Shown here: positions 1 to 64,000 of the stretch, in pieces
Position numbering within the stretch: position 1 is the first letter of the stretch
How the letters are laid out: each line of letters starts with the position of its first letter
Virus record (IMG/VR): IMGVR_UViG_3300047548_000491
Location: 1 to 64,000 of that record
Origin: a virus
Reading direction: 5' to 3' (one strand)
Length of the DNA stretch: 64,000 bases
Made by a program: the position numbers and the translations under genes
Notes under the pieces: model-generated
Told to the model about the DNA's origin: nothing
The model's input: the letters and a program-made list of their open reading frames with translations, nothing else
Databases searched by the model: none

Positions 1-17
1 CAATACACTCAGCCACA

Positions 18-25
18 CATAAATA
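18..25 (+). promoter_or_regulatory. putative late promoter (CATAAATA)
   Basis: Octamer of the T4/cyanophage late type. The predicted start is about 6 nt downstream, leaving a leader that contains AAAGGAG before the ATG at 55. Confidence 0.5.
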
Positions 26-54
26 TGAAGATGTTATATAAAGGAGAAATTAAC

Positions 55-636
55 ATGACACAATCGTAGATCAACGAATTTGCTTGTAAGGAAGTAGTTT
101 TTCACTTCAACAAAGCACACTTAACAGATCAGACCATCCCTATGTGGGTCTTAAAATTTCATGGGGAGACATATTATGTCAATCACGTTGACGCAAAGTT
201 ACCGTGGAGTACTAAGGAAACACCAGATAATCCTAGTACAAAAGGTTCGCTCAAGTTCAAGAATGCGTTAGTCACCATCAACGAACAAAACGAAGCGACA
301 TTAACTGAACTCACTATATTTGACAAAATTCGTTTGCGTAATCAAAAGTTAGGCATTACACGAATCATGTTCAGACTTAACACCGACATGCATAAAGCGT
401 TGTTAAAGAATGAGTTCAAGCATAGTCCTTTCAAAACAATCACAGCACCCTGTACTACACCCTACATCATTTGTGACTTATTAAAGAAAGAGGAAGTTAC
501 TTTCGCTAGCTTAAAGTATAGCGATTTTAGGATCGTTAAAGAGAACGAGCATTATTACAAACAATATGATGAAGTCAAGGGACAGAAAATATTAGCCGAC
601 TATTCACAAGAGGATACACCCTATGAGTACAGTTAA
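55..636 (+). CDS. hypothetical protein interrupted by an in-frame amber codon
   Basis: No function recognised. An ATG at 55 sits 7 nt behind a good ribosome-binding site (AAAGGAG), but codon 5 is TAG (67-69). The same frame then runs open to the TAA at 634-636. The stretch between the TAG and the first later ATG (142) reads as ordinary protein, with FHFNKAHLTDQ flowing into MWVLKFHGETYYV, so the coding region almost certainly begins at 55. From 142 alone the product would be 164 residues; the full frame is 194 codons. Either the amber is suppressed or read through, or it is a mutation or sequencing error (CAG to TAG would do it). The next gene starts 14 nt before this one ends. Confidence 0.6.
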
Positions 637-802
637 ATTATTAGTTCCTCATACTGAAATCAATACTGTAATGAAAGATGTTAGGCAGAGTGGGGTAAAG
701 TATTATCCCATTCGCAGACTATTTGGAATGTACAGAATTGAGTTGGATGACCACCCTATTGCCTCTTTTTTGATTTTGAAATACGGACTTGATAGTACAT
801 AA
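623..802 (+). CDS. 59-residue protein, distant LRW-family member
   Basis: Starts at ATG 623 inside the end of the previous gene and stops at TAA 800-802, which lies within a late-promoter octamer. The C-terminus (IELDDHPIASFLILKYG) has the acidic-acidic-x-x-A-x-F-x-L-K-aromatic pattern found at the ends of the small tandem paralogues at 34.8-40.2 kb. I infer the same fold; no function is known. Confidence 0.55.
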   Translation: MSTVKLLVPHTEINTVMKDVRQSGVKYYPIRRLFGMYRIELDDHPIASFLILKYGLDST

Positions 803-805
803 ATA
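798..805 (+). promoter_or_regulatory. putative late promoter (CATAAATA)
   Basis: Late-type octamer ending 4 nt before the ATG at 810. A start site 6 nt past the octamer falls on that ATG, so the transcript would be essentially leaderless. It overlaps the stop codon of the gene ending at 802. Confidence 0.5.
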
Positions 806-809
806 ATGC

Positions 810-1448
810 ATGAAATTTCCTATTATAATAGTAGCTAATTATAGATCAGGCTCTACTGCATTTGCTACGGGCCTAGCTAAAGAGTTAGGCCTTCCGTATC
901 ACCTAGAACCATACCAACCCCGTGCTAAACCAACTGGTTTTGGATTGACCCTTATGGGATTCAAAGCAGACTTTTTCCACCAGGTCAGGTCAGGCGATTC
1001 ACGATTTTTATTAAAGATAATGCCGGATCAAATCTATCCAGTAACTCCATATGATGCTATGCTTAGGTCGGAAACAACCTACAAGATTAAACTATATCGT
1101 GAAAATGTAATGGACAACATCGTGAGCCAGTATGTAGCGATGATGAGTGGAAAATGGTGGAACACTAAACAAGATACATCTGAACCGTACGTTCTTCCTA
1201 TTGATCCAATTAAGATCAAGGGTGCTATCCACACTATCACATATAACAATTATCTGATGAATACATTAAGTTACGAATATGATGAAATCAAAACTTACGA
1301 AAGTTTGAAGCTATCGGACGAGGATTTCATCAAAACAAAAATGCCGGAAAACATAAACGAAGTCCGCGAGGAAATATCCAAAGCGTTCTATAACTTTAAT
1401 AAGATCAATAGGGAGTTTGCTGAATCTCGAAACTTATATTCCCAATAA
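810..1448 (+). CDS. sulfotransferase-like protein
   Basis: 212 residues. The N-terminus is a beta-strand (PIIIVANY) followed by NYRSGST at residues 10-16. This resembles the PAPS-binding phosphate loop of sulfotransferases, which is typically RSGST or RSGSS after a hydrophobic strand. Sulfotransferases move sulfate from PAPS to sugars, lipids or proteins; in a phage this could modify the virion or host surface. The second PAPS signature is not obvious to me, so a P-loop kinase relative is possible. No Shine-Dalgarno sequence precedes the ATG, which lies on the predicted late start site. Confidence 0.55.
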   Translation: MKFPIIIVANYRSGSTAFATGLAKELGLPYHLEPYQPRAKPTGFGLTLMGFKADFFHQVRSGDSRFLLKIMPDQIYPVTPYDAMLRSETTYKIKLYRENVMDNIVSQYVAMMSGKWWNTKQDTSEPYVLPIDPIKIKGAIHTITYNNYLMNTLSYEYDEIKTYESLKLSDEDFIKTKMPENINEVREEISKAFYNFNKINREFAESRNLYSQ

Positions 1449-1476
1449 TCTTTATTTCAATATCATCTTATGATAC

Positions 1477-1484
1477 ACTAAATA
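1477..1484 (+). promoter_or_regulatory. putative late promoter (ACTAAATA)
   Basis: Late-type octamer ahead of the zinc-ribbon gene at 1558. It would give a leader of about 68 nt containing two hairpins. Confidence 0.4.
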
Positions 1485-1488
1485 ATGT

Positions 1489-1540
1489 TGAAGCATGGGG
1501 CTTCACCTAACACTCTTTAAATTTTATGGTCTTAGAGTGT
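1489..1540 (+). promoter_or_regulatory. two tandem hairpins in a 5' leader
   Basis: TGAAGC (1489-1494) pairs with GCTTCA (1500-1505) around a 5-nt loop, and ACACTCT (1510-1516) pairs with AGAGTGT (1534-1540). No U-tract follows, so these look like leader structures rather than a terminator. They stop just short of the AAAAGGA upstream of the gene at 1558. Confidence 0.45.
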
Positions 1541-1557
1541 GACCAGAAAAGGAAAAT

Positions 1558-2394
1558 ATGATGTACAATCAAAAGCTGGTGGCCAGCCTAAAAGCCAATG
1601 GTAAAATCCTTCGTGAATTCAAGGATACTGTCTACTGCCCATTCGGAGCAGAATACTCAATCTTACTCAAGAACCTAAACACAGTCCGAGCACTAGTCCA
1701 TGTTTACATTGACGGTGAAGACATGGCACCTGGTGGTATCGTATTAAACGCACATCAAGAAATTGATCTTGAGCGTAGCATTAAGAACGGCAATCTTAAT
1801 GAGGGCAATCGCTTCAAGTTCATTGAGCGTACAGGAGCAGTTGAACAACATCGCGGTATCAAATTAGAAGATGGATTGATTCGCATTGAGTATCAGTTTG
1901 AAATGCCTCGTCCTATTATCAGTAATGCTTATGATAATTTTAGATACACTGGTATAAAAGACACTTATACTAATGCATCCTACAATGTTAACGGCATGTT
2001 GCGTAGTGTAGACTATAGTGCTGGTGAATCAATGAAAGCGGCAGCATCTAGTGCTATTCAAGATACATTGAACAGTATGAATATTAGTGCGACATCAGCA
2101 TCATTACATGACGGCATGGCTACAATGGATTCGTATGTACCAAAGAACGAAACGGGTATCACTGTGCCTGGCTCTAAGAGTGAACAGAAGTTTCAGACAA
2201 CTTATATCGGTGCGCTAGATCCAGTCAAGCATTCAATCGTATTGAAGATTCTAGGCGAGACTCCTGACAACGAACCTGTTCGTAAGCCTATCACAACAAA
2301 ACACAAACCCAAATGTGTTACATGCGGTAAACAGAACAAAGCAACAGCTAAGTTCTGTACCGAATGTGGAACTGCATTGGAAATCTTTGCTTGA
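1558..2394 (+). CDS. hypothetical protein with C-terminal zinc ribbon
   Basis: 278 residues. Two consecutive ATGs (1558 and 1561) could start it; AAAAGGA lies just upstream. The N-terminal about 120 residues look beta-rich (LLKNLNTVRALVHVYIDGEDMAPGGIVL). The C-terminus has two CxxC pairs, CVTC and CTEC, about 13 residues apart, a classic zinc ribbon. The late-type promoter suggests a virion or late protein. I cannot assign a specific role. The stop TGA is embedded in the -35 box of the next promoter. Confidence 0.7.
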   Translation: MMYNQKLVASLKANGKILREFKDTVYCPFGAEYSILLKNLNTVRALVHVYIDGEDMAPGGIVLNAHQEIDLERSIKNGNLNEGNRFKFIERTGAVEQHRGIKLEDGLIRIEYQFEMPRPIISNAYDNFRYTGIKDTYTNASYNVNGMLRSVDYSAGESMKAAASSAIQDTLNSMNISATSASLHDGMATMDSYVPKNETGITVPGSKSEQKFQTTYIGALDPVKHSIVLKILGETPDNEPVRKPITTKHKPKCVTCGKQNKATAKFCTECGTALEIFA

Positions 2395-2419
2395 TATAAA
2401 TACTCGGATACGATATAAT
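2391..2419 (+). promoter_or_regulatory. sigma-70 type promoter, leaderless geometry
   Basis: TTGATA (2391-2396), 17-bp spacer, TATAAT (2414-2419). Exactly 6 nt separate the -10 box from the ATG at 2426, so +1 falls on the start codon. The -35 box contains the TGA of the upstream gene. Confidence 0.6.
2395..2402 (+). promoter_or_regulatory. putative late promoter (TATAAATA)
   Basis: Perfect T4 late octamer overlapping the sigma-70 promoter above and the left arm of a 9-bp inverted repeat. A late start near 2408 would remove most of that arm. Confidence 0.6.
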
Positions 2420-2426
2420 CCGAGTA
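2401..2426 (+). repeat. 9-bp inverted repeat over promoter and start codon
   Basis: TACTCGGAT (2401-2409) and ATCCGAGTA (2418-2426) are perfect complements around an 8-nt loop, ending on the A of the ATG at 2426. It covers the -10 box, so it could be an operator in DNA. In read-through RNA it could hide the start codon. Confidence 0.6.
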
Positions 2427-2680
2427 TGGAAATCAAAACTTCATTAGATTGGATGCAAGTAAGCATTCCGCTATTAGAACAGCAGAATGCTTTGCCATAT
2501 AATCGTGACCTACACAAAATGTATAGAAATATCGGGAATATGGTCAAAGAATTATCTCAGTTAGAAGTCGAAGCACGTAGACTTAACGCACCCTATATGA
2601 CAGCCGAAAAAATAGCAGAGATAAACTCTGCTATTGATAGATTAGAAAAACTAATGTTAATGGCTAAGTTGATGAATTAA
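2426..2680 (+). CDS. 84-residue helical hypothetical protein
   Basis: Starts at ATG 2426 (MEIKTSLDWMQ). The frame is open further upstream inside the previous gene, but the promoter and hairpin placement favour this start. The sequence is predicted helical (heptad-like VKELSQLEVEARRL, then ISNSAIDRLEKL-type repeats) with no known motif. It converges on the minus-strand fibre genes; the stops are 8 nt apart and no terminator is visible. Confidence 0.65.
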   Translation: MEIKTSLDWMQVSIPLLEQQNALPYNRDLHKMYRNIGNMVKELSQLEVEARRLNAPYMTAEKIAEINSAIDRLEKLMLMAKLMN

Positions 2681-2687
2681 GCGTATG

Positions 2688-3758
2688 TTAAAACAAAGGT
2701 ATTCCATTACTAGTGCCGCTAAGACCGCCCCTGGATAACGACAATGCACCCCTAGTTTGTATAGTTGAAGTATCAGATGCATATACTATTCGATTAACTA
2801 CAGAAGTAACAACAAACGAAGGACTTGGCCCTGTCACACCACCGCCGAACCATCCGTAATCATAACTTGTAGTAGCAGATAAACTATGCTTTGCTGCACT
2901 TAACGGCGCTCTGCCAGAAGCCACCTGAGAGTCGTTTGAATAATCTATTCGATCAACTGTAGACACGAATACATTCGTGAATCCACCACCGATCCATCCA
3001 TAATTATTGTTTCCAGTAGCACTACCTCCCCATCTAGCTAAACTCAATTGTCCTACTTGAACACCGCTAACATCATTACTTAAGTCTATTCGATCTACTC
3101 TATTCTGTGGGTTTGACGATCCGGTAGTAGTACCACCTTGAAAATAACCAAAAGTTGGACTTGCACTACCGGTTAAGTTCGCTCTAGCTATTGTCAGTGT
3201 AGCAGGTCGTGATGCCGCAGTGTCTGATGCATATGTATATCTATAAATAGTACTTGCATATGGTGGGCTAATACTACTACCACCGCCACCGTACCATCCG
3301 TACGTGCTGTTGCCGAAAGAACCAGCGTCCCCTCTCGATGCACTAGTCGAACGTGACGTTGCACTTGCGAGATCATTAGTGTAGGTAATGCGATATACAC
3401 GACTGGCATTTGAAGTTCCGCCTCCTATAAATCCTCCACCAGCCCACCCGTAATCATACGTTCCGAAACTAAACATACCATCTAACTCTAACGGCATAGG
3501 ACCTCGAACACTTGCTGTTACATCATCATTTGACTGATCTATTCTATCAATTGTGCTTGCATTAACTGTAGCAGTAGTACGGCCACCTATGTTCCACCCA
3601 TACGCAGGTAATCCTGCAGGCGGAACAACCCCTGTACCGGTAACCCAAAAAGAATTCGTTGACGCAGTGTAAATGTCACCCATAGACCATACGCCCGATG
3701 CACTTAACGTAGATATGGATGCTATTTGTCCTATTAACCCACCATTATTAGATTTCAT
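2688..3758 (-). CDS. kelch-like repeat tail-fibre protein (paralogue 1)
   Basis: 356 residues from the start at 3758 (MKSNNGGLIGQ), behind TAAGG. An upstream in-frame start exists, but this one matches the N-terminus of the neighbouring paralogue (MKHNNAGVIGK). At least six repeats of about 50 residues each carry YGWxGGG followed by a strand such as VDRIDYSND and a segment ending RGPLS. This is the layout of a kelch-type beta-propeller. I infer a receptor-binding or fibre-tip protein. It is glycine-, serine- and aromatic-rich, as fibre tips usually are. Confidence 0.7.
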   Translation of the reverse strand: MKSNNGGLIGQIASISTLSASGVWSMGDIYTASTNSFWVTGTGVVPPAGLPAYGWNIGGRTTATVNASTIDRIDQSNDDVTASVRGPMPLELDGMFSFGTYDYGWAGGGFIGGGTSNASRVYRITYTNDLASATSRSTSASRGDAGSFGNSTYGWYGGGGSSISPPYASTIYRYTYASDTAASRPATLTIARANLTGSASPTFGYFQGGTTTGSSNPQNRVDRIDLSNDVSGVQVGQLSLARWGGSATGNNNYGWIGGGFTNVFVSTVDRIDYSNDSQVASGRAPLSAAKHSLSATTSYDYGWFGGGVTGPSPSFVVTSVVNRIVYASDTSTIQTRGALSLSRGGLSGTSNGIPLF

Positions 3759-3771
3759 GTTTATTGCCTTA

Positions 3772-4812
3772 TTACCCTGGTCTACCGCCCACACCTGGTT
3801 GTGAATCTATTAAAAATGGCATAGGTCCTCTAGTAGCCGCAGTATCTGTGTCATTTGAATAGTCTAGCCGATTTATTGAACACGTCCTACTAGTTATGCT
3901 TGGGGCAGTACCGTATCCTCCGGAACTATATCCATATTGATCACTTCCCATGCTAGCACCGTCATATCTAGTTGATGGATAACTACTGCGGTTTAATATA
4001 GTACTAGTGTCTGCTGAATATATAAGCCGAGATATTGTACTTGTTGCCTCGCCGAAATTAGCGCCTTGTCCACCTCCCCAGTAACCATTGATTTCTGTAC
4101 CATATGTAAATAAATTATATACCGAATTCGGTAACGGGCTACGAATTACAAGAGCTGAAGTATCCTGAGAATATTCCATCCTCTCAATGAACGAGATTGC
4201 TGTACTCAAAGGACGCAATCCTCCACCTATGTAGCCAAACGTAGCATTTCCTATGGCATTAGCGGACTCTCGTGGTAGTAATACACTATTTTGAACTGTT
4301 GCAGTTACTGTGTCATTATTGTAATCAACACGGCTAATTGATGAATTTATTAGTCCAGATGCAGCAAGACCGGAACCAAACCAACCGTATGCGTCAATAC
4401 CTATTCCGAATAAGGAACCTAGTCCCGCGGATAAGGGTCCTCTTACACTCGCAGAACCTAAATCATTGGCGTAGTCAATACGGTCTATTCTATTAATACC
4501 GCCAGCACCGCCAGCTACCCAACCGTAACTATTATTACCTGCAGCGGCGCTGGAATTCCTTGATTGCGATAAAGTCCCCCTGGATGAAGCAGTAGTAGAA
4601 TCATTAGTATAATCAATACGGTATAATCTTGATGTTGATCCAATATCAACGCCACCGCAATTCCATCCATATGTTTGTTGAATTCCAGAGTCTATCATCC
4701 ATTGATTGATAGATGCTGCCAGTGGAATGTATCCTAAGGACCAGACACCTGGTGACCAAGTTCTAGCTGATACTGCTAATTTACCTATTACGCCGGCATT
4801 GTTGTGCTTCAT
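3772..4812 (-). CDS. kelch-like repeat tail-fibre protein (paralogue 2)
   Basis: 346 residues. The start at 4812 has AAGGACTT upstream. It is a tandem paralogue of the next gene on this strand: both begin MK-x-NN-x-G and both carry about six YGW/FGY-x-GGG repeats with RIDYxND strands and RGPL spacers. The blades have diverged (AYGWFGSG, TFGYIGGG, QYGYSSGG), which suggests selection on surface loops. Likely host-recognition protein; enzyme activity is not excluded because galactose-oxidase-type propellers share the fold. Confidence 0.7.
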   Translation of the reverse strand: MKHNNAGVIGKLAVSARTWSPGVWSLGYIPLAASINQWMIDSGIQQTYGWNCGGVDIGSTSRLYRIDYTNDSTTASSRGTLSQSRNSSAAAGNNSYGWVAGGAGGINRIDRIDYANDLGSASVRGPLSAGLGSLFGIGIDAYGWFGSGLAASGLINSSISRVDYNNDTVTATVQNSVLLPRESANAIGNATFGYIGGGLRPLSTAISFIERMEYSQDTSALVIRSPLPNSVYNLFTYGTEINGYWGGGQGANFGEATSTISRLIYSADTSTILNRSSYPSTRYDGASMGSDQYGYSSGGYGTAPSITSRTCSINRLDYSNDTDTAATRGPMPFLIDSQPGVGGRPG

Positions 4813-4822
4813 TAATAAGTCC

Positions 4823-5182
4823 TTAACTTATTATTTCATATGAACAAACACCTGTTAGGTATGAATTGTTGCCTGCAGTTAATCTTATAGAATCACCTTC
4901 TTCTAAATATACCATTGCGTCTTTGCTGATTAACACGATTGTTGCGTCATTGGGAACTACAATAGTGTAAGCTATGCGATATTCTACTGATCCTCTGTAG
5001 ATACTAGCAGTAATAGTAGATGTTGCGGTGCCGTTTATATTTGCAATTATTAATGAATTAACTTTATAAATTTTACCACTACCGCTTGAATTAGTTACGA
5101 TATCTGTCGGAGTTGTTGAAATATCTTGAACCGCAGTTTTTCCGTATATCTCTGTTACGTTAACAATATTAGGGTTTGCCAT
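4823..5182 (-). CDS. small virion structural protein
   Basis: 119 residues from MANPNIVNV at 5182, with GTTAAGG upstream across an A-tract. An earlier in-frame start at 5200 would overlap the previous gene. The product is all-beta in appearance: alternating hydrophobics, a GSGKIYKVNSLIIANINGT segment, then an EEGDSIRLTAG segment. This pattern is common in small phage neck, collar or fibre-attachment proteins. It sits between two fibre genes in a minus-strand operon. Exact role unknown. Confidence 0.65.
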   Translation of the reverse strand: MANPNIVNVTEIYGKTAVQDISTTPTDIVTNSSGSGKIYKVNSLIIANINGTATSTITASIYRGSVEYRIAYTIVVPNDATIVLISKDAMVYLEEGDSIRLTAGNNSYLTGVCSYEIIS

Positions 5183-5192
5183 TTTTTTTTCC

Positions 5193-6305
5193 TTAACCAA
5201 AAATCAAAGCCATTGCAATGGCTTTACCTGTTGTTATTCCACCTGAACCTGAACTAGTGATCCAATTTAAATTACCTGAACCATCAGTTGATAATACTTG
5301 TCCATTAGCCCCACCTGTAATGCGAACATTAGCTACTGGTCCTAAACTTACATTGCTTGCACCTGTTAGATTTACTGTGCCAGTGCTTGTTAAACCAGTT
5401 AATGTACCAACACTTGTAATATTAGGTTGTGCTGCGGTCGTCACAGTGCCTGCAGTTGTTGCTGCACCACTTAACGTACCAACAAAAGTTGTAGCTGTAA
5501 TAGAAGCATTACCTAAATTAGCACTGATACTTGTATTAAACACCGCAGACGAATTACCATTTGCAGATGATGTAGTAAATGTTGGATAAACCGTAGTAGA
5601 AGTAGAAGTGTTTTGTAGTAATGCACTAGCATTTGTTGCGCTACCAACAGTACCTAAAACATTAGCACCTGTGATAGAAGTTAAAGAAGATCCGTTACCG
5701 CTAAAGAAATTAGCAATTGCTAAATTACCTAAATTGGCGTTCCCTGAAAGTAAGTTTCCTGTTCCTGTATTAAGAATCCCTGCGACATTGACACTAGTGC
5801 TGGAAATAGTAAGTACCCCGCTTGTACCACCTACACCCACAGTCACATTACCGTTTGTTGTAGCAATAGACACGTTGCTAGTACCATTGGATATAGAACT
5901 GGAACTGATTGTTGCCCATGACAATGTTCCGGAACCGTCAGTAGTTAGATATTGACCGGAAGAACCACCAGTGATACGAACATTTGATATTGCTCCTAAA
6001 GTTACGTTTGATGCAGAAGAAAAGTTTATAACCCCTGAGCTAGTGATGTTAGTAACTGAAAGTGTGTTTGTTGTCTTGTTGAATGTTAGATTTGCACTAC
6101 CTGCAAATGAGTTGCTATCGTTGAACTGGATTTGGGTATTAGAACCACCCGCATTTGAAGAAAATGAGTATGGTTGTCCGTTAGCATAATAAATGTTATT
6201 TGTTCTGATGTTTCCGGCTGTAATTGTATTGGAAACATAGGAATCAGCAAACGTAAAATTTGCGGATGTGTTTACTGCAATTGGCTCTACGAATGTTAGT
6301 GACAT
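5193..6305 (-). CDS. repetitive tail-fibre-like structural protein
   Basis: 370 residues from MSLTFVEP at 6305, with AAGGATAG upstream and a late octamer at 6323-6330. It is low complexity and rich in S, T, N and G. It holds repeated units such as SNVxLGxxSNVRITGGSSGQ, present twice with the ending LSTDGSGxLxW. The module SNTQIQFNDSNxFxGSANLTFNKTT also occurs in the fibre-like gene at 50295. The C-terminus is short and hydrophobic (GKAIAMALIFG). Probably a trimeric fibre shaft; it leads the minus-strand fibre operon. Confidence 0.65.
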   Translation of the reverse strand: MSLTFVEPIAVNTSANFTFADSYVSNTITAGNIRTNNIYYANGQPYSFSSNAGGSNTQIQFNDSNSFAGSANLTFNKTTNTLSVTNITSSGVINFSSASNVTLGAISNVRITGGSSGQYLTTDGSGTLSWATISSSSISNGTSNVSIATTNGNVTVGVGGTSGVLTISSTSVNVAGILNTGTGNLLSGNANLGNLAIANFFSGNGSSLTSITGANVLGTVGSATNASALLQNTSTSTTVYPTFTTSSANGNSSAVFNTSISANLGNASITATTFVGTLSGAATTAGTVTTAAQPNITSVGTLTGLTSTGTVNLTGASNVSLGPVANVRITGGANGQVLSTDGSGNLNWITSSGSGGITTGKAIAMALIFG

Positions 6306-6322
6306 AAATCTATCCTTATATG

Positions 6323-6330
6323 TATTTAGC
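6323..6330 (-). promoter_or_regulatory. putative late promoter (GCTAAATA), minus strand
   Basis: Late-type octamer upstream of the fibre operon that starts at 6305. The predicted start near 6317 leaves an 11-nt leader holding AAGGAT. Confidence 0.5.
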
Positions 6331-6349
6331 TTTTTCATTCTATTTAAAG

Positions 6350-6378
6350 TTGACAAAAAAACCAAAACATCGTACAAT
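6350..6378 (+). promoter_or_regulatory. sigma-70 type promoter, leaderless geometry
   Basis: TTGACA (6350-6355), 17 bp, TACAAT (6373-6378). Exactly 6 nt then precede the ATG at 6385, and there is no Shine-Dalgarno sequence. Confidence 0.75.
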
Positions 6379-6384
6379 TCACGC

Positions 6385-6792
6385 ATGGAATACAAAATTG
6401 AAGCTAGCAAACGTAATACCAAATACATCGAAGCACTACTGCCGTCGATGTTGAAGCAACTGAACCTGGAAAGTAGCAAAAAAGTACTACTTATTAGGGT
6501 TGCTGATGAATGTGGGACGAACCAGGGTATTACTATGGATCTTGGTAAAAATATCGGGATTGTCGTTGTCATCAAGCCCCGCAGGAATCTCCATCAAATC
6601 GGGCTGACTTTGGCCCACGAAATGGTTCATGTAAAGCAACTGGCCAAGGGTACACTAAAAACCCGTAAAACTGGGTCATTTATTTGGTCTGGTAAACGCT
6701 ACGGTAAAAAAACTGAATACTTGAGTATGCCCTGGGAAATTGAAGCATTTAGTAAGCAAGAATTGATTCTCCGTCGTGCGTACCAGGCTTGA
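6385..6792 (+). CDS. zinc metallopeptidase-like protein (HExxH)
   Basis: 135 residues from ATG 6385. The frame is open further upstream, but the consensus promoter ends 6 nt before this ATG. It has HEMVH at residues 78-82 within a hydrophobic helix (LTLAHEMVHVKQL). An acidic PWEIEA motif near residue 118 could supply the third zinc ligand. This is the SprT- or M48-like arrangement of small phage metalloproteases. Substrate unknown. The stop TGA is inside the -35 box of the next promoter. Confidence 0.7.
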   Translation: MEYKIEASKRNTKYIEALLPSMLKQLNLESSKKVLLIRVADECGTNQGITMDLGKNIGIVVVIKPRRNLHQIGLTLAHEMVHVKQLAKGTLKTRKTGSFIWSGKRYGKKTEYLSMPWEIEAFSKQELILRRAYQA

Positions 6793-6817
6793 CAATAAAT
6801 AGTTTTGGGCATACAAT
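6789..6817 (+). promoter_or_regulatory. near-consensus sigma-70 promoter
   Basis: TTGACA (6789-6794), 17 bp, TACAAT (6812-6817). Its leader (TATTGATT, then AAAGGAG) closely resembles that of the promoter at 29054. The upstream gene's TGA lies in the -35 box. Confidence 0.8.
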
Positions 6818-6847
6818 ACATATATTGATTCATTAAAGGAGCTTTGA

Positions 6848-7132
6848 ATGTCTGATGTTTCTTACACCGTGATTGTGTTCAAAACTGACAAGCGTACCAA
6901 GTCTGGCAAGCGTCAGGTTCGTGTGTTTGAACACAAAGCAGACCGCAAGGGCATGAAGGAAGAACTCAAGCACCTGTATGAAACTTCTTGGTTCGCCAAA
7001 GACGGTTACAGTTTTGAGATCCACGAAACCTTCGTGACCCGAAAGAACCTGATGACTGGTAAAGAGTACGAGGAACGCTATGACACCCCGTATTTCTGCT
7101 CTCCGTCTAGCGAATCTTTCTGGTCAAATTAA
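6848..7132 (+). CDS. 94-residue hypothetical protein
   Basis: Starts at ATG 6848 behind AAAGGAG. The product is charged (FKTDKRTKSGKRQVRVFEHKADRKGMKEELKHL) with strand-helix-strand character and an aromatic C-terminus. Function not recognised. It belongs to a set of genes transcribed from strong sigma-70 promoters and using more GC-ending codons than neighbouring genes, which suggests early expression. Confidence 0.7.
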   Translation: MSDVSYTVIVFKTDKRTKSGKRQVRVFEHKADRKGMKEELKHLYETSWFAKDGYSFEIHETFVTRKNLMTGKEYEERYDTPYFCSPSSESFWSN

Positions 7133-7133
7133 T

Positions 7134-7162
7134 TTGACAATAATTCCCAAATCTGACACAAT
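7134..7162 (+). promoter_or_regulatory. sigma-70 promoter
   Basis: TTGACA (7134-7139), 17 bp, CACAAT (7157-7162), ahead of the gene at 7196, whose leader contains AGAGGAC. Confidence 0.65.
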
Positions 7163-7195
7163 ACTTGTATTGACACTGAAATAGAGGACAACGAA

Positions 7196-7504
7196 ATGGC
7201 ACTGACTCCCCTGACCGAACGTCAAAAGGCTCTGATTGTTTCCAATGTTGTTAAGGCATGTAAGAATATTGACAGCCTTAATCGTACTGGTTACAAGTTT
7301 CTCTACCTGTGCAGTGGCTTTATTGCTCACTATGACCTGTATGGTTTCATTGCAACCTACAGCGAACCCGGTAGCCTCAAGCGTGATATTCTTTCCTATG
7401 CTGGTCAAAATCAGTGGAAGAATTTTCGCCCCGGTGAACGTGATTACGATTATTACATGAGCAAGGCTGATGTGTACAACCGCATTCTTGCCCAAATTAT
7501 CTAA
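7196..7504 (+). CDS. 102-residue hypothetical protein
   Basis: Starts at ATG 7196 behind AGAGGAC. The N-terminal part is helical (TERQKALIVSNVVKACKNIDSL), and the middle is hydrophobic and aromatic (YKFLYLCSGFIAHYDLYGFIATY). No motif recognised. It has its own sigma-70 promoter, and the next gene has another, so these are short single-gene or read-through units. Confidence 0.7.
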   Translation: MALTPLTERQKALIVSNVVKACKNIDSLNRTGYKFLYLCSGFIAHYDLYGFIATYSEPGSLKRDILSYAGQNQWKNFRPGERDYDYYMSKADVYNRILAQII

Positions 7505-7510
7505 AATAGT

Positions 7511-7539
7511 TTGACAATAAATCCGTTATCACATACAAT
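7511..7539 (+). promoter_or_regulatory. sigma-70 promoter
   Basis: TTGACA (7511-7516), 17 bp, TACAAT (7534-7539). It drives the MoxR-like ATPase at 7580, whose leader has AGGAG. Confidence 0.75.
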
Positions 7540-7579
7540 CAAGTTTCTTTCTTAACTAAGCCATAATCAATAGGAGAAA

Positions 7580-8686
7580 ATGATGGCATCACATGTTTCT
7601 GACAATCTGACTATTACTTCCGGTCAAGTACGCAAAGCCTTGCTGACTGCGTTTAAATCAAAACGTCCTGTATTTTTGTGGGGTCCTCCCGGTATCGGTA
7701 AGTCTGAGGTCGTTGCTGAAATCGCTGAGGAACTAGGCGGTATTGTATATGACTTGCGTATGGCGCAAATGGAACCTACTGATATTCGTGGTATTCCTTA
7801 CTTCAACAAAGATATCGGCAAAATGGATTGGGCTCCCCCAGTTGACCTGCCCGATGAAGAAACTGCAAGTCAGTATCCTGTGGTTGTATTGTTCCTTGAT
7901 GAAATGAACTCTGCTCCGCCCGCAGTGCAGGCTGCAGGTTATCAACTGATTCTGAACCGTCGTGTCGGTAAGTACAAACTGCCCGATAACGTTGTTATCG
8001 TTGCGGCAGGTAACCGTGACAGTGACAAGGGTGTGACTTATCGTATGCCGATGCCCCTCGCTAACCGATTCGTTCATATTGAAATGCGAGCCGACTTTGC
8101 TTCTTGGCAAAACTGGGCTGTGAACAAAGGCATTCACAAGGACGTTGTTGGTTACTTGTCTTTCGCTAAACAAGACCTGTACGACTTTGATTCTAAGTCT
8201 GCAAGCCGTGCGTTCGCTACTCCCCGTTCTTGGTGTTTCGTTAGCGACCTGCTGAATGACGAGGATAATGTTGATACTGATACCTTGTTCAACTTGGTTG
8301 CAGGTGCAGTTGGTGAAGGTCTTGCTGTTAAGTTTGCCGCTCACCGTAAGATTGCAGGTAAGATGCCAGAACCCACTGACATTCTGACTGGTAAGGTCAA
8401 GGATCTTTCTGTTAAAGAAATTTCAGCAATGTACTCCTTGACTATTGCAATGTGTTACGAACTCAAGGATGCTGTCACCAACAAGAAAGCGGATAACAAA
8501 AAGTTCCACGAAATGGCTGATTATTTCTTCAGCTACATGATGACTAACTTCGAGACTGAGTTGGTTGTTATGGGTGCTAAGATTGCACTGAAAACGTATC
8601 AACTTCCGATTGAACCTAGTCAACTTAAGAATTTTGACGAGTTCCATAAGAAGTATGGTAAGTACATCGTAGAAGCAGGCAATTGA
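7580..8686 (+). CDS. MoxR-type AAA+ ATPase
   Basis: 368 residues; two start ATGs (7580 and 7583) follow AGGAGAAA. Walker A is GPPGIGKS (35-42), Walker B is VVVLFLDEMN (101-110), and the sensor-1 segment VIVAAGNRDSD carries Asn at about 145. Proteins of this type (MoxR/RavA, also CoxD/NorQ) are hexameric chaperone-like ATPases that usually work with a VWA-domain partner to mature or remodel a target complex. Such a partner is encoded two genes downstream. The gene is followed by two tandem terminator hairpins. Target in infection unknown. Confidence 0.85.
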   Translation: MMASHVSDNLTITSGQVRKALLTAFKSKRPVFLWGPPGIGKSEVVAEIAEELGGIVYDLRMAQMEPTDIRGIPYFNKDIGKMDWAPPVDLPDEETASQYPVVVLFLDEMNSAPPAVQAAGYQLILNRRVGKYKLPDNVVIVAAGNRDSDKGVTYRMPMPLANRFVHIEMRADFASWQNWAVNKGIHKDVVGYLSFAKQDLYDFDSKSASRAFATPRSWCFVSDLLNDEDNVDTDTLFNLVAGAVGEGLAVKFAAHRKIAGKMPEPTDILTGKVKDLSVKEISAMYSLTIAMCYELKDAVTNKKADNKKFHEMADYFFSYMMTNFETELVVMGAKIALKTYQLPIEPSQLKNFDEFHKKYGKYIVEAGN

Positions 8687-8693
8687 TTCTACG

Positions 8694-8718
8694 ACTCCCG
8701 GGGGACTTATACTCCCCT
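8694..8718 (+). terminator. weak intrinsic terminator
   Basis: A short G-rich/C-rich stem (GGGGA ... TCCCC) with a 7-nt loop followed by TTTT, directly ahead of a stronger terminator. Confidence 0.4.
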
Positions 8719-8723
8719 TTTAC

Positions 8724-8759
8724 AGGGTGAGAGTATAAAAATATTCTCACCCTTTTTTT
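8724..8759 (+). terminator. strong intrinsic terminator
   Basis: AGGGTGAGA (8724-8732) pairs perfectly with TCTCACCCT (8745-8753) and is followed by seven T residues. It ends the MoxR-like transcript. The small gene at 8773 starts right after it, so it may also act as an attenuator. Confidence 0.85.
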
Positions 8760-8772
8760 CTAAGGAATAAAC

Positions 8773-8925
8773 ATGTCTGGTAAAAAGTATTTTTATGCTC
8801 TTGGTCAAAGTGTCCGAGCACGTGGTCTTACCAAATCACAAGGTGAGGAACGGTACTCATTAGATAGTGCATTGCCCTATGCAAGGATTGCGTTTGATGC
8901 GGGTTTTCGCGGGCTTAGTCTTTGA
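8773..8925 (+). CDS. 50-residue hypothetical protein
   Basis: ATG 8773 with AAGGAATAA upstream; stop TGA 8923-8925 lies inside the -35 box of the next promoter. It reads MSGKKYFYALGQSV, then an Arg/Lys-rich turn, then YARIAFDAGFRGLSL. No known motif. It sits between a terminator and a promoter, so its expression would depend on read-through. Confidence 0.5.
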   Translation: MSGKKYFYALGQSVRARGLTKSQGEERYSLDSALPYARIAFDAGFRGLSL

Positions 8926-8950
8926 CAATAAATCGTTTTGCTGTTATAAT
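8922..8950 (+). promoter_or_regulatory. consensus sigma-70 promoter
   Basis: TTGACA (8922-8927), 17 bp, TATAAT (8945-8950): a perfect match. It drives the metallopeptidase/VWA gene at 8974, preceded by AAGGAG. Confidence 0.85.
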
Positions 8951-8973
8951 ATTCACATTGTTAAGGAGTAACC

Positions 8974-10260
8974 ATGAGCGAAGTCATCGACAAATCTAAG
9001 TCAAAAAAGAAGCGTAGCGAAAAGTTTGAAAAACTAGTGGGACCTATGGATCCTAAAGTAGACGCACAAGCACGTGAGCGTTTGGTTACTGCTCGTGTCG
9101 GTCTGTTGTTGCGCCAAAGTTTCTATGGTAACCTTGCTACCCGAATGAAGTTGATTAACGCAGACGAATGGTGTAGCACTGCGGCAACTGACGGTCTCAA
9201 TTTCTACTACAACTCTAGATTTATTATGATGCTGAAAACCAAAGAGGTTGAATTCCTTTTTGGTCACGAAGTGTTGCACGTAGTCTACGACCACATCGAC
9301 CGTCGAGGCAGTCGTGATCCTCAAATCTGGAACATCGCAAACGATTATACAGTTAACGCAGACTTGAAGCGACACAAAATTGGTCAGTTTATTACTACTG
9401 TGCCGTGTCTGTACGAACAAAAATATGACGGAAAAACTTCTGAGGAAATCTATGACGACCTCATGAAGAATCTTCCTAAACTTGATCTTGACCAACTCAT
9501 TGACCAAATGATTGACGATCATATGGACAATGAAGGTGATTCCGATGACGAAAACGGAAACGAGGGTAAAGCTAAACGTCCTAAGATGAGTGCGGAAGAA
9601 CGTGAACGTGTCCGTCAAGAAATCAAGCAGGCTGTAATTGCTGCCGCACAAACGGCTGAAGCAGGTCAACTCCCTAAAGGTGTTGAGCGCATCATTAAAC
9701 AAGCAACAAATCCTATCATGCCTTGGCGTGAACTGTTGCAAGTTAACCTGACTAGCGCAATTCGTAACGATTACTCTTGGATTCGTCCTAGTCGTAGAAG
9801 TTGGCACATGGATGCAGTCATGCCTGGTATGACTCCGGGTGAAGAAATTGATGTTACTATTGCAATCGATATGTCTGGTTCTATCAGCGACAAGCAAGCC
9901 CAGCAGTTTCTTGCTGAGATTGCTGGTATGATGAATGCATTTGATGGCTATAAGGTGCATGTGTTCTGTTTCGACACTGACATTTATAATCCTAAAGATT
10001 ATACCTCTGAGAACATGGACTCTATTGAGGAATATGAACCGAAAGGTGGCGGCGGCACAGATTTCGATGCTATCTTTGACTACCTTAAGAAAGAAGCAAT
10101 CGAACCTAAGCGATTGATTGTGTTCACTGATGGTTATCCCTGCGGTTCATGGGGTGATGAAAACTATTGTGATACTACTTGGATCATTCACGGAGATCCT
10201 GATCCGAATCCCCCGTTCGGTACTTGGGCTATCTATGATGACCATAGGAAAGGTAACTAA
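8974..10260 (+). CDS. putative metallopeptidase plus VWA-like domain protein
   Basis: 428 residues. The N-terminal half has HEVLHVVYDH (98-107), the HExxH signature of the putative metallopeptidase domain found in DUF2201-type proteins. A charged linker (about 180-230) follows. The C-terminal half is a VWA-like domain with MIDAS residues DMSGS (299-303), a GGGGTDF motif (358-364) holding the conserved Thr, and a final FTDG. Together with the MoxR-type ATPase at 7580 this is a complete MoxR/VWA pair. Both have near-consensus sigma-70 promoters, so they are probably expressed early. Role in infection unknown. Confidence 0.8.
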   Translation: MSEVIDKSKSKKKRSEKFEKLVGPMDPKVDAQARERLVTARVGLLLRQSFYGNLATRMKLINADEWCSTAATDGLNFYYNSRFIMMLKTKEVEFLFGHEVLHVVYDHIDRRGSRDPQIWNIANDYTVNADLKRHKIGQFITTVPCLYEQKYDGKTSEEIYDDLMKNLPKLDLDQLIDQMIDDHMDNEGDSDDENGNEGKAKRPKMSAEERERVRQEIKQAVIAAAQTAEAGQLPKGVERIIKQATNPIMPWRELLQVNLTSAIRNDYSWIRPSRRSWHMDAVMPGMTPGEEIDVTIAIDMSGSISDKQAQQFLAEIAGMMNAFDGYKVHVFCFDTDIYNPKDYTSENMDSIEEYEPKGGGGTDFDAIFDYLKKEAIEPKRLIVFTDGYPCGSWGDENYCDTTWIIHGDPDPNPPFGTWAIYDDHRKGN

Positions 10261-10382
10261 TGGAACTCTTTTTAGATATTTTAGGCTACGGATTCATTGC
10301 AGTAGTATTACTTGTTATTGCATATCTGTTTGTAAAAATTTTTATTGGTGGTCTAGAGGCACTAACTAAAGATAATGATTGA
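10260..10382 (+). CDS. 40-residue single-span membrane protein
   Basis: ATG 10260 overlaps the previous stop by one base; AAAGG lies upstream. Residues about 9-30 (GYGFIAVVLLVIAYLFVKIFIGG) form one strongly hydrophobic helix with a short acidic C-terminus. It overlaps the next gene by 8 nt, so the two are probably translationally coupled. The function is not identifiable from sequence. Confidence 0.6.
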   Translation: MELFLDILGYGFIAVVLLVIAYLFVKIFIGGLEALTKDND

Positions 10383-10608
10383 CCAAGAAGCGGGTGTAGT
10401 ATACGAATCTCCTGATGGAGGTAAGACTATCTACGCCCGCACCATCGGCTCTGCTACCAGAACTCTAGTTAGTGTAGATGAACTTGTTGTCAAGGAACAA
10501 CAGTTATTAGATCGATGGAAAGGTTTGAAACGTGCAGTGTTCATGGATGATCCGGTAATCAATGACCTACTTAGTAAGATAGACGTTCTTGTAGAATTGA
10601 AAAGATGA
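10375..10608 (+). CDS. 77-residue hypothetical protein
   Basis: MIDQEAGVVYESPDGGKTIYAR begins with a beta-hairpin-like segment. The rest is helical (VDELVVKEQQLLDRWKGLKRAVFMDDPVINDLLSKIDVLVELK). ATG 10375 overlaps the end of the small membrane protein gene, and the following gene begins at the ATGA overlap at 10605. Resembles conserved small phage proteins of unknown function. Confidence 0.65.
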   Translation: MIDQEAGVVYESPDGGKTIYARTIGSATRTLVSVDELVVKEQQLLDRWKGLKRAVFMDDPVINDLLSKIDVLVELKR

Positions 10609-10868
10609 TGGATTCTATTAATCCTATCACGTGGTTTAGTACACGTGAAGTTCCATTTGTACCAAAACATTTCGTAAAGGCAAGCACCCCTCTAACTACT
10701 AAGTCTTTGTTTTGGGTAAAATCAACACTCACCGGTAGATACAGCTATCAGGCTAACTATGAGAACTCTATTGTATTCAACGAATCAATGGTGATATTTT
10801 TCGAAGATCCTGCCGAACTTACGATATATGAACTACGTTGGTCGGGCACAAATATTTTTTCATCATAA
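10605..10868 (+). CDS. 87-residue LRW-family protein (dispersed member)
   Basis: Starts at the ATGATG at 10605 overlapping the previous stop. Near the C-terminus it carries VIFFEDPAELTIYELRW, the same acidic-x-A-x-aromatic-x-L-R-W ending as the array at 34.8-40.2 kb, followed by a short SGTNIFSS tail. The N-terminal half (WFSTREVPFVPKHF) is unique. Related fold and unknown function inferred. Confidence 0.65.
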   Translation: MMDSINPITWFSTREVPFVPKHFVKASTPLTTKSLFWVKSTLTGRYSYQANYENSIVFNESMVIFFEDPAELTIYELRWSGTNIFSS

Positions 10869-10907
10869 AACTCACGTTAAATATATACATCCTTAAGGAG
10901 ATATATT

Positions 10908-11600
10908 ATGAGTTTTTTACGCCATATCGGTAAAATAGGTGATCGTAAGGTTGCTATTTTATTCAGAGAAGTGCCCGGAGAACCACATATGTGCTTAGTC
11001 GCATATACGGAAACATTGAATCAGCACATACATGATCCTATGATGGCATGTATTGAAAGTGACATTGGTCAAAACAGTGAGAATCTTGCTGACGCATTGA
11101 ATAGAACATATACCAAAGACGGTAAGATTATTTTACAAGTGTTGCATTCACAGGGGTTGATTAAAAAAGTACAAACACAACAGGTACTTGCTACTCCCAC
11201 CCCTACTACTAACATTAAGTTGAATGAGTTGAACAAAATACTTGATGAAATGAAACAAGGTGAAGATGCTGTTAAGCGTTTGGCTGAACTTGATGCAAGT
11301 CGTGGTTTGCAAGATCCTGTGGATGTTGCACGTAGAATGCGCGGAGAGTCTACATTACCTGCATCGCAACCAGTTTCACCAGCACAAGGAATATTAGGTG
11401 ACGCACAGATAGCTAATAACCTCAGGCAACAGGCTGAACGTATGGCTGCAGAAGCAAAGGGCTTGCTAGCAGAGTCTAGCAGATTGATGAAGGAAGCAGC
11501 ACAACTAGAAGGTGTTATGCCTGAAACAACCCACGCAGTACCTGTTGTTAGTGAAACTAAAAAAAGAGGTCGTCCTGCAAAGGCAAAGATTTTATCATAA
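10908..11600 (+). CDS. hypothetical protein with basic AT-hook-like tail
   Basis: 230 residues behind AAGGAG. The first about 85 residues form a compact alpha/beta region (GDRKVAILFREVPGEPHMCLVAYTE). The middle is a helical coiled-coil-like stretch (LNELNKILDEMKQGEDAVKRLAELDA) and the A/Q/E-rich segment LRQQAERMAAEAKGLLAESS. The C-terminus KKRGRPAKAK contains an RGRP core, the AT-hook signature for minor-groove binding. DNA binding is therefore plausible but unproven. Confidence 0.65.
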   Translation: MSFLRHIGKIGDRKVAILFREVPGEPHMCLVAYTETLNQHIHDPMMACIESDIGQNSENLADALNRTYTKDGKIILQVLHSQGLIKKVQTQQVLATPTPTTNIKLNELNKILDEMKQGEDAVKRLAELDASRGLQDPVDVARRMRGESTLPASQPVSPAQGILGDAQIANNLRQQAERMAAEAKGLLAESSRLMKEAAQLEGVMPETTHAVPVVSETKKRGRPAKAKILS

Positions 11601-11608
11601 GTAATTAG

Positions 11609-11905
11609 ATGACACCTGAATATTTAAGAAAATGGGAATCTATTATAGAGGACATTGATAAAGTAAAAGTACCAGTTCAGTTCATCAAAAAAATTATTGT
11701 TAAAATGACTGGTAAAAAACAACATACTATCAATATTCAAAATTTGCTAAAGCAAGGATTAGACCCTGAAGAAATCGAAGAATTAGTAAGTCGCAAGCTA
11801 CATGAACTCGACCCGCTGATAACAAGTTTTGAATTTATTTTAAATATTGAAAGTATTGCTGAAACGGTACAACCTCAAACAGATAAACTATTGAATAAGT
11901 TATGA
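11609..11905 (+). CDS. 98-residue hypothetical protein
   Basis: Predicted all-helical (KVPVQFIKKIIVKMTGKK, then QGLDPEEIEELVSRKLHELDPLITSFEFILN). No catalytic motif. It ends 4 nt into the DHFR gene (ATGA overlap), so it is the first member of a run through DHFR and thymidylate synthase. Its own start has no good ribosome-binding site. Confidence 0.65.
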   Translation: MTPEYLRKWESIIEDIDKVKVPVQFIKKIIVKMTGKKQHTINIQNLLKQGLDPEEIEELVSRKLHELDPLITSFEFILNIESIAETVQPQTDKLLNKL

Positions 11906-12345
11906 AATTAATCATTGCTTGTGATCCTAAAGGAGGAATAGGCTTTGATGGTAAGTTGCCCTGGAGTAAAATCGAGGGCGATTTGCCAAGATTCAAGGCA
12001 TTAACAACTGGTAAGATTGTACTGATGGGACGCAATACATATGACAATTTACCGAAGAAACCTCTACCCAACAGAGTTAATTGGGTAAAATCAACACGCC
12101 CTATCAATGATGTTGTTAATCCTGATGATAACATGATTAAAACAGAAAAAGATGTTTGGTTAATAGGCGGCGCAAAGATGGTTGAAAGCTATTGGCAATA
12201 TATCGATGAAATACATCTATCTAGGACCTTTGCCGAATATACTTGTGATACTTTTATAAGTCTAGTACAATTAGAAAATGAGTTTATGTGCTGGTTTAAA
12301 GAAAATCAATCAGACCATTCTTATGAAATTTGGAAAAGAAGATGA
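11902..12345 (+). CDS. frd: dihydrofolate reductase
   Basis: 147 residues. It shows the DHFR pattern: MKLIIACDPKGGIGFDGKLPW (substrate loop with the GxxGxxxxLPW motif), a catalytic acidic residue region (DLPRFKALTTGK), the NADPH-binding VLMGRNTYDNLP, and WLIGGAKMV. It reduces dihydrofolate to tetrahydrofolate, which thymidylate synthase two genes on consumes. The chain is about the usual 150-160 residues. It overlaps both neighbours by 4 nt. Confidence 0.9.
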   Translation: MKLIIACDPKGGIGFDGKLPWSKIEGDLPRFKALTTGKIVLMGRNTYDNLPKKPLPNRVNWVKSTRPINDVVNPDDNMIKTEKDVWLIGGAKMVESYWQYIDEIHLSRTFAEYTCDTFISLVQLENEFMCWFKENQSDHSYEIWKRR

Positions 12346-12575
12346 TAGATATAAAATGGTATAATGATCAAACTGCTAAGATTGCATACGACCAAATGCG
12401 TTCTAAATTAGATCCTCTTGTCGTTGAAATGTTTCCTGAATATGAATTAAGTCACTTCGGTATTAATAGGAACAATGATACAGAAGAAGTTATAATTAAA
12501 CTGCACTTGAACAAATTAGGAACAGTTAAGGTTGTTGGAACAGAACCCTGGAATGATTATACGAGATTAAAATGA
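12342..12575 (+). CDS. 77-residue hypothetical protein
   Basis: Starts at the ATGA overlap at 12342 (MIDIKWYND) and ends in the ATGA start of thymidylate synthase. A helix (TAKIAYDQMRSKLDPLVVEMF) is followed by beta strands (EEVIIKLHLNKLGTVKVVGTEPW). Held between the two thymidylate-pathway enzymes but with no recognised domain. Confidence 0.65.
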   Translation: MIDIKWYNDQTAKIAYDQMRSKLDPLVVEMFPEYELSHFGINRNNDTEEVIIKLHLNKLGTVKVVGTEPWNDYTRLK

Positions 12576-13471
12576 AACAATATCACGATTTACTACAAGA
12601 TATATTAGACAACGGAATTGAAAAAGATGATAGAACTAGTGTTGGGACTTATAGTGTTTTTGGACGTCATCTTCGCTTTGATTTGCGTAGGGGCTTTCCC
12701 GCAGTCACTACTAAAAAATTGGCATGGAAGGCTTGTGTCGGTGAGCTTCTATGGTTTATTGAAGGATCTGGTGATGAGCGTAGATTGGCAGAACTCACCC
12801 ATGGTACTACCGAAGGCAAGGTTACTATCTGGACGCCGAATGCGCTTGCGCCCTACTGGAAACCTAAAGCGAAATTCGAGGGGGATTTGGGTAGGGTCTA
12901 TGGCGTACAATGGCGCCACTGGAACAAATATACGGAAGAGAAAGACTACGGCGAGGCGCACAAAGGTGGGCAACGCCTAGCAGTAGATAAGACAGAAATC
13001 GATCAGTTAGCAAATTTAATTGAAGGTTTGAAAACTGACCCTAATAGTCGCAGACATATACTAAGCGCATGGAACGTTGCAGAACTAGACCAAATGGCAT
13101 TGCCTCCGTGTCATGTAATGTGTCAATTCCATGTTAGCAAATATAGAGAACTTAGTTGTCACATGTATCAACGAAGTGTTGATGTGTTCTTAGGTCTACC
13201 ATTCAACATTGCTAGTTATGCTCTACTCACACATATGATTGCACAAGTATGTGATTTCACTGTAGGTGATCTAATCATCAGCACCGGTGATACACATATC
13301 TATAAGAATCATGTTGAACAAGTTAAAGAACAATTGTCACGCCGTGCATTCGGTATGCCCTCGTTGATTCTCAATCCTGAGATTAAAGACATTACAAAAT
13401 TTACAATGAACGACATTCACCTTGAAGGATATGAAAGTCATGGACCAATTAAAGCAATCATGGCAGTCTGA
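12572..13471 (+). CDS. td: thymidylate synthase
   Basis: 299 residues, ThyA family. Diagnostic segments in order: RTSVGTYSVFG near the N-terminus, the GELLWFIEGS helix, GRVYGVQWRHW, catalytic Cys180 in LPPCHVMCQFHV, the YQRSVDVFLGLPFNIASYALLTHM folate/dUMP region, and GDTHIYKNH near the end. It makes dTMP from dUMP using methylene-tetrahydrofolate, regenerated by the DHFR just upstream. Full length; no intron seen, unlike T4 td. Confidence 0.95.
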   Translation: MKQYHDLLQDILDNGIEKDDRTSVGTYSVFGRHLRFDLRRGFPAVTTKKLAWKACVGELLWFIEGSGDERRLAELTHGTTEGKVTIWTPNALAPYWKPKAKFEGDLGRVYGVQWRHWNKYTEEKDYGEAHKGGQRLAVDKTEIDQLANLIEGLKTDPNSRRHILSAWNVAELDQMALPPCHVMCQFHVSKYRELSCHMYQRSVDVFLGLPFNIASYALLTHMIAQVCDFTVGDLIISTGDTHIYKNHVEQVKEQLSRRAFGMPSLILNPEIKDITKFTMNDIHLEGYESHGPIKAIMAV

Positions 13472-13721
13472 CAATGAAGATGCCGTAACATCTTGTTGTG
13501 TGGTACATACATTCAATATGGGTGATGTAGAAGATCCCGATTTGTTGGCGGCTCAGAGTTTGTTTGAATTTGAAAAATCAGAAAAAGGTGAGTGGGTAAT
13601 GAAAAATTCAGCACCTGTTGCTAGTTGGCATAGGATGCCCAAAGACTACGGATGGCAATATCAAATTCGTGCGTATCTGACACCCGAAAAAATGACATAT
13701 TATAAATTGAAGTACGAATGA
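13440..13721 (+). CDS. 93-residue protein, distant LRW-family ending
   Basis: Start chosen at ATG 13440 because AAGGA lies 10 nt upstream, inside the end of thymidylate synthase. Acidic N-terminus; a YGWQYQIRAYLTPEKMTYYKLKYE ending matches the x-x-E-K-x-x-x-Y-x-L-K-aromatic pattern of the LRW family at 34.8-40.2 kb. It ends by overlapping the epimerase start (ATGA). Function unknown. Confidence 0.6.
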   Translation: MDQLKQSWQSDNEDAVTSCCVVHTFNMGDVEDPDLLAAQSLFEFEKSEKGEWVMKNSAPVASWHRMPKDYGWQYQIRAYLTPEKMTYYKLKYE

Positions 13722-14680
13722 AAATTTTAGTAACAGGTGGATTAGGTCTTATAGGCCACCACGTTGTAAAACGTTTGCAAAACATGAGTCACCAAGTATC
13801 TATCATGGATACACGGACTACATATGGCGTTATCCCACGTGAAGAAATCACTTATTTGATGGGCGAACGTCTTAAACAGATTCCGTCAATTGAAAGGTTA
13901 TATGACTTTGATATTGCAAATCAAGGACAAGTAAATCACGTATTTTATAAAGAAGAACCTGAACTTGTCATCCACATGGCTAGTTTCCCTCGACAAAAAG
14001 TTGTAAATGCAAATCCTGCATTAGGTTCAAGAACTATGTCAGAGGGATTATTGAATCTATGTGAAGCTAGTGTAGAATACGGAGCCAAACGTTTCTTGTA
14101 TATCAGCTCCAGTATGGTGTACGGAGATTTCAAAGATGATGTTAAAGAGGATTATAATTGCAAACCTCAAGGTCAATATGGAATAATGAAACTAGCAGGA
14201 GAACACCTTGTCAAAGACTACAGCCGTCGTAATTGCTTCACTCACACTATCATTCGTCCTAGTGCTGTTTACGGGCCACTTGATGTTGAAGATAGAGTCA
14301 TATCAAAATTCATGCTCACAGCAATGCGAGGAGAAGTGCTCAAGGTCAATGGAGCGACGGAAACCTTGGACTTCACCTACGTTGAAGATGCCGCAGACGG
14401 TATAGTTGCCGCAGCACTATCAGACAATACACACAACAAAACTTATAACATAACTAAGAGCCATAGCCATAGTTTATTAGATGCTGCTAACCTTGCAGTA
14501 AAGATTGTGGGTAAAGGCACAGTTAATGTCAGGGATAGAGATCCTGACTTTCCTAGCAGGGGAGCGTTAAATATCGATGCCGCACGTAAGGACTTTGGAT
14601 TTGATCCAAAAGTAGACGTTGAAGAAGGCTTTCAGAAATACTATGATTGGTTAAAGGATTCTACATACTATAATAAATAA
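13718..14680 (+). CDS. NAD-dependent sugar epimerase/dehydratase (extended SDR)
   Basis: 320 residues. Rossmann motif TGGLGLIG (6-13), acidic strand end D31, Ser131/132 in YISSSMVYGD, and catalytic Tyr154-xxx-Lys158 in QYGIMKLAGEH. This is the GalE/RmlB-like extended short-chain dehydrogenase family acting on nucleotide sugars. Substrate cannot be told from sequence. With the RmlC-like protein, cytidylyltransferase and ROK kinase at 40-42.5 kb it suggests the phage rebuilds a sugar nucleotide, perhaps for surface glycan remodelling. Confidence 0.85.
   Translation: MKILVTGGLGLIGHHVVKRLQNMSHQVSIMDTRTTYGVIPREEITYLMGERLKQIPSIERLYDFDIANQGQVNHVFYKEEPELVIHMASFPRQKVVNANPALGSRTMSEGLLNLCEASVEYGAKRFLYISSSMVYGDFKDDVKEDYNCKPQGQYGIMKLAGEHLVKDYSRRNCFTHTIIRPSAVYGPLDVEDRVISKFMLTAMRGEVLKVNGATETLDFTYVEDAADGIVAAALSDNTHNKTYNITKSHSHSLLDAANLAVKIVGKGTVNVRDRDPDFPSRGALNIDAARKDFGFDPKVDVEEGFQKYYDWLKDSTYYNK
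14672..14679 (+). promoter_or_regulatory. putative late promoter (AATAAATA), leaderless geometry
   Basis: Octamer overlapping the end of the epimerase gene and ending 5 nt before the ATG at 14685, so +1 falls on the start codon of the spanin-like gene. Confidence 0.55.
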
Positions 14681-14684
14681 CAGT

Positions 14685-15134
14685 ATGTGGATCATTAGCT
14701 TTGCACCCGAATGGGTATTTCATGTTATCTTTGGGTTAGGTGTACTTGGTACCATTGCGGGGTTTGTGCTTGGGTTCATACCTGTAATCAGACAATATAA
14801 GCTACCTATACAGATAATTAGTATTTTGACATTGATTTTAGGTGTATACCTTGAGGGTGCATTAGCAGATTACCGTGAGTGGGAAATGAAAGCTGCTGAA
14901 TTAAAAGTTAAAATTGCTGACATGGAAACCAAATTAGCCCAAAGTGACACAAAAATTGTTGAAAAAGTTGTAGTTAAAACCGAACTTGTTAAACAAAAGG
15001 GCAAGGATGTTGTAAAATATGTAGACAGAGAGATTGTCAAATACGACACTAAATTCTTGCCAGGGGGACAATGCGAGATTCCACAAGAATTTTATAAAGC
15101 GTACAACGATTCACTGAGCTTAGATTTAAAATGA
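14685..15134 (+). CDS. membrane protein with coiled coil, probable inner-membrane spanin
   Basis: 149 residues. Two hydrophobic helices (about residues 10-32 and 42-62) are followed by a periplasmic-style coiled coil (MKAAELKVKIADMETKLAQSDTK) and a charged region rich in VKTELVKQ repeats. The next gene overlaps by 4 nt and encodes a small lipoprotein. This membrane/lipoprotein pair at adjacent, overlapping starts is how phage Rz/Rz1 spanins are organised; they fuse inner and outer membranes in the last step of lysis. Two spans instead of one is unusual for an i-spanin. Confidence 0.6.
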   Translation: MWIISFAPEWVFHVIFGLGVLGTIAGFVLGFIPVIRQYKLPIQIISILTLILGVYLEGALADYREWEMKAAELKVKIADMETKLAQSDTKIVEKVVVKTELVKQKGKDVVKYVDREIVKYDTKFLPGGQCEIPQEFYKAYNDSLSLDLK

Positions 15135-15400
15135 AACCACTATTATTACTAACACTTGTGCTTGCGGGCTGCTCTACTGCGGTTCCAGTAACTATGAACA
15201 ATCCTTACGAGATTCCGCAATCATTAATGCAAGATTGCAGGGATCCTGAAATGCTGAATCCTGAAGCTAAATTCAGCGATAATGTCAAAATTATGATAGA
15301 CAATAACACAAAAGCCACCGAATGCAGGGTGGCTAAACGTGCTCTAAATGAACTTATTCAACAAAGAAAAGAAATCTTTGATAAGTCGATGAAGAAGTAA
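15131..15400 (+). CDS. small lipoprotein, probable outer-membrane spanin
   Basis: 89 residues. The signal peptide MKPLLLLTLVLAGC ends in the lipobox LAGC, so mature protein would start at lipidated Cys14. Two further cysteines (CRDPE and ECRV) might form a disulfide. It overlaps the membrane gene upstream by ATGA. Much longer than lambda Rz1, and not proline-rich, so the role as spanin partner is inferred from the lipobox and gene pairing. Confidence 0.6.
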   Translation: MKPLLLLTLVLAGCSTAVPVTMNNPYEIPQSLMQDCRDPEMLNPEAKFSDNVKIMIDNNTKATECRVAKRALNELIQQRKEIFDKSMKK

Positions 15401-15841
15401 TCAGTCACACCAAGACTGTTTTGCTTCCCCGAAATATTCTCGGGCAAATCCGTTCTTAATCAACATTGAACGTAGACTTTGACCATTTAGGATAACGTCT
15501 CCTAATACACGGCCACCGAATTTATCCCACGCATATAACGTGACCTGTCTCTTTTGACTGGCAGCAACTGTGTCTTTTGTGAATTTAGTTGCTGCTTGAC
15601 CTTTAGCATCCTCGGAAGCGCATTTTGCTCTGAATCCCTTTTCAGGCGTGTCGACCCCGTATATTCTTACAGCTAATTCTGGTTTTAGCGGTGCAGGAAG
15701 AAAGGGTGCAGATATCACAATAGTATCCCCGTCATTTACACGGATAATTTGTGCGTCATATGTGACTCCTGTGGGCGTTTTTTGTGCAAAAACACTGGAT
15801 GCAACGGATGCTAGTAATAAAGATAATAGTAATTTGTTCAT
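15401..15841 (-). CDS. secreted staphylococcal-nuclease-like thermonuclease
   Basis: 146 residues. The N-terminal 19 residues (MNKLLLSLLLASVASSVFA) are a clear Sec signal peptide with an AxA-type cut. Then follow VNDGDTIVI, VRIYGVDTPEKG (catalytic region with Arg and Asp/Glu), and GRVLGDVILNG with a second catalytic Arg, matching the SNase (OB) fold. It hydrolyses DNA and RNA in the periplasm or outside. It converges on the spanin gene; a weak CAGTC/GACTG hairpin with four Ts lies between. Periplasmic export could protect against, or harvest, foreign DNA. Confidence 0.85.
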   Translation of the reverse strand: MNKLLLSLLLASVASSVFAQKTPTGVTYDAQIIRVNDGDTIVISAPFLPAPLKPELAVRIYGVDTPEKGFRAKCASEDAKGQAATKFTKDTVAASQKRQVTLYAWDKFGGRVLGDVILNGQSLRSMLIKNGFAREYFGEAKQSWCD

Positions 15842-15848
15842 AGTAAGA

Positions 15849-15856
15849 TATTTATT
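15849..15856 (-). promoter_or_regulatory. putative late promoter (AATAAATA), minus strand
   Basis: Places +1 near 15843, two nucleotides from the start codon at 15841, so nearly leaderless. It is divergent to the octamer at 15862-15869. Confidence 0.5.
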
Positions 15857-15861
15857 CCGAC

Positions 15862-15869
15862 GATAAATA
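15862..15869 (+). promoter_or_regulatory. putative late promoter (GATAAATA)
   Basis: Divergent partner of 15849-15856. It drives the structural gene at 15891 with a short leader. Confidence 0.5.
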
Positions 15870-15890
15870 CACTATACGCGGAATCATAAC

Positions 15891-16670
15891 ATGACAGTTA
15901 CCACAGCAAATATTGACATAGGTTCTTTACCGAACGACGGAACAGGTGATCCGTTACGTACGGCGTTTGAAAAGATCAATGATAATTTTTTAATATTAGA
16001 AGAATTAGCACCCCAAGGTCCTAATGGATCATTTCAATTCAATAACGATGGCATACCTAACGGAACCGGGAATTTTACTTATGTTTCCAGTGATAATGTC
16101 ATACAATTAGGAATAGATGTACGATTATTAGGAAATGTTTCTATTGGTAATACGACTAATAGACTGAGCAATTTGTATGTAGGAAACTCTGCACTATATT
16201 TAGGTAATGTAAACATAAGAGAATCGGCAAACGTAGTAAGTTTTCCGATATCAGTGTTGCCTTCTAGTAAAGCAAGTTTAGCTGCTGATAATATCAATGC
16301 TGACGGAAATGTAGTAGCAGTTGGTAAAATTCAGACTGCAAATTTAGCCATATCTGAACTCCAAGTAACTACCTCAAATAATAGTACAAATCAAGTTTTA
16401 TTCCAAATCCCTGCAACTGAATTTGTAAATGGAATTGTCTACGTCCACACTAGAGAAGTCAATTCCAATAATAGCCAGTCTGTTACATTAGCGGTGAATA
16501 AAAACAACAATAATAACACCGTAGGTTATAGCGTTTATGGTACTATTTTCGTTGGCACAGTATTAACAGACTATGACGTAGACATAGGTTATGGAAATGT
16601 TAGGGTAATGGTAAATCCGTTATTAAATGCTAATATGGTTCATACGGTATCTTATCAATATACAATTTAA
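15891..16670 (+). CDS. tail-fibre/structural protein
   Basis: 259 residues. The N-terminal segment (IDIGSLPNDGTGDPLRTAFEKINDNF) is a recurrent motif of T4-like phage structural and tail-fibre proteins. It is followed by a low-complexity beta region (LGNVSIGNTTNRLSNLYVGN) and a C-terminal domain (VLFQIPATEFVNGIVYVHTREV). It also carries the NGSFQFNNDG module seen in other fibre-like genes here. Preceded by a late octamer. Confidence 0.7.
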   Translation: MTVTTANIDIGSLPNDGTGDPLRTAFEKINDNFLILEELAPQGPNGSFQFNNDGIPNGTGNFTYVSSDNVIQLGIDVRLLGNVSIGNTTNRLSNLYVGNSALYLGNVNIRESANVVSFPISVLPSSKASLAADNINADGNVVAVGKIQTANLAISELQVTTSNNSTNQVLFQIPATEFVNGIVYVHTREVNSNNSQSVTLAVNKNNNNNTVGYSVYGTIFVGTVLTDYDVDIGYGNVRVMVNPLLNANMVHTVSYQYTI

Positions 16671-16671
16671 T

Positions 16672-17046
16672 ATGAGAGCATCTGAATTTATAACAGAATC
16701 GAAAAAAAGAGCAAAGGTTACTAAACGCCAGGCACAGTCTAGTGTTGGGCTAGATGTTTTCCGTGATGTTGAATTTGCTGACAGATTTTACGAACTCAAC
16801 AGAGTGATGATGGCAGTTGCAGCATCAGATGGAATTAATCCAGTAAAAATTGACCAAGAATCTTGGATCGGTCGTTTAAATCTTGCAGCACCCTACAGTA
16901 GTATCGAACAAAAAATGCTTTCGGATGCGTTTAAAGCAGTTGGTGCATATCATGAAGATTTGGTACAAGGCGATTTACGTAGTCAAGAACTATCTGACGT
17001 TAACAAAACTAGCCCAGTAACTGGATTCAAGGGATTTAAAAAATAA
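16672..17046 (+). CDS. probable internal capsid protein with targeting peptide
   Basis: 124 residues from ATG 16672; the frame is open upstream, but MRASEFITE fits a conserved start. That N-terminus resembles the T4 capsid-targeting sequence (MKTYQEFIAE), in which prohead protease gp21 cuts after (I/L)xE; here ITE. The rest is helical (ADRFYELNRVMMAVAASDGI). I infer packaging into the prohead and maturation by proteolysis. No enzymatic motif. Confidence 0.55.
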   Translation: MRASEFITESKKRAKVTKRQAQSSVGLDVFRDVEFADRFYELNRVMMAVAASDGINPVKIDQESWIGRLNLAAPYSSIEQKMLSDAFKAVGAYHEDLVQGDLRSQELSDVNKTSPVTGFKGFKK

Positions 17047-17097
17047 ATTAATACTTCTTTGTTTGTGACTAAGTAATTTATATTTCTTAGGAAAAAC

Positions 17098-17796
17098 ATG
17101 GAAAAATTATTAGATATTAATAAAACATTAGACCTAGTAAAGTTGAAATTTTATAATGAGTGGTTATACACTGCTCACATATACGATGAGGGAGATAGTG
17201 GTCTACACTCTTCCCTAACTAAGCAAGTTGTCTCAGCATACATAGATCCCTTAAAGTTACCCAAAGATGCAGTAATTTTAGATATGGGAGCAGGCCCCGG
17301 ATATTTCTTAGATGAAATGAAAGAACGGGGATATACCAAATGTATTGGGGTCGGTCTTAGTACCAAAGACAACGAAATAGCCCGAAGCAAAGGGCATGTT
17401 ATTAAAGAATACGATTTCACTTTCATCCCCCAACAAGAAGGGTGGTATGATGAATCAGTTGATTTTATATTTGCTAGACATTCATTAGAACATAGTCCTT
17501 ATCCTATTTTCACACTAATGGAATATAATCGCTTGTTGAAACAATTTGGCAAAATGTACATCGAGCTTCCGGCACCCGGTGCGCAACGTAAATTTGAATA
17601 TAATCTAAATCATTACAGTGTTTTAGGTGAAGATATGATAGTTGCTTTATTAGAGAGAACTGGTTTTAAGATTGATTTCTTTAATATCATGGAATTTGAT
17701 GCCGAGGTGAACGTTTCAGAAGATAAAAGAGAACAGATCAAAGAAAAGTATTTCTCAATCATGGTCACTAAACAAAAACCATTGGATATCAAATAA
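17098..17796 (+). CDS. class I SAM-dependent methyltransferase
   Basis: 232 residues. Motif I is LDMGAGPGYF (61-70); the acidic end of the second strand and a later FARHSLEHSPYP segment follow the Methyltransf_11/23 layout, ending in MYIELPAPG. It transfers a methyl group from S-adenosylmethionine; substrate unknown. It lies among late virion genes, so a surface sugar or peptide modification is one option. Weak ribosome-binding site (TTAGGAAA). Confidence 0.8.
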   Translation: MEKLLDINKTLDLVKLKFYNEWLYTAHIYDEGDSGLHSSLTKQVVSAYIDPLKLPKDAVILDMGAGPGYFLDEMKERGYTKCIGVGLSTKDNEIARSKGHVIKEYDFTFIPQQEGWYDESVDFIFARHSLEHSPYPIFTLMEYNRLLKQFGKMYIELPAPGAQRKFEYNLNHYSVLGEDMIVALLERTGFKIDFFNIMEFDAEVNVSEDKREQIKEKYFSIMVTKQKPLDIK

Positions 17797-17799
17797 ATA
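17792..17799 (+). promoter_or_regulatory. putative late promoter (AATAAATA), leaderless geometry
   Basis: Overlaps the stop of the methyltransferase and ends 4 nt before the ATG at 17804. Confidence 0.5.
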
Positions 17800-17803
17800 C
17801 TTA

Positions 17804-18082
17804 ATGACCTTTGATCCCTGGAAACAGCGAAAAATAATGAATGGTCTGGATAAACTTCAGACCATTCCTTTACCTGCAGAAGTTAATGATACTGTTGAAG
17901 ACATGAAAAGACTTGCTGGAATATCTTCAAATCATGTACCCGAGGGGTCAAATATTAGCTTTACGGGAAATCAAAAGGGTGAATTAATGAAAAAACATAA
18001 TATTCAACCCGGAACACCTGAATGGTTTCAGCTATGGTTTAGTTTACCCTATATGACTGGTGAGAAGCCAGTTGATAAATAA
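17804..18082 (+). CDS. 92-residue hypothetical protein
   Basis: A helical N-terminus (DPWKQRKIMNGLDKL), a middle helix (VNDTVEDMKRLAGI) and the C-terminal segment GTPEWFQLWFSLPYMTGEKP. The last is aromatic and looks like a conserved phage motif, but I cannot name it. No Shine-Dalgarno; the start lies next to a late promoter predicted to be leaderless. Confidence 0.65.
   Translation: MTFDPWKQRKIMNGLDKLQTIPLPAEVNDTVEDMKRLAGISSNHVPEGSNISFTGNQKGELMKKHNIQPGTPEWFQLWFSLPYMTGEKPVDK
18074..18081 (+). promoter_or_regulatory. putative late promoter (GATAAATA), leaderless geometry
   Basis: Overlaps the previous gene's end; ends 5 nt before the ATG at 18087, so +1 equals the A of the start codon. Confidence 0.55.
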
Positions 18083-18086
18083 TAAT

Positions 18087-18362
18087 ATGAGAGCTACTGA
18101 TTTTATTCGCGGATTACTCGATATCATTGACGGTGTCCAAACACAAGAGAATCCTATAGTGGATTATGCTGAAGAAAATTCGGCTGATTGCGATATGGAT
18201 GAAATCGCACAGGATACCTATAGTAATACGCCTGATGAACAGATCACGCCCACTGATACAATCATGAGTATAGGTAATGATGTACATAAACCTAAAAATC
18301 CAGCAGATATAAGAGTATCGACAGTAGCATTGTATCCAGAAACTGCATATAAAGGTAAGTAA
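18087..18362 (+). CDS. 91-residue hypothetical protein, possible capsid-internal
   Basis: Begins MRATDFIRGLLDIIDG, similar to the targeting-like start of the gene at 16672 (MRASEFITE) but without an (I/L)xE cut site. The middle is acidic (YAEENSADCDMDEIAQD); the C-terminus is KNPADIRVSTVALYP. The start chosen is the ATG directly behind a late octamer. It overlaps the next gene by one base. Confidence 0.55.
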   Translation: MRATDFIRGLLDIIDGVQTQENPIVDYAEENSADCDMDEIAQDTYSNTPDEQITPTDTIMSIGNDVHKPKNPADIRVSTVALYPETAYKGK

Positions 18363-19222
18363 TGGCTACGATTAATGTTGATGTACAGAGTTTAATTAAC
18401 GCAGCAGAATATGATACCTACTCTGTTGCAGATACCACAACAGTTGGTACGTTTAAAACAACAATTCAAACAGCGACTGGATGTAGCGTTGATTGGTTTG
18501 ATTTGGTATATAACAACACTATTCTAGATGTTTCCAAAACCTTAGCATTTTATTCTATACCCACTGGTGCTAGTATAAGAACTCATAATAAAATTTCTCG
18601 ACTCGCTACGCTGGAACTAAGACAGAAAAGCAAATTAGATTTGGCTGCATTGGATAGAGAGTATTCAGATAATCCTCGAAGCACATACGATATTACAGAG
18701 TTGCCTACTCAATACATTGATGATTCTGTATATGACAATCCAAATCCAGGTGGGTTAACTGAAGGCCGCCCCTGGATTGACACTAAAACTCCGTTCTCAT
18801 TCTATGAGGCAATCAATACTACATCAGCATTGCAAACAACGCAGTATGTAAGTGGTAATAAGATTTATGCATATTCCTCGAGTCTTGATGTCCCTAGTTA
18901 TCAACCGGCTAGGGTAATAGTCAATGATATTGAATTAGCAAACACTACGCTTCGTGGACACACCATGGTAGTCACAAATAGTTTTGGTGATTTAGTAAGT
19001 GTTACAAATTATGATACTTACGGTTCATCATCGGCAGTAACTGCATTAGCATCTGCATTGGGCGGAGTAGCAAGTGAAAATATTGTTATATTAGTAGTAT
19101 ATGATGCTAGTGCATTCAATGCAGCGTGTAGGTCTGCCTTAACTACGGGGTATGGTGATACTAACAGCAACACCTGGACTTCTTCTAGGGTAGATCATAT
19201 CTTTATCGGAATTAAAATATAA
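18362..19222 (+). CDS. ubiquitin-like plus ILEI-like domain virion protein
   Basis: 286 residues. Residues about 18-77 read like ubiquitin: TYSVADTTTVGTFKTTIQ, then the DLVYNNTILDVSKTLAFYSI segment, aligning with ubiquitin's TLEVEPSDTIENVKAKIQ and LIFAGKQLEDGRTLSDYNI. The C-terminal half (about 175-285) resembles the ILEI/FAM3 fold: RVIVNDIELANTTLRGHTM, a DTYGSSS turn, and ENIVILVVYDA. ILEI domains bind glycans in some viral and bacterial proteins. The late neighbourhood (tail/fibre genes, terminase) points to a virion protein. Both domain calls rest on eye alignment. Confidence 0.55.
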   Translation: MATINVDVQSLINAAEYDTYSVADTTTVGTFKTTIQTATGCSVDWFDLVYNNTILDVSKTLAFYSIPTGASIRTHNKISRLATLELRQKSKLDLAALDREYSDNPRSTYDITELPTQYIDDSVYDNPNPGGLTEGRPWIDTKTPFSFYEAINTTSALQTTQYVSGNKIYAYSSSLDVPSYQPARVIVNDIELANTTLRGHTMVVTNSFGDLVSVTNYDTYGSSSAVTALASALGGVASENIVILVVYDASAFNAACRSALTTGYGDTNSNTWTSSRVDHIFIGIKI

Positions 19223-20577
19223 TGGCAGGCGAAGATACCTCACAGTTATACACACCTGAACATCACTCGGGGTCGATGGATAAGCGCCTTAACTCAACTA
19301 ACTACATTCATCCACAAGAGACAAATTTATTGAATCTTGCGAAGGCAATGGAGTATAATGTACAAGGTCAACCTGTATTAAGAACTACATCAGGTGCAAG
19401 TCCGGCATCTAACGATGCGTTCGGTAGATTACGTGTAAGCAATCCATTAACATTATTTGATAGTTTTCATCGTTACAACGATAACGGAAAGATTAACACG
19501 TACACGAATGGTACTGCATCTGCGGTAGCTAATACCAACGCCGGGCTTATTGATTGCACAGTGGGTACTGATTCAGGTGATGCAGTATATAGGGAAAGTA
19601 CAAAAGTATTTTCCTATCAACCGGGAAAAAGTTTACAGGTACTTACAACATTTTGTATGGCACCTGGTAAAACAAATCTAAGACAACGCATCGGGTATTT
19701 TGACACTAGCAATGGAGTGTTCCTAGAACAAGATGGGACAACATTACGTTTTAGAATTCGCTCATCTGTTACTGGCTCAATACAATACGAAAGTGTAGAT
19801 CAGGCTGATTGGAATGTTGATCCGTTAGATGGATCAGGAGAATCGACAATAACATTAGATATCACTAAGGCTCAAATTCTTTTCTTTGATATTGAATGGC
19901 TGGGTGTTGGTAGTGTTCGTTGTGGATTTGTTATTGATGGTCAATTTATATTAGCGCATGTTTTTAACCACGCTAACATCATCACTGGTACATACATGAC
20001 TACTGCTTGTTTACCTGTAAGAATGGAACTAGAAAATACAGGACCAACTGAGAGTTCTAGTTTATATAAGCAAATTTGCACAACTGTGATATCCGAAGGT
20101 GGATATGCACTAACCGGTAGACCACTTAGTATAGGTCATACTCTCAGTGCACCTTATGTTTTAGCAACTCCTAACACAGTATATCCTATTTTCAGTATGA
20201 GATTAAAATCCAATCGGCTAGGTGCTATAGTTTTACCTAAAAACTACAGTGTAGGACTAACCGGTAATCACAACTTTAGATTTATGATTATAATAGGTGG
20301 TACTACTACAGGCGGCACTTGGGTAGATGCGGGATCATCAAGTTCAGTAGAATATAACTTAACAGCAACTAGCATTTCCGGTGGTAGAATAGGTGAGTGG
20401 AAACAAATCATTGGTAGCAATCAATTTGCAGGAGTTGCTGACGTTGCGGACCCATTTCAATATCAACTGGAAAGAAACACGTTTACTGACACAGCTTCAG
20501 AATTAACTATCTGTTTAACTACAAGTGGTAATAATGTTAACGTCTACGGTGCAGTAAATTGGGAAGAGATAACTTAA
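19222..20577 (+). CDS. virion structural protein
   Basis: 451 residues, beta-rich, no enzyme motif. The N-terminus is polar and disordered-looking. It then runs into lectin-like or jelly-roll-like segments: RLRVSNPLTLFDSFHRY, RQRIGYFDTSNGVFLEQDGTTLRFRIRS, and SVRCGFVIDGQFILAHVFNH. This pattern recurs in large structural proteins of T4-like marine and freshwater phages. It overlaps the preceding gene by one base and lies directly upstream of the terminase. Confidence 0.65.
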   Translation: MAGEDTSQLYTPEHHSGSMDKRLNSTNYIHPQETNLLNLAKAMEYNVQGQPVLRTTSGASPASNDAFGRLRVSNPLTLFDSFHRYNDNGKINTYTNGTASAVANTNAGLIDCTVGTDSGDAVYRESTKVFSYQPGKSLQVLTTFCMAPGKTNLRQRIGYFDTSNGVFLEQDGTTLRFRIRSSVTGSIQYESVDQADWNVDPLDGSGESTITLDITKAQILFFDIEWLGVGSVRCGFVIDGQFILAHVFNHANIITGTYMTTACLPVRMELENTGPTESSSLYKQICTTVISEGGYALTGRPLSIGHTLSAPYVLATPNTVYPIFSMRLKSNRLGAIVLPKNYSVGLTGNHNFRFMIIIGGTTTGGTWVDAGSSSSVEYNLTATSISGGRIGEWKQIIGSNQFAGVADVADPFQYQLERNTFTDTASELTICLTTSGNNVNVYGAVNWEEIT

Positions 20578-20582
20578 TACGA

Positions 20583-20590
20583 ACTAAATA
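20583..20590 (+). promoter_or_regulatory. putative late promoter (ACTAAATA), leaderless geometry
   Basis: Ends 5 nt before the terminase ATG at 20596, predicting +1 on the start codon. No Shine-Dalgarno is visible there. Confidence 0.5.
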
Positions 20591-20595
20591 TCGTT

Positions 20596-22143
20596 ATGAG
20601 TGGAACTCCTGCACTAATCAAAACACCCTATCAAAAGACTAAGTTTAAAAGTGATAAGGAACTTGAAGATTTTATAAAATGCTGTGACCCTAACACGGGT
20701 CCAATGTATTTTATGGATAACTTTTTTATGATTCAGCACCCTACTAAAGGTAGTATGAATTATCATCCATGGGACTATCAAAAAAGACTAATCGAGACAT
20801 ATCACAAATATAGATATTCTATTAGTTTAATGCCTCGACAAACTGGTAAGTCAACATCGGCTGCTGGATACTTGTTATGGTATGCAATGTTCGTTCCAGA
20901 CAGTACTATTCTTATAGCAGCACACAAATATACAGGTGCACAAGAAATTATGCAGCGTATTCGTTATGCATACGAAGCCTGCCCCGATCACATCAAAGCA
21001 GGTGTCACTACATACAACAAAGGGTCGTTAGATTTTGAAAACGGGTCTCGCATTGTATCAGCGACTACGACTGAAAATACAGGTCGTGGTATGTCTATTA
21101 CACTTTTATACCTAGACGAATTTGCGTTCGTTCGACCTACAATTGCTTCTGAATTCTGGACATCTATCACACCAACACTGGCAACTGGTGGTAAAGCAAT
21201 TATCACAAGTACGCCCAACTCCGACGAAGATCAATTTGCACTGATTTGGAAGCAAGCTAACAAATGTGAAGACTCGTACGGTAACAAAACAGAATTAGGT
21301 ATAAACGGTTTCAAAGCATATCGTTCATATTGGCAAGAGCACCCTGATAGAGATGATCAATGGGCTGCTCAAATGAAAGCGCAATTAGGCGAAGACAGAT
21401 TCAGACGAGAAATAGGTTGTGAATTTATTATTGCAGACGAAACTCTAATCGCCCCCACAACACTATTAGATTTAGAAGGTATAGAACCTATACATCGTCA
21501 AGGTCAAATCAGGTGGTATAAAAAGCCCGAAAAAGGAAATATATATGTTGTTGCACTAGACCCCGCTGTAGGTACAGGCGGAGATAATGCAGCTATTCAA
21601 GTGTATGAAGCTAACACCACAACACAAGTGGGTGAATGGAAGCACAATAAAACCGACATACCTTCACAAATACGATTGATTGCTGACATAAACAAATACA
21701 TTGTAGAATGTACTAATGAGCCTGATAACATATATTATTCTGTAGAAGTCAACGGTGTCGGTGAGGCCGCGCTCGTTAGCTTAAATGAATTCGGGTATCA
21801 CAATATTCCTGGTATATTTTTAAGTGAACCTGGAAGGAAGAAACGCGGATTTAATACTACTAACAAGAGTAAACTTACAGCATGTGCTAAGTTCAAAACT
21901 TTAGTAGAAAGCAGAAAGATGACCATAAACAGCAGAAGTTTAGTGTCAGAATTGAAAAACTTCATAGCTATGGGCGGTAGCTATCAAGCTAAAATCGGAG
22001 AATCAGATGATTTAGTTACTTCTACTTTACTAGTTGTTAGGATATTTCAGCAGTTAAGTGATTTTAACTACGCTTTAGATCAACATATACGTGACCATGA
22101 CGAGATAATAGAACCCTTGCCGTTCTTCGCAGTTCTCGGGTAA
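20596..22143 (+). CDS. 17: terminase large subunit (gp17)
   Basis: 515 residues. Packaging ATPase: Walker A MPRQTGKST (79-87), Walker B LLYLDEFAF (170-178), then the coupling TSTPN motif. Nuclease domain: the VVALDPAVGTGGDNAAIQ segment (RNase H-like fold, catalytic Asp in DPA), followed by a conserved EVNGVG region. It pumps DNA into the prohead and cuts headful lengths. The small subunit gp16 was not seen in this window. Slightly shorter than T4 gp17 (610). Confidence 0.95.
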   Translation: MSGTPALIKTPYQKTKFKSDKELEDFIKCCDPNTGPMYFMDNFFMIQHPTKGSMNYHPWDYQKRLIETYHKYRYSISLMPRQTGKSTSAAGYLLWYAMFVPDSTILIAAHKYTGAQEIMQRIRYAYEACPDHIKAGVTTYNKGSLDFENGSRIVSATTTENTGRGMSITLLYLDEFAFVRPTIASEFWTSITPTLATGGKAIITSTPNSDEDQFALIWKQANKCEDSYGNKTELGINGFKAYRSYWQEHPDRDDQWAAQMKAQLGEDRFRREIGCEFIIADETLIAPTTLLDLEGIEPIHRQGQIRWYKKPEKGNIYVVALDPAVGTGGDNAAIQVYEANTTTQVGEWKHNKTDIPSQIRLIADINKYIVECTNEPDNIYYSVEVNGVGEAALVSLNEFGYHNIPGIFLSEPGRKKRGFNTTNKSKLTACAKFKTLVESRKMTINSRSLVSELKNFIAMGGSYQAKIGESDDLVTSTLLVVRIFQQLSDFNYALDQHIRDHDEIIEPLPFFAVLG

Positions 22144-22145
22144 TT

Positions 22146-22153
22146 GATAAATA
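22146..22153 (+). promoter_or_regulatory. putative late promoter (GATAAATA)
   Basis: Directly after the terminase stop; a short leader with AAAGAG leads to the ATG at 22173. Confidence 0.5.
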
Positions 22154-22172
22154 ATAGATAAAGAGAATAACT

Positions 22173-23615
22173 ATGTCTATACGAAAAGAAAACCTCAACC
22201 GAGAATTATATGGATTTTTAAAGTCTCACGGATACAAACCACATGGATTTTTAAGCTCCGGTGAAAGTTCCGGAGTTCCTGAAAAAGCCGACTTTTTCCA
22301 ATTTGACTTTGTTTATGATGGTAAAACATACGGTAAAATTTCAGTTTCCATTGACGGTTCTGGAAACATGGTTGTTTATATAGGCAACGATGTCGAAGAC
22401 GCTCCTAAAGCAGACTCACATGATAGTATAGGACTTGATTCACTAAGAAGATACTTGTCAAAGTTTAGATATTCTAAGGCTTTAAAATCTTTTACATACG
22501 CCGACAATGATGATTTGGAACCTGACATGAAGAAAAGAGAACATGATAAACAAGAGAGTTTAGTAGAAGGCTATTATCCAGTTAACAAGAAAACTAGCTA
22601 CAGCGACAACGTTCCTGCTACTAAGATTATCATTCAACATTCACGGGTAATGGAAGAAGGTGATCAACGCTATCGTGCTGTAGAAAAGATTTTTGTAGAG
22701 AATATGCAAGGTGAGAGATTCCTTTTACCTACAACTAAGCCAGGAATAGCTCGTGTATATGCAAGACATATCAGTGAAGGTGGTACACCGTATGATGAAA
22801 GAGGTCTACACATAACCAGTTTATGTGAAGAATATTCAAAAATGGCTGGTTTTGTAAGAGCAACAAAGAACAAGCAGTTCAATGAATCTGTGCAACCATT
22901 AGTGCTTGAAGGTATTAACCATTACAACCATTTGCGTGAAACTCTACACAAAATGTCAGGCAAAAGAGGTTACACAGAATACTTCAACAACTATAAACCT
23001 GCATTGTTGGAAGACGAGAACACAGAAGATTTAACTGAGATGTTCAAGGAATCAACTTTAGACCCAAGAATAGCAAATGTCATACAAGTATTAGCTAAAC
23101 TAAAAAAGAATGCTCCAATGCACAAACCATTGAAGCAAGTTAATGAATTAGAAAATTGGGCAGACCAAGTTATCGAAGGTGAGCCAGGCGACCTAGAAAC
23201 AGAATTAGAAAAACAAGAATACGAACAGGATCGTGCTAGAGATGAGTATGCCGAAAAATCCATGAACGATAAAGACGAAAATGTTGATGAAGCTGTTGAA
23301 AAAATTGCTGGTAGATATGATCCAGTTGAGTTTGATGAAAAGATAAAAAGATTAAAGGCTTTGGCAAAAAAGAATCCAGTTGACACTGCTAAACTTGCAC
23401 AATTACTTCGCCAAGCAACTGAAAAAGAAAAAAACAAAGAAGTACAAGAAGCTGGTCCTGCGGGTAAACCGGGTGACTACTTCGATGACGAAACAGTTAG
23501 TACAGGCCCTATTTTAGGTCATGAGCCACAGACGCAGCATGGATTACGTGGCAAACTAGTAGGTGAATCAGAAGATTTATTGAGAATCAAACAACTTTCA
23601 GGATTACAAAAATGA
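22173..23615 (+). CDS. large virion-associated protein
   Basis: 480 residues. The N-terminal region (about 1-110) is alpha/beta with FQFDFVYDGKTYGKISVSID. The C-terminal half is helical, highly charged and probably coiled coil (EKQEYEQDRARDEYAEKS). ESLVEG and QVIEGE contain (I/L)xE sites like those cut by T4-type prohead protease. The segment NELENWADQVIEGE recurs in the next gene as LELEQWAENIVANE. I infer an internal head or prohead protein. Confidence 0.6.
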   Translation: MSIRKENLNRELYGFLKSHGYKPHGFLSSGESSGVPEKADFFQFDFVYDGKTYGKISVSIDGSGNMVVYIGNDVEDAPKADSHDSIGLDSLRRYLSKFRYSKALKSFTYADNDDLEPDMKKREHDKQESLVEGYYPVNKKTSYSDNVPATKIIIQHSRVMEEGDQRYRAVEKIFVENMQGERFLLPTTKPGIARVYARHISEGGTPYDERGLHITSLCEEYSKMAGFVRATKNKQFNESVQPLVLEGINHYNHLRETLHKMSGKRGYTEYFNNYKPALLEDENTEDLTEMFKESTLDPRIANVIQVLAKLKKNAPMHKPLKQVNELENWADQVIEGEPGDLETELEKQEYEQDRARDEYAEKSMNDKDENVDEAVEKIAGRYDPVEFDEKIKRLKALAKKNPVDTAKLAQLLRQATEKEKNKEVQEAGPAGKPGDYFDDETVSTGPILGHEPQTQHGLRGKLVGESEDLLRIKQLSGLQK

Positions 23616-25063
23616 AAGAATTACTTGAACTAGAACAATGGGCTGAGAATATTGTAGCCAATGAGGCTGTACAAGATAGACCTTTGGCTAGAAGTCAAGA
23701 TATTCAATATCAAGCAAGTAGAGAATACCCAGATCGTAGTCCTGAACAAGCTCTGCAATTGTATGTTGCTAATAAACTTGCAGCAACAGAAAAAATGGAT
23801 TTAGATCAGAACAGACTAATTAACTCCCAAAAACGTGAAAATGAAAAATTACGTAGAAGCCTACAAGATTTAAGCCAAGACCTCAATAATCATGAGAAAC
23901 AAGCTACCGACACCGGCGCAGAAATTGAACGCTTAAAGGCATTAAGTGCTAAATTAAAGCCTGCGGGAGAAATTCAGAAACAAGCTGCTAAAGCTAGTGC
24001 AGACAAAGTAGAAGCAATGTTAGCTGACTTAGAAAAAGTTAAAGTTGTTCCTGGTATGGATGAGAAGAAATACAAAGAACTTTCTGATAAAGTTGATAAA
24101 ATAAAAAACAATGCCGGAAACGAAGAAATAGCCAAAGTACAAAAAGCATTACAGCAAATGTCGCAACAACAAAGTATAGACAACAATTTGTTTGACAACG
24201 TAATGCAACAGCTAACTAATACACAAGAACAGTTAGATGCTAAAGAAGCAAGGTTCAAAAAATACATAGAGAAAAAATCCAGTGAGATTACTTCTACTAC
24301 ACAAAGTCATGGCGAAGAATTAAAAAAATATGCTGACATTGTAAACAAATACAAAGATGATGTAGAATCTTTTAAAAATTACATGGACACTACTCGCAAA
24401 GAAGTAGCAAATACTAAAGCAGAAGTAGACCAACTTAAGAAAGATGCGGAGAATAAGATGCAAGAATTAGAATTCTTGTCTCCGACATTAAAGAAATTTG
24501 CAATGCAGAAGCCAGGTGAGGCGCCAACGCAGTCTTCTGATTTCAGCAGTGATAGAGCCTTCAAACAAGCAATGTCAGCAGCATCACCTGCTGCCGAACC
24601 AGCAACTAAATTGGCTATACAGAGTAAAAAAGATTTGCAAAATTTAGAAAAAGACTCAGAGATCCAGAGGAGCTATGCTATGGCTGCAACACCGACTGAT
24701 AAGTTTGACTTGGATAAGTTAGACGAAAACCTTAAAAACAACAGTAACCCTGAATTTGTTGAATGGGCTAACAAAAACATTCCAGTAGCATTAAGAATGT
24801 TTTTCAATCGTTATCCTGAATTAGAATCAATTTACGCTTTGGAACAAGTGCAAGCAGTAATGAGTGAGTATTTCCCGTATCTATATCAATACGATGAGAT
24901 TGATATGGAGACTATGAATAAGTTCTTAGACTTTATTAAAAATAAGATCAAGGCTCAACCAATTCAACCTATGCAAAAGAGTTTGTTCGATAATTTAGCA
25001 GAAGCATATGAAACATCTTTGGATAAATTGATTGGGTTAGATTACATAAAAACCCATAGATAA
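23612..25063 (+). CDS. coiled-coil virion-associated protein
   Basis: 483 residues, overlapping the preceding gene by 4 nt. Residues about 65-290 are nearly continuous heptads (NRLINSQKRENEKLRRSL, then EQLDAKEARFKKYIEKK); the rest is helical. The N-terminal LELEQWAENIVANE motif is shared with the previous gene, so the pair probably interacts or diverged by duplication. No enzymatic motif. A packaged internal protein or scaffold is more likely than a tape measure at this position. Confidence 0.6.
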   Translation: MKELLELEQWAENIVANEAVQDRPLARSQDIQYQASREYPDRSPEQALQLYVANKLAATEKMDLDQNRLINSQKRENEKLRRSLQDLSQDLNNHEKQATDTGAEIERLKALSAKLKPAGEIQKQAAKASADKVEAMLADLEKVKVVPGMDEKKYKELSDKVDKIKNNAGNEEIAKVQKALQQMSQQQSIDNNLFDNVMQQLTNTQEQLDAKEARFKKYIEKKSSEITSTTQSHGEELKKYADIVNKYKDDVESFKNYMDTTRKEVANTKAEVDQLKKDAENKMQELEFLSPTLKKFAMQKPGEAPTQSSDFSSDRAFKQAMSAASPAAEPATKLAIQSKKDLQNLEKDSEIQRSYAMAATPTDKFDLDKLDENLKNNSNPEFVEWANKNIPVALRMFFNRYPELESIYALEQVQAVMSEYFPYLYQYDEIDMETMNKFLDFIKNKIKAQPIQPMQKSLFDNLAEAYETSLDKLIGLDYIKTHR

Positions 25064-25085
25064 AAATATATTTTCCCTTTATTGG

Positions 25086-25093
25086 CATAAATA
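25086..25093 (+). promoter_or_regulatory. putative late promoter (CATAAATA)
   Basis: Lies 4 nt upstream of the sigma-70 -35 box of the gene 32 promoter, so gene 32 may be expressed in both early and late phases. Confidence 0.45.
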
Positions 25094-25096
25094 ATA

Positions 25097-25125
25097 TTGA
25101 CGCAGGAGTTATTACTCGCTATAAT
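25097..25125 (+). promoter_or_regulatory. sigma-70 promoter of gene 32
   Basis: TTGACG (25097-25102), 17 bp, TATAAT (25120-25125). The about 70-nt leader contains a small CACTC/GAGTG hairpin and a TAAGGA before the ATG at 25203. Confidence 0.75.
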
Positions 25126-25202
25126 AACTTTTGTGTTAGTCACTCACAGGGAGTGGCGAATATTAAAACAGAGACCATCTCAATTTTTAAGGAAAATATA
25201 TT

Positions 25203-26204
25203 ATGGCAAGTCTAAGCGAAATCCGCGCTCGTATCGCAGCGCAAGAAAACAAATCCCAAAACAAAAACACAACTGCACAAGGTGATGGAGCCACGTATCC
25301 ACACTGGAACATGGATGAAGGCCTAACAGCTACTATCCGTTTTCTTCCCGATGCAGACAGTAAAAATACTTTCTTCTGGGTAGAACGTCAAATTATCAAA
25401 CTTCCGTTTAACGGCGTGAAGGGTGATCCAAATATGAAACGTGTTGAAGTACAAGTACCATGTATGGAAATGTATGGTGACGTTTGTCCTATCTTGGCAG
25501 AAGTTCGTCCTTGGTATAAGGATGAAAGTCTAAAAGAAATGGCAAACAAATACTGGAAGAAGCGTAGTTATTTGTTCCAAGGCTTTGTACGACAAAACCC
25601 ATTGGGTGACGATAAAACCCCAGCAAATCCTATTCGCCGATTCATTATCAGCCCACAAATCTTCACTATCATCAAGTCCAGTTTGATGGATCCTGAAATG
25701 GAAGAATTGCCAACTGACTACATGCGTGGTCTTGACTTCAACATTAAGAAGACCAGCAAAGGCGGCTATGCTGATTACAGCACTAGTAATTGGGCACGTA
25801 AAGAATCTGCCCTCACCGAAGCAGAACAATCTGCTATCGAAGCACATGGGCTATTTAATCTAGCAGATTTCTTGCCCAAGAAACCCACAGACGCAGAATT
25901 GCGTGTCATCAAAGAAATGTTCGAGGCATCTGTTGACGGTCAACCGTATGACGTTGAACGTTGGGGTGCATATTACAAGCCCTTCGGTGTTGAAGCACCT
26001 GCAGGAGCGACAGCGGCTACAACACAAGCAGCACCGACCGTGGCTGCACCCGCGACAGCACCCGTAGCAGAATCTACTCCCCCGTTTGATGCTGACGAAC
26101 CAGTCCAAGCAAGTTCTCCTGTTGAAGTTCCTAAAACAAGCGGAACATCAAGCGACAAAGCACAAGACATCCTAGCGATGATTCGTGCTAGACAAGCGAA
26201 GTAA
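25203..26204 (+). CDS. 32: single-stranded DNA-binding protein (gp32)
   Basis: 333 residues. The basic N-terminus (SLSEIRARIAAQE) fits the cooperative self-association region. The core, DEGLTATIRFLPDAD to QGFVRQNPLGDDKTP, is the OB-fold DNA-binding domain typical of T4-like gp32. The A/P/T-rich acidic C-terminus (about 270-333) is the protein-recruiting tail. Its position next to uvsX is like T4-superfamily replication modules. It coats ssDNA during replication and recombination. It has a leader that could carry autoregulation. Confidence 0.9.
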   Translation: MASLSEIRARIAAQENKSQNKNTTAQGDGATYPHWNMDEGLTATIRFLPDADSKNTFFWVERQIIKLPFNGVKGDPNMKRVEVQVPCMEMYGDVCPILAEVRPWYKDESLKEMANKYWKKRSYLFQGFVRQNPLGDDKTPANPIRRFIISPQIFTIIKSSLMDPEMEELPTDYMRGLDFNIKKTSKGGYADYSTSNWARKESALTEAEQSAIEAHGLFNLADFLPKKPTDAELRVIKEMFEASVDGQPYDVERWGAYYKPFGVEAPAGATAATTQAAPTVAAPATAPVAESTPPFDADEPVQASSPVEVPKTSGTSSDKAQDILAMIRARQAK

Positions 26205-26206
26205 AA

Positions 26207-26228
26207 TCTAGGGGCTACGGCCCCTAGA
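26207..26228 (+). promoter_or_regulatory. UNCG-tetraloop hairpin after gene 32
   Basis: TCTAGGGGC (26207-26215) and GCCCCTAGA (26220-26228) flank UACG closed by C-G, an unusually stable tetraloop class. No U-tract follows, so it is more likely an mRNA 3' stabiliser or processing barrier than a terminator. Confidence 0.75.
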
Positions 26229-26243
26229 CTTAAGGAGAAATCT

Positions 26244-26498
26244 ATGACATTACCGGACGAACGCTACCGTGCCCTTAAGCAAGGTAAAAAATTATTAGAG
26301 GAGTTATGTGACCCCGGTCGCACCCCTCGTGTCCCTAGTATTATCAGAGATAAAGCAAGAGGTGCATTGCGCCATTTCCCACAAGATTGGGAAATCGATG
26401 CGTTAGCAGATAAATGCCCAGATATGCTTGATAAAGTATCATTTACTGATAAACTATTACAAAAACAACTTGGAGATAAAATTGGCAAAACCATTTGA
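26244..26498 (+). CDS. BPSL0761-family hypothetical protein
   Basis: 84 residues behind AAGGAG. MTLPDERYRAL, the LEELCDPGRTPRVPSIIRD stretch and ALRHFP match the BPSL0761 family, which is known mainly from betaproteobacterial chromosomes. Function is unknown. Its presence in the phage suggests capture from a betaproteobacterial host. The uvsX TTG start is inside its 3' end. Confidence 0.65.
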   Translation: MTLPDERYRALKQGKKLLEELCDPGRTPRVPSIIRDKARGALRHFPQDWEIDALADKCPDMLDKVSFTDKLLQKQLGDKIGKTI

Positions 26499-27552
26499 TG
26501 TAAGCAAATTTAGAAAAGACATTACTAAAAGTATTGAAGGATTGAGCATTGGATTTAACGACCCTACAGATTGGGTATCTACAGGAAATTACGCTCTTAA
26601 TTATCTCATTAGTGGTGATTTTAACAAAGGTGTTCCTTTGGGCAAAGTCACTGTATTCGCTGGCGAATCTGGATCTGGTAAAAGCTACATCTGTAGTGGT
26701 AACTTGGTTCGTCACGCTCAGGAACAAGGTATTTTCGTTGTTCTAGTCGATAGCGAAAACGCATTGGATGAGGAGTGGTTGCGTAATTTAGGTGTAGATA
26801 CATCAGAAGATAAACTACTAAAACTTAACATGGCTATGATTGATGACGTAGCCAAGACGATTTCAGAATTTATGAAATCATACAAAACACTACCAGCAGA
26901 AGACAAACCTAAAGTATTGTTCATCATTGACTCACTGGGTATGTTGTTGACTCCTACTGACGTTAATCAGTTTGAAGCAGGTGATATGAAAGGTGACATG
27001 GGTCGTAAGCCTAAAGCATTGACTGCACTTGTTCGCAATTGTGTTAACATGTTCGGTAGTCATAACGTAGGTCTAGTTGCTACTAATCACACATATGCTT
27101 CACAGGATATGTTTGATCCTGATGATAAGATTTCAGGTGGTCAGGGTTTCATCTACGCAAGTTCAATTGTTGTTGCTATGCGTAAACTAAAACTCAAGGA
27201 AGACGAAGACGGTAACAAGGTTAGTGAAGTGCGAGGTATTCGTTCAGCCTGTAAGGTTATGAAAACTCGTTATGCAAAGCCCTTTGAATCTGTTCAAGTT
27301 AAGATTCCTTATGAGACTGGTATGAATCCTTATTCTGGACTACTTGACTTGTTCGAAGGTCAAGGTCTATTGACTAAAGAAGGCAATCGTTTGGCATACA
27401 CAACTGAAGACGGTGAAGTATTGAAATCATTCCGTAAGGGATGGGAATCTAACGATGATGGTTGCCTTGATAAAGTGATGGAAGAATTCCAGAAAAAAAA
27501 TGCAAATAAGCTAAGTACTGTTACTGCCGATGAAGGAGCGGCGACAGAATGA
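26482..27552 (+). CDS. uvsX: UvsX RecA-like recombinase
   Basis: 356 residues from a TTG start at 26482 (MAKPFDVSKF), with GGAG 6 nt upstream; other in-frame starts lie further out in poor context. Walker A GESGSGKS (61-68), the FVVLVDSENALDEEW motif, Walker B LFIIDSLGMLLTP, and the DNA-binding loop region with GDMGRKPKALTAL. It forms filaments on ssDNA and catalyses strand exchange with gp32 and UvsY. Shorter than T4 UvsX (391). Confidence 0.9.
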   Translation: MAKPFDVSKFRKDITKSIEGLSIGFNDPTDWVSTGNYALNYLISGDFNKGVPLGKVTVFAGESGSGKSYICSGNLVRHAQEQGIFVVLVDSENALDEEWLRNLGVDTSEDKLLKLNMAMIDDVAKTISEFMKSYKTLPAEDKPKVLFIIDSLGMLLTPTDVNQFEAGDMKGDMGRKPKALTALVRNCVNMFGSHNVGLVATNHTYASQDMFDPDDKISGGQGFIYASSIVVAMRKLKLKEDEDGNKVSEVRGIRSACKVMKTRYAKPFESVQVKIPYETGMNPYSGLLDLFEGQGLLTKEGNRLAYTTEDGEVLKSFRKGWESNDDGCLDKVMEEFQKKNANKLSTVTADEGAATE

Positions 27553-27806
27553 GTTTAGACTTGGTAACTGAAGTATGGGATGTTCTACGATCCCACATTG
27601 ATTTTAATGAACGAGGCGATGCGGCTGACACACTCGTTAATTTTCTAATTGATAACAACTACGAGGCAGAGGATATCAAAGATGCCTTTAGGGGTGACAA
27701 AGAGATTATTACCGCAGTGAAAGATTACTTGTCTCAACATGAAGATGAACTAGAGTATGAAGATGAAGATTACTACGGTGATTCGGATGACGATGAATGG
27801 GATTAA
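27549..27806 (+). CDS. 85-residue acidic hypothetical protein
   Basis: ATG 27549 overlaps the uvsX stop. The sequence is helical (LVTEVWDVLRSHIDF, then TLVNFLIDNNYEAEDIKDAF) with a very acidic tail (ELEYEDEDYYGDSDDDEWD). An Asp/Glu tail of this kind can mimic DNA or bind gp32-like partners, but I have no direct evidence. It abuts the next gene with no gap. Confidence 0.65.
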   Translation: MSLDLVTEVWDVLRSHIDFNERGDAADTLVNFLIDNNYEAEDIKDAFRGDKEIITAVKDYLSQHEDELEYEDEDYYGDSDDDEWD

Positions 27807-28262
27807 ATGAACTGGTACACACGCATAACACAAAACTTAGGCGTGCTACCCGATTTCATTCTTCACTATGAGAATGAACTTCTCGGGGCGAAGAACGAGG
27901 TTAAAATTTTTGGCAATGTTGAAAAGAACATTGCCAATTTACCCGGTATCACTGAGCACCGTTTTAATCAACTACAAGAAATTGAGGCTGTACTAAACTT
28001 CCTCAACATTCAACTTCGGAAAATTCGCCGAAAGCATTTTCAAAAATATTTAGAAGCGTATAATAGAGTATTGACTAGCCGTGATGCAGAAAAATATGTA
28101 GACGGCGAAGATGAAGTCATTGATTTTGAAACCATCATTAATGAAGTTGCCCTATTACGTAACAAATGGTTGGGTGTCATTAAAGGTCTAGAAGCAAAAC
28201 AATGGCAAATGGGTCATATCGTCCGTCTGAGAACGGCTGGTATGGAAGATATTACTATTTAA
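27807..28262 (+). CDS. possible UvsY-like recombination mediator
   Basis: 151 residues, largely helical with basic stretches (LNIQLRKIRRKHFQKYLEAY). The C-terminal part, SRDAEKYVDGEDEV, then helices ending HIVRLRTAGMED, parallels the C-terminus of T4 UvsY (IKHIQDMRAFEAG). Position two genes after uvsX supports a mediator role, loading UvsX on gp32-covered DNA. Similarity is only by pattern, so an unrelated DNA-binding protein is possible. Confidence 0.45.
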   Translation: MNWYTRITQNLGVLPDFILHYENELLGAKNEVKIFGNVEKNIANLPGITEHRFNQLQEIEAVLNFLNIQLRKIRRKHFQKYLEAYNRVLTSRDAEKYVDGEDEVIDFETIINEVALLRNKWLGVIKGLEAKQWQMGHIVRLRTAGMEDITI

Positions 28263-28271
28263 GGATTCACA

Positions 28272-29057
28272 ATGACCATTAACACGCACACATTCCAATT
28301 TCATCCTACCTCTGCACAAACAGGTATTATTGCCAATACAGTAAATTTATCTTTCGATGATTTTGTATCCAATGATTATCATCCTTCTGTTAAAAAATAC
28401 GAAGTGTTTGAGTCACCTGAAGATGTTTTGGCACTGAGTGTCGCATGGAAACGTATGCGTGATAAAGGTGTATCCCCTACAGGTAAGTTGTTAGACAAAA
28501 CATTATTTGATAGAGTAACACAAGAGGATCGTGACACTGCAAATATTATCCGTGATTATTATAGCAAAAAGTTTATGATTAATGCATTAATGAATGACGG
28601 ACGAGAAATGTCACCTTTTAGAAAAGAAATTTCTAAAATCATTAACAGTGAAGGTAAAATGATTTCTAAAGAGGCATTTGGTCCAGTATATTATTTGCCT
28701 ATTTTCTATGAATATGATACTGACCTTGATTATGTTAAAAGCTGTGTAACTATTAATCAAGATTTTAAAAACAGTCAAGCACCTAGGGTTATATCGAATA
28801 TTGTTGATTTACAACCTATTAAAAGAATTGTAAAAAAATCAAAACATACTACTACCGTTGAATATTGGTTGAAGAGTAATAACAAGCATAATTCAGCTAA
28901 TGTAATTAGTATTCCTAAAGATAATCCATTGTTACATATTTGGGATCATGTGTTTAGTACTAAAGAAGTATTACAAATTCAGGGCGGATATGAACAGAAA
29001 CGCTTGGACAATTTTGAATACTATTCAATTAAGGCTTGGAAACTAGCCCAGGATTGA
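28272..29057 (+). CDS. 261-residue hypothetical protein
   Basis: AAGGATT precedes the ATG. Mixed alpha/beta, with a helical middle (RDTANIIRDYYSKKFMINALM) and a beta region (APRVISNIVDLQPIKRIVKKSKHTTTVEYW). No motif recognised. It follows the UvsY-like gene and ends with TGA inside the -35 box of the promoter at 29054, so it probably terminates the uvsX operon in coding terms. A DNA-metabolism role is guessed from position only. Confidence 0.6.
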   Translation: MTINTHTFQFHPTSAQTGIIANTVNLSFDDFVSNDYHPSVKKYEVFESPEDVLALSVAWKRMRDKGVSPTGKLLDKTLFDRVTQEDRDTANIIRDYYSKKFMINALMNDGREMSPFRKEISKIINSEGKMISKEAFGPVYYLPIFYEYDTDLDYVKSCVTINQDFKNSQAPRVISNIVDLQPIKRIVKKSKHTTTVEYWLKSNNKHNSANVISIPKDNPLLHIWDHVFSTKEVLQIQGGYEQKRLDNFEYYSIKAWKLAQD

Positions 29058-29082
29058 CAATAAATCATTTCGGGCATATAAT
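29054..29082 (+). promoter_or_regulatory. consensus sigma-70 promoter
   Basis: TTGACA (29054-29059), 17 bp, TATAAT (29077-29082). Its downstream leader (TGTATTGATTGATTAAAGGAG) closely matches the one at 6789. The upstream stop TGA is in the -35 box. Confidence 0.85.
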
Positions 29083-29111
29083 ACATGTATTGATTGATTA
29101 AAGGAGCATGT

Positions 29112-29351
29112 ATGACTGAGTTTGAGACTAACTGCTATGGTATGTCTGTTGAAGATATCCGTGAGCAGTACATGGAAAGTATTACCGCTCGTTTCTCTGG
29201 TCTTGAAATGGTTGTCATGGGCATTCTGTCTGACTGTCAGGAAATGATGGCAATGGGCACTGGTCCCCGTTCGGTTGAATATGTTCGCAAGCAAATGAAT
29301 GTCGCCAAGTACATTCTGTCCGAAATGCAAGAAGCCAAGCAGGCAGCTTGA
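29112..29351 (+). CDS. 79-residue helical hypothetical protein
   Basis: Start ATG 29112 behind AAAGGAG. Helical with Met-rich surface (FSGLEMVVMGILSDCQEMMAMG) and VEYVRKQMNVAKYILSEMQ. No function recognised. The TGA stop lies within the -35 box of the next promoter, a packing style repeated across this phage's early-type genes. Confidence 0.65.
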   Translation: MTEFETNCYGMSVEDIREQYMESITARFSGLEMVVMGILSDCQEMMAMGTGPRSVEYVRKQMNVAKYILSEMQEAKQAA

Positions 29352-29376
29352 CATAAAAATCAAGTCGTTGTATAAT
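29348..29376 (+). promoter_or_regulatory. consensus sigma-70 promoter
   Basis: TTGACA (29348-29353), 17 bp, TATAAT (29371-29376), ahead of the ATPase at 29399 with CAGGAG leader. Confidence 0.85.
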
Positions 29377-29398
29377 AATCTTTTATTCAGGAGCTTCA

Positions 29399-30400
29399 AT
29401 GTCTGTAATTCGTGTGTTGTCTGGTTCTTATCGTAACGAACCTGTTAAAGGCGAAATCTTTACTTTGGTAAAAGGTTACCAACTCGGTGCCAAAGGCGGT
29501 TTTGTTACAGTTAAGAACGAAGGTCAATTCCCCGGTCGTCCGGCAGAAGTTCGTGTTCAAGTTGACAATCAGGAATGTGTTCAGTTTATGTCCGGTAAAT
29601 CGGAAATTGTAGAGACTCCTAAAGAAACTGATGAACAGGCAATGGATCGTATTGCCGCACGATTTGCAGTTTTGGATGAAATGTCCGCTGCCTGTATTGC
29701 AGGTAACATTCGTGCTATGATTGTTACAGGTCCTGCAGGCATTGGTAAGTCGCACGGTGTGACTACTCAAATGGAAAAAGCATCGATGTTTGACAAAATC
29801 TCGGGTAAGCGTCCCCGCTTCGAAATTGTCAAAGGTGCTATTTCTGGTATCGGTCTGTTCGCTACATTGTACAAGTACTCTGACAAGAAAAACGTTTTGG
29901 TGTTCGATGACTGTGATGTTTGGGAAGACCAGGACGCAATTAACGTTCTGAAGGGTGCATTGGATTCTGGTAAAACTCGCCGTATCTCTTGGAACAAGGA
30001 CAGTCGTCTGTTGCGTGACGAAGGTGTGCCGAATCAATTCAATTTCAACGGCTCTATCATTTTCATCACTAACAAGACTTTCGATAACAAGAAGGCTAGT
30101 AAGATTCAACCTCACTTGGATGCTCTCCAATCTCGTTGTCACTTTCTTGACCTGACCGTTGACAGTGAGCGTGACAAGATGCTCCGCATCAAGCAAGTTC
30201 ACCGTGATGCTGATGGCGGCCTGTTTGCGGACTATGATTTCAATCAGGAACAAACTGATGAAATTATGAATTTCATTTGGGACAATCATACCAAACTGCG
30301 TGAAGTGTCTTTGCGTATGTGTCTCAAGATTGCAGACTTGGTTAAGATTTCCGCTAACTGGCGTGAACTTGCTAAGGCAACTTGCATGAAGGGCATTTAA
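29399..30400 (+). CDS. AAA-type P-loop ATPase
   Basis: 333 residues. Walker A GPAGIGKS (111-118), Walker B VLVFDDCDVW, and a downstream FNGSIIFITNKTF resembling sensor-1 (Asn in ITNKTF), then an arginine-containing HLDALQSRCHF. The N-terminal about 85 residues form an extra domain with SYRNEP and AEVRVQVDN. The architecture is like small AAA proteins of T4-like phages, whose task is unknown. It is read from its own sigma-70 promoter, in the early-type codon style. Confidence 0.75.
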   Translation: MSVIRVLSGSYRNEPVKGEIFTLVKGYQLGAKGGFVTVKNEGQFPGRPAEVRVQVDNQECVQFMSGKSEIVETPKETDEQAMDRIAARFAVLDEMSAACIAGNIRAMIVTGPAGIGKSHGVTTQMEKASMFDKISGKRPRFEIVKGAISGIGLFATLYKYSDKKNVLVFDDCDVWEDQDAINVLKGALDSGKTRRISWNKDSRLLRDEGVPNQFNFNGSIIFITNKTFDNKKASKIQPHLDALQSRCHFLDLTVDSERDKMLRIKQVHRDADGGLFADYDFNQEQTDEIMNFIWDNHTKLREVSLRMCLKIADLVKISANWRELAKATCMKGI

Positions 30401-30455
30401 TTAACGCCGTGTGAAGGCAGAGGGCAACGTCAATAAGACCCTCCCCTATTCTGAA

Positions 30456-30477
30456 TAAAGGACGTAGTGTCCTTTTA
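30456..30477 (+). terminator. intrinsic terminator
   Basis: AAAGGAC (30457-30463) and GTCCTTT (30469-30475) around a 5-nt loop, with a short T-run. It separates the ATPase from the gene at 30524. Confidence 0.6.
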
Positions 30478-30487
30478 TCCATTGATG

Positions 30488-30517
30488 TTGCAATTACTAT
30501 TTTGATTATGCTATAAT
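30488..30517 (+). promoter_or_regulatory. sigma-70 type promoter, leaderless geometry
   Basis: TTGCAA (30488-30493), 18 bp, TATAAT (30512-30517). Exactly 6 nt precede the ATG at 30524. No Shine-Dalgarno. Confidence 0.6.
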
Positions 30518-30523
30518 AATGAA

Positions 30524-31561
30524 ATGTCAGCAGTAAAACCCTCTACCAAGGAACAGTTAATCCATTATCTATTGAATCATATTAGTTTAGGTACATATGA
30601 TAGAAAGTTTCTATCCAGCCTTCAGACTATGTATGTTACAGCACAAAAGCCAGTAACCACTAATCAATCCAATTTATTGAGCAGGATTATATTACGCTAC
30701 AAAAGGCAACTGTTAAAGCATGAGATTACAGTTGATGAGGCTAATTCACTACCTTGGACACATGATCCTATACCTAGCTTACCTGAATTTACTGAAACAC
30801 ATTTGATTTTAGTAGATGATGAATTAATTTTGCGTAGTCCGTATAAAACAAACTTTGTCAAAGACTTTAGAAAATTAGAAATATACGGAAAATGGGAACA
30901 AGAGGATAGGTTTTGGAGAATACCTGCGAATACATTTACTCTGCGTGAAGTAAAAAAGTGTATTGAACATCATTATCCCAAGATAAATTATTGCGACCAA
31001 TTAACTGCCCTTCTGAAAGACATTGACTCTTTATCCGAAAAAGATTATTGGGACCCTACATATGTAAATAAGAATGGTAACTTTTATGTTGCCCCAATTA
31101 CAGAATCGTTGCACAACGCTATTGAAAAAATTCCTCTCGATATAGAATTTAAAAACATCACTAGATTAGTTTCTAGTGGAATCAACATAGATAGTAGCGT
31201 AACAGAACTTTGCCGTAGTAAATATTCGGATAAGGAGATCAATTTTGTTAAGTCTCCTGTTGCGACAATTGAATATCTAGACCCGCAGCTTAGTGACTTG
31301 TTAATTTCACTGGAACCCGATTTAGTTATATTTTTAGAATACGTTTCGTCAATGAAACCTTACCTTAAAACTATCAAAGAAAAATTAAAAGAGTATAATA
31401 TAAAAACAATAACTCCTGTGTATTCTAACCTAGCTATAGATATGACACAGCACGGTTACATAGTAATTGTAGAAACTGGCATTTCATTACGTCAGCAAAT
31501 ACTACCCTATGCTAGTAAAATAGTCCAGGTAGTAAATAATAAACCCGTACATATTAAATGA
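30524..31561 (+). CDS. 345-residue hypothetical protein upstream of UvsW
   Basis: No Shine-Dalgarno sequence; the start follows a promoter. The central segment LEIYGKWEQEDRFWRIPANTFTLREV has the look of a HARP-like insert seen in SMARCAL1-type helicases, but that is only a resemblance. The C-terminal half is alternating alpha/beta (LEPDLVIFLEYVSSMKPYL, ending AIDMTQHGYIVIVE). It is overlapped by 4 nt by the UvsW gene, so an accessory of the helicase is a reasonable guess. Confidence 0.55.
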   Translation: MSAVKPSTKEQLIHYLLNHISLGTYDRKFLSSLQTMYVTAQKPVTTNQSNLLSRIILRYKRQLLKHEITVDEANSLPWTHDPIPSLPEFTETHLILVDDELILRSPYKTNFVKDFRKLEIYGKWEQEDRFWRIPANTFTLREVKKCIEHHYPKINYCDQLTALLKDIDSLSEKDYWDPTYVNKNGNFYVAPITESLHNAIEKIPLDIEFKNITRLVSSGINIDSSVTELCRSKYSDKEINFVKSPVATIEYLDPQLSDLLISLEPDLVIFLEYVSSMKPYLKTIKEKLKEYNIKTITPVYSNLAIDMTQHGYIVIVETGISLRQQILPYASKIVQVVNNKPVHIK

Positions 31562-33045
31562 AAGAATGTAAATTAATCATAAAAGATGAAGTAAACGTAA
31601 AGCTAGAAGGTCTAGAACTTGGTGACCGTAAGACGCTGATGAAGATGTTTGAGTTTGAAGTTCCTGGTGCAAGATATTTACCTAGTGTAAGGCTCGGCAG
31701 ATGGAATGGTAAAACAAGTTATTTTAGTTTAGGTGGTAGCACATACATTAATCTATTGCCAGAGATTCTTCCTCTGCTAGATCAAGCCGGGTATGATATT
31801 GAACTAGATGACCAGCGTGAATACACTACAACATTCAATTTCGCTCAAGTGTCCGAGGAGACATTCAAACACAAAGTCTGGCCAGCAAAGCACCCAATGG
31901 CAGGTCAACCTGTTGTATTGCGTGACTATCAGATCGAAATCATCAACAACTTCCTTGCTAACCCACAATCAATCCAAGAAGTAGCTACGGGTGCAGGTAA
32001 GACACTAACAACAGCAGCATTAAGTTTAAGTGTAGAAGACTATGGGAGAAGTATCGTTATTGTCCCTAATAAGGACCTCGTCAGACAAACGGAAGCCGAT
32101 TATATTAATCTGGGCTTGGACGTTGGTGTATATTTTGGTGACCGTAAAGAAGTCGGACGCACTCATACTATCTGTACTTGGCAATCACTAAACAACATGA
32201 TGAAGAAAACTCAGTCAGGAGAGGCTGAAATTTCTATCATTGACTTTATTGAAGATGTTGTTTGTGTTATGGTTGACGAAGTGCATATGGCTAAAGCGGA
32301 TGCATTGAAAGCATTATTAACAGGTCCAATGTCACGTATTCCTATTCGTTGGGGACTCACTGGTACGATACCTAAATCTAAATTTGAATTTATGTCATTG
32401 TTCGTCAGTCTCGGTAACGTGATTGGCAAACTGTCTGCTAAAGAGTTGCAAGATAAAGGTGTACTTGCACAATGTCACGTAAACATTGTTCAATTGAAAG
32501 ACGATGTTGAATTCAGTAACTACCAAAGCGAATTAAAATATTTAACAGAAAACAGTGAACGTCTAGACGCAATTGCAGGATTGATTGGCAAAATAGTTGA
32601 GAGCGGAAACACACTTATTCTAGTCGACCGCATTAGTGCAGGCAAAGAATTACAACGCAGACTGAGTGATATATTCAGTCTACTGAAAGACGCACCTGAA
32701 GTAGCTTTTGTTTCAGGTGAAACTAATTTAACAGAAAGAAGGGAAAACTATGATGAAGTCGCAACATCAAACAACAAAATCATTATCGCAACTTATGGGG
32801 TTGCCGCTGTGGGTATTAACATACCCCGCATATTTAACCTCGTGTTATTGGAACCAGGTAAGTCGTTTGTTAGAGTCATACAATCCATTGGACGAGGAAT
32901 CAGAAAAGCCGAAGACAAAGACTTTGTCCAAATCTGGGACATTACAAGTTCCTGCAAATTCGCAAAAAGACACCTCACCCAAAGAAAAGCGTTCTACAAA
33001 GAAGCTGCATACCCGTTCGACCTTGAAAAACTTACCTACAAATGA
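31558..33045 (+). CDS. uvsW: UvsW DNA/RNA helicase
   Basis: 495 residues, SF2. N-terminal about 110 residues are the UvsW-specific domain (GARYLPSVRLGRWNGKTSYF). Motif Q-like VLRDYQIEII; motif I ATGAGKT (143-149); motif II VDEVH (239-243); motif III GLTGTIP; motifs V and VI near the end (SIGRGIRK). It unwinds branched DNA and R-loops and aids the switch from origin to recombination-dependent replication. Length like T4 UvsW (502). Confidence 0.92.
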   Translation: MKECKLIIKDEVNVKLEGLELGDRKTLMKMFEFEVPGARYLPSVRLGRWNGKTSYFSLGGSTYINLLPEILPLLDQAGYDIELDDQREYTTTFNFAQVSEETFKHKVWPAKHPMAGQPVVLRDYQIEIINNFLANPQSIQEVATGAGKTLTTAALSLSVEDYGRSIVIVPNKDLVRQTEADYINLGLDVGVYFGDRKEVGRTHTICTWQSLNNMMKKTQSGEAEISIIDFIEDVVCVMVDEVHMAKADALKALLTGPMSRIPIRWGLTGTIPKSKFEFMSLFVSLGNVIGKLSAKELQDKGVLAQCHVNIVQLKDDVEFSNYQSELKYLTENSERLDAIAGLIGKIVESGNTLILVDRISAGKELQRRLSDIFSLLKDAPEVAFVSGETNLTERRENYDEVATSNNKIIIATYGVAAVGINIPRIFNLVLLEPGKSFVRVIQSIGRGIRKAEDKDFVQIWDITSSCKFAKRHLTQRKAFYKEAAYPFDLEKLTYK

Positions 33046-33051
33046 TACACT
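33023..33051 (+). promoter_or_regulatory. sigma-70 type promoter, leaderless geometry
   Basis: TTGAAA (33023-33028), 17 bp, TACACT (33046-33051). Exactly 6 nt precede the ATG at 33058. It overlaps the end of uvsW. Confidence 0.55.
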
Positions 33052-33057
33052 TTAATT

Positions 33058-33558
33058 ATGAACATTTTATTATTAGACAATATAAAATACAATTTAGAAA
33101 ATCTACCTGAAGAAGTAGATGATGTTAGATTTGCTATTTTAGATAACAGCAATCCGCAGAACGTAGATTACCATTATATTCCATTAATCTTTCTGGAGAG
33201 TTTCAACTCACCTGCACTTGTTTTACGAATTGGAGATCAACATATTAAGATGCCTGTTGATTGGCAAATACTAATCGGGGAACCTGAAATGGGTGACTTG
33301 GAAACATTACCACTAACTAGTATCAATGATCGAGGATTCAAAGCATTCGAGTTTAACCCATTAACCTCATTTAGACCCAGCTTTCTTGACATTGACATTG
33401 TAGATATATACCATGATGTTACATGGTATGCCCCTAGATTAAAAAACGGACAGTTCTTGTGTGTACCAATTGATGATGGATACAAACCTAGGTGTGTGTA
33501 CTTTGTTAAAGAAATTAGTAGAAATTGTGAAATTGTTGACTACCAACAGGCATTCTAA
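33058..33558 (+). CDS. 166-residue hypothetical protein
   Basis: The start follows a promoter and has no Shine-Dalgarno sequence. Beta-rich sequence: LVLRIGDQHIKMPVDWQILIGEPEMGDLETLPL, which resembles a small barrel, and a WYAPRLKNGQFLCVPIDDG segment. It overlaps the next gene by one base. Its place after uvsW and before a possible clamp-loader gene hints at replication; function unrecognised. Confidence 0.6.
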   Translation: MNILLLDNIKYNLENLPEEVDDVRFAILDNSNPQNVDYHYIPLIFLESFNSPALVLRIGDQHIKMPVDWQILIGEPEMGDLETLPLTSINDRGFKAFEFNPLTSFRPSFLDIDIVDIYHDVTWYAPRLKNGQFLCVPIDDGYKPRCVYFVKEISRNCEIVDYQQAF

Positions 33559-34148
33559 TGGCAACTAAAAAAGCAACTCCGTCAGAAGAAAAATTCGAGA
33601 AACAAGACTTTGATTTGTTCAAGGCTTTAGAAGCGATTGACAAGAAAGACTATTCATATTACGATAGACTGACAGAAGAACAGCAAAAGAAGTTCGTACC
33701 GTTTATGATGACTCACTGGATGAGCCAAATCAAAAGCAATGGTAGTATGCAGGGATATTACGTGCGTAGTGTTGATTATCACGCTAATCAACATTTATTC
33801 AATGAAAACGTGATGAAACATCCCAAACTACAGTGGCTAATGTTGTGTGCTAGTAGCCCTGATATGGGAAAGCAATTCCATCAATGGGTGCCGCACTTGT
33901 CTAGCAAAGTTGCTACATTGAAAGAAACACCCAAAGAACGTGAAATTAGAGAGTATTTTAGTAAAATTTATCCTAAGGCAAGCGAAGCAAACCTATATGC
34001 TATAAGCGAAGCATATGTTACAGAACACAAGAAAAAATCATACCTAGCCAAAAGATTTGAAAATCTAAAATACGAAGATATTGAAATATTAGCAAATTTA
34101 GTGACCGACGATGACATTCGTAGATATGAAGAAGACCGAGGAAATTGA
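33558..34148 (+). CDS. possible clamp-loader small subunit (gp62-like)
   Basis: 196 residues. FDLFKALEAIDKKDYSYYDRL, FVPFMMTHWMSQ, HPKLQWLMLCASSP and the KQFHQWV helix follow the order of a gp62-like pattern (T4 gp62 has ...KKFMVENALS and YGKWAKL...). The rest is helical, ending in a charged tail (LVTDDDIRRYEEDRGN). In T4 gp62 with gp44 loads the gp45 clamp; gp44 and gp45 are not in this window. Tentative. Confidence 0.5.
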   Translation: MATKKATPSEEKFEKQDFDLFKALEAIDKKDYSYYDRLTEEQQKKFVPFMMTHWMSQIKSNGSMQGYYVRSVDYHANQHLFNENVMKHPKLQWLMLCASSPDMGKQFHQWVPHLSSKVATLKETPKEREIREYFSKIYPKASEANLYAISEAYVTEHKKKSYLAKRFENLKYEDIEILANLVTDDDIRRYEEDRGN

Positions 34149-34824
34149 AACGAAACACAGTTGCGAATTCTGCAACCGAACATTCGTCAGAGAAAAAACT
34201 CTGTTCACCCACATGTGTGAGACAAAGAATAGATGGTTGTCAAAAGATAAAATTGCAAATAGAATAGGATTTCAAAGTTTCGTTCAATTTTATAAAAAAC
34301 ATTCTGCTGCTAAAAAGACAAAAACATATGATGAATTCATTCGTAGTCCATACTACACAGCTTTTGTAAAGTTTGGAAATTATTGTAGTGATATCAATGC
34401 TATCAACATTTCTCGTTTTGTTGATTGGTTATTAGCAGAACAAGTGTCAATTGATAATTGGAATAGTGATAAAGTATATACTAGGTATTTGATCGAATAT
34501 CTTAGAAAAGAAGATCCAATGGATGCTATACATCGTAGTGTAGAAACGTCAATAGAATTAGTAAAATCTGAAGGTATTCTTCCTAAAGACTTGTTGAGAT
34601 TCGGTAATACAAACAAGATTTGTTATGCAATAACTACTGGTAAGATTAGCCCTTGGATGTTGTATCAAAGTAAAAGTGGCCCTAAGTTTTTAGACACGTT
34701 ACACCCTGACCAAGTTAAATTCATTATAGATTATATTGATCCAGAGCAATGGGCACTAAAATTTCACAGAGAGCCGGAAAATGTCAGAGCAGTCAAAGAA
34801 ATCCTTGATGTTGGGGGGTATTGA
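34126..34824 (+). CDS. hypothetical protein with N-terminal zinc finger
   Basis: 232 residues from ATG 34126; ATG 34111 is also in frame. CEFCNRTFVREKTLFTHMC is a C2HC-type zinc finger (Cys-x2-Cys-x12-His-x3-Cys shape). Then come helical segments: RIGFQSFVQFYKKH, KTYDEFIRSPYYTAFVKFGNY, and NWNSDKVYTRYLIEYL. A DNA- or RNA-binding role is plausible from the zinc finger. The next small gene starts within its 3' end. Confidence 0.6.
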   Translation: MKKTEEIETKHSCEFCNRTFVREKTLFTHMCETKNRWLSKDKIANRIGFQSFVQFYKKHSAAKKTKTYDEFIRSPYYTAFVKFGNYCSDINAINISRFVDWLLAEQVSIDNWNSDKVYTRYLIEYLRKEDPMDAIHRSVETSIELVKSEGILPKDLLRFGNTNKICYAITTGKISPWMLYQSKSGPKFLDTLHPDQVKFIIDYIDPEQWALKFHREPENVRAVKEILDVGGY

Positions 34825-35035
34825 TATTAATCATGATTATAGAGTAAGAATACCCTTTACAGTAGGGTTCATGAGTGACGGCGAAATAAATATGTGGAAT
34901 GAAACATGTGCTAGAGCAATCGAGATGTTCGGATTGCCGGGTGACAAATACACATGTAGATTTACTAAAGAAGCGATTGAGTTTTGGTTCTTAGAAGAAA
35001 AAGATGCTATGATTTTTGAGTTGACTTGTGGATAA
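34781..35035 (+). CDS. LRW-family protein 1
   Basis: 84 residues; overlaps the previous gene. The usual central motif is replaced by RAIEMFGLPGDKY, and the end reads FWFLEEKDAMIFELTCG instead of LRW. It is the most divergent member at the upstream border. Confidence 0.6.
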   Translation: MSEQSKKSLMLGGIDINHDYRVRIPFTVGFMSDGEINMWNETCARAIEMFGLPGDKYTCRFTKEAIEFWFLEEKDAMIFELTCG

Positions 35036-35288
35036 GTGTTTAGAGTTTATATTGCCTAGCGGAGCAGCAGGTATGGCAGCCGGCATGACTCGTCAAGCTA
35101 TAGGTAAAAAAATCAGAAAATTACAAGAAGATAAAAAAATAGGTCAGTATAAAACTAAAACGACAGGATATAGATTTAAGGTATGGTTTGAGAATGAAAT
35201 TGACTACACTACTTTTTTCCTTGTTTGGGAAGCCATTAACTCTTGGCATAAACCTAAAATCATTGAAGAAGATTACGATCCGAATTAA
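35028..35288 (+). CDS. LRW-family protein 2 with extended C-terminus
   Basis: 86 residues, GTG start at 35028. N-terminal helix TRQAIGKKIRKLQEDKK, then VWFENEIDYTTFFLVW. Unlike its relatives it continues past the Trp with EAINSWHKPKI. Lacks the WCxxxFG motif, so it may be a partial or fused version. Confidence 0.55.
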   Translation: MDKCLEFILPSGAAGMAAGMTRQAIGKKIRKLQEDKKIGQYKTKTTGYRFKVWFENEIDYTTFFLVWEAINSWHKPKIIEEDYDPN

Positions 35289-35691
35289 AGCTCTTATAAG
35301 AATATTAAAAGCAAATCGCAAACTCAAAAAGAGTGGTTACAATAATTGGGCACATTATAAACATAACCGTGACCCCGATGTCGAAAGGTATGCTAATTGC
35401 ATAGATGACTTCTACAAGGGTTATCCATATATCTATGCTTGCCCAAACCCAAACCACTATGCATATCAACACATAGCCGATTATGGACCAGGTGGTGACA
35501 TATATGGGTTTAATGAGATAGAATTTTGGTGTCACGAAAAAATAAGGTGGAACTTTCGTTGTGACATGCATAGAGTTTATGAGAATCAATGGGGAAAAAT
35601 TGAGTTCAATGATATCGGAGGTTATGATAGAATATACTTTGCTTTTAAACGTGAACAAGATTTTACACACTTTTTATTGCGATGGGCCTAA
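35263..35691 (+). CDS. LRW-family protein 3, long version
   Basis: 142 residues from TTG 35263, chosen as the last start-like codon before the conserved part, so the start is uncertain. The basic N-terminus (IRIKALIRILKANRKLKK) is followed by a NHYAYQHIADYG segment, EFWCHEKIRWNF, and IYFAFKREQDFTHFLLRW. It shares the C-terminal motif, and EFWC in place of the WC motif. Confidence 0.5.
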   Translation: MKKITIRIKALIRILKANRKLKKSGYNNWAHYKHNRDPDVERYANCIDDFYKGYPYIYACPNPNHYAYQHIADYGPGGDIYGFNEIEFWCHEKIRWNFRCDMHRVYENQWGKIEFNDIGGYDRIYFAFKREQDFTHFLLRWA

Positions 35692-35924
35692 AAAGAATAT
35701 ACATAATGTATCATACACCTAGATCGATGGAAGTTCTTTCATGGTTTTATGATACATTCGGTGAACCTCAGGAATGGGGAGGTATAATGTCAGAGCCTGT
35801 TCAATTGAAAAGTGGATATCAGTGGGCCAATGGTCAACATTCTACTAATTATCATGATGAAGCTAGTCCATGTATTTGGTGTACAGAACAAGCGTTTATG
35901 ATGTATTCTCTAAGGTGGTTATAA
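35682..35924 (+). CDS. LRW-family protein 4
   Basis: 80 residues. Its ATG is made of the A of the Arg codon and TG of the Trp codon of the previous protein's LRW (CGA TGG). It carries VLSWFYDTFGEPQEW and ends CTEQAFMMYSLRWL. A second in-frame ATG lies at 35706. Confidence 0.6.
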   Translation: MGLKRIYIMYHTPRSMEVLSWFYDTFGEPQEWGGIMSEPVQLKSGYQWANGQHSTNYHDEASPCIWCTEQAFMMYSLRWL

Positions 35925-36178
35925 TGGAACAAGGTAGCTTTACATATAAAACAACTAATTACTATGGTAGTCAACGAAAGATTCACATCGTATCTTGGAA
36001 AGGTAAGGGTGAAGTTGACGGGGATGAAATCCGAAAGTGGTGTATTGAAAACTTCGGAAATCCAGGTTATCAGGAAGAACATTCTCAAGCTCGATGGCTA
36101 GATGATATTAAAGATTCGGGTGAAATCTATCTGTGTAAAGATGAAGATTTGACCTTTTTCTTACTCAAGTGGACATGA
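35924..36178 (+). CDS. LRW-family protein 5
   Basis: 84 residues. ATG 35924 overlaps the previous TAA; AAGGTGG (35912-35918), encoding the previous RW, is 5 nt upstream. Contains IRKWCIENFGNPG, then EIYLCKDEDLTFFLLKW. A clean member with Lys for Arg in the last motif. Confidence 0.7.
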   Translation: MEQGSFTYKTTNYYGSQRKIHIVSWKGKGEVDGDEIRKWCIENFGNPGYQEEHSQARWLDDIKDSGEIYLCKDEDLTFFLLKWT

Positions 36179-36384
36179 TGTACGATGATTTGACCCATAG
36201 GGTATTTCTAAAATGTCCAACTACAGACACAGATACAGTTGACAGGTGGTGTTACGAACATTTTGGTGAACAGGGTGACAAATGGGATGCTTGGTTCGCA
36301 GATGATAGTCTCTGGAATTATGACCAAATTTATGCTTTCGTTAACCACGAAGATGCAGTACTTTTTACTCTAACTTGGGTATGA
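36178..36384 (+). CDS. LRW-family protein 6
   Basis: 68 residues from ATG 36178 (an ATG three bases earlier is also in frame). AAGTGG 5 nt upstream. Contains VDRWCYEHFGEQG, the KWDAWFADD segment and VNHEDAVLFTLTW. Confidence 0.65.
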   Translation: MYDDLTHRVFLKCPTTDTDTVDRWCYEHFGEQGDKWDAWFADDSLWNYDQIYAFVNHEDAVLFTLTWV

Positions 36385-36614
36385 GAAGATTACATTTTGA
36401 TGGCTCTACTTGGCATGATACCAAACCCGGTTGGCATGAAATTGAATTGAATTTGAACGGTCAACCAAAACGCTATCGTGAAATACTAGAATGGCTGTAT
36501 AATACTATAGACAAGCCGGAAAGGCATTGTAGGTGGTTCCAAACGTCTGTTGGAATCAAAATTAAATTTAGGTACGAACGAGATTTTATTATCGCAACAT
36601 TGAGGTGGACATGA
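36381..36614 (+). CDS. LRW-family protein 7
   Basis: 77 residues; ATG 36381 overlaps the previous stop (ATGA). The WC motif is changed to ILEWLYNTIDKPER; the end is FRYERDFIIATLRW. Confidence 0.65.
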   Translation: MRRLHFDGSTWHDTKPGWHEIELNLNGQPKRYREILEWLYNTIDKPERHCRWFQTSVGIKIKFRYERDFIIATLRWT

Positions 36615-36964
36615 GAGTAGGTGTTTGGTATCGTACAGAATTACAACAACCCCCTAAGTCAGGTTACTACCTTAGCTACAGAGGATGGGGTATCGCTGGC
36701 AAGGCAGATGACGACAGCGATTGGGGTTATGTCTATTACGATAAGAAAATAAATGAGTGGCGTGATTATCAAAATGTTAGCAGTAGCTATGCTATTGTCT
36801 ATTACTGGACTGACGCTACGCCTGATGATTGGGTAAATCAAGACCCACCCGGTGTCACATTACATAAAGTAAAAGAAGAACACAATGTAGCACTGGAAGA
36901 TGCGTGGAAGAAAGTTCAGGAGGCAATCGACCAGTACAACATGATTAAAGAGTTGGTGCGATGA
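36611..36964 (+). CDS. hypothetical protein inside the LRW array
   Basis: 117 residues; ATG 36611 is 2 nt after GAGGTGG from the preceding LRW codons. Not a family member: the first 80 residues (GYYLSYRGWGIAGKADDD, YYDKKINEWRDY, AIVYYWTDATPDDW) resemble the DUF551-like fold of small phage proteins, then a helix. Its tail end is LVR rather than LRW. Confidence 0.6.
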   Translation: MRVGVWYRTELQQPPKSGYYLSYRGWGIAGKADDDSDWGYVYYDKKINEWRDYQNVSSSYAIVYYWTDATPDDWVNQDPPGVTLHKVKEEHNVALEDAWKKVQEAIDQYNMIKELVR

Positions 36965-37335
36965 CAATACAATTACACGACTATCAATTGTGCGTTTTAG
37001 AACACTTAAAGGGATGGAAGCCGGGCGAAATGATGCTTATCTCTACTCCTAGACAAACTGGTAAAACTTATCTCAATCAATTATTCGGTAAAATGAGTAA
37101 CAGACAAATTTTTATGATGGGACCAGAACCTAAGTATAAATTCAGTCGTGCCAACTGGTATCAAGCAGAATTTGACTGGCGAAAGTATGATGAAGTTGAA
37201 GAATGGTGCGAACAACAGTTTGGGCCGCACCCACAGAGACCAGATGCGTGGAGTCGCTGGTGGCATAAGTTTGAGAATAGCATTCTGTTCCGTGACGAAA
37301 AAGACTATGTATTGTTCATGTTGAGGTGGTCGTGA
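36961..37335 (+). CDS. P-loop/LRW fusion protein
   Basis: 124 residues. N-terminal half: LHDYQLCVLEHLK, then MLISTPRQTGKTYLNQLF, a Walker-A-type motif as in helicases and terminases (compare PRQTGKS in gp17 here). C-terminal half is a typical family domain: VEEWCEQQFGPHP and FRDEKDYVLFMLRW. No Walker B is present. Looks like a fragment of an ATPase joined to the LRW module, either by recombination or as a real nucleotide-binding partner. Confidence 0.65.
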   Translation: MTIQLHDYQLCVLEHLKGWKPGEMMLISTPRQTGKTYLNQLFGKMSNRQIFMMGPEPKYKFSRANWYQAEFDWRKYDEVEEWCEQQFGPHPQRPDAWSRWWHKFENSILFRDEKDYVLFMLRWS

Positions 37336-37577
37336 TGTTTATTCACACATACCAACAACAGGAGGATTGGAGAGATCCCGTACCCTGGTTTGTTGCTGCA
37401 TTTACGACACCTAAGGAAAATCGTAAAGAGATTACCAAATGGTGTTACAAAACTTTTGGTGCCCCTAGTATGAATCATCTTACTAAACAGATTCGTTGGA
37501 AAGATAGTATTCAATACGGTGAAATATATTTCAGTAATCAAAAAGACCTGGAGTGGTTTGTACTGAGGTGGTCATGA
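37335..37577 (+). CDS. LRW-family protein 8
   Basis: 80 residues. ATG 37335 overlaps the previous TGA; GAGGTGG (37323-37329) is 5 nt upstream. Contains ITKWCYKTFGAPS and EIYFSNQKDLEWFVLRW. Confidence 0.7.
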   Translation: MFIHTYQQQEDWRDPVPWFVAAFTTPKENRKEITKWCYKTFGAPSMNHLTKQIRWKDSIQYGEIYFSNQKDLEWFVLRWS

Positions 37578-37780
37578 CTATGCACAAAGTTGTTTATGCT
37601 CAAACTACAGATGGCACACTGTCTGCGTATCAGCGTAGCTATAAAGACCACCTAGTAGACGAATGGCTTAAAGAATATTGTAAAGGCCCTTACTATCATA
37701 ACCCGGGCTGGACTACAGAAAAGTTTATTGAGTTTGAACGCAATGAAGATGCGTTTTGGTTTGCGTTAAGGTGGTGTTGA
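37574..37780 (+). CDS. LRW-family protein 9
   Basis: 68 residues from ATG 37574, 2 nt after GAGGTGG; a second ATG at 37580 is also possible. Contains VDEWLKEYCKGPY and FERNEDAFWFALRW. Confidence 0.65.
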   Translation: MTMHKVVYAQTTDGTLSAYQRSYKDHLVDEWLKEYCKGPYYHNPGWTTEKFIEFERNEDAFWFALRWC

Positions 37781-38022
37781 TGAATAACATTTCAGTTCAT
37801 AATCTTATCGACAATCATATTATCAACTATCTTAGAGAGATTGATAAGCCCAGTAGAACATATTGGCCCTATCTAATTCAGCTAAAATCTTGGGCTGACG
37901 TAAGCCCTGCTGAAAGATTCTGCTATACCCACTTCAAGAGTCGAAACTGGAGAAATATCAGCGCCGATTTTTATTTCAAACATAAAGAAGATTATGAATG
38001 GTTTATGTTAAGGTGGTCTTGA
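37780..38022 (+). CDS. LRW-family protein 10
   Basis: 80 residues. AAGGTGG (37768-37774) is 5 nt before ATG 37780. Contains PAERFCYTHFKSRN and FKHKEDYEWFMLRW. Confidence 0.7.
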   Translation: MNNISVHNLIDNHIINYLREIDKPSRTYWPYLIQLKSWADVSPAERFCYTHFKSRNWRNISADFYFKHKEDYEWFMLRWS

Positions 38023-38201
38023 TGGAAACAAATATTGTATATAGAGCTATGGCAGCAGGCAACTGGGATGAAAAAGTCGAATGGTGCAGAGAAAACTTGT
38101 ATCCTGGAGGACACTATGAACCAAAATGGTATATGCGTTATCCTTGGATAGAATTTGATGATGAAAAAGAATATATCTGGTTCAAGTTGAGGTGGGAATG
38201 A
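38022..38201 (+). CDS. LRW-family protein 11
   Basis: 59 residues, one of the shortest. ATG 38022 overlaps TGA; AAGGTGG upstream. KVEWCRENLYPGG, then EFDDEKEYIWFKLRW. Confidence 0.7.
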   Translation: METNIVYRAMAAGNWDEKVEWCRENLYPGGHYEPKWYMRYPWIEFDDEKEYIWFKLRWE

Positions 38202-38398
38202 GCCTAATTGACGATATCGATGATTTGATGTGGCCAGTATTTGTCAAGTTTGATAAAGCATTGGTTCCTGACGAATGGTACGAACTAGATTGCTGGTGTA
38301 ATCAGCAGTTTGGTAAAGATGGTTGGTGGCTTGAGAAAGGTGTCATGCGTCTTAGAAAAGAAGAACATGCTACAATATTCTTACTAAGATGGGGTTAA
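38198..38398 (+). CDS. LRW-family protein 12
   Basis: 66 residues. ATG 38198 is 2 nt after GAGGTGG (38189-38195). LDCWCNQQFGKDG and LRKEEHATIFLLRW. Confidence 0.7.
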   Translation: MSLIDDIDDLMWPVFVKFDKALVPDEWYELDCWCNQQFGKDGWWLEKGVMRLRKEEHATIFLLRWG

Positions 38399-38598
38399 TA
38401 GTTACAAAGTACATTTATGAAAATTTTGATACCGACGCCGCGGTAGAGTGGGCCATAGAAAATTGTCCTAGTTTTGAAAAGTACATGATAATAGAACTAG
38501 ACTGGGAAGAAAAAGAAGATTTGGGTTGTTGGTTTAAATTTGAGGTATATTTTGGTGACGAAAAAGATGCAATGTTTTATTCATTGAGGTGGGCGTAA
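38389..38598 (+). CDS. LRW-family protein 13
   Basis: 69 residues. ATG 38389 is formed within the previous gene's AGA TGG (Arg-Trp) codons. AVEWAIENCPSFEK, then VYFGDEKDAMFYSLRW. Cys of the WC motif is displaced. Confidence 0.6.
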   Translation: MGLIVTKYIYENFDTDAAVEWAIENCPSFEKYMIIELDWEEKEDLGCWFKFEVYFGDEKDAMFYSLRWA

Positions 38599-38817
38599 TT
38601 GATTGAAGTGACATTAGAAGATAAATTACCTAGTGAGTTTTTAGAAATTGTTAGAGAAATTAAAGACAAAGGGTATGTTCAGGGAACTGACTTTGACTTT
38701 GCTTACCATCCACCCAAATTTGATAACTTTTCAGGGGATGCAGTGTATAATAGATGCGTCATATTCAAATTTTATAAAGAAGAAATTGCAACATGGTTCA
38801 ACCTAAAGTATCTTTGA
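38599..38817 (+). CDS. LRW-family protein 14, TTG start
   Basis: 72 residues from TTG 38599, 6 nt after GAGGTGG (38586-38592). The ending is FKFYKEEIATWFNLKYL, with Lys-Tyr in place of Arg-Trp; no WC motif. Confidence 0.55.
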   Translation: MIEVTLEDKLPSEFLEIVREIKDKGYVQGTDFDFAYHPPKFDNFSGDAVYNRCVIFKFYKEEIATWFNLKYL

Positions 38818-39065
38818 TGGATGAAATAATCAAAGAAAAATTAGAAGAAATGGAAAAAAGTATAGACAACGATGTGATGAGGTCTTGTCTAGTCGAAGGT
38901 GGATGGACAGAAATTAAATTTCATTATCACAGTGGTAAACACGCAGTTGATGTGTTAGAATGGTGCGGTGAAACGTTTAAAGAAAATCAATGGTCGAGAC
39001 TGAATGGTTACTTTGTATTTCGCAAGAAAAAAGATGCTGAATGGTTTATGTTAAGGTGGCTATGA
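38817..39065 (+). CDS. LRW-family protein 15
   Basis: 82 residues. ATG 38817 overlaps TGA. N-terminal acidic helix IIKEKLEEMEKSID, then VLEWCGETFKENQW and FRKKKDAEWFMLRW. Confidence 0.65.
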   Translation: MDEIIKEKLEEMEKSIDNDVMRSCLVEGGWTEIKFHYHSGKHAVDVLEWCGETFKENQWSRLNGYFVFRKKKDAEWFMLRWL

Positions 39066-39403
39066 AAATCATATGGGGAAGAAGCATAGGATGGAATATT
39101 TCCTATAATAATTACAGAAGCATACTGAAATACGCCGGCGATAATAATTTCGATATCACCCATAAAAATATTAAAATGGAATATACTATAATAGAAAACG
39201 GTGCAGACTGCTATCCCTGGATGGAATACTTTGCGATATTACCTAGAAAAACAGTGACAGGTAAACGCATATGGTGGCAGAAAGCATATAAGCGTAAAGT
39301 ATGGGTAGTGTGGGGCATAGGCTTTCACATGGAACCACATGTACAATATGCAACAGCCTTTGATTTGTTAATGTATGACAACAACTATAACACTAAAAGG
39401 TAA
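39062..39403 (+). CDS. hypothetical protein, paralogue of the 58608 gene
   Basis: 113 residues. ATG 39062 is 2 nt after AAGGTGG. Segment YPWMEYFAILPRKTVTGKRIWW plus the KAYKR helix and YATAFDLLMY matches WEQWFAWYPVKVNGNRIWLK, TVYRRC and YGNVFDILK in the gene at 58608. Not an LRW member; function unknown. Confidence 0.6.
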   Translation: MKIIWGRSIGWNISYNNYRSILKYAGDNNFDITHKNIKMEYTIIENGADCYPWMEYFAILPRKTVTGKRIWWQKAYKRKVWVVWGIGFHMEPHVQYATAFDLLMYDNNYNTKR

Positions 39404-39596
39404 TTTAACTGGTGAACAAGAACAATGGCTCGCAAAGAATATCGGGCCTAGGATGCATTACATTCACAATAGTATAGGTGGTCAAGGTTGGATAGCAAGA
39501 CACGAATGGAAACCTGGAATGGTTTCTAAGTATTGGAATCTTTCTATTGAAGATGACCGTCTCGCTACATTTTTTGTACTGATGTTCCCGCAATGA
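39375..39596 (+). CDS. LRW-family protein 16 (divergent)
   Basis: 73 residues, overlapping the previous gene by 29 nt. EQEQWLAKNIGPR, then LSIEDDRLATFFVLMFPQ, which keeps the acidic-x-A-T-F-F-x-L pattern but not RW. Confidence 0.6.
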   Translation: MTTTITLKGNLTGEQEQWLAKNIGPRMHYIHNSIGGQGWIARHEWKPGMVSKYWNLSIEDDRLATFFVLMFPQ

Positions 39597-39937
39597 TAGA
39601 AAATCATCCTTTTAAAATTACAGAGTACGACAGGTTTGTAACTGTGACTTGGCCTGCTTTTCATGACATACGAGACAAAATGACTAAAGTAAAATTAGTT
39701 GAGGCAGCATTTCAGCAATCTAAAGCAGTTGAGGTCGGGTTTGTATTAGAACTCAATAACAAAGAATATGATATCATGTGGATCAATTCTTTTCTTAGTT
39801 TAACTCAAAATGATTATGTGCATTATGTACAAGACATGTATGTGATTAGAGGTGTTGCTTATAGAGATAAGCAAGACGCAGAAAAGTTATATAATTGGTT
39901 AGAAGGAAAGTATATATGGCAGCTATTAAAGGACTAG
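39593..39937 (+). CDS. hypothetical protein, possible LRW relative
   Basis: 114 residues; ATG 39593 at an ATGA overlap. The end (YRDKQDAEKLYNWLEGKYIW) has DKQDA, like the acidic-A motif, but the remainder is unlike the family. It stops with TAG, one of only two genes here that clearly do so. Confidence 0.55.
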   Translation: MIENHPFKITEYDRFVTVTWPAFHDIRDKMTKVKLVEAAFQQSKAVEVGFVLELNNKEYDIMWINSFLSLTQNDYVHYVQDMYVIRGVAYRDKQDAEKLYNWLEGKYIWQLLKD

Positions 39938-40170
39938 GAAGTTTTCAACCAATGATTGAGTATGTTGATGTGGTTCGTAATAACACGGATTACACCTCAA
40001 AGAAAACGTATATCCCTAAGCCCAATGATTCAGATGAACACATTAGATGGTGCCGCAGAAATTTAGGAGCTAGGGGTGATGGTTGGGACTTTGCAGGTTC
40101 TGGTAAAACGTTGACTATTTTTATTTGGTCACACAAATTGCAATTTATGTATGAAATGTGGCAACAATAG
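39916..40170 (+). CDS. LRW-family protein 17 (last of the array)
   Basis: 84 residues from ATG 39916, with AAGGAAAG upstream. HIRWCRRNLGARGDGWDF and a C-terminal FIWSHKLQFMYEMW. Ends in TAG immediately followed by TGA. GTG 40170, in the next gene's frame, overlaps its stop. Confidence 0.65.
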   Translation: MAAIKGLGSFQPMIEYVDVVRNNTDYTSKKTYIPKPNDSDEHIRWCRRNLGARGDGWDFAGSGKTLTIFIWSHKLQFMYEMWQQ

Positions 40171-40994
40171 TGAAGAATAAAATAGGTATTGATATCGGCA
40201 AAACCAAAACTGAATGCTGTGTCATTTCACTTAACAACGAAGTGTTGTTTCGTGAAAGATTACCTACAGGTACCGTCTTTAATGAAATAAAAGAATTGTA
40301 TCAAAAGGCTATCAAATACACAGATACAACGAATCACACCATCGGTGTGTGTATGCCGGGAAAATTAAGCAACGTTAGTGGGTTAATGATTAATTCTAGT
40401 ATTGAATTTTTGAATAATACTGACTTTGTAAAAAATCTACAACTTGTTTTAAACCATGATTTTAAAACAGCAAATGATTCACAATGTTTTGCATTAGCAG
40501 AAGCATTACTAGGGGCAGGGAAAAATTATAATATTGTTTATGGCTTAATATTGGGCACTGGCGTGGGCGGGGGCATCGTAATAAACGGTAGAAGTACACA
40601 AAGCGAGTTTGGTCACACTAGTCTAGATAGTTCAAACAAAATACTATGTAGATGTAAGAGAATTGGTTGCGTTGAAACATGGCTCAGTGGCTCAGGTGTC
40701 GATGTATGGGCAAAAGAATTGTTAGGGATCGATATGTCTACTGTAGACTATATGAAAGATCCCAAAGTAAAGCAGATATACTTTGAAAAGTTTGGATTAG
40801 CTCTATCTAATTTAATTCAAACAGTTAATCCAGAATGTATTGTAATCGGTGGTGGAATCAGTAATAATAGTGAAGTATATTCCGTAGGTGTAGAGCGCAT
40901 CAAACAAAAGTTGTTTGATGATGAATTGTCTATACCTGTAGTCAAAGCAGAACTAGGAGATAGTGCAGGCGTTATAGGTGCTGCACTTTTATAA
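40158..40994 (+). CDS. ROK-family sugar kinase
   Basis: 278 residues from ATG 40158 (overlapping the array), or 274 from GTG 40170. KIGIDIGKTKTE at the N-terminus is the ATP-binding DxGxTxT motif. Then GLILGTGVGGGIVING, the EFGHTSLD motif with catalytic His/Asp, and the cysteine-rich LCRCKRIGCVETWLSGSG zinc site typical of ROK. It phosphorylates a hexose or GlcNAc-like sugar; it could feed the sugar-nucleotide genes after it. Not a usual phage gene. Confidence 0.85.
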   Translation: MATIVKNKIGIDIGKTKTECCVISLNNEVLFRERLPTGTVFNEIKELYQKAIKYTDTTNHTIGVCMPGKLSNVSGLMINSSIEFLNNTDFVKNLQLVLNHDFKTANDSQCFALAEALLGAGKNYNIVYGLILGTGVGGGIVINGRSTQSEFGHTSLDSSNKILCRCKRIGCVETWLSGSGVDVWAKELLGIDMSTVDYMKDPKVKQIYFEKFGLALSNLIQTVNPECIVIGGGISNNSEVYSVGVERIKQKLFDDELSIPVVKAELGDSAGVIGAALL

Positions 40995-40996
40995 TT

Positions 40997-41566
40997 ATGG
41001 CAAATGATATAATGATTGACCTTGAAACACTTGACACGACACCGTATTGTGTAATTCTCACAATCGGTGCAGTCAGGTTCGATCCTAGAGGTCAAGGAGT
41101 GGTTGAACGATTAGAACTACGTCCTACGATTGAGGATCAAACAGAAATTCATAATAGAATAATTGATGATGACACATTACGGTGGTGGTCTACACAGAGC
41201 CCTGATGCACTTGAAGAAGCATTGGGAGACAGGGGACGTACATCATTTAGAGAGTGCATGGAGGCCCTTTATAAGTTTTGTTGGAACCGTCGTGCTGTTT
41301 GGGCTAATGGTTCTGCATTTGATATCGTAGCATGTGAAACAGGTATGCGTCAGACATTGACTGATTATCCTAATCCTATTCCGTGGCCATTCTGGACAGT
41401 TAGAGATACACGAACACTGTATGAAGTAGCAGGTGTTAGTTTGAAGGATAAGAAATACGGTAGCAAAACAACGCACAAAGCAGTCGAAGATGCAGAACAC
41501 CAAGCGATTGTTGTGCAAGACGCATACATGAAATTGATGAAAGCAGGATTGGCAACACCGCGATGA
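40997..41566 (+). CDS. DnaQ-like 3'-5' exonuclease
   Basis: 189 residues. DIMIDLETLDT (Exo I, DxE), a later WANGSAFDIVACETG (Exo II, Asn-x-x-x-Asp), and THKAVEDAEHQA (Exo III, HxAxxDA) follow the DEDDh layout, as in Rv2179c-type exoribonucleases. Overlaps the next gene by 4 nt. Substrate could be RNA or DNA; it is independent of the replicative polymerase here. Confidence 0.8.
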   Translation: MANDIMIDLETLDTTPYCVILTIGAVRFDPRGQGVVERLELRPTIEDQTEIHNRIIDDDTLRWWSTQSPDALEEALGDRGRTSFRECMEALYKFCWNRRAVWANGSAFDIVACETGMRQTLTDYPNPIPWPFWTVRDTRTLYEVAGVSLKDKKYGSKTTHKAVEDAEHQAIVVQDAYMKLMKAGLATPR

Positions 41567-42024
41567 AAACATACGGTGAATTATTACCTGGCTTAAAGAT
41601 CATTGAACATACAAAGTACAATGATAATAGAGGTAATTTTTGTGAAACATGGAAGATAACAAATGATGGGATGCGAGGATCGTTCCGTCAATTGAACACT
41701 GCAACATCTAAACAAAATGTCATTCGTGGTATGCACAGACAAGACCAATCTAAGTTGATTATGCCTGTTTATGGTAGAATATTTGACGTTGCACTAGAAC
41801 CTGAAACTGGTAAGTGGTTTGCGATTGAATTAGACAACACCTCAGGTTTATTAGTACCACCAGAATACGCACACGGTTACATGACATTAACTGAAAACAC
41901 GATAGTGCAGTATATTGTAGACATGCCCTATAATAAAGACGTTGAAGAAAATTTCAAATGGGATCAATATAACATCGCTTGGCCAATCGTTGTTACACCC
42001 ATACTATCAGAGAAAGACAAATGA
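41563..42024 (+). CDS. RmlC-like cupin (dTDP-sugar 3,5-epimerase family)
   Basis: 153 residues. YNDNRGNFCETW, VIRGMHRQDQ (the RGxHxQ motif), KLIMPVYGRIFDVALE, and VPPEYAHGYMTL match RmlC-family sugar epimerases. It epimerises C3 and C5 of a dTDP-4-keto sugar. It lies between an exonuclease and a cytidylyltransferase, with the ROK kinase upstream. Confidence 0.85.
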   Translation: MKTYGELLPGLKIIEHTKYNDNRGNFCETWKITNDGMRGSFRQLNTATSKQNVIRGMHRQDQSKLIMPVYGRIFDVALEPETGKWFAIELDNTSGLLVPPEYAHGYMTLTENTIVQYIVDMPYNKDVEENFKWDQYNIAWPIVVTPILSEKDK

Positions 42025-42512
42025 AAGTAGGATTTAATTGTTCAAGTTTTGATTTGTTTCATGCTGGGCATGTTACCATGCTTAAAATGGAAAAAAAGTT
42101 ATGTGACTATCTAATTGTTGCACTTCAAGTTGATCCTACTATTGATAGGCCTGGCATCAAAAATAAACCTACACAATCTGTCTATGAACGATACGTACAA
42201 TTGCAGTCATGTAAATATGTAGACGAGATACTAGTATATTCTACCGAATATGACCTACTTCAATTATTGATGACCCAAAAGATCGACATTCGTTTTTTGA
42301 GTGAAGAATATCTTAACAGAGATTTCACGGGCAAGCAATATTGCATTCAAAATGGAATCGAGTTATACTATCACAAACGTGAACATGATTATAGTTCAAC
42401 CGAGTTGCGTAACAGAATATATATGTTAGAAAAACTCAAGCGTGAAACAACTCAACCAGAAACAGAGATACCGCAACACAGTCCTGAATTGGTTAAAAAG
42501 AATGAAATTTAA
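42021..42512 (+). CDS. cytidylyltransferase-like nucleotidyltransferase
   Basis: 163 residues from ATG 42021 (ATGA overlap). MKVGFNCSSFDLFHAGHVTML contains HxGH, and YSSTELRNRI is the ISSTxLR-like nucleotide-binding motif. It resembles glycerol-3-phosphate or RfaE-type cytidylyltransferases. It would activate a sugar or polyol phosphate with CTP, in line with the neighbouring sugar genes. Confidence 0.8.
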   Translation: MKVGFNCSSFDLFHAGHVTMLKMEKKLCDYLIVALQVDPTIDRPGIKNKPTQSVYERYVQLQSCKYVDEILVYSTEYDLLQLLMTQKIDIRFLSEEYLNRDFTGKQYCIQNGIELYYHKREHDYSSTELRNRIYMLEKLKRETTQPETEIPQHSPELVKKNEI

Positions 42513-43083
42513 TAGTGACATTGACATTGATTTTAGTAACCGTGATGATATACTAAAGCATATCAGGCACATACCTGCAGCCATGCGTAATGTTAATCCA
42601 ATTCGTAAACATGCGACTGGAATCTATGTGACAGACATTCCATATGATGCAGTGAATGACATGGCTAACATTGATTATGTAGAAGCAGAGGATCGTGGAT
42701 ATATTAAGTTAGATATGCTTAATGTGCATGTATATAATCAAGTCAAAGACGAAATGCACTTAATCGAGTTGATGCGTGAGCCTGACTGGAATAAGTTAAA
42801 AGATCGAGAATTTGTTGAAAAACTGATACACTTGTCAAATCACTACAATAGTCTTTGCAAAATGCCAGAACCAGTTGACAGTATTCCTAGACTAGCTATG
42901 TTTTTGGCTATTATTCGTCCAGGAAAAAAGCATTTAATTGGTCTGCCCTGGAAAGAAGTAGCTAAAACTGTATGGGAAAAAGGAAGTGACGGGTATAGCT
43001 TCAAAAAAGCACATGCAATTGGGTATTCTTGGTTAGTAGCAGTTCATATGAACTTGCTTACAGAATCTTCTTCACAAGGGTAA
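42502..43083 (+). CDS. DNA polymerase III alpha-like fragment
   Basis: 193 residues from ATG 42502 inside the end of the previous gene. It opens with SDIDIDFSNRDDIL, resembling the PDIDIDFSD motif of Pol III alpha. Later come KHATGIYV and AEDRGYIKLDMLNVHVY, then PGKKHLIGLPW, GYSFKKAHAIGYSWLVA; the latter echoes the FNKSHAAAYALI of Pol III. The chain is far too short to be a polymerase. It may be a remnant recruited for another task. Confidence 0.6.
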   Translation: MKFNSDIDIDFSNRDDILKHIRHIPAAMRNVNPIRKHATGIYVTDIPYDAVNDMANIDYVEAEDRGYIKLDMLNVHVYNQVKDEMHLIELMREPDWNKLKDREFVEKLIHLSNHYNSLCKMPEPVDSIPRLAMFLAIIRPGKKHLIGLPWKEVAKTVWEKGSDGYSFKKAHAIGYSWLVAVHMNLLTESSSQG

Positions 43084-43438
43084 TTGATTTTCTTTTAGAT
43101 TTCTTTTTACTGAGTTCAAGCATACTACATATAGGTCCGTGTAATACTGTCAAACTCTTATTGTTAAATGTTCTTAAGTAGGGCTTAAAGATAGCCCAGT
43201 CTTCTTTTAGAAACATATTAATGGGTACTAATCTGTTTGATTCCCACCACCAAACATCCCCTAATAACAAAAATTGCTCTCTTAACTCTTGTTGTGCTAT
43301 AGATCCATAATCATATATAGTGGTGACTAAATCATCACGGTTTTGTACTATACCAACATAATCTTGGCCAGCATAGGAACAAACGGTGATGAATGGGTGA
43401 TTTTCTGTTAGTTTTTTAAAGAAATCGTTATGAAGCAT
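43058..43438 (-). CDS. 126-residue hypothetical protein
   Basis: Starts at ATG 43438 (TTG 43447 also in frame) and overlaps the convergent gene by 26 nt. FFKKLTENHPFITVCSYAGQDYVGIVQN and LGDVWWWESNRLVPINMFLKEDW form an alpha/beta pattern that ends in a basic tail (KKKSKRKSITLVKK). No function recognised. A late octamer at 43456-43463 lies upstream. Confidence 0.65.
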   Translation of the reverse strand: MLHNDFFKKLTENHPFITVCSYAGQDYVGIVQNRDDLVTTIYDYGSIAQQELREQFLLLGDVWWWESNRLVPINMFLKEDWAIFKPYLRTFNNKSLTVLHGPICSMLELSKKKSKRKSITLVKKIL

Positions 43439-43455
43439 AAAAATCAATTACCAAA

Positions 43456-43463
43456 TATTTATC
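43456..43463 (-). promoter_or_regulatory. putative late promoter (GATAAATA), minus strand
   Basis: Upstream of the gene starting at 43438; predicted start about 43450, leaving a 12-nt leader without a Shine-Dalgarno. Confidence 0.45.
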
Positions 43464-43487
43464 AAATCTCGTTACCCAATATATTTT

Positions 43488-43495
43488 TATAAATA
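43488..43495 (+). promoter_or_regulatory. putative late promoter (TATAAATA)
   Basis: Perfect octamer; a start near 43501 leaves AAAGGAG before the GTG at 43513. Confidence 0.65.
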
Positions 43496-43512
43496 TATAA
43501 AAGGAGCAAACT

Positions 43513-44283
43513 GTGTATTCAACAAGTGTTTATTTTTATATCCCAAGACAAACTGTTGTGGTTTACAGTGGCAATTCTACTAGGAGGTATGCGATTGTGT
43601 ATGCTAAGAATCTAACATTGAACAAGGGCGTGGATAATAAAATCCAATTTCAGTTCTTAAACCAAGAACAAAAACCATTTGATATTACAGGTAAGAGTAT
43701 TACCTTTAGACTATTAGATGAAAGTGGAAGTGAAATCTTATTGCAAAAAGGAGTATTACCTACACTAGCTTTAAAGGGAATATGTGAATTAACAACTACT
43801 GCAAGCGAAATTGAAGATATTAACCCACAGTATTGTTCATATAGTTTAGAAATCTCTGATAATGATTATGATCTTCCGGTATTTGTTAGTTCAGAAGCCT
43901 CTGCAAGAGGGGCAGTTAGTGTTGTAGACAGTGTGTTTCCTAGTTTTGTTCCTGCAATAAATGTAGAAATCCCCACACATTTGTTGCCTAATACTATCGC
44001 TAATACAAGCACTGTAAATTATTCAACTAGCATTATTAACACCAAAGATAATCCTATGCTAAGTATTCAGTGCTATCTTGACAGCTATAGTGGTACTGTC
44101 GAGATATATGGATCCACTATTTATAGCCCGGATTTGTCTGCAATAGGATATCAAATATCCAATAATGGTCCTTATACCACTGAATCTGGTTCTAAAGGCT
44201 ATAGTATTTCAGGATATCACCCGTATGTGCAATTAAAATTTACCAGCACTGAGGGTAATGTCACCAAAGTATTAGCCAGATAA
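43513..44283 (+). CDS. virion structural protein, BppU-like N-terminus
   Basis: 256 residues from GTG 43513 behind AAAGGAG. The N-terminal half (LNKGVDNKIQFQFLNQEQKP, SITFRLLDESGSEILLQKG, CELTTTASEIEDI) resembles the first domain of baseplate-upper or BppU proteins, which make beta-sandwich attachment sites. The C-terminal half is another beta-sandwich region (SYSGTVEIYGSTIYSPDL). Late promoter; a tail or baseplate protein is the best guess. Confidence 0.6.
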   Translation: MYSTSVYFYIPRQTVVVYSGNSTRRYAIVYAKNLTLNKGVDNKIQFQFLNQEQKPFDITGKSITFRLLDESGSEILLQKGVLPTLALKGICELTTTASEIEDINPQYCSYSLEISDNDYDLPVFVSSEASARGAVSVVDSVFPSFVPAINVEIPTHLLPNTIANTSTVNYSTSIINTKDNPMLSIQCYLDSYSGTVEIYGSTIYSPDLSAIGYQISNNGPYTTESGSKGYSISGYHPYVQLKFTSTEGNVTKVLAR

Positions 44284-44285
44284 TA

Positions 44286-44314
44286 TTGATTTATTCTAGT
44301 AAGAAGTATACAAT
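44286..44314 (+). promoter_or_regulatory. sigma-70 type promoter, leaderless geometry
   Basis: TTGATT (44286-44291), 17 bp, TACAAT (44309-44314), then exactly 6 nt to the ATG at 44321. It controls the primase-helicase pair. Confidence 0.6.
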
Positions 44315-44320
44315 ATAAGA

Positions 44321-45292
44321 ATGTTCGACATTCTAGGTTTAATTCCGGGTAAAAAGAAGCATACAAACAGCGGGTGGACTAGCTTTAACGCAGTCTGCTG
44401 TAGCCATCGCGGCCATAATCCAGACAGAAGAATGCGAGGCGGGCTACGTATTGATGGAAATAATTGGGTGATGCATTGCTTCAACTGCGGATATAGTTGT
44501 AGCTTTATGCTCGGTAGGAGTATAAATGCAAAAACCAGACAGTTCCTTATTTGGTGCGGAGTAGATAGTGAACAAGTACAAAAATGGAGTTTAGAAAGCC
44601 TTCAGAAAAAAGATTTGCTTCAACTATACCTAGAACAGAAAAAACGCTTTACGATTAAATTTAAATCTAAGAGGCTGCCGGACAATTCTGAACAAATTAC
44701 TGAACAAGGTACTCATAAGTTCTATGTAGATTATTTGAAAAAGCGCAAAATAGACTATGAAAAATATGTTCTCTATTGCAACCCTTCCGGTGGTCAACGT
44801 AAAAAATATGGTATTATAATTCCCTACACATATAAAGGAAAAATAGTAGGACACACTACAAGGTTTCTGGATAACAAAAGTCCTAAATATATCAATGAAC
44901 AACAACAAGGCTATGTCTTTAATATTGACATGCAGAAACCAGAATGGAATGTATGCATTGTAACTGAAGGTATTTTTGATGCAATGGCAATCGATGGTGT
45001 TGCACTGATGCATGACGATATTAGTAATGAGCAAGCAATACTACTAAGTACACTAAACAGAAAAATTATTGTAGTGCCGGATTTTGACAAAACTGGTTTG
45101 AAAATTACAGATAGGGCGTTAGAACTTGGATATCATGTCAGCTTACCCAACTGGGGTCCTGATATTAAAGACGTTAACGATGCAGTAGTAAAGTATGGTA
45201 AGCTCCCTACATTATTGGCAATACTTGAAAACGCAACGATGAGCAAGATAAAAATTGAAATGAGGAAGAAACAGATTGCTAAAGGATTATAA
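44321..45292 (+). CDS. 61: DNA primase (gp61)
   Basis: 323 residues. The N-terminal zinc ribbon has Cys residues (CCSHRGH then CFNCGY). The TOPRIM-like part has VTEGIFDAMAIDGV (Glu) and VVPDFDKTG (DxD) as metal ligands. GIIIPYTYKGKIVGHTTRF lies between them. It makes RNA primers for lagging-strand synthesis and acts with the gp41 helicase encoded next; their overlap is 17 nt. Short relative to T4 gp61 (342). Confidence 0.9.
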   Translation: MFDILGLIPGKKKHTNSGWTSFNAVCCSHRGHNPDRRMRGGLRIDGNNWVMHCFNCGYSCSFMLGRSINAKTRQFLIWCGVDSEQVQKWSLESLQKKDLLQLYLEQKKRFTIKFKSKRLPDNSEQITEQGTHKFYVDYLKKRKIDYEKYVLYCNPSGGQRKKYGIIIPYTYKGKIVGHTTRFLDNKSPKYINEQQQGYVFNIDMQKPEWNVCIVTEGIFDAMAIDGVALMHDDISNEQAILLSTLNRKIIVVPDFDKTGLKITDRALELGYHVSLPNWGPDIKDVNDAVVKYGKLPTLLAILENATMSKIKIEMRKKQIAKGL

Positions 45293-46703
45293 TATTGATG
45301 TACAGACCCTATTTCTGCGTATGTTAGTAACAAACGCAGAATTGTTTACAAGGGTTACAAACATCATGAATCCACAAAACTTTGATAAGTCTCTCAGACC
45401 TGTGGCTGAGCTACTTAAGGAGCACAGTGAAAAATACAGTGTGTTACCTTCTCCTGAACAAATCAAAGCAACGACTGGAGTTGAAATTGATGTAGTACCA
45501 GAGTTAAACGAAGGTCACTCTGAATGGTTTTTAGATGAATTTGAAAAATTTACTAAGCGCCAAGAACTTGAACGTGCTATCCTTCAAGCAGCCGATATGC
45601 TTGAAAAGGGTGATTACGGTCCTGTTGAAAAGATGATTAAGGACGCTGTACAAATCAGTTTACAAAAAGACATGGGTACAGATTACTTTGCTGACCCCAA
45701 GACACGAATTAATAAGTATTTCAATGCAGGTGGGCAGGTTAGTACAGGATGGCCACAACTTGACAGACTACTATATGGTGGTTTTAGTCGGGGTGAACTA
45801 AACATCTTTGCAGGTGGTTCTGGTTCAGGTAAGTCTTTGGTTATGATGAATATTGCATTGAACTGGTTGAACGTAGGTCTAAGTGGTGTTTACGTTTCAC
45901 TAGAACTTTCAGAAGAACTAACATCATTGCGTACTGATGCGATGTTGACCAGTATGAGTACCAAAGATATTCGCAAAGATATTGATTCTGCTGAATTGAA
46001 GATTAAAATGATGAGTAAGAAGTCTGGTCAATATCGAGTTAAAGGTATGCCTGCACAATCTAACGTTAACGATATTCGTGCTTATTTGAAAGAAGTACAA
46101 ATTCAGACAGGAATCAAAATTGATTTTGTGATGATTGATTATTTGGATCTGGTTATGCCCGTGTCTGTTAAAGTAAATCCCAATGATCAGTTTATCAAAG
46201 ACAAGTATGTTTCAGAAGAATTGCGTAACTTAGCAAAAGAGCTAGGCATTTTAATGGTAACTGCATCTCAGTTGAATCGTAGTGCTGTAGAGGAAATTGA
46301 GTTTGATCATAGTCACATTGCAGGTGGCATTTCAAAGATTAACACTGCGGATAACGTCTTTGGTATATATCGTACTAGAAGTATGATGGAGCGAGGAAAG
46401 TATCAGATTCAATGTATGAAATCTCGTAGTAGTACAGGCGTAGGTCAAAAAATCGATTTAGACTATAATATGGAAACTATGCGTATTACAGATGATGATC
46501 CTGAAGGATACGCAGACCAGCAAGCAAAGTATAAACAGCAACCTAGTGCAAATGACATAATGAGTAAATTGAAGCCGCAAAGCACTATAACAACAAACGA
46601 TCAGGTTCAGTCTTTTGTCCAACCAGAAGCAAAACGAGTAGTAGGTGATGTTCAGGGTGCTAAATTAAAAGCACTATTGAATACGATTCAAAAAGATAAA
46701 TAA
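45276..46703 (+). CDS. 41: replicative DNA helicase (gp41, DnaB-like)
   Basis: 475 residues from TTG 45276, with GAGGAAG 8 nt upstream; this start keeps the conserved N-terminal DVQTLFLRMLVTNAELF. Walker A GGSGSGKS (180-187), GVYVSLELS (Walker-B-like H1a/H2 region), FVMIDYLDLVMP (Walker B), and MVTASQLNRSA (sensor motif). A DnaB-type hexamer that unwinds the fork. It directly follows primase. The C-terminus ends in a charged tail. Confidence 0.92.
   Translation: MLKDYNIDVQTLFLRMLVTNAELFTRVTNIMNPQNFDKSLRPVAELLKEHSEKYSVLPSPEQIKATTGVEIDVVPELNEGHSEWFLDEFEKFTKRQELERAILQAADMLEKGDYGPVEKMIKDAVQISLQKDMGTDYFADPKTRINKYFNAGGQVSTGWPQLDRLLYGGFSRGELNIFAGGSGSGKSLVMMNIALNWLNVGLSGVYVSLELSEELTSLRTDAMLTSMSTKDIRKDIDSAELKIKMMSKKSGQYRVKGMPAQSNVNDIRAYLKEVQIQTGIKIDFVMIDYLDLVMPVSVKVNPNDQFIKDKYVSEELRNLAKELGILMVTASQLNRSAVEEIEFDHSHIAGGISKINTADNVFGIYRTRSMMERGKYQIQCMKSRSSTGVGQKIDLDYNMETMRITDDDPEGYADQQAKYKQQPSANDIMSKLKPQSTITTNDQVQSFVQPEAKRVVGDVQGAKLKALLNTIQKDK
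46695..46702 (+). promoter_or_regulatory. putative late promoter (GATAAATA)
   Basis: Overlaps the helicase stop. Leader includes AGGA before the ATG at 46722. Confidence 0.45.
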
Positions 46704-46721
46704 TAGTAGGACATATTTATT

Positions 46722-46961
46722 ATGCAAAGAAAAACTCGTAGCTTACTAGAGGAATTAGAGTCCCTAGGACAAAATCGTGATACTAAGCATATCATCGAAA
46801 ACCGAGCCCAACATATCATCACTAGTGCTATAAATTTGCTAGAAATGATCAATAAATATTACGATCCTGACAAGGCCCAGATCCTAGAGCGTAAACTTTT
46901 AAACGCAATCAAGACTAGAGATCAAGAAAAATTCAGCAAATCCATCAAAAAAGATAGTTAA
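46722..46961 (+). CDS. 79-residue helical hypothetical protein
   Basis: RSLLEELESLGQNRDTKHIIENRAQHIITSAINLLEMI is mostly helical, ending in a basic KFSKSIKKDS. Small helical proteins at this place, just before late structural genes, are common in this phage group. No known domain. Late octamer upstream, with AGGA nearby. Confidence 0.65.
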   Translation: MQRKTRSLLEELESLGQNRDTKHIIENRAQHIITSAINLLEMINKYYDPDKAQILERKLLNAIKTRDQEKFSKSIKKDS

Positions 46962-46997
46962 AAATCTATCTGCAAACCCAACTTTTTTTGCAAAAGG

Positions 46998-47005
46998 CAT
47001 AAATA
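46998..47005 (+). promoter_or_regulatory. putative late promoter (CATAAATA)
   Basis: Drives the gene at 47049; its leader folds a GAGCC/GGCTC hairpin before AAAGGA. Confidence 0.5.
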
Positions 47006-47048
47006 AAAGTAGAGCCTATATGGCTCAACTATTTAAAGGAAAATTAAA

Positions 47049-47438
47049 ATGGCACAACAAACTAAAGTTCACGGTGATTTCAAAGGCGTAGCTAACTATG
47101 ACGTTCGTGATTATACAGTAGGTTCTCTAAATGCAGTTACTTCTGCTCAAACAGTACAACCACAAGGTCCTAAGCTAGACTTTGGTACTATCACTTTCAC
47201 AGGTGCAGCAAGCCCATCATTAGCTGACATCAAGACAGCTATTGACACAATCCAACAATTAGCAGTTGTTTATGTATATGAGTATACTGAAGTTGGTGAC
47301 AATACTGACACTCTAGCAGTTGCAGTATACCCAACAGGTGCATGGGATTTCGCAAACGGTGGTTCTTTAGACGCAGCTTTAACTTCTGCTCTAGGATATG
47401 CTGTTACTACAGCCGCTACAGCAACATTCACTAACTAA
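47049..47438 (+). CDS. small virion structural protein
   Basis: 129 residues behind AAAGGAAAAT. It is rich in T, A, V and G (LNAVTSAQTVQPQGPKLDFGTITFTG), with a helix SLADIKTAIDTIQQL, a YVYEYTEVGDNTDTLAVAVYPTGAWD strand pair, and an alanine-rich end. It looks like a beta-sandwich decoration or tail protein. It is bracketed by its own late promoter and a strong terminator, so it is probably an abundant late protein. Confidence 0.65.
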   Translation: MAQQTKVHGDFKGVANYDVRDYTVGSLNAVTSAQTVQPQGPKLDFGTITFTGAASPSLADIKTAIDTIQQLAVVYVYEYTEVGDNTDTLAVAVYPTGAWDFANGGSLDAALTSALGYAVTTAATATFTN

Positions 47439-47453
47439 TTTAAAACTTAGTCT

Positions 47454-47483
47454 AAAAACCCGAGAATATTCTCGGGTTTTTTT
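47454..47483 (+). terminator. strong intrinsic terminator
   Basis: CCCGAGAAT (47459-47467) and ATTCTCGGG (47468-47476) form a perfect palindrome flanked by AAAAA and TTTTTTT. It is effective on both strands. Confidence 0.9.
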
Positions 47484-47488
47484 ACCTC

Positions 47489-47496
47489 TATAAATA
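47489..47496 (+). promoter_or_regulatory. putative late promoter (TATAAATA), leaderless geometry
   Basis: Perfect octamer right after the terminator. It ends 5 nt before the ATG at 47502, so +1 lands on the start codon; no Shine-Dalgarno. Confidence 0.65.
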
Positions 47497-47501
47497 TCAT
47501 T

Positions 47502-47960
47502 ATGAGTTATAGAATAAGATGCTATACGTTATTTGATATCACGCAAACCGGAGTTTTGATTAGACGACCCCCGATAAATTTGTCAGACGACCAAAGAGTC
47601 GATTGGGAAAATCGCAGAAATTCACAGTCTAATTTTGACACGGTTGTTCAGGTGATAAATCTAAGAAGCCAACCTGAAGAAATGTCAATAACTACCTCGT
47701 CTTACATCAACTTCAAAGAATTTCAAAACTTTGGATTTATGTATGAAGATGAAGAAGATCAAATGTGTTGGCAATTTGATTTTTCGATTAGACATAAAAG
47801 TGTATTTGACGACGGAGTAAGTGAACTAGGAGCATTATTCGATGATTGCGAAGGTGTACCTATGATTAAACACGGTATAAAGTGGGAGAAACTTGCATCA
47901 TTTTTAGATACATCCCCTGAATTTCGAAATATTTATTTTGAGGTACTATCAAATGAGTGA
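47502..47960 (+). CDS. 152-residue hypothetical protein
   Basis: MSYRIRCYTLFDITQTGV and a middle with VDWENRRNSQSNFDTVVQVINL, then FSIRHKSVFDDGVSELGALFDDCEGVP. The sequence suggests an alpha/beta protein of conserved phage type. Overlaps the next gene by 8 nt. The late promoter suggests a structural or assembly role; function is not recognised. Confidence 0.65.
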   Translation: MSYRIRCYTLFDITQTGVLIRRPPINLSDDQRVDWENRRNSQSNFDTVVQVINLRSQPEEMSITTSSYINFKEFQNFGFMYEDEEDQMCWQFDFSIRHKSVFDDGVSELGALFDDCEGVPMIKHGIKWEKLASFLDTSPEFRNIYFEVLSNE

Positions 47961-48426
47961 GCAAAACATGTTTGACATTCTTAAAAAGATGTTAGATAAA
48001 ACTAATATCACCGAACTTTCAGAAAAATTGGTGTTAACGACTGAAAGCGGTTATGAATTATTTGGAAAATACGTAATAACACATGTAAATAATCAGTATA
48101 TAGTTTCTGCTCATAAGAGGCACCTGTCACAATCATTTTATACATTAAAAAATGCAGTAATATGGACTACCTTATACGCTAATAATAAGATATCAGATTC
48201 TAAAAGAATTTTAGATTTAGATGTTGCCTTAGAAGGTGCAAACTTTGAAATAAAATTACATGATACTTTAGCCAAAAAAGCTAAATCGTTAGAAGCTAAA
48301 TCAATCCATGCAACCAAAGTTGTAGAAAATAAACACCGAAAATACCTTATAAATCGTGAATTAGCTGAATATGAGGAGAGAGTCAAGAAATGGCAATATA
48401 CTCAGTTCTCTAAGATAACTGCCTAA
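47953..48426 (+). CDS. 157-residue hypothetical protein
   Basis: From ATG 47953 (MSEQNMFDIL; an earlier TTG at 47938 is in frame but in worse context). Helical beginning (MFDILKKMLDKTNITELSEKL), then a beta hairpin (GYELFGKYVITHVNNQYIVSAHK) and a long helical, basic C-terminus (KKAKSLEAKSIHATKVVENK). No motif recognised; late neighbours suggest an assembly protein. Confidence 0.6.
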   Translation: MSEQNMFDILKKMLDKTNITELSEKLVLTTESGYELFGKYVITHVNNQYIVSAHKRHLSQSFYTLKNAVIWTTLYANNKISDSKRILDLDVALEGANFEIKLHDTLAKKAKSLEAKSIHATKVVENKHRKYLINRELAEYEERVKKWQYTQFSKITA

Positions 48427-48442
48427 AAATAATTTAGAAAAA

Positions 48443-48450
48443 GATAAATA
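48443..48450 (+). promoter_or_regulatory. putative late promoter (GATAAATA)
   Basis: Drives the prohead-core-like gene at 48477; leader about 20 nt with TAGGAC. Confidence 0.5.
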
Positions 48451-48476
48451 CATAATCAGTACTCTAGGACAATACT

Positions 48477-49193
48477 ATGAAACTAACCGAATTTAACGCA
48501 AAACCATTACAAGTCACTAAGAAGGCTCTAAAAGAGCATTTCAATACTGACATGAAATTAGATGGAATGAGTCTATATGACACACAAAGAATGATGAGAA
48601 AAGTAAGCACATTAATGGCTGAAATGCGTCAGTCTTCAAATGGGTTGAATACAGAAAACAATCCGGCATATTTAAAACTAGTGTTCATGGAACAGGCATT
48701 AACTCATCACTACGGTGAACTTAAAGCTCTACCAATGTACAATACTAGAATGGTAGTAGAAAATGAAGAGGTTGAAAAATCTCAAGTTATTCTTGCTGCA
48801 CAAGAAATGGTCGATTCAATTCAAAAAATGGTTGAGCAAGTTTCTGATATGTTAGTCAAAGAGCTACCTGCAGTTGTAGACGGCGTCAATAGTGAAGTCG
48901 GCACACAGCAAGGACAGCAATTCAACACAACCATGACAGAAGCTCTATCTGGATTGCAGGGCGCATTGACACAAGCTAAATCAAGCATTCAAGGTGGTCT
49001 AGGTATTATCACTGGTCAAAGCAGCGATATGGCTGATATGGGTATGGGCGGTGAAATGGGCGGAGAAGCCGATCTAGGTGGCGAAGACATGGAAGATTTA
49101 GGTGGTGAGCAACCTGACGCAGAATTGCCTGAGCTACCTGAAGAACCTGACGAAGACGAGACTGTTGCCGGCGTCGGCCGCGCAATGCGCTAA
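48477..49193 (+). CDS. prohead core/scaffold-like protein
   Basis: 238 residues. Starts MKLTEFNAKPLQ, similar to the targeting-like starts of other proteins here. The middle is a long helix region (SQVILAAQEMVDSIQKMVEQVSDMLVKELPAV). The C-terminal 60 residues are rich in G, M, E and D (MGMGGEMGGEADLGGEDMEDLGGE). Acidic Gly/Met tails of this sort are common in scaffold and core proteins of this phage group. I infer a removable internal scaffold or core role. Confidence 0.6.
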   Translation: MKLTEFNAKPLQVTKKALKEHFNTDMKLDGMSLYDTQRMMRKVSTLMAEMRQSSNGLNTENNPAYLKLVFMEQALTHHYGELKALPMYNTRMVVENEEVEKSQVILAAQEMVDSIQKMVEQVSDMLVKELPAVVDGVNSEVGTQQGQQFNTTMTEALSGLQGALTQAKSSIQGGLGIITGQSSDMADMGMGGEMGGEADLGGEDMEDLGGEQPDAELPELPEEPDEDETVAGVGRAMR

Positions 49194-49196
49194 AAT

Positions 49197-49526
49197 ATGA
49201 GAATTTTTGAATTCGCAGGAGATGATCCTCTTCGTGTTAAATTAGCAGCAATTGCTAAACAATTACAAACACGAGCTATTGAAAAAGATCGTCCGATGGA
49301 CACAGATGAGTTCCTGCGTTTTCTAAATGACAGTGGTATTAGTTTAGAATTATCCGACTTGTTTGATATAGTTCAAAAAGAACCACTGAGTAACATAGTT
49401 CAATCAGTGAACAAGGATCAAGTCATATTCAAAGGACAAAAAGGCGCCGAAACTACAGGGACTACGCCCGATAAATCAGATGCTGAAAAGGTTCGTCAGC
49501 AGATGGCTAGAAAAGCAATGAAATAA
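49197..49526 (+). CDS. 109-residue hypothetical protein
   Basis: Begins MRIFEFAGDDPLRVKLAAIAKQLQ, again like a capsid-targeting start. The rest is helical with LNDSGISLELSDLFDIVQK and ends KVRQQMARKAMK. Placed after the scaffold-like gene. Probably a minor head or internal protein; no catalytic motif. Confidence 0.55.
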   Translation: MRIFEFAGDDPLRVKLAAIAKQLQTRAIEKDRPMDTDEFLRFLNDSGISLELSDLFDIVQKEPLSNIVQSVNKDQVIFKGQKGAETTGTTPDKSDAEKVRQQMARKAMK

Positions 49527-49535
49527 CCAAATAGA

Positions 49536-49564
49536 TTGTACTATGTAGAAATATATAGTACAAT
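49536..49564 (+). promoter_or_regulatory. sigma-70 type promoter, leaderless geometry
   Basis: TTGTAC (49536-49541), 17 bp, TACAAT (49559-49564), then exactly 6 nt (TTTTTT) to the ATG at 49571. Confidence 0.55.
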
Positions 49565-49570
49565 TTTTTT

Positions 49571-50257
49571 ATGTATATTCCTGATAAATTCAAATATGTT
49601 GCTATTAATAGAATTGACACTCCTGAGGGTCGAAGATACGCAACTCCCGACGGTGAAAAACTTCCTAGCGTTACAACTATATTAGACGCAACTAAATCTG
49701 AAGAATCTAAAAAAGCACTACAAGAATGGCGCAATAGAGTAGGACATAAACAAGCACAAGCAATTACTACAGAAGCAGCTGGCCGCGGCACACGAATGCA
49801 TAAGTGGCTAGAGAACTATGTAAAGACAGGAGAAACAGGTGAGCCCGGAAGCAATCCATACAGTATCCAAAGCCATAAAATGGCGCAATCTATTATCTAT
49901 CAGGGACTATCTAAATGTAATGAGTTCTGGGGTACAGAAGTTCCTCTCTATTTTCCTAAAGTATATGCCGGAACAACTGACTTGGTTGGCGTTCATGACG
50001 GTAGTCCTGCTATCATGGATCACAAACAAGCTAACAAACCAAAGAAAAAAGAATGGATCTCTGATTACTTTATTCAATTAGCAGCCTATGCTAACGCACA
50101 CAATGAAGTACACGGGACTGACATTCGAAAAGGTGTCATTTTCATGTGTACCGCAGATAATAAATACCAAGAGTTTATAATTGAGGGTTCTGAGTTCGAC
50201 CACTGGACTAATGAATGGTTTAAACGTGTAGAGAAATTCTACATGCAGTTCTTATAA
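49571..50257 (+). CDS. PD-(D/E)XK (RecB-like) exonuclease
   Basis: 228 residues. GRGTRMHKWLENY (the helix with the conserved Gly and His), GTTDLVGVHDGSPAIMDHKQANKP (the Asp and D-x-K active site), and SDYFIQLAAYANAH (the Q-x-x-x-Y motif) define the Cas4/RecB/MGME1-type nuclease fold. It likely processes DNA ends or Holliday-type intermediates in recombination. The promoter looks leaderless and sigma-70 type, so expression precedes late genes around it. Confidence 0.8.
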   Translation: MYIPDKFKYVAINRIDTPEGRRYATPDGEKLPSVTTILDATKSEESKKALQEWRNRVGHKQAQAITTEAAGRGTRMHKWLENYVKTGETGEPGSNPYSIQSHKMAQSIIYQGLSKCNEFWGTEVPLYFPKVYAGTTDLVGVHDGSPAIMDHKQANKPKKKEWISDYFIQLAAYANAHNEVHGTDIRKGVIFMCTADNKYQEFIIEGSEFDHWTNEWFKRVEKFYMQFL

Positions 50258-50262
50258 TTCGA

Positions 50263-50270
50263 GATAAATA
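50263..50270 (+). promoter_or_regulatory. putative late promoter (GATAAATA)
   Basis: Precedes a perfect 9-bp inverted repeat and the fibre gene at 50295. Confidence 0.5.
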
Positions 50271-50294
50271 GTATAATCAAATAAAGATTATACT
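50270..50294 (+). repeat. 9-bp inverted repeat before a start codon
   Basis: AGTATAATC (50270-50278) and GATTATACT (50286-50294) are perfect complements around a 7-nt loop, touching the ATG at 50295. No Shine-Dalgarno is present. The repeat contains TATAAT and its complement, and the late +1 (about 50276) falls in its left arm. Confidence 0.6.
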
Positions 50295-51533
50295 ATGGCT
50301 ATCGTACAAATATCTAAAGTTCAAGCAAGAACAGGCGCAAACGTTGATTTACCACAATTAGATGTGGGGGAATTAGGTTACGCAACGGATGAAGGTAAAT
50401 TATATATCGGAAATGATCCAGCAGAACCACTGCCGACCATTGATGGTAAATATATTTCTGAAATTCTAACGACTACATCATCACTTGACTTTTCAAGATT
50501 AAACGGTTCTGATAACGTGTCAATGGACATGACTAGCGTAAGTTCAGGTGAGTTATTAGGAATTAGTGTATCTGGGAATATTGCTACAGTAGTTAATGTA
50601 GGTGGTGATGCCGGCGGCGAGATTAACTTAGGGGATGCTAGTAACGTCAAAATTTCAGGTAACGGTGTCGTTGGTGGCTATGTCCTAGCAAGTGACGGAA
50701 ATGGTGGACTAACTTGGGTAACTAACGGTGTTTTAAAATCAGTTATTCAGTCTATCGGAAACGCAAGTGGTACGGCGTTGTTTACTACGCAAGGTGATCA
50801 CTTATTCGGTACTGGTACAATTTGTTCAGTAACAAATATTCAGCCATCAGGTGTCCAGGGTATTATTCAAGTATCAGGGGTTGACGATAGTAATAAATTT
50901 TATGTTAACCGCAGATCAAGTAATACATTCTCCTTGCACAAAGCTGCCAATGCAATGGCGGGTAATTTACCATACGATATTCAATTCGCTAACTATACTG
51001 CAAATAGTGGTTCAATAGTTGGCATGATAACACCTAGTGGAAACATAAGTATTGCCGGTACTAGCAATACTCAACTATTTTTTAATGACACTGGAGCTAC
51101 AATAGGTGGTAGTAGTAATCTAACATTTAACAAAACCACATCAGTTTTAACGCTAATTGGTAACATAACAACCACTAATGCTAATTTAGGTAATGCTGCA
51201 ACTGCGAATTATTTCATTGGTTCGTTTAGGGGTGCAGTTGGTAATGCAGCGACCGCTAACGCCGGAACTTTTACTACAGTAATAGCTAACAATAGTACAG
51301 TTTCAGGAAATATTGATGTAGGTGGAAATTTAGATGTAACTGGAAACATTACATTTGATTCTAGTTCAGGTGCTAATGTTACTGCAACCGGATTTATGCA
51401 GCTTCCTGTATATGCCGACGATACAGCACGTGATGCAGCTATCTTATCCCCTTCAGAGGGTATGATGATTTTCAATCAGTCCGGCGCCAAGTTTCAAGGA
51501 TATGACGGTACTGATTGGGTAAATCTCAATTAA
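50295..51533 (+). CDS. tail-fibre-like structural protein
   Basis: 412 residues. N-terminus RTGANVDLPQLDVGELGYATDEGKLYIGN is a common phage fibre/hub motif. The body is repetitive: SNTQLFFNDTGATIGGSSNLTFNKTT (shared with 5193-6305), SNVKISGNG, NLGNAATANYF, and a VIANNSTVSGNIDVGGNLDVTGNITF collagen-like run. The C-terminus (LSPSEGMMIFNQSGAKFQGYDGTDW) has the typical fibre tip motif. Late promoter. Confidence 0.7.
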   Translation: MAIVQISKVQARTGANVDLPQLDVGELGYATDEGKLYIGNDPAEPLPTIDGKYISEILTTTSSLDFSRLNGSDNVSMDMTSVSSGELLGISVSGNIATVVNVGGDAGGEINLGDASNVKISGNGVVGGYVLASDGNGGLTWVTNGVLKSVIQSIGNASGTALFTTQGDHLFGTGTICSVTNIQPSGVQGIIQVSGVDDSNKFYVNRRSSNTFSLHKAANAMAGNLPYDIQFANYTANSGSIVGMITPSGNISIAGTSNTQLFFNDTGATIGGSSNLTFNKTTSVLTLIGNITTTNANLGNAATANYFIGSFRGAVGNAATANAGTFTTVIANNSTVSGNIDVGGNLDVTGNITFDSSSGANVTATGFMQLPVYADDTARDAAILSPSEGMMIFNQSGAKFQGYDGTDWVNLN

Positions 51534-51536
51534 ACA

Positions 51537-51544
51537 GATAAATA
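51537..51544 (+). promoter_or_regulatory. putative late promoter (GATAAATA)
   Basis: Starts a leader of about 77 nt with an ACTCT/AGAGT hairpin and AAGGAG ahead of the ATG at 51627. Confidence 0.5.
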
Positions 51545-51626
51545 TATAATACACTCTTAATTCTGAGAGTTTATGCGGTCCCCGCCGCGTAGTGGCTAGA
51601 ACCCACAACTAACAAGGAGAAAACAA

Positions 51627-52487
51627 ATGGGACGCCCAATTAAAGCAAATAAATGGAATGGATCAACCAACATCGACTATGGTTATCCTAACGACGGTAC
51701 TACCGATAATGGCTACGATACAGATAAACCAGGTGTAGTAATCGGAGACCCTGAGGATAGATGGGAAATTGTACAATCATATGTATGTATTAAAGTAAAT
51801 GGATTAGGAACTATCACTACTGATTCCACTGCCACCACAGTTACCGGTACAGGTACAAACTTTACTGGACTACTTTTAGGCGGTGCTAAACTTTACACAT
51901 CTGCAGGAGTGTATATCGGTACCGTTGATTCAGTAACCGATGACGGTGAACTAGAATTAGCAGCAAACGCAGAAGTGGATGTTACTGACAGTGCCTTCTA
52001 CTATGGTGATGCAGACAGTGAAGGTATAATTCTTCGTCAAAAAGGTAAAAGAAAGTTTTTAGTAGCTAGAAGGGACAATATCCAAGATGAATATATCGTA
52101 GCAGGCAATACATATTTCATTGATACTGTCGGTAATACTGATTGGGAAGCATTAGGAGCCGGAGTAGGCGCAGGGTACGGAAAAGTGTTTACTGCTACTG
52201 CAAACGGTACAGGTCTTGGAACAGACGGCTCAGTGTACAATGTAGGTATATGCTCATTAGTCGATACCACTGATTCAACTGAATTAGAGCCCGGAGAAAT
52301 GTACATTTCTTACTACGATCCAGTACAAGACGATACTTATGCTGCAAGTGAACTTACTAACCATTGGTTAAGACCGTGGGGTGCTCAAGCTTCCGCAACC
52401 AAGTATGTTGCACAATTGACTGACTCTAGTTCAACACCTGATCCAGCTACAGGATATACAAGTGTTGACGTTAATGATTGGGATTAA
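51627..52487 (+). CDS. virion structural protein
   Basis: 286 residues behind AAGGAG. Gly/Thr/Asp-rich beta segments such as TDNGYDTDKPGVVIGDPEDRW, ADSEGIILRQKGKRKFLVAR, and ATANGTGLGTDGSVYNVGICSLVD. Repeated TG/DG turns are typical of fibre or decoration proteins. Ends just before a bidirectional terminator facing the NUDIX gene. Role unassigned. Confidence 0.65.
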   Translation: MGRPIKANKWNGSTNIDYGYPNDGTTDNGYDTDKPGVVIGDPEDRWEIVQSYVCIKVNGLGTITTDSTATTVTGTGTNFTGLLLGGAKLYTSAGVYIGTVDSVTDDGELELAANAEVDVTDSAFYYGDADSEGIILRQKGKRKFLVARRDNIQDEYIVAGNTYFIDTVGNTDWEALGAGVGAGYGKVFTATANGTGLGTDGSVYNVGICSLVDTTDSTELEPGEMYISYYDPVQDDTYAASELTNHWLRPWGAQASATKYVAQLTDSSSTPDPATGYTSVDVNDWD

Positions 52488-52505
52488 TAAATCTCATTTG
52501 ACAAC

Positions 52506-52533
52506 AAAAAAGCCGCATTATGCGGCTTTTTTT
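52506..52533. terminator. bidirectional intrinsic terminator
   Basis: AGCCGCA (52511-52517) and TGCGGCT (52521-52527) around TTA, with A-run before and T-run after. It separates convergent genes; the NUDIX stop codon is inside the loop. Confidence 0.9.
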
Positions 52534-52931
52534 ATTAGTACTTTTAATTTTTCTTGTACTATATCAAAGTTAATCGTATTGAACAATCCCGGATGTAATG
52601 GTTTAGGGTATTGTCCTGATTCTACCCAAGCATATCCGCAATGCTCATCGTTTAATTTAGGAATAAATTCATCTTCAATTTCACAAAAGAATGTGTGATA
52701 CACAAATGAATGATTAATAAATTTTTGAATAGGTATTAATTTAGCTTTAAGGGGGAAGTAACCTATTTCTTCTTCACACTCTCTTTGAATACCTTCAATC
52801 AAAGTTTCATTATCTTCTATTTTGCCACCAGGAATTCCCCAATTACCTGGATTCTTTTTATCTGTTCTTAGTAGGAACAAGAATCTTTCAGTATTTTTTG
52901 AATAAAAGAAAACGCCGGCTGAAGTATTCAT
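52518..52931 (-). CDS. NUDIX hydrolase
   Basis: 137 residues. Exact Nudix box: G36 x5 E42 x7 R50-E51, then E54-E55 and G57 (GGKIEDNETLIEG, IQRECEEEIGY). Nudix enzymes cut nucleoside diphosphates linked to other moieties, for example dNTPs, NADH or capped ends. The family substrate cannot be told from sequence. A GATAAATG octamer ends 5 nt upstream of its start, so the mRNA may be leaderless. Confidence 0.88.
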   Translation of the reverse strand: MNTSAGVFFYSKNTERFLFLLRTDKKNPGNWGIPGGKIEDNETLIEGIQRECEEEIGYFPLKAKLIPIQKFINHSFVYHTFFCEIEDEFIPKLNDEHCGYAWVESGQYPKPLHPGLFNTINFDIVQEKLKVLIKKAA

Positions 52932-52936
52932 ACTAT

Positions 52937-52944
52937 CATTTATC
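52937..52944 (-). promoter_or_regulatory. possible late promoter (GATAAATG), minus strand
   Basis: One mismatch from the octamer. +1 would fall on the NUDIX start codon at 52931. Confidence 0.35.
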
Positions 52945-52949
52945 TTAAT

Positions 52950-54323
52950 TTAGATAACGATAGAATAATCTCCTTCACCATACCATCCCTCATATGATTT
53001 CATCCACATTCCTTCTGCATATCTATATTGAACTCTAGTAGTTAAGTTTAATACATATTGCACATCCGTTAATAATGTACTGTCAAAACTGACAAACCAA
53101 TTGGTTCCATCATATTCAATAATATCATTCGCAACAGCAACTAAATCACCCCACGCTATTGTTCCCGGGAAGTTAACATCATTGCTACCTATGTCTTCTA
53201 CTATCAAGTAGCGTTGCCCTGCTTCTGCGGGCGGTAAGTTATTGCCCGGACTTTTTTGTTGAGGATTAATGATACTATCTACTGGTTCTAACGTGTTCTC
53301 CGGTAAAGTATCCGGGTCAATATTGTATATTAGTAATCTGTCATCTGTCGGATTAAATGTAATAGTGCCTGCAATTTCAGTACTCATATACGGATTCTGT
53401 AACCATATCTGACTTATTCCCGGTCTTACAGTGCCGTATACTTGCAAAACACTTTGCCAATACACACTAGTGTTTGGATTAGTCGGTAAATCAGTTGATG
53501 CATTATTTGGATTGAATGGTTGATTAGCAGGTAGAATTTGAAGACTATTTCCAACTAATAATAACTTGTATCCATATGGAGTAATCTTTTGTCTGGTACC
53601 TAATAATAAATCATCATCTTGCATGTCCGATATTGCTTTACCCTTAAAGATACTTGCAATAATCTTGTGAATAACACCCATCTTTGTAATTTTAGCACTA
53701 GAACTAATCCAGATTGGCATGTAGAATTTCCAAGACAGTACATCTATCGGATTTCCTGAACCTTGAGGTATCTGTCTGCTAGTAAAAGTTAATCCATCCT
53801 GGTATACTACGCTTAGAGATGTCCAGTCAATAAAGTTATCTGTACTTTGTAATTCCATACTCGGGTTAAACAACACACCTAACTGTTCAATCAATTCTAA
53901 TTTTTGCAAATAGTTAGTTGTCCAGAAATCCACTGTGATACGTAATGTATACGGTACTGGCATGATTCTTTGTACACCAAACGCCTCGCCTTGGGTAGTT
54001 TCATATGTTCCTGTTTCTTGATTGAATGTACGCTGACGTACAGATAATTTGTCGATAAAAAATGGGTCTTGTGTTCTTTTTTGATCGTATTCTAAACCGC
54101 TAATGTAATATGTAATTAACGGAGCACTAGGTAAACTGCTAGCACTGTTGCCTGCAATTTGCGTAGCTGCCATTCTACTGCTATCACCGTACATGATAGG
54201 TACCCTAACAAGAATATTATTACCTGCAGGATCCTTACCTTTAGTAACTTGCCAGTTGCTAAAAATACGTGCGAACTGAAGTAAAAAACGCTTTATCTGA
54301 TTGTCATAAAAATAATTTGCCAT
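52950..54323 (-). CDS. 15: tail sheath stabiliser / completion protein (gp15-like)
   Basis: 457 residues; start at 54323 behind AAGGAAGA. The N-terminal about 190 residues, MANYFYDNQIKRFLLQFARIFSNWQ, VRVPIMYGDSSRM, LEYDQKRTQDPFF and PYTLRITVDFWTTNYLQKLELIEQ, follow the T4 gp15 pattern (YFYNSSFRRYATLMGDLFSNI). The C-terminal half is a longer, disordered-looking extension with many loops. It caps the sheath at the neck. gp14 is adjacent. Confidence 0.8.
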   Translation of the reverse strand: MANYFYDNQIKRFLLQFARIFSNWQVTKGKDPAGNNILVRVPIMYGDSSRMAATQIAGNSASSLPSAPLITYYISGLEYDQKRTQDPFFIDKLSVRQRTFNQETGTYETTQGEAFGVQRIMPVPYTLRITVDFWTTNYLQKLELIEQLGVLFNPSMELQSTDNFIDWTSLSVVYQDGLTFTSRQIPQGSGNPIDVLSWKFYMPIWISSSAKITKMGVIHKIIASIFKGKAISDMQDDDLLLGTRQKITPYGYKLLLVGNSLQILPANQPFNPNNASTDLPTNPNTSVYWQSVLQVYGTVRPGISQIWLQNPYMSTEIAGTITFNPTDDRLLIYNIDPDTLPENTLEPVDSIINPQQKSPGNNLPPAEAGQRYLIVEDIGSNDVNFPGTIAWGDLVAVANDIIEYDGTNWFVSFDSTLLTDVQYVLNLTTRVQYRYAEGMWMKSYEGWYGEGDYSIVI

Positions 54324-54331
54324 TGTCTTCC

Positions 54332-56236
54332 TTAATCTGGAACTATACTGAATAATGTACTTAGTGGTTGCTGTGACGGAACTACAGTACCGTCAGTTAG
54401 CACTAGTGTCTGTTCATTATTAATGAACGAAGACAATTGATTTTGTTCGCTAGGTATCGTAGAGTCAAACGCAACACCTGCTCTATTGCTAATACCAATT
54501 CTTACCCATAGTGTGCCATCCCAACGATATAGTAAGTTAGGTAGATAGTCAACTCGTAAGAAATAATCACCTACGTTAGGATTTACTGGGAATGTAATAC
54601 CTGATCCAACCGGTAATCCGTTAGGAGCAGTACCGTCACCTATTAGATACCCATCTGTGTATCCAAAATCTCTAGGACTTACCCTCGCAATAAACACAAA
54701 TCTAGGATCACTATCCGCTCTAAAATCCATTTGTTGTGTAACAGTATATGTAAAGCTAGGTGCAATTTGAATAGCAGTTCCTGCAGGCATGAGCTGAAGT
54801 GTAGGATTGTTAACTGTAATAACGCTGTTTACAAAATCTACACTCACTACTCTAGTATCTGGTGGGAATACAGATAATACTGTACCGTTGGAAGTCGTTA
54901 ACGTTGCAGCAACATCTACTTCTGGCCAAGGATCTTGCTGAGGTGTAAATGCTTGGCAAGGTATTACTGTACTTCCTATAGGGACTTCTAATGAAGTTAA
55001 TTCAAATGATGGGAAATTATCAGCAGTCGAGTAGGTATTATCAGCAGTGCCGTAAGGTCCTGTAATATCACCCATTGATTTTGCTGTTAATACTAGTGTT
55101 CCATCAACTTGACCTGAACCAGTCTCCGTCCTTTCAGGAGCTAATTTCCCCGTGCTTAATGACAAGTTAAGAAACTTTCTTAGAGCATCACTTTCATTAG
55201 ATGTTAATTTTTCTAATTTTTTTCTTGCTTCTGCACCAATACGCAACACTGGACTAGGGACTCTATATAAAGGACTAGTGACCATGAAAACTTCAGCCCT
55301 AATTGGTTCTGGGTTTCCGGGTGTTATTACTACGTTTACTGGTGGTGCTGGTTGATTATTTTCATATGTAGGTACTAGGTATAACTGACTTCTATCATAT
55401 CCTGCTTGAGGTAGAATACGTCTAGCTTCTTCTATTACTGCGTTATTGATTTCAATGTTTTTGTTATAACGACCTAAGATATCACGTAGATTGTCCGCAG
55501 GATCTAGTTCCCAATAATTAGGATCAGTTGGTGCGATTCCTGCTGGTACAGGACCTTTTGGTCTATATGTTTTGTCCCCGTATGTTACAGTATATCCAGG
55601 TACATATGTTTTAGTAGGATCCCAGTCACCTAGATAATTGTCTTGGTCTATTGGTTGACTTAGAATGTTACTAAATTCTTGACTGTCAACCAATGGTTCG
55701 CACTTGATTCTCCAAAGATGTGGGTACCAAGTTTGACTGAAACCCTCACTTGCATAATTTGCATCAGTAATTTGATAATATCTACGTAAACCTACAGGGA
55801 TAGATTCATTTAATGGATGATAATCAGTTAAATGTGGTAATTCAAGTACATCACCTACCATTAACTTGCGCCCAATTAAATCTATCATTTCGTTATAATG
55901 TACAGTAATGAAAATAATATCGTTATTTAAAAATAATCCAAATTGACTTAAATCAAAATCTAAATTTTGTACATTATAATGACCGCGAATTCTGTAAATA
56001 CTAGTTTCATATTTTCTGTCACGGTTTTCCAGGAATAATAAATCTTGAATATTAGTGGGGTCTAATTGGTCATATTGTGGTAATGTAGCATCTTGACTGG
56101 GTCCAGTATTAGGTACACCTAAATATTTGTGAATATATAAATCCGTGCCTCCCACGACTAATTGTTCTTTGACTATTCTATCTAAGAACTTATAATCCTT
56201 AGTTTTTTCGGGACGATATAATGATATTCTAGGCAT
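54332..56236 (-). CDS. 14: neck protein (gp14-like), long form
   Basis: 634 residues, far longer than T4 gp14 (256). The N-terminal VKEQLVVGGTDLYIHKYLG, DLLFLENRDRKYETSIYRIRGHYN, FGLFLNNDIIFITVHYNEM and RRYYQITDANYASEGFSQTWYP resemble gp14 neck proteins. The remainder is beta-rich insertions with proline-rich turns. It lies beside gp15 and faces gp13 on the other strand. It joins head and tail. Confidence 0.75.
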   Translation of the reverse strand: MPRISLYRPEKTKDYKFLDRIVKEQLVVGGTDLYIHKYLGVPNTGPSQDATLPQYDQLDPTNIQDLLFLENRDRKYETSIYRIRGHYNVQNLDFDLSQFGLFLNNDIIFITVHYNEMIDLIGRKLMVGDVLELPHLTDYHPLNESIPVGLRRYYQITDANYASEGFSQTWYPHLWRIKCEPLVDSQEFSNILSQPIDQDNYLGDWDPTKTYVPGYTVTYGDKTYRPKGPVPAGIAPTDPNYWELDPADNLRDILGRYNKNIEINNAVIEEARRILPQAGYDRSQLYLVPTYENNQPAPPVNVVITPGNPEPIRAEVFMVTSPLYRVPSPVLRIGAEARKKLEKLTSNESDALRKFLNLSLSTGKLAPERTETGSGQVDGTLVLTAKSMGDITGPYGTADNTYSTADNFPSFELTSLEVPIGSTVIPCQAFTPQQDPWPEVDVAATLTTSNGTVLSVFPPDTRVVSVDFVNSVITVNNPTLQLMPAGTAIQIAPSFTYTVTQQMDFRADSDPRFVFIARVSPRDFGYTDGYLIGDGTAPNGLPVGSGITFPVNPNVGDYFLRVDYLPNLLYRWDGTLWVRIGISNRAGVAFDSTIPSEQNQLSSFINNEQTLVLTDGTVVPSQQPLSTLFSIVPD

Positions 56237-56256
56237 GATTAAATCCGTTTACTTAC

Positions 56257-56264
56257 TATTTATG
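56257..56264 (-). promoter_or_regulatory. putative late promoter (CATAAATA), minus strand
   Basis: Starts the gp14-gp15 operon; leader about 15 nt with CGGATT. Confidence 0.5.
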
Positions 56265-56287
56265 ACAAAAGTATTACCGTAATTCTA

Positions 56288-56316
56288 TTGACAATAATTG
56301 GACATGGCTATACAAT
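56288..56316 (+). promoter_or_regulatory. near-consensus sigma-70 promoter
   Basis: TTGACA (56288-56293), 17 bp, TACAAT (56311-56316), leader with AAGGAG. Divergent to the late promoter of gp14. Confidence 0.8.
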
Positions 56317-56340
56317 ACATACATTGTTTAAGGAGAAGTT

Positions 56341-57504
56341 ATGGCAACCCGCAAGCCTAAAAAGACAGCCGATCATTTTATCAAAGCACTAAATCCCCGA
56401 GACCCTGATACAAAGTATATGGGGGACGAGCCGTTCTTTGCCCTCCAGCCTGATTCAGGTTATCGTGGGGTAGCACTTGCACGTAGCTTCAATTGGTATA
56501 ACCGTTTTTATAGCAAAAAAGATGCTAAAGAATTGATTTCTCAATATCTGGAACATCACGACCGGCATGATGACGCTAAAAAAATGCGTAAGGTCGATGA
56601 CAAAGAATTCCTAATGACACTGTGTTGGCTTGCAAGAATGACTTTGCGCGGCCTTGAACTTACCGAACATGAAGAAGCCACATTGGAAAATGAAATTAGT
56701 CGATTGCTGAAATTGGTTGCCAAACCAGTTGTAGTTGAAAAAGTAGAAGACAAGCCTGTGATTTCTCGCCCCAACATTCAGGATATTATGCGAGACAAAG
56801 CACGTGAGGCTGCAGGCGAACTTGAAGGTATGTTTGATGAATTTGTTGCTACTGGAAAGGTATCTGACAAGACAGTTGATGTGGTTGCAAGATTCAATGT
56901 GATGCCTCAACACATTCCACTGATTGTTGAATTCTGGAAGCGTAAGCAGGAAGAATTTGAAGTCCTGCAAGAAGGTAATGATAAAGATATCAAAGAAGCA
57001 TACAGTTTTCTGGGCAAAATTCAAGTACGAAACATTCTGAAATTTATTGATCAGGTACTGGGTGATTTGAATAGTTACATTTCTATTAAGAAAGCAAGCA
57101 AAGCTCCTCGTAAGAAGAAGGCTGTACCGATCGAAAAGGTTGTAGCTAAACTTAAGTATCTCAAAGAATTTAAAGACCCTGCAAACAAACTGGATCTCGT
57201 CAGTGTACATCCTACTAAATTGCATGGTGCAAGTGAGGCGTGGGTTTATGACACTGCGAAACGTAAACTCCACCACTACATTGCGGATGAGTACAGCAAA
57301 ACCTTCACTGTCAAAGGTAATACTATTCTCGGCTTTGATACAAACAAATCTGAGATTAAAACACTGCGTAAGCCCGGTGAACAAATCAAAGAAGTAATGG
57401 GTTCAAAACCCGCGGCTCGCAAATTCTTTGCAGATATTAAAGCGGTTGCTACTACACCCAATGGTCGCTTTAATGAGAACATGCTGATTTTGAAGGCGTT
57501 TTAA
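56341..57504 (+). CDS. 387-residue hypothetical protein
   Basis: Behind AAGGAG in an early-type promoter context. Helical N-terminal half (VALARSFNWYNRFYSKKDAKELISQYL, then LCWLARMTLRGLELTEHEEATLENEISRLLKL), a lysine-rich linker (KKASKAPRKKKAVPIEKV) and a beta C-terminal region (GASEAWVYDTAKRKLHHYIADEYSKTFTVKGNTILGF). No catalytic motif seen. Codon use is more GC-ending than the surrounding late genes. Confidence 0.65.
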   Translation: MATRKPKKTADHFIKALNPRDPDTKYMGDEPFFALQPDSGYRGVALARSFNWYNRFYSKKDAKELISQYLEHHDRHDDAKKMRKVDDKEFLMTLCWLARMTLRGLELTEHEEATLENEISRLLKLVAKPVVVEKVEDKPVISRPNIQDIMRDKAREAAGELEGMFDEFVATGKVSDKTVDVVARFNVMPQHIPLIVEFWKRKQEEFEVLQEGNDKDIKEAYSFLGKIQVRNILKFIDQVLGDLNSYISIKKASKAPRKKKAVPIEKVVAKLKYLKEFKDPANKLDLVSVHPTKLHGASEAWVYDTAKRKLHHYIADEYSKTFTVKGNTILGFDTNKSEIKTLRKPGEQIKEVMGSKPAARKFFADIKAVATTPNGRFNENMLILKAF

Positions 57505-57505
57505 T

Positions 57506-57730
57506 ATGATTACAGGAGCCCTTTGGTATACAGGTAGCCACTGCATTGGTATTGTTCAAGTCGTTCAAGGCCACCAAGTAGAAGAATATCGACAAACCGG
57601 CGAAGCAGAATTTAAGTACTACATTGGTGTAGGTTTGGGTCAGGAAGAAAAATCTGATGCCCAGTATATTGCAGATTACGGCATGCCTTTTGACAAGGTC
57701 GCAGGTGATTCGTTATTCAGAGTAAATTAA
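57506..57730 (+). CDS. 74-residue hypothetical protein
   Basis: MITGALWYTGSHCIGIVQVVQ plus EYRQTGEAEFKYYIGVGLGQ is a compact antiparallel beta pattern, with a short helical end (AQYIADYGMPFDKV). It follows the previous gene by one base and lies in the same early-type unit. No function recognised. Confidence 0.65.
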   Translation: MITGALWYTGSHCIGIVQVVQGHQVEEYRQTGEAEFKYYIGVGLGQEEKSDAQYIADYGMPFDKVAGDSLFRVN

Positions 57731-57740
57731 GGAGATAAAA

Positions 57741-57971
57741 ATGAAAGTTAGTAAAACAGATATGATTGTAAAAGATGAAAAAGCATTTAGGTTGCGTGTA
57801 CGTCACTGGAAGGCAGATAACCCATCTGATCTAAATGCTATTGAATTTGTTCAGGAATGCATCGGTAAAGACGGCGAAGTTGACTTCACTTCAACTTACC
57901 AGTACAATCTAACCAATGATGATTTAAAACAATTGGCCATCACAATGTCCAGACTAGCAGAAAGCGCATAA
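57741..57971 (+). CDS. 76-residue hypothetical protein
   Basis: Behind AAGGAG. KAFRLRVRHWKADNPSDLNAIEFVQECIG, then FTSTYQYNLTNDDLKQLAITMSRLAESA. A beta-alpha-beta-alpha outline; no known motif. It abuts the MazG-like gene. Confidence 0.65.
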   Translation: MKVSKTDMIVKDEKAFRLRVRHWKADNPSDLNAIEFVQECIGKDGEVDFTSTYQYNLTNDDLKQLAITMSRLAESA

Positions 57972-58385
57972 ATGACACAACAAATTGATTTAAACAAATA
58001 TCAGGACTTTGTCCAAGCAGTTACCAGTGACGCAAGCAACGACTTTGCGGCTATGGTTAAACGACTACAAGAACTTGATGACCAACCCAACCTGAACATC
58101 AGTCTACTGATGACTGCTGGTATTGGTCTAGCAAGTGAAGGCGGCGAGTTTAACGAAATCATTAAAAAGATGGTCTTCCAAGGTAAGCCATTCAATGAAG
58201 AAAATCGCTTTCACATGAAGCGTGAACTAGGTGATATCTTTTGGTATTGGACTAATGCATGTAGGGCACTTGGATATGACCCTAACGAGGTGATTGCTGA
58301 GAATGTAGGCAAACTTGAAGCACGATATCCAGGAGGCTCATTCGATGCGTTCTATTCAGAAAATCGCAAGGCCGGGGACCTCTAA
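57972..58385 (+). CDS. MazG-like nucleotide pyrophosphohydrolase
   Basis: 137 residues. AGIGLASEGGEFNEIIKK (the EGGE-type metal-binding helix) and HMKRELGDIFWYW (ExxxD) match MazG/dUTPase-like all-helical pyrophosphohydrolases. They hydrolyse NTPs to NMPs, possibly damping alarmones or cleaning dNTP pools. Ends 40 nt into the next gene. Common in phages of aquatic bacteria. Confidence 0.8.
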   Translation: MTQQIDLNKYQDFVQAVTSDASNDFAAMVKRLQELDDQPNLNISLLMTAGIGLASEGGEFNEIIKKMVFQGKPFNEENRFHMKRELGDIFWYWTNACRALGYDPNEVIAENVGKLEARYPGGSFDAFYSENRKAGDL

Positions 58386-58611
58386 AGTGCATCCTTGGGA
58401 CGAAAACCTGACGTTGTTCACCCCCGAAGAATTTGACCAATTGCCTGATGGGACTGAATTATATTCAATCATGCAGGGTGATAAACCTGTAATCAAAGGT
58501 AAAGATGACATTGACATGGATACACGATTCGGGCACATTGCTTATGGAGTTAATGATCCATGGAATCATCCCTTGAAGGACTTGTTCTTGATGTTCAAAC
58601 TCAAGCAATGA
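58345..58611 (+). CDS. 88-residue hypothetical protein
   Basis: Start ATG 58345 has a near-perfect AGGAGG 8 nt upstream, inside the MazG-like gene. MRSIQKIARPGTSKVHPWDENLTLFTPEEFDQLPDGTELYSI, then DDIDMDTRFGHIAYGV. No known domain. Ends in an ATGA overlap with the next gene. Confidence 0.65.
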   Translation: MRSIQKIARPGTSKVHPWDENLTLFTPEEFDQLPDGTELYSIMQGDKPVIKGKDDIDMDTRFGHIAYGVNDPWNHPLKDLFLMFKLKQ

Positions 58612-58832
58612 ACTTCAGCCCAGCTCCCAAGTATCATACTTGGAACGATTATGTTGCGAGAAAGATTGTGAAATCTCCCTGGGAGCAGTGGTTTGCGTGG
58701 TATCCTGTCAAAGTTAATGGAAATCGAATCTGGTTAAAGACAGTATACCGCCGATGCATCAACACATATGTTGACATGGATAATTGGAAAAGATACGAAT
58801 ACGGTAATGTATTTGATATACTGAAAGACTAA
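58608..58832 (+). CDS. hypothetical protein, paralogue of the 39062 gene
   Basis: 74 residues from ATG 58608. WEQWFAWYPVKVNGNRIWLK, TVYRRC and KRYEYGNVFDILK are shared with the gene at 39062, which lies within the small-gene array. The pair looks like duplicated unknown proteins. Its stop TAA overlaps the left arm of the hairpin before gene 13. Confidence 0.6.
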   Translation: MNFSPAPKYHTWNDYVARKIVKSPWEQWFAWYPVKVNGNRIWLKTVYRRCINTYVDMDNWKRYEYGNVFDILKD

Positions 58833-58858
58833 CTCCTGATAAATACACTATCAGGAGT
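58832..58858 (+). promoter_or_regulatory. hairpin over a late promoter and the gene 13 RBS
   Basis: ACTCCTGATA (58832-58841) and TATCAGGAGT (58849-58858) form a 10-bp perfect stem with a 7-nt loop. GATAAATA (58838-58845) spans the left arm and loop; its +1 (about 58851) is in the right arm. Right arm holds AGGAG, the ribosome-binding site. Read-through RNA would hide it, whereas late transcripts starting there would not. Confidence 0.75.
58838..58845 (+). promoter_or_regulatory. putative late promoter (GATAAATA), gene 13
   Basis: Embedded in the hairpin before gene 13. Predicted transcript begins with TCAGGAG and has an exposed ribosome-binding site. Confidence 0.6.
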
Positions 58859-58863
58859 TTTCC

Positions 58864-59625
58864 ATGGCTAATCAGCGACTACAAGATTTAAAAGATGAAT
58901 TGTTCAAAAATTTAAGATTTCGTCTAGGTGATGGTATGGTTGATGTTGAACTTGACCCAGAGCATTACGAAGCTGCATACAATTACACCATTAAACTATA
59001 TAGACAACGAGCACAAAACGCAACGCAAGAATCATATACTTTGATGGAAATTCATAAAAATAAAGATGTGTATGTCCTGCCTTCAGAATTTATCAACGTA
59101 AGACAAGTATTTAGAAGAACAGTGGGTTTAGAAACAGGTCCTGCGGCAAGTTCTTTTGACCCATTTTCTAGTGCGATTCTTAACACGTATTTGTTAAACT
59201 ATAACTACGCAGGTGGTCTAGCAACATATGATTTTTATGCCCAGTACATCGAATTAGCTGCTAGAATGTTCGGTGGATACGTAATTTACACGTTTAACCC
59301 TGTAACCAAAGAAATTAGAATTGTAAGAGACCCTAAAGGATCAGGCGAAAAGATTCTAATTTGGGCTGATATTATTCGTCCAGAAGAACAATTATTACAA
59401 GATCCAGGGGCAGGGGTTTGGATTGGTGACTATACACTTGCGGTGCTTAAAGGCATATTAGGCGAAGCCCGTGAAAAATTCGCTAGTATAGCTGGTCCAA
59501 GTGGCGGAACTTCTTTAAATGGTGCTTCGCTCAAAGCAGAATCAAAAGCAGAACAAGAAAGATTAATTGAGGATCTAAAACGCTTTGTAGATTATAGTCA
59601 ACCATATTCATTCGTTATTGGTTAA
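58864..59625 (+). CDS. 13: neck protein (gp13-like)
   Basis: 253 residues. RLQDLKDELFKNLRFRLGDGMVDVELDPEHYEAAYNYTIKLYRQRAQ, VYVLPSEFINVRQVFRR, and a YAQYIELAARMFGG helix are the pattern of gp13-type head-completion proteins. The C-terminal helix ends SYSFVIG-like (SQPYSFVIG). gp13 joins gp14 to close the head-neck. It lies on the opposite strand from gp14 and gp15. Confidence 0.8.
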   Translation: MANQRLQDLKDELFKNLRFRLGDGMVDVELDPEHYEAAYNYTIKLYRQRAQNATQESYTLMEIHKNKDVYVLPSEFINVRQVFRRTVGLETGPAASSFDPFSSAILNTYLLNYNYAGGLATYDFYAQYIELAARMFGGYVIYTFNPVTKEIRIVRDPKGSGEKILIWADIIRPEEQLLQDPGAGVWIGDYTLAVLKGILGEAREKFASIAGPSGGTSLNGASLKAESKAEQERLIEDLKRFVDYSQPYSFVIG

Positions 59626-59645
59626 ACTGCTCTTTATTTTAAGAC

Positions 59646-59680
59646 ACTCCTGTAATACAATAAGTACTGCAGGAGTTTTC
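59646..59680 (+). terminator. intrinsic terminator with RBS in its 3' arm
   Basis: ACTCCTG (59646-59652) pairs with CAGGAGT (59670-59676), followed by TTTC and TTTTT. The GGAG in the right arm may serve the dNMP kinase start at 59686, so structure here could also limit translation. Confidence 0.65.
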
Positions 59681-59685
59681 TTTTT

Positions 59686-60318
59686 ATGATTATAGGTGTT
59701 ACCGGATTGATCGGCAGCGGCAAAGATACTATCGCCGATTATTTAGTTACCCATCATGGGTTTAAGCGTATAAGTTTTGCAGCTAGTCTCAAAGATGCAG
59801 TATCGTCAGTATTTGGTTGGGACCGAGAATTACTAGAAGGAACGACTAAATCAAGTCGTGAATGGCGAGAACAAAAAGATGAATGGTGGAGCAACCGTCT
59901 AGGTAGAGAAATTACACCACGCTGGGTACTGCAATTTTGGGGCACAGAAGTTTTACGTAATCATTTTCATAATGATATATGGGTTGCGAGTGTAGAAAAC
60001 AAATTGCGCCAAGCAAAGGATGATATTGTAATCACAGATTGCAGATTTGCTAATGAGGTCAATGCTATAAAAGATGCAGGCGGTCTAACGATGCGTGTTT
60101 CACGCGGGCCCGATCCAGAATGGTATCAATATGCAACTGATTATAACAAAGGACCTGATGGAAATTCCATGTGGTCTATTAGTAAAACTAAATTAGATAA
60201 ATTTGGTATACATGCCAGCGAATATTCTAGCGTTGGCTTGATGTATGACTATTACGTTGATAATAACGGCTCAATTGATGATTTGCATAATAAAGTGAAA
60301 TCAATAGTCAACCTCTAA
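59686..60318 (+). CDS. 1: deoxynucleoside monophosphate kinase (gp1)
   Basis: 210 residues. Walker A GLIGSGKD (7-14), RISFAASLKDAVSSVFGW (the substrate-lid region), a WVLQFWGTEVLRNHFHNDIWV motif, and DIVITDCRFANEVNAI match T4 gene 1. It phosphorylates dGMP, dTMP and modified dCMP to the diphosphate. Slightly shorter than T4 gp1 (241). The 3' end overlaps the HNH gene on the other strand by 18 nt. Confidence 0.88.
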   Translation: MIIGVTGLIGSGKDTIADYLVTHHGFKRISFAASLKDAVSSVFGWDRELLEGTTKSSREWREQKDEWWSNRLGREITPRWVLQFWGTEVLRNHFHNDIWVASVENKLRQAKDDIVITDCRFANEVNAIKDAGGLTMRVSRGPDPEWYQYATDYNKGPDGNSMWSISKTKLDKFGIHASEYSSVGLMYDYYVDNNGSIDDLHNKVKSIVNL

Positions 60319-60648
60319 ATCACCCCTGCGCCAAGTTACTTCCTTTCGTTTTACTACTTCTACGCAATTAAGACACACCGTTCTTAAGTTGACGTAGTTA
60401 TTATTTTCTAGATTACCATCTATGTGGTATACAGTCATCTGAGAAGAAAATAGACTCTTAAACCCGCATACGTCACATGTGGGTTTTTTCTTGTATCCTG
60501 CCCTTTGCCAAGTAGGAACGCTGGGTTTCTTCTTAGCTTTCTTGCGCCCGCACTCATCACATATGCTGCGATAGTATGTTTTTCCTTTGCGGATGTAATT
60601 AACTGCACAAAGATTCTTGTTACAAGTCTTACATATTGGTCTTTTCAT
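60301..60648 (-). CDS. HNH-family endonuclease
   Basis: 115 residues. First half: CKTCN, later CDECG (a zinc knuckle pair). Second half: CDVCG, then VYHIDGNLENNNYVNLRTVC and LNC, the HNH signature (H, N and a final C-pair). It could be a homing-type nuclease or a DNA-maturation nuclease. No self-splicing element seen around it. No gene is disrupted, so a free-standing nuclease inserted between gp1 and gp18 is likely. Confidence 0.75.
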   Translation of the reverse strand: MKRPICKTCNKNLCAVNYIRKGKTYYRSICDECGRKKAKKKPSVPTWQRAGYKKKPTCDVCGFKSLFSSQMTVYHIDGNLENNNYVNLRTVCLNCVEVVKRKEVTWRRGDLEVDY

Positions 60649-60706
60649 ACAGTATTTAACAAAACACCTTTAAAGGTATGGTTATTGGCTGTTTTTATAA
60701 ATTTTC

Positions 60707-60714
60707 GCTAAATA
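60707..60714 (+). promoter_or_regulatory. putative late promoter (GCTAAATA), gene 18
   Basis: Precedes gene 18; the leader has an AGGG/CCCT hairpin then AAAGGA. Confidence 0.45.
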
Positions 60715-60766
60715 TTATTACGTATAGGGCGTTAACCCTCAAAATCATAACATAAAGGAAAACAAC

Positions 60767-63700
60767 ATGGCACTAGTATCACCAGGCGTAGAAGTTACAA
60801 TTATTGATGAAAGTCAATATTTACCTCCTGCCTCATCATCTGTCCCCTTCGTTCTATTAGCAACTGCACAAAATAAAGCGAACGCTACCGGGACAGCAAT
60901 TGCGCCAGCGACTACAGCCGCTAATGCAAACAAATTATACACAGTAACAAGTCAGCGTGACTTAGTAAACTTATTCGGTAATCCGTTCTTTTACAAAACT
61001 TCGAATAATACCCCTATTCAGGGATATGAACTAAATGAATATGGTCTTTTGGCTGCATACTCATTGCTAGGTGCTACTAATCGTTGCTTTATCTTACGTG
61101 CTGACATTGACTTGGCTAGCTTAGTAGGTACATTATCTCGTCCAACAGGAGCTCCTGCTGACGGTACTTATTGGTTAGATACAACAACTACTACCTGGGG
61201 TATCTATGAGTTTAATCAATCTACTGGTAAATTCACTAATAAACTACCACTAGTTATTACTGACGCTAACCAAATGTCTGGCGGCGCGCCACTAACATCA
61301 TTGGGTACGATCGGATCATACGCACAATATGCTGAATTGAATTCAGAAACTGGTGTTTATAGTAACCCTACATTCTTCTATAAGAACATGAACAACTCAT
61401 GGGTTGTCGTAGGTAGTCAAGACTGGAAAAATTCAATACCTACTGTAACTACTGTTGCTCCTACAGGTGCATTACTTAGTGGAACAGAATACTCATTCAC
61501 TATTACGTTTAATGGAACTACCGGCAATGCTCAAGTAATAACGTTTGACGGAGCTACTGGCATTTACGCTATTCAGAATGCAATTCACAATGCAGGTGGA
61601 TATTTAGATGCTCAAGTTGTAAACAACACACTTCAAATTTATTACTCTAATCCAGATCCTGATTCTTTCATCAATATTACTGACGGAGCAAATACACCAT
61701 TAGCTACATTATTTGGAGCAGCAGCACCAGTTAATCTCAACTATTTTAACCCATTGATGGTTACTAGTCCATCATCTCAGATGCCTTTATGGACAGTTGG
61801 CCAATTAACTTCTAGACCTACTGGATCTGTTTGGGTTAAATCAAGTGTATCTGGTAATGGTTTGAATCCTGCTCTCAACGTTTATCGTAGTAGTTTAGCT
61901 AGTTGGGTAGGCGTAAATGTATCTTATTATGACTTATCTGGAAATGCAATCTTTGCGTTAGATTCAACTGGTGGCCAATCAATACCAGTAGGCACTGTTA
62001 TCATGTCTGGTGCACCTGCAGGCTTATTAAGAAGAAAAGCTACAGGTAGCACAATTGTAACTGGCTCTACTACTTCGCCAGAACCAACTGTAGGATCCGT
62101 ATTGTATGCTACTGTATCAACTCCGGGTGTTCCTGCTGCATCGGTCCATCAAATTACTATGACCGGTTCAACAGGATCTTCGTTTGTAGTTGATTGGCTT
62201 GCAGCCGATATCCCTAATACAGATGCATATTTGACTACTAATGGAGCAATTCAAATCGAACACACCGCCGGCGGCGACATCTATTTAACTGATGTTAATC
62301 CTACAACAGGTATTAGTTCGGGACTTCTTGCTGAAATAGGTTTTGACACAGTATCTAACCCAGATGTACTAGTTGGTTTTGCTCTAAGTAACTACAACAC
62401 ATTCCAGTACACTGACATTGGCGGCGCAGTATTCTCTGTAACTATTGAAAGAGATTACTATTCTGTTTCTGCTAACTTAGGATCCGGTAACTACTCTAGT
62501 TCTGGTACTACTCAGGTAGTAATACCAGGAACTGATTTAGGTGGTTCATCTCCTGCAAATGATATTACAATTAACATTGAAGGTGGTTCATCTCCTACTT
62601 GGACATTCATGTCCGGCACACCTAACATTAAATATGTTTCAACTTTATCTAATTGGGAATGGTTGTCCTACACACCAAATGAAGGTCCACTAGCAACAAA
62701 CCCAGCAAACGGAACTAATTGGTACTACAGTACAATTTCTGAAGTTGACATTATGGTAAACCAAAATGGTGCTTGGAAAGGGTATCGTGAAGTATCTTAC
62801 GATAGTAATGGTCACCCCCTACCAAGCGGTGTTAACACAACTGATCCTAACGGTCCGATTCTTGCAACCGATGAGCCAACTACTCAGAGTGACGGTACTG
62901 CTCTAGTGTACGGTGATCTATGGATTGACACTAATGATTTAGAAAACTATCCAATGATTTATCGTTGGCAATTGGTTGATGGTCAAGATCAATGGGTACA
63001 AATCGACAACACAGACCAAGTCAGTCAAAACGGTGTTCTATTTGCAGACGCACGTTGGGGCACTTCTGGTAGCGTAGATCCAGTAAATGATCCGATACCT
63101 GAAATCGTTGATTTGCTAGAAAGCAATTATCTAGATTTAGATGCACCTAATCCAGTTGCGTATCCACAAGGTATGTTGTTATGGAATACCCGTCGTTCTG
63201 GATATAACGTAAAGCAGTTTAGAACTAATTACTTTACAAGTGCTAACTATCCAGGTGAATCATTACCTACATTCTCATACACATGGGTAAGTGTAAGTGG
63301 ATTGAATACTAATGGATCAGCTTACATGGGCCGCAAAGCTCAGCGTAATATGGTTGTACAAGCCATGAAAGCTGCAATTGGTACTAACCAGACAATTCGT
63401 GAAGAAGATACATTCTTCAACTTAATGGCTACACCAAACTATCCTGAGTTGCAACCTGATATGGTCGTTCTAAACAATGACCGTAACAACACTGCTTACA
63501 TCATTGGTGATACACCATTGCGCTTACCAGATCAAGCTACTGCATTGACTAACTGGGCTACAAACGCTGCAGGAGCATCAAGCACAGGTGAAGATGGATT
63601 AGTTACACGTAACGAATATATGGGTCTATTCTATCCAAGCGGTATCACTGTAAACCCAACAGATGGTTCTGCAGTGGTGGTACCTGCTTCACATATGATG

Positions 63701-64000
63701 CTTCGTACATTCTTACGCAATGATACTATTGCTTATCCTTGGTTAGCACCAGCTGGTACTCGTAGAGGTAATATCGACAATGCAACAAACATTGGTTATT
63801 TAGACGCAACTACTGGCGAGTTTGTAGCTATCAAGAATCGTTTAGGAATTCGTGACGTATTGTACACAAACCAGATCAACCCACTAGCATTCTTCACAGG
63901 TGTTGGCTTGTTGAACTATGGTAATAAGAACAGCAAGGATACACAGTCTGCACTAGATCGTATCAACGTAGCTCGTTTAGTTTGCTATGTACGTGAAAGA
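60767..64000 (+). CDS. 18: tail sheath protein (gp18), 5' part, runs off the window
   Basis: At least 1078 codons open to the edge. N-terminus MALVSPGVEVTIIDESQYLPP is the classic sheath start. The C-terminal conserved domain is reached (IAYPWLAPAGTRRGNIDNATNIGYLD, then KNRLGIRDVLYTNQINPL and a GLLNYGNKN), so little is missing. T4 gp18 is 659 residues; here about 400 extra residues lie in the middle, with TGSTTSPEP-like and GGQSIPVGT-like Thr/Gly/Pro-rich stretches that look like surface insertions. The protein forms the contractile tube around the tail. Confidence 0.9.
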   Translation, partial: MALVSPGVEVTIIDESQYLPPASSSVPFVLLATAQNKANATGTAIAPATTAANANKLYTVTSQRDLVNLFGNPFFYKTSNNTPIQGYELNEYGLLAAYSLLGATNRCFILRADIDLASLVGTLSRPTGAPADGTYWLDTTTTTWGIYEFNQSTGKFTNKLPLVITDANQMSGGAPLTSLGTIGSYAQYAELNSETGVYSNPTFFYKNMNNSWVVVGSQDWKNSIPTVTTVAPTGALLSGTEYSFTITFNGTTGNAQVITFDGATGIYAIQNAIHNAGGYLDAQVVNNTLQIYYSNPDPDSFINITDGANTPLATLFGAAAPVNLNYFNPLMVTSPSSQMPLWTVGQLTSRPTGSVWVKSSVSGNGLNPALNVYRSSLASWVGVNVSYYDLSGNAIFALDSTGGQSIPVGTVIMSGAPAGLLRRKATGSTIVTGSTTSPEPTVGSVLYATVSTPGVPAASVHQITMTGSTGSSFVVDWLAADIPNTDAYLTTNGAIQIEHTAGGDIYLTDVNPTTGISSGLLAEIGFDTVSNPDVLVGFALSNYNTFQYTDIGGAVFSVTIERDYYSVSANLGSGNYSSSGTTQVVIPGTDLGGSSPANDITINIEGGSSPTWTFMSGTPNIKYVSTLSNWEWLSYTPNEGPLATNPANGTNWYYSTISEVDIMVNQNGAWKGYREVSYDSNGHPLPSGVNTTDPNGPILATDEPTTQSDGTALVYGDLWIDTNDLENYPMIYRWQLVDGQDQWVQIDNTDQVSQNGVLFADARWGTSGSVDPVNDPIPEIVDLLESNYLDLDAPNPVAYPQGMLLWNTRRSGYNVKQFRTNYFTSANYPGESLPTFSYTWVSVSGLNTNGSAYMGRKAQRNMVVQAMKAAIGTNQTIREEDTFFNLMATPNYPELQPDMVVLNNDRNNTAYIIGDTPLRLPDQATALTNWATNAAGASSTGEDGLVTRNEYMGLFYPSGITVNPTDGSAVVVPASHMMLRTFLRNDTIAYPWLAPAGTRRGNIDNATNIGYLDATTGEFVAIKNRLGIRDVLYTNQINPLAFFTGVGLLNYGNKNSKDTQSALDRINVARLVCYVRER

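Follow-up and report, generated by a model that had tools for sequence, protein, structure and literature searches.

The first gene of this viral DNA very probably carries a stop codon close to its start that acts as a gate, and a dedicated suppressor tRNA of the phage would open this gate within an otherwise standard genetic code. The window, by which we mean the whole stretch of DNA that was analyzed, is bases 1 to 64,000 of a virus record of 99,913 bp. Because the window starts at base 1 of that record, the gated gene sits at the contig end, and the contig begins 54 bp 5′ of the gate ATG; a search for a contig extending the window upstream found none.

An earlier note on this DNA had described a ribosome-binding site, an ATG at position 55, a TAG at codon 5, and a frame that then stays open, and all of these were confirmed in the sequence (Table 1). 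Codons 2 to 4 are ACA CAA TCG, codon 5 is TAG, and from position 70 the frame is open to a TAA at positions 634 to 636, with the next in-frame ATG at position 142. Bases 70 to 141 read INEFACKEVVFHFNKAHLTDQTIP. The small ORF that overlaps the end of the gated gene is a possible operon partner of it. The other ORFs of the window (terminase, UvsW-like helicase, thymidylate synthase, and baseplate-like proteins) look, by their sequences, like those of a T4-like phage. On the minus strand, positions 2688 to 4812 hold two adjacent ORFs for repetitive proteins with YGW and DRIDYSNDT-like repeats, which are probably related to each other.

Table 1. Features of the gated gene and its surroundings (window positions)
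Feature	Position	Strand	Basis
Shine-Dalgarno site AAGGAG of the gate ATG	41..46	+	Read directly; Shine-Dalgarno-like 4-mer in 150 of 160 amber loci
Start codon ATG of the gated gene	55..57	+	ATG 1 to 9 codons 5′ of TAG in 160 of 160 listed amber loci
Amber gate codon TAG, codon 5	67..69	+	77 of 77 relatives; 160 of 173 listed distinct loci
Conserved coding stretch from the gate to the internal Met, first strand of the predicted fold	70..141	+	pS/pN; model residues 7 to 18
Rest of the gated gene, HFNK protein	142..636	+	Met at 142 conserved, not a likely start
Small downstream ORF, 59 amino acids, overlapping the end of the gated gene	623..802	+	Read from sequence

Conservation of the amber codon and of the frame behind it

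Relatives were fetched from viral contigs by peptide patterns that all lie 3′ of the Met at position 142, with the gate region left unused. In the 77 relatives obtained, an open frame extends 5′ of the equivalent Met over 23 codons in 75 cases and over 24 codons in 2, and this open stretch is closed by TAG in all 77 and by TAA or TGA in none. An ATG with a Shine-Dalgarno site stands immediately 5′ of the TAG, and the peptide between gate and Met is conserved, being close to IE[FY]ACKDVVFHFNKKHLEDxTIP. The comparison of homologous N termini that the earlier note had proposed thus finds the region before the Met conserved in 77 of 77 relatives, TAG included. The same arrangement, again with the TAG, is present in Rhizobium phage RHph_I1_18, an isolate with a complete genome, where the gated copy falls in a stretch without an annotated gene.

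Four extra scans with other seeds, each giving the best 80 of 309 to 380 relatives, so that more relatives exist than are listed here, enlarged the set to 368 loci, of which three come from named phages. These listed loci are 173 distinct ones at the DNA level, and the amber gate is present in 160 of the 173. Of the other 13, seven are fused forms from jumbo or large phages and one is cut by the contig end. The remaining five begin at an ATG of their own, which lies at the gate position, so that the N-terminal part is retained. Homologues starting at the Met equivalent to position 142, which the earlier note had named as an argument against the gate, were found in none of the 77 relatives. A pattern search of bacterial genomes gave 27 matches, and no relative was among them.

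An error of sequencing or assembly, or else an amber mutation confined to one phage, could be suspected from the position of the site, 67 bases from the contig end, since sequencing errors are commoner near contig ends. However, the same TAG is found in 77 of 77 other contigs and in the complete genome of the isolate RHph_I1_18, which leaves this explanation with a negligible probability. Of the four options that the earlier note had listed (amber mutant, programmed read-through, suppression, and sequencing error), the first and the last are excluded because the TAG is kept in 77 of 77 relatives and in 160 of 173 listed distinct loci. The amber codon at positions 67 to 69 exists as read, and neither mutation nor sequencing error accounts for it. 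The suggestion that CAG would restore the gene fails as well, the gate codon not being a damaged Gln codon.

In six loci (L323 at 4290, L355, L358, and L331 at about 4308 to 4326, L379 at 3125, and L380 at 4310), an ORF opens with the same gate followed by IEY[AS]. Its continuation looks like what we take, from the motif, to be a homing endonuclease, and in these loci an insertion appears to sit in the gated gene.

The coding character of the stretch behind the gate was assessed on 120 of 131 distinct 23-codon segments 3′ of the gate. In the codons after the TAG, pS is 0.77 (synonymous sites are near saturation) and pN is 0.11, and this pattern is reversed in both other frames. The view that the 24 codons before the next ATG read as protein is thereby upheld, and substitution patterns of this kind indicate that the stretch after the stop evolves as protein. 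The Shine-Dalgarno-like 4-mer that precedes nearly all of the gate ATGs (Table 1) occurs ahead of the internal Met in just 1 of these 160 loci; the window's own Met at position 142 has no ribosome site.

An AlphaFold model of the HFNK protein was built with Gln at the TAG, an arbitrary choice, and has a pLDDT of 85.7 and a pTM of 0.66. Residues 7 to 18 form the first strand of the model, so a protein begun at position 142 would be without that strand. The HFNK protein has no match in Pfam and no usable match in PHROG, and its predicted fold has no match in the PDB at an E value of 0.001 or better. Its best match in a viral structure library is an uncharacterized phage protein of 160 amino acids that is 52% identical. 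By the Pfam comparison, the window gene is not a peptidyl-tRNA hydrolase of the PTH2 type, the enzyme encoded by the gated gene of some relatives (see below).

Linked suppressor tRNAs and the genetic code

tRNA genes were sought with ARAGORN on the fetched loci and then in stretches of up to 20 kb with the addition of a covariance model. ARAGORN alone places a tRNA with a CUA anticodon (labeled Pyl by the program) within the fetched locus in 58 of the 77 relatives, and with the longer stretches and the covariance model the number of linked cases is 73 of 77. This count includes L029, in which the anticodon is unread and the match is placed where the near-twin L028 has its CUA tRNA, and L022, in which the contig ends within the tRNA. 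The remaining four gave no CUA tRNA: the contigs of L018 and L049 are about 11 kb long, and in L052 and L072 the gene is near the contig end. In the wider listed set, a CUA tRNA lies inside the fetched locus in 121 of 160 cases, always on the same strand as the gated gene; 114 of the 121 are upstream and 7 are downstream, with a median distance of 312 bp. In L001 to L003, which are close relatives of the window, the CUA tRNA is some 0.6 to 1.0 kb upstream, and a tRNA of this kind would be expected on the same strand beyond the end of the window's contig. The anticodon loop TCTAAA is invariant across 38 aligned CUA tRNAs. The search for a suppressor tRNA that the earlier note had proposed therefore succeeded in the relatives and not in the window's own record, where neither the 64-kb window nor the remaining 36 kb shows a tRNA and where the sequence starts shortly before the gate ATG, as described above.

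The 31:39 pair of the anticodon stem is absent in 37 of 48 distinct CUA tRNAs, compared with 5 of 179 other tRNAs in L001 to L077. In the set linked to PTH2 genes (see below), the pair is absent in 5 of 21 CUA tRNAs and in 0 of 3 UCA tRNAs. We had considered a 4-bp anticodon stem as a general trick of these suppressors, and this was rejected because the PTH2-linked ones mostly keep the pair; the short stem marks one group only. ARAGORN also predicts a tmRNA gene of the permuted type, in some cases with an odd tag peptide, in 12 of the 77 fetched loci (L012, L020, L021, L025, L028, L029, L045, L050, L056, L059, L060, and L061), and our guess is that these fit a theme of translation rescue. A pyrrolysine system was rejected as well: none of eight phage records has a match to the pyrrolysyl-tRNA synthetase model TIGR02367 over the cut-off, and the one weak match, in Phosso, scores 19.6 bits against a cut-off of 178.

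A CUA tRNA in the relatives could also mean that TAG stands for Gln throughout these genomes and that the gated gene is one of many recoded genes, and the rarity of TAG as a terminator would fit. Among ORFs of at least 90 amino acids in four genomes, TAG ends 3 of 106, 17 of 200, 23 of 351, and 3 of 148, which is 2 to 9%. However, TAG still terminates genes, and at least 60 open codons follow the terminal TAG in only 0 of 3, 2 of 17, 0 of 23, and 0 of 3 of these ORFs, which is no commoner than after TAA or TGA. TAG is thus a rare but working terminator in the four genomes, and the genome-wide pattern of code 15, with many in-frame TAG codons and the loss of TAG as a terminator, is not seen in any of them. 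The survey of TAG in these genomes further suggests that conserved late genes have no in-frame TAG. We also scanned the loci collected by then for a Shine-Dalgarno site, an ATG, at most six codons, a stop, and an ORF of at least 75 codons. With TAG as the stop, the scan returned 170 distinct ORFs, of which 148 belong to the HFNK family and 7 are PTH2, rather than the many different genes that recoding would give. The control scans returned 18 ORFs for TAA and 29 for TGA, nearly all singletons, and the sole TGA pair includes the PTH2 gene of Atu_ph07. Taken together, these results make a genome-wide alternative code very improbable.

Gated PTH2 genes and the match of codon and anticodon

Twelve relatives whose HFNK gene lacks the stop, being fused or beginning at an ATG of its own, could be tested. 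Of these 12, 11 have a PTH2 gene upstream of the HFNK gene, and in 10 it is this PTH2 gene that is stop-gated instead; in the eleventh, L291, the ATG of the PTH2 gene is in another frame. The gate is TAG in seven of them (Phosso, L254, L256, L299, L337, L373, and L393) and TGA in three (Atu_ph07, L261, and L265). A CUA tRNA is present in six of the TAG-gated loci (Phosso, L256, L299, L337, L373, and L393), and a UCA tRNA is present in each of the three TGA-gated loci. No suppressor tRNA was found in the 25-kb contig of L254, its TAG-gated PTH2 gene notwithstanding. The locus L369 has a CUA tRNA, and no PTH2 gene, amber HFNK gene, or other gate was found in it. The PTH2 assignment was compared with PF01981 for five proteins, three of which (L337, L080, and L256) match above the Pfam gathering score with 72.9 to 88.9 bits; L393 is below the cut-off (19.6 versus 23 bits) and L299 has no match. 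In the single contig that contains L366 and L545, the HFNK and PTH2 genes are both amber-gated.

A scan of the PTH2 family covered 40 loci. The 31 of the close type are 26 with a TAG gate, 4 with a TGA gate, and L521, while the nine distant loci show no clear gate, nor do eight PTH2 genes of named phages outside the close type (XacN1, phiM12, and Astolliot among them). In the contig of L521, which is also that of L291, a ribosome site and ATG (L291 at about 3609 to 3650) lie in another frame than PTH2, and this ATG would reach PTH2 only via a frameshift.

The match between gate and anticodon was scored on the 23 close-type PTH2 loci that have a suppressor tRNA inside a 12-kb stretch. TAG gates go with CUA in 20 of 20 cases and TGA gates go with UCA in 3 of 3, an association with a Fisher P value of 5.6e-4 when related loci are treated as independent. 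Only four TGA gates are known and few of them are independent; the TGA label, with L521 included, requires at least two changes on the tree, as judged by well-supported branches. The bodies of the suppressor tRNAs differ widely between phages, a sign that decoding of the stop may count for more than the choice of amino acid. Based on the linkage of tRNA and gene and on the match of anticodon and gate, suppression by a phage-encoded tRNA, one of the two options left from the earlier note, is strongly supported.

The other option, programmed read-through of UAG by near-cognate host tRNAs with the phage suppressor tRNA unrelated to it, draws on the fact that UAG is a leaky stop in bacteria. Leakiness does not account for a gate codon and a phage anticodon that change together, nor for the same-strand linkage of the CUA tRNA in the HFNK loci, and we consider near-cognate read-through improbable. 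The 3′ context of the gate is AUU in 125 of 160 HFNK loci and is varied at the PTH2 gates.

This context also bears on a further explanation, in which ATG to TAG is a leader minigene and the protein is re-initiated just after the stop, for instance at an AUU, or at the internal Met. The frequent AUU after the HFNK gates is in its favor, as is the precedent of very short ORFs as known regulatory elements. Against it, the codon after the PTH2 gates is GAA, ATT, GTT, CTG, or others, and 21 of 30 gated PTH2 genes have no ATG, GTG, or TTG from the gate to the catalytic core; in the other 9 a possible start is located after the gate. In the HFNK gene, no ribosome site serves the internal Met, and the codons 5′ of it are under protein constraint. 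Re-initiation would moreover leave the linked suppressor tRNA and the UGA-UCA pairs unexplained. We regard it as unlikely, if less so than the other alternatives. Suppression remains the preferred reading, and in those 21 genes, which have no start before the core, the PTH2 enzyme apparently depends on ribosomes passing the gate.

In Phosso and Atu_ph07, the annotated PTH2 gene begins well 3′ of the gate, so that, as in RHph_I1_18, standard annotation misses the start of the gated gene. The likely target of the UCA suppressor of Atu_ph07 is its PTH2 gene, gp256, which would be read through a UGA near the start.

A possible tRNA-keyed lock and its known counterparts

The arrangement suggests the following course of events. 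Ribosomes would load at the strong site at positions 41 to 57, make a four-residue peptide, and stop at the UAG, and a tRNA with a CUA anticodon, if charged and accepted in decoding, would read the gate and give the full protein. Phages of this group appear to supply this tRNA themselves, usually from a gene shortly upstream on the same strand. As the suppressor is phage-encoded, synthesis of the protein should have to wait until the phage tRNA has been transcribed, matured, and charged. At the gate, the tRNA would compete with release factor 1 (or with release factor 2 where the gate is UGA), and presumably no other route would yield the gated protein. Such a lock would delay expression until the phage tRNA accumulates and would also block leakage. 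In most relatives whose HFNK gene is unlocked, a lock of the same kind, based on UAG or UGA with its matching tRNA, would act on PTH2. The likeliest purpose of the lock is a leak-proof delay for genes acting on translation, in the manner of a coherent feed-forward loop.

When ribosomes pass other stops under suppression, a peptidyl-tRNA hydrolase made in proportion would be self-balancing. A broader proposal, which we put forward tentatively and hold to be somewhat less than an even chance, is that these phages have a natural tRNA-keyed lock, consisting of a stop shortly behind the start of a gene or operon related to translation and of a matching dedicated suppressor tRNA of any body type, which is self-balancing through its PTH2 and HFNK output, has moved between genes, and has changed more than once between UAG and UGA, with a matching change of anticodon each time, and which explains the lone suppressors of tRNA-rich phages with a standard code. 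If the lock works in this way, it is the natural counterpart of a switch that was deliberately constructed in synthetic biology, and it makes a virus gene expressible only in a cell where the virus's own tRNA is already at work. With a conserved, codon-matched target gene, the purpose of suppressor tRNAs in standard-code phages can be tested directly in isolates. In the titles and the beginnings of abstracts that were searched, with subscription papers mostly outside coverage, we found no description of a stop near the start of a gene that is paired with a matching suppressor tRNA of the phage.

Several named phages offer observations that touch on this subject. XacN1 has a PTH2 gene of the distant, ungated type, and a 283-codon ORF (L580 at 3741) that opens with Shine-Dalgarno-ATG-AAG-TAG and has an ATG four to five codons later; the only relative found of this ORF (L607 at 2998 to 3000) has a TAG at the same place, and as a suppressor target the ORF is a lead only. 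Milchi (PQ464597; L608 at 718 to 729) has an amber-gated ORF beginning ATG-AAC-GAA-TAG, and Astolliot (OM982621, at about 58,876 on the minus strand) has an amber-gated ORF in the same place beginning ATG-AAA-GAA-TAG. This ORF is about 280 bp 3′ of a CUA tRNA, which the Milchi record names a suppressor tRNA. In phiM12, there is a tRNA with a UUA anticodon, of the ochre suppressor type (L593 at 6714 to 6789; KF381361 at 106,714 to 106,789), and we looked for a TAA-gated ORF in this phage and found none.

Among known systems, the gene prfB for release factor 2 has an in-frame UGA and is autoregulated by a +1 frameshift. The likeness to the gated genes lies in an early stop in a translation-factor gene whose output is set by the efficiency of termination; the difference is that prfB shifts by +1, whereas the phage gate keeps the frame and the cognate tRNA is supplied. 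To judge from its reading frames, L291 may be a frameshift case like prfB. In the insertion of pyrrolysine and selenocysteine, a dedicated tRNA decodes a stop codon. The phage gates share this feature, and ARAGORN labels the phage suppressors Pyl and SeC, but the phage tRNA bodies vary widely and the site is a variable N terminus.

Phages with code 15 (crAss-like phages, Lak phages, and others) also have a CUA suppressor tRNA that reads UAG in phage genes. They have many genes with in-frame TAG codons, whereas the gated phages have a standard code with a single start-proximal codon as the target and also use UGA with UCA. A proposal that reading of UAG inside genes by a phage CUA suppressor times the late genes comes from Borges 2022, as cited in PMC10879173. 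The jumbo phages Atu_ph07 (UCA) and XacN1 (CUA) likewise combine a standard code with lone suppressor tRNAs, and compared with the gated genes described here, no target gene for the suppressor is named in the available parts of their papers: the Atu_ph07 paper reports the UCA suppressor and the putative PTH gp256 with no connection drawn between them, and the authors of the XacN1 paper looked for a target of its CUA suppressors and found none. A survey of jumbo phages, as far as its text was available, treats suppressor tRNAs as part of whole-genome recoding. The closest counterpart in design is that of Ho et al. (PMC7969014), in which a stop in an E. coli gene together with a co-regulated suppressor tRNA removes leaky expression, with both UAG and UGA being effective. 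That feed-forward loop was engineered, whereas the phage lock would be natural and ancient.
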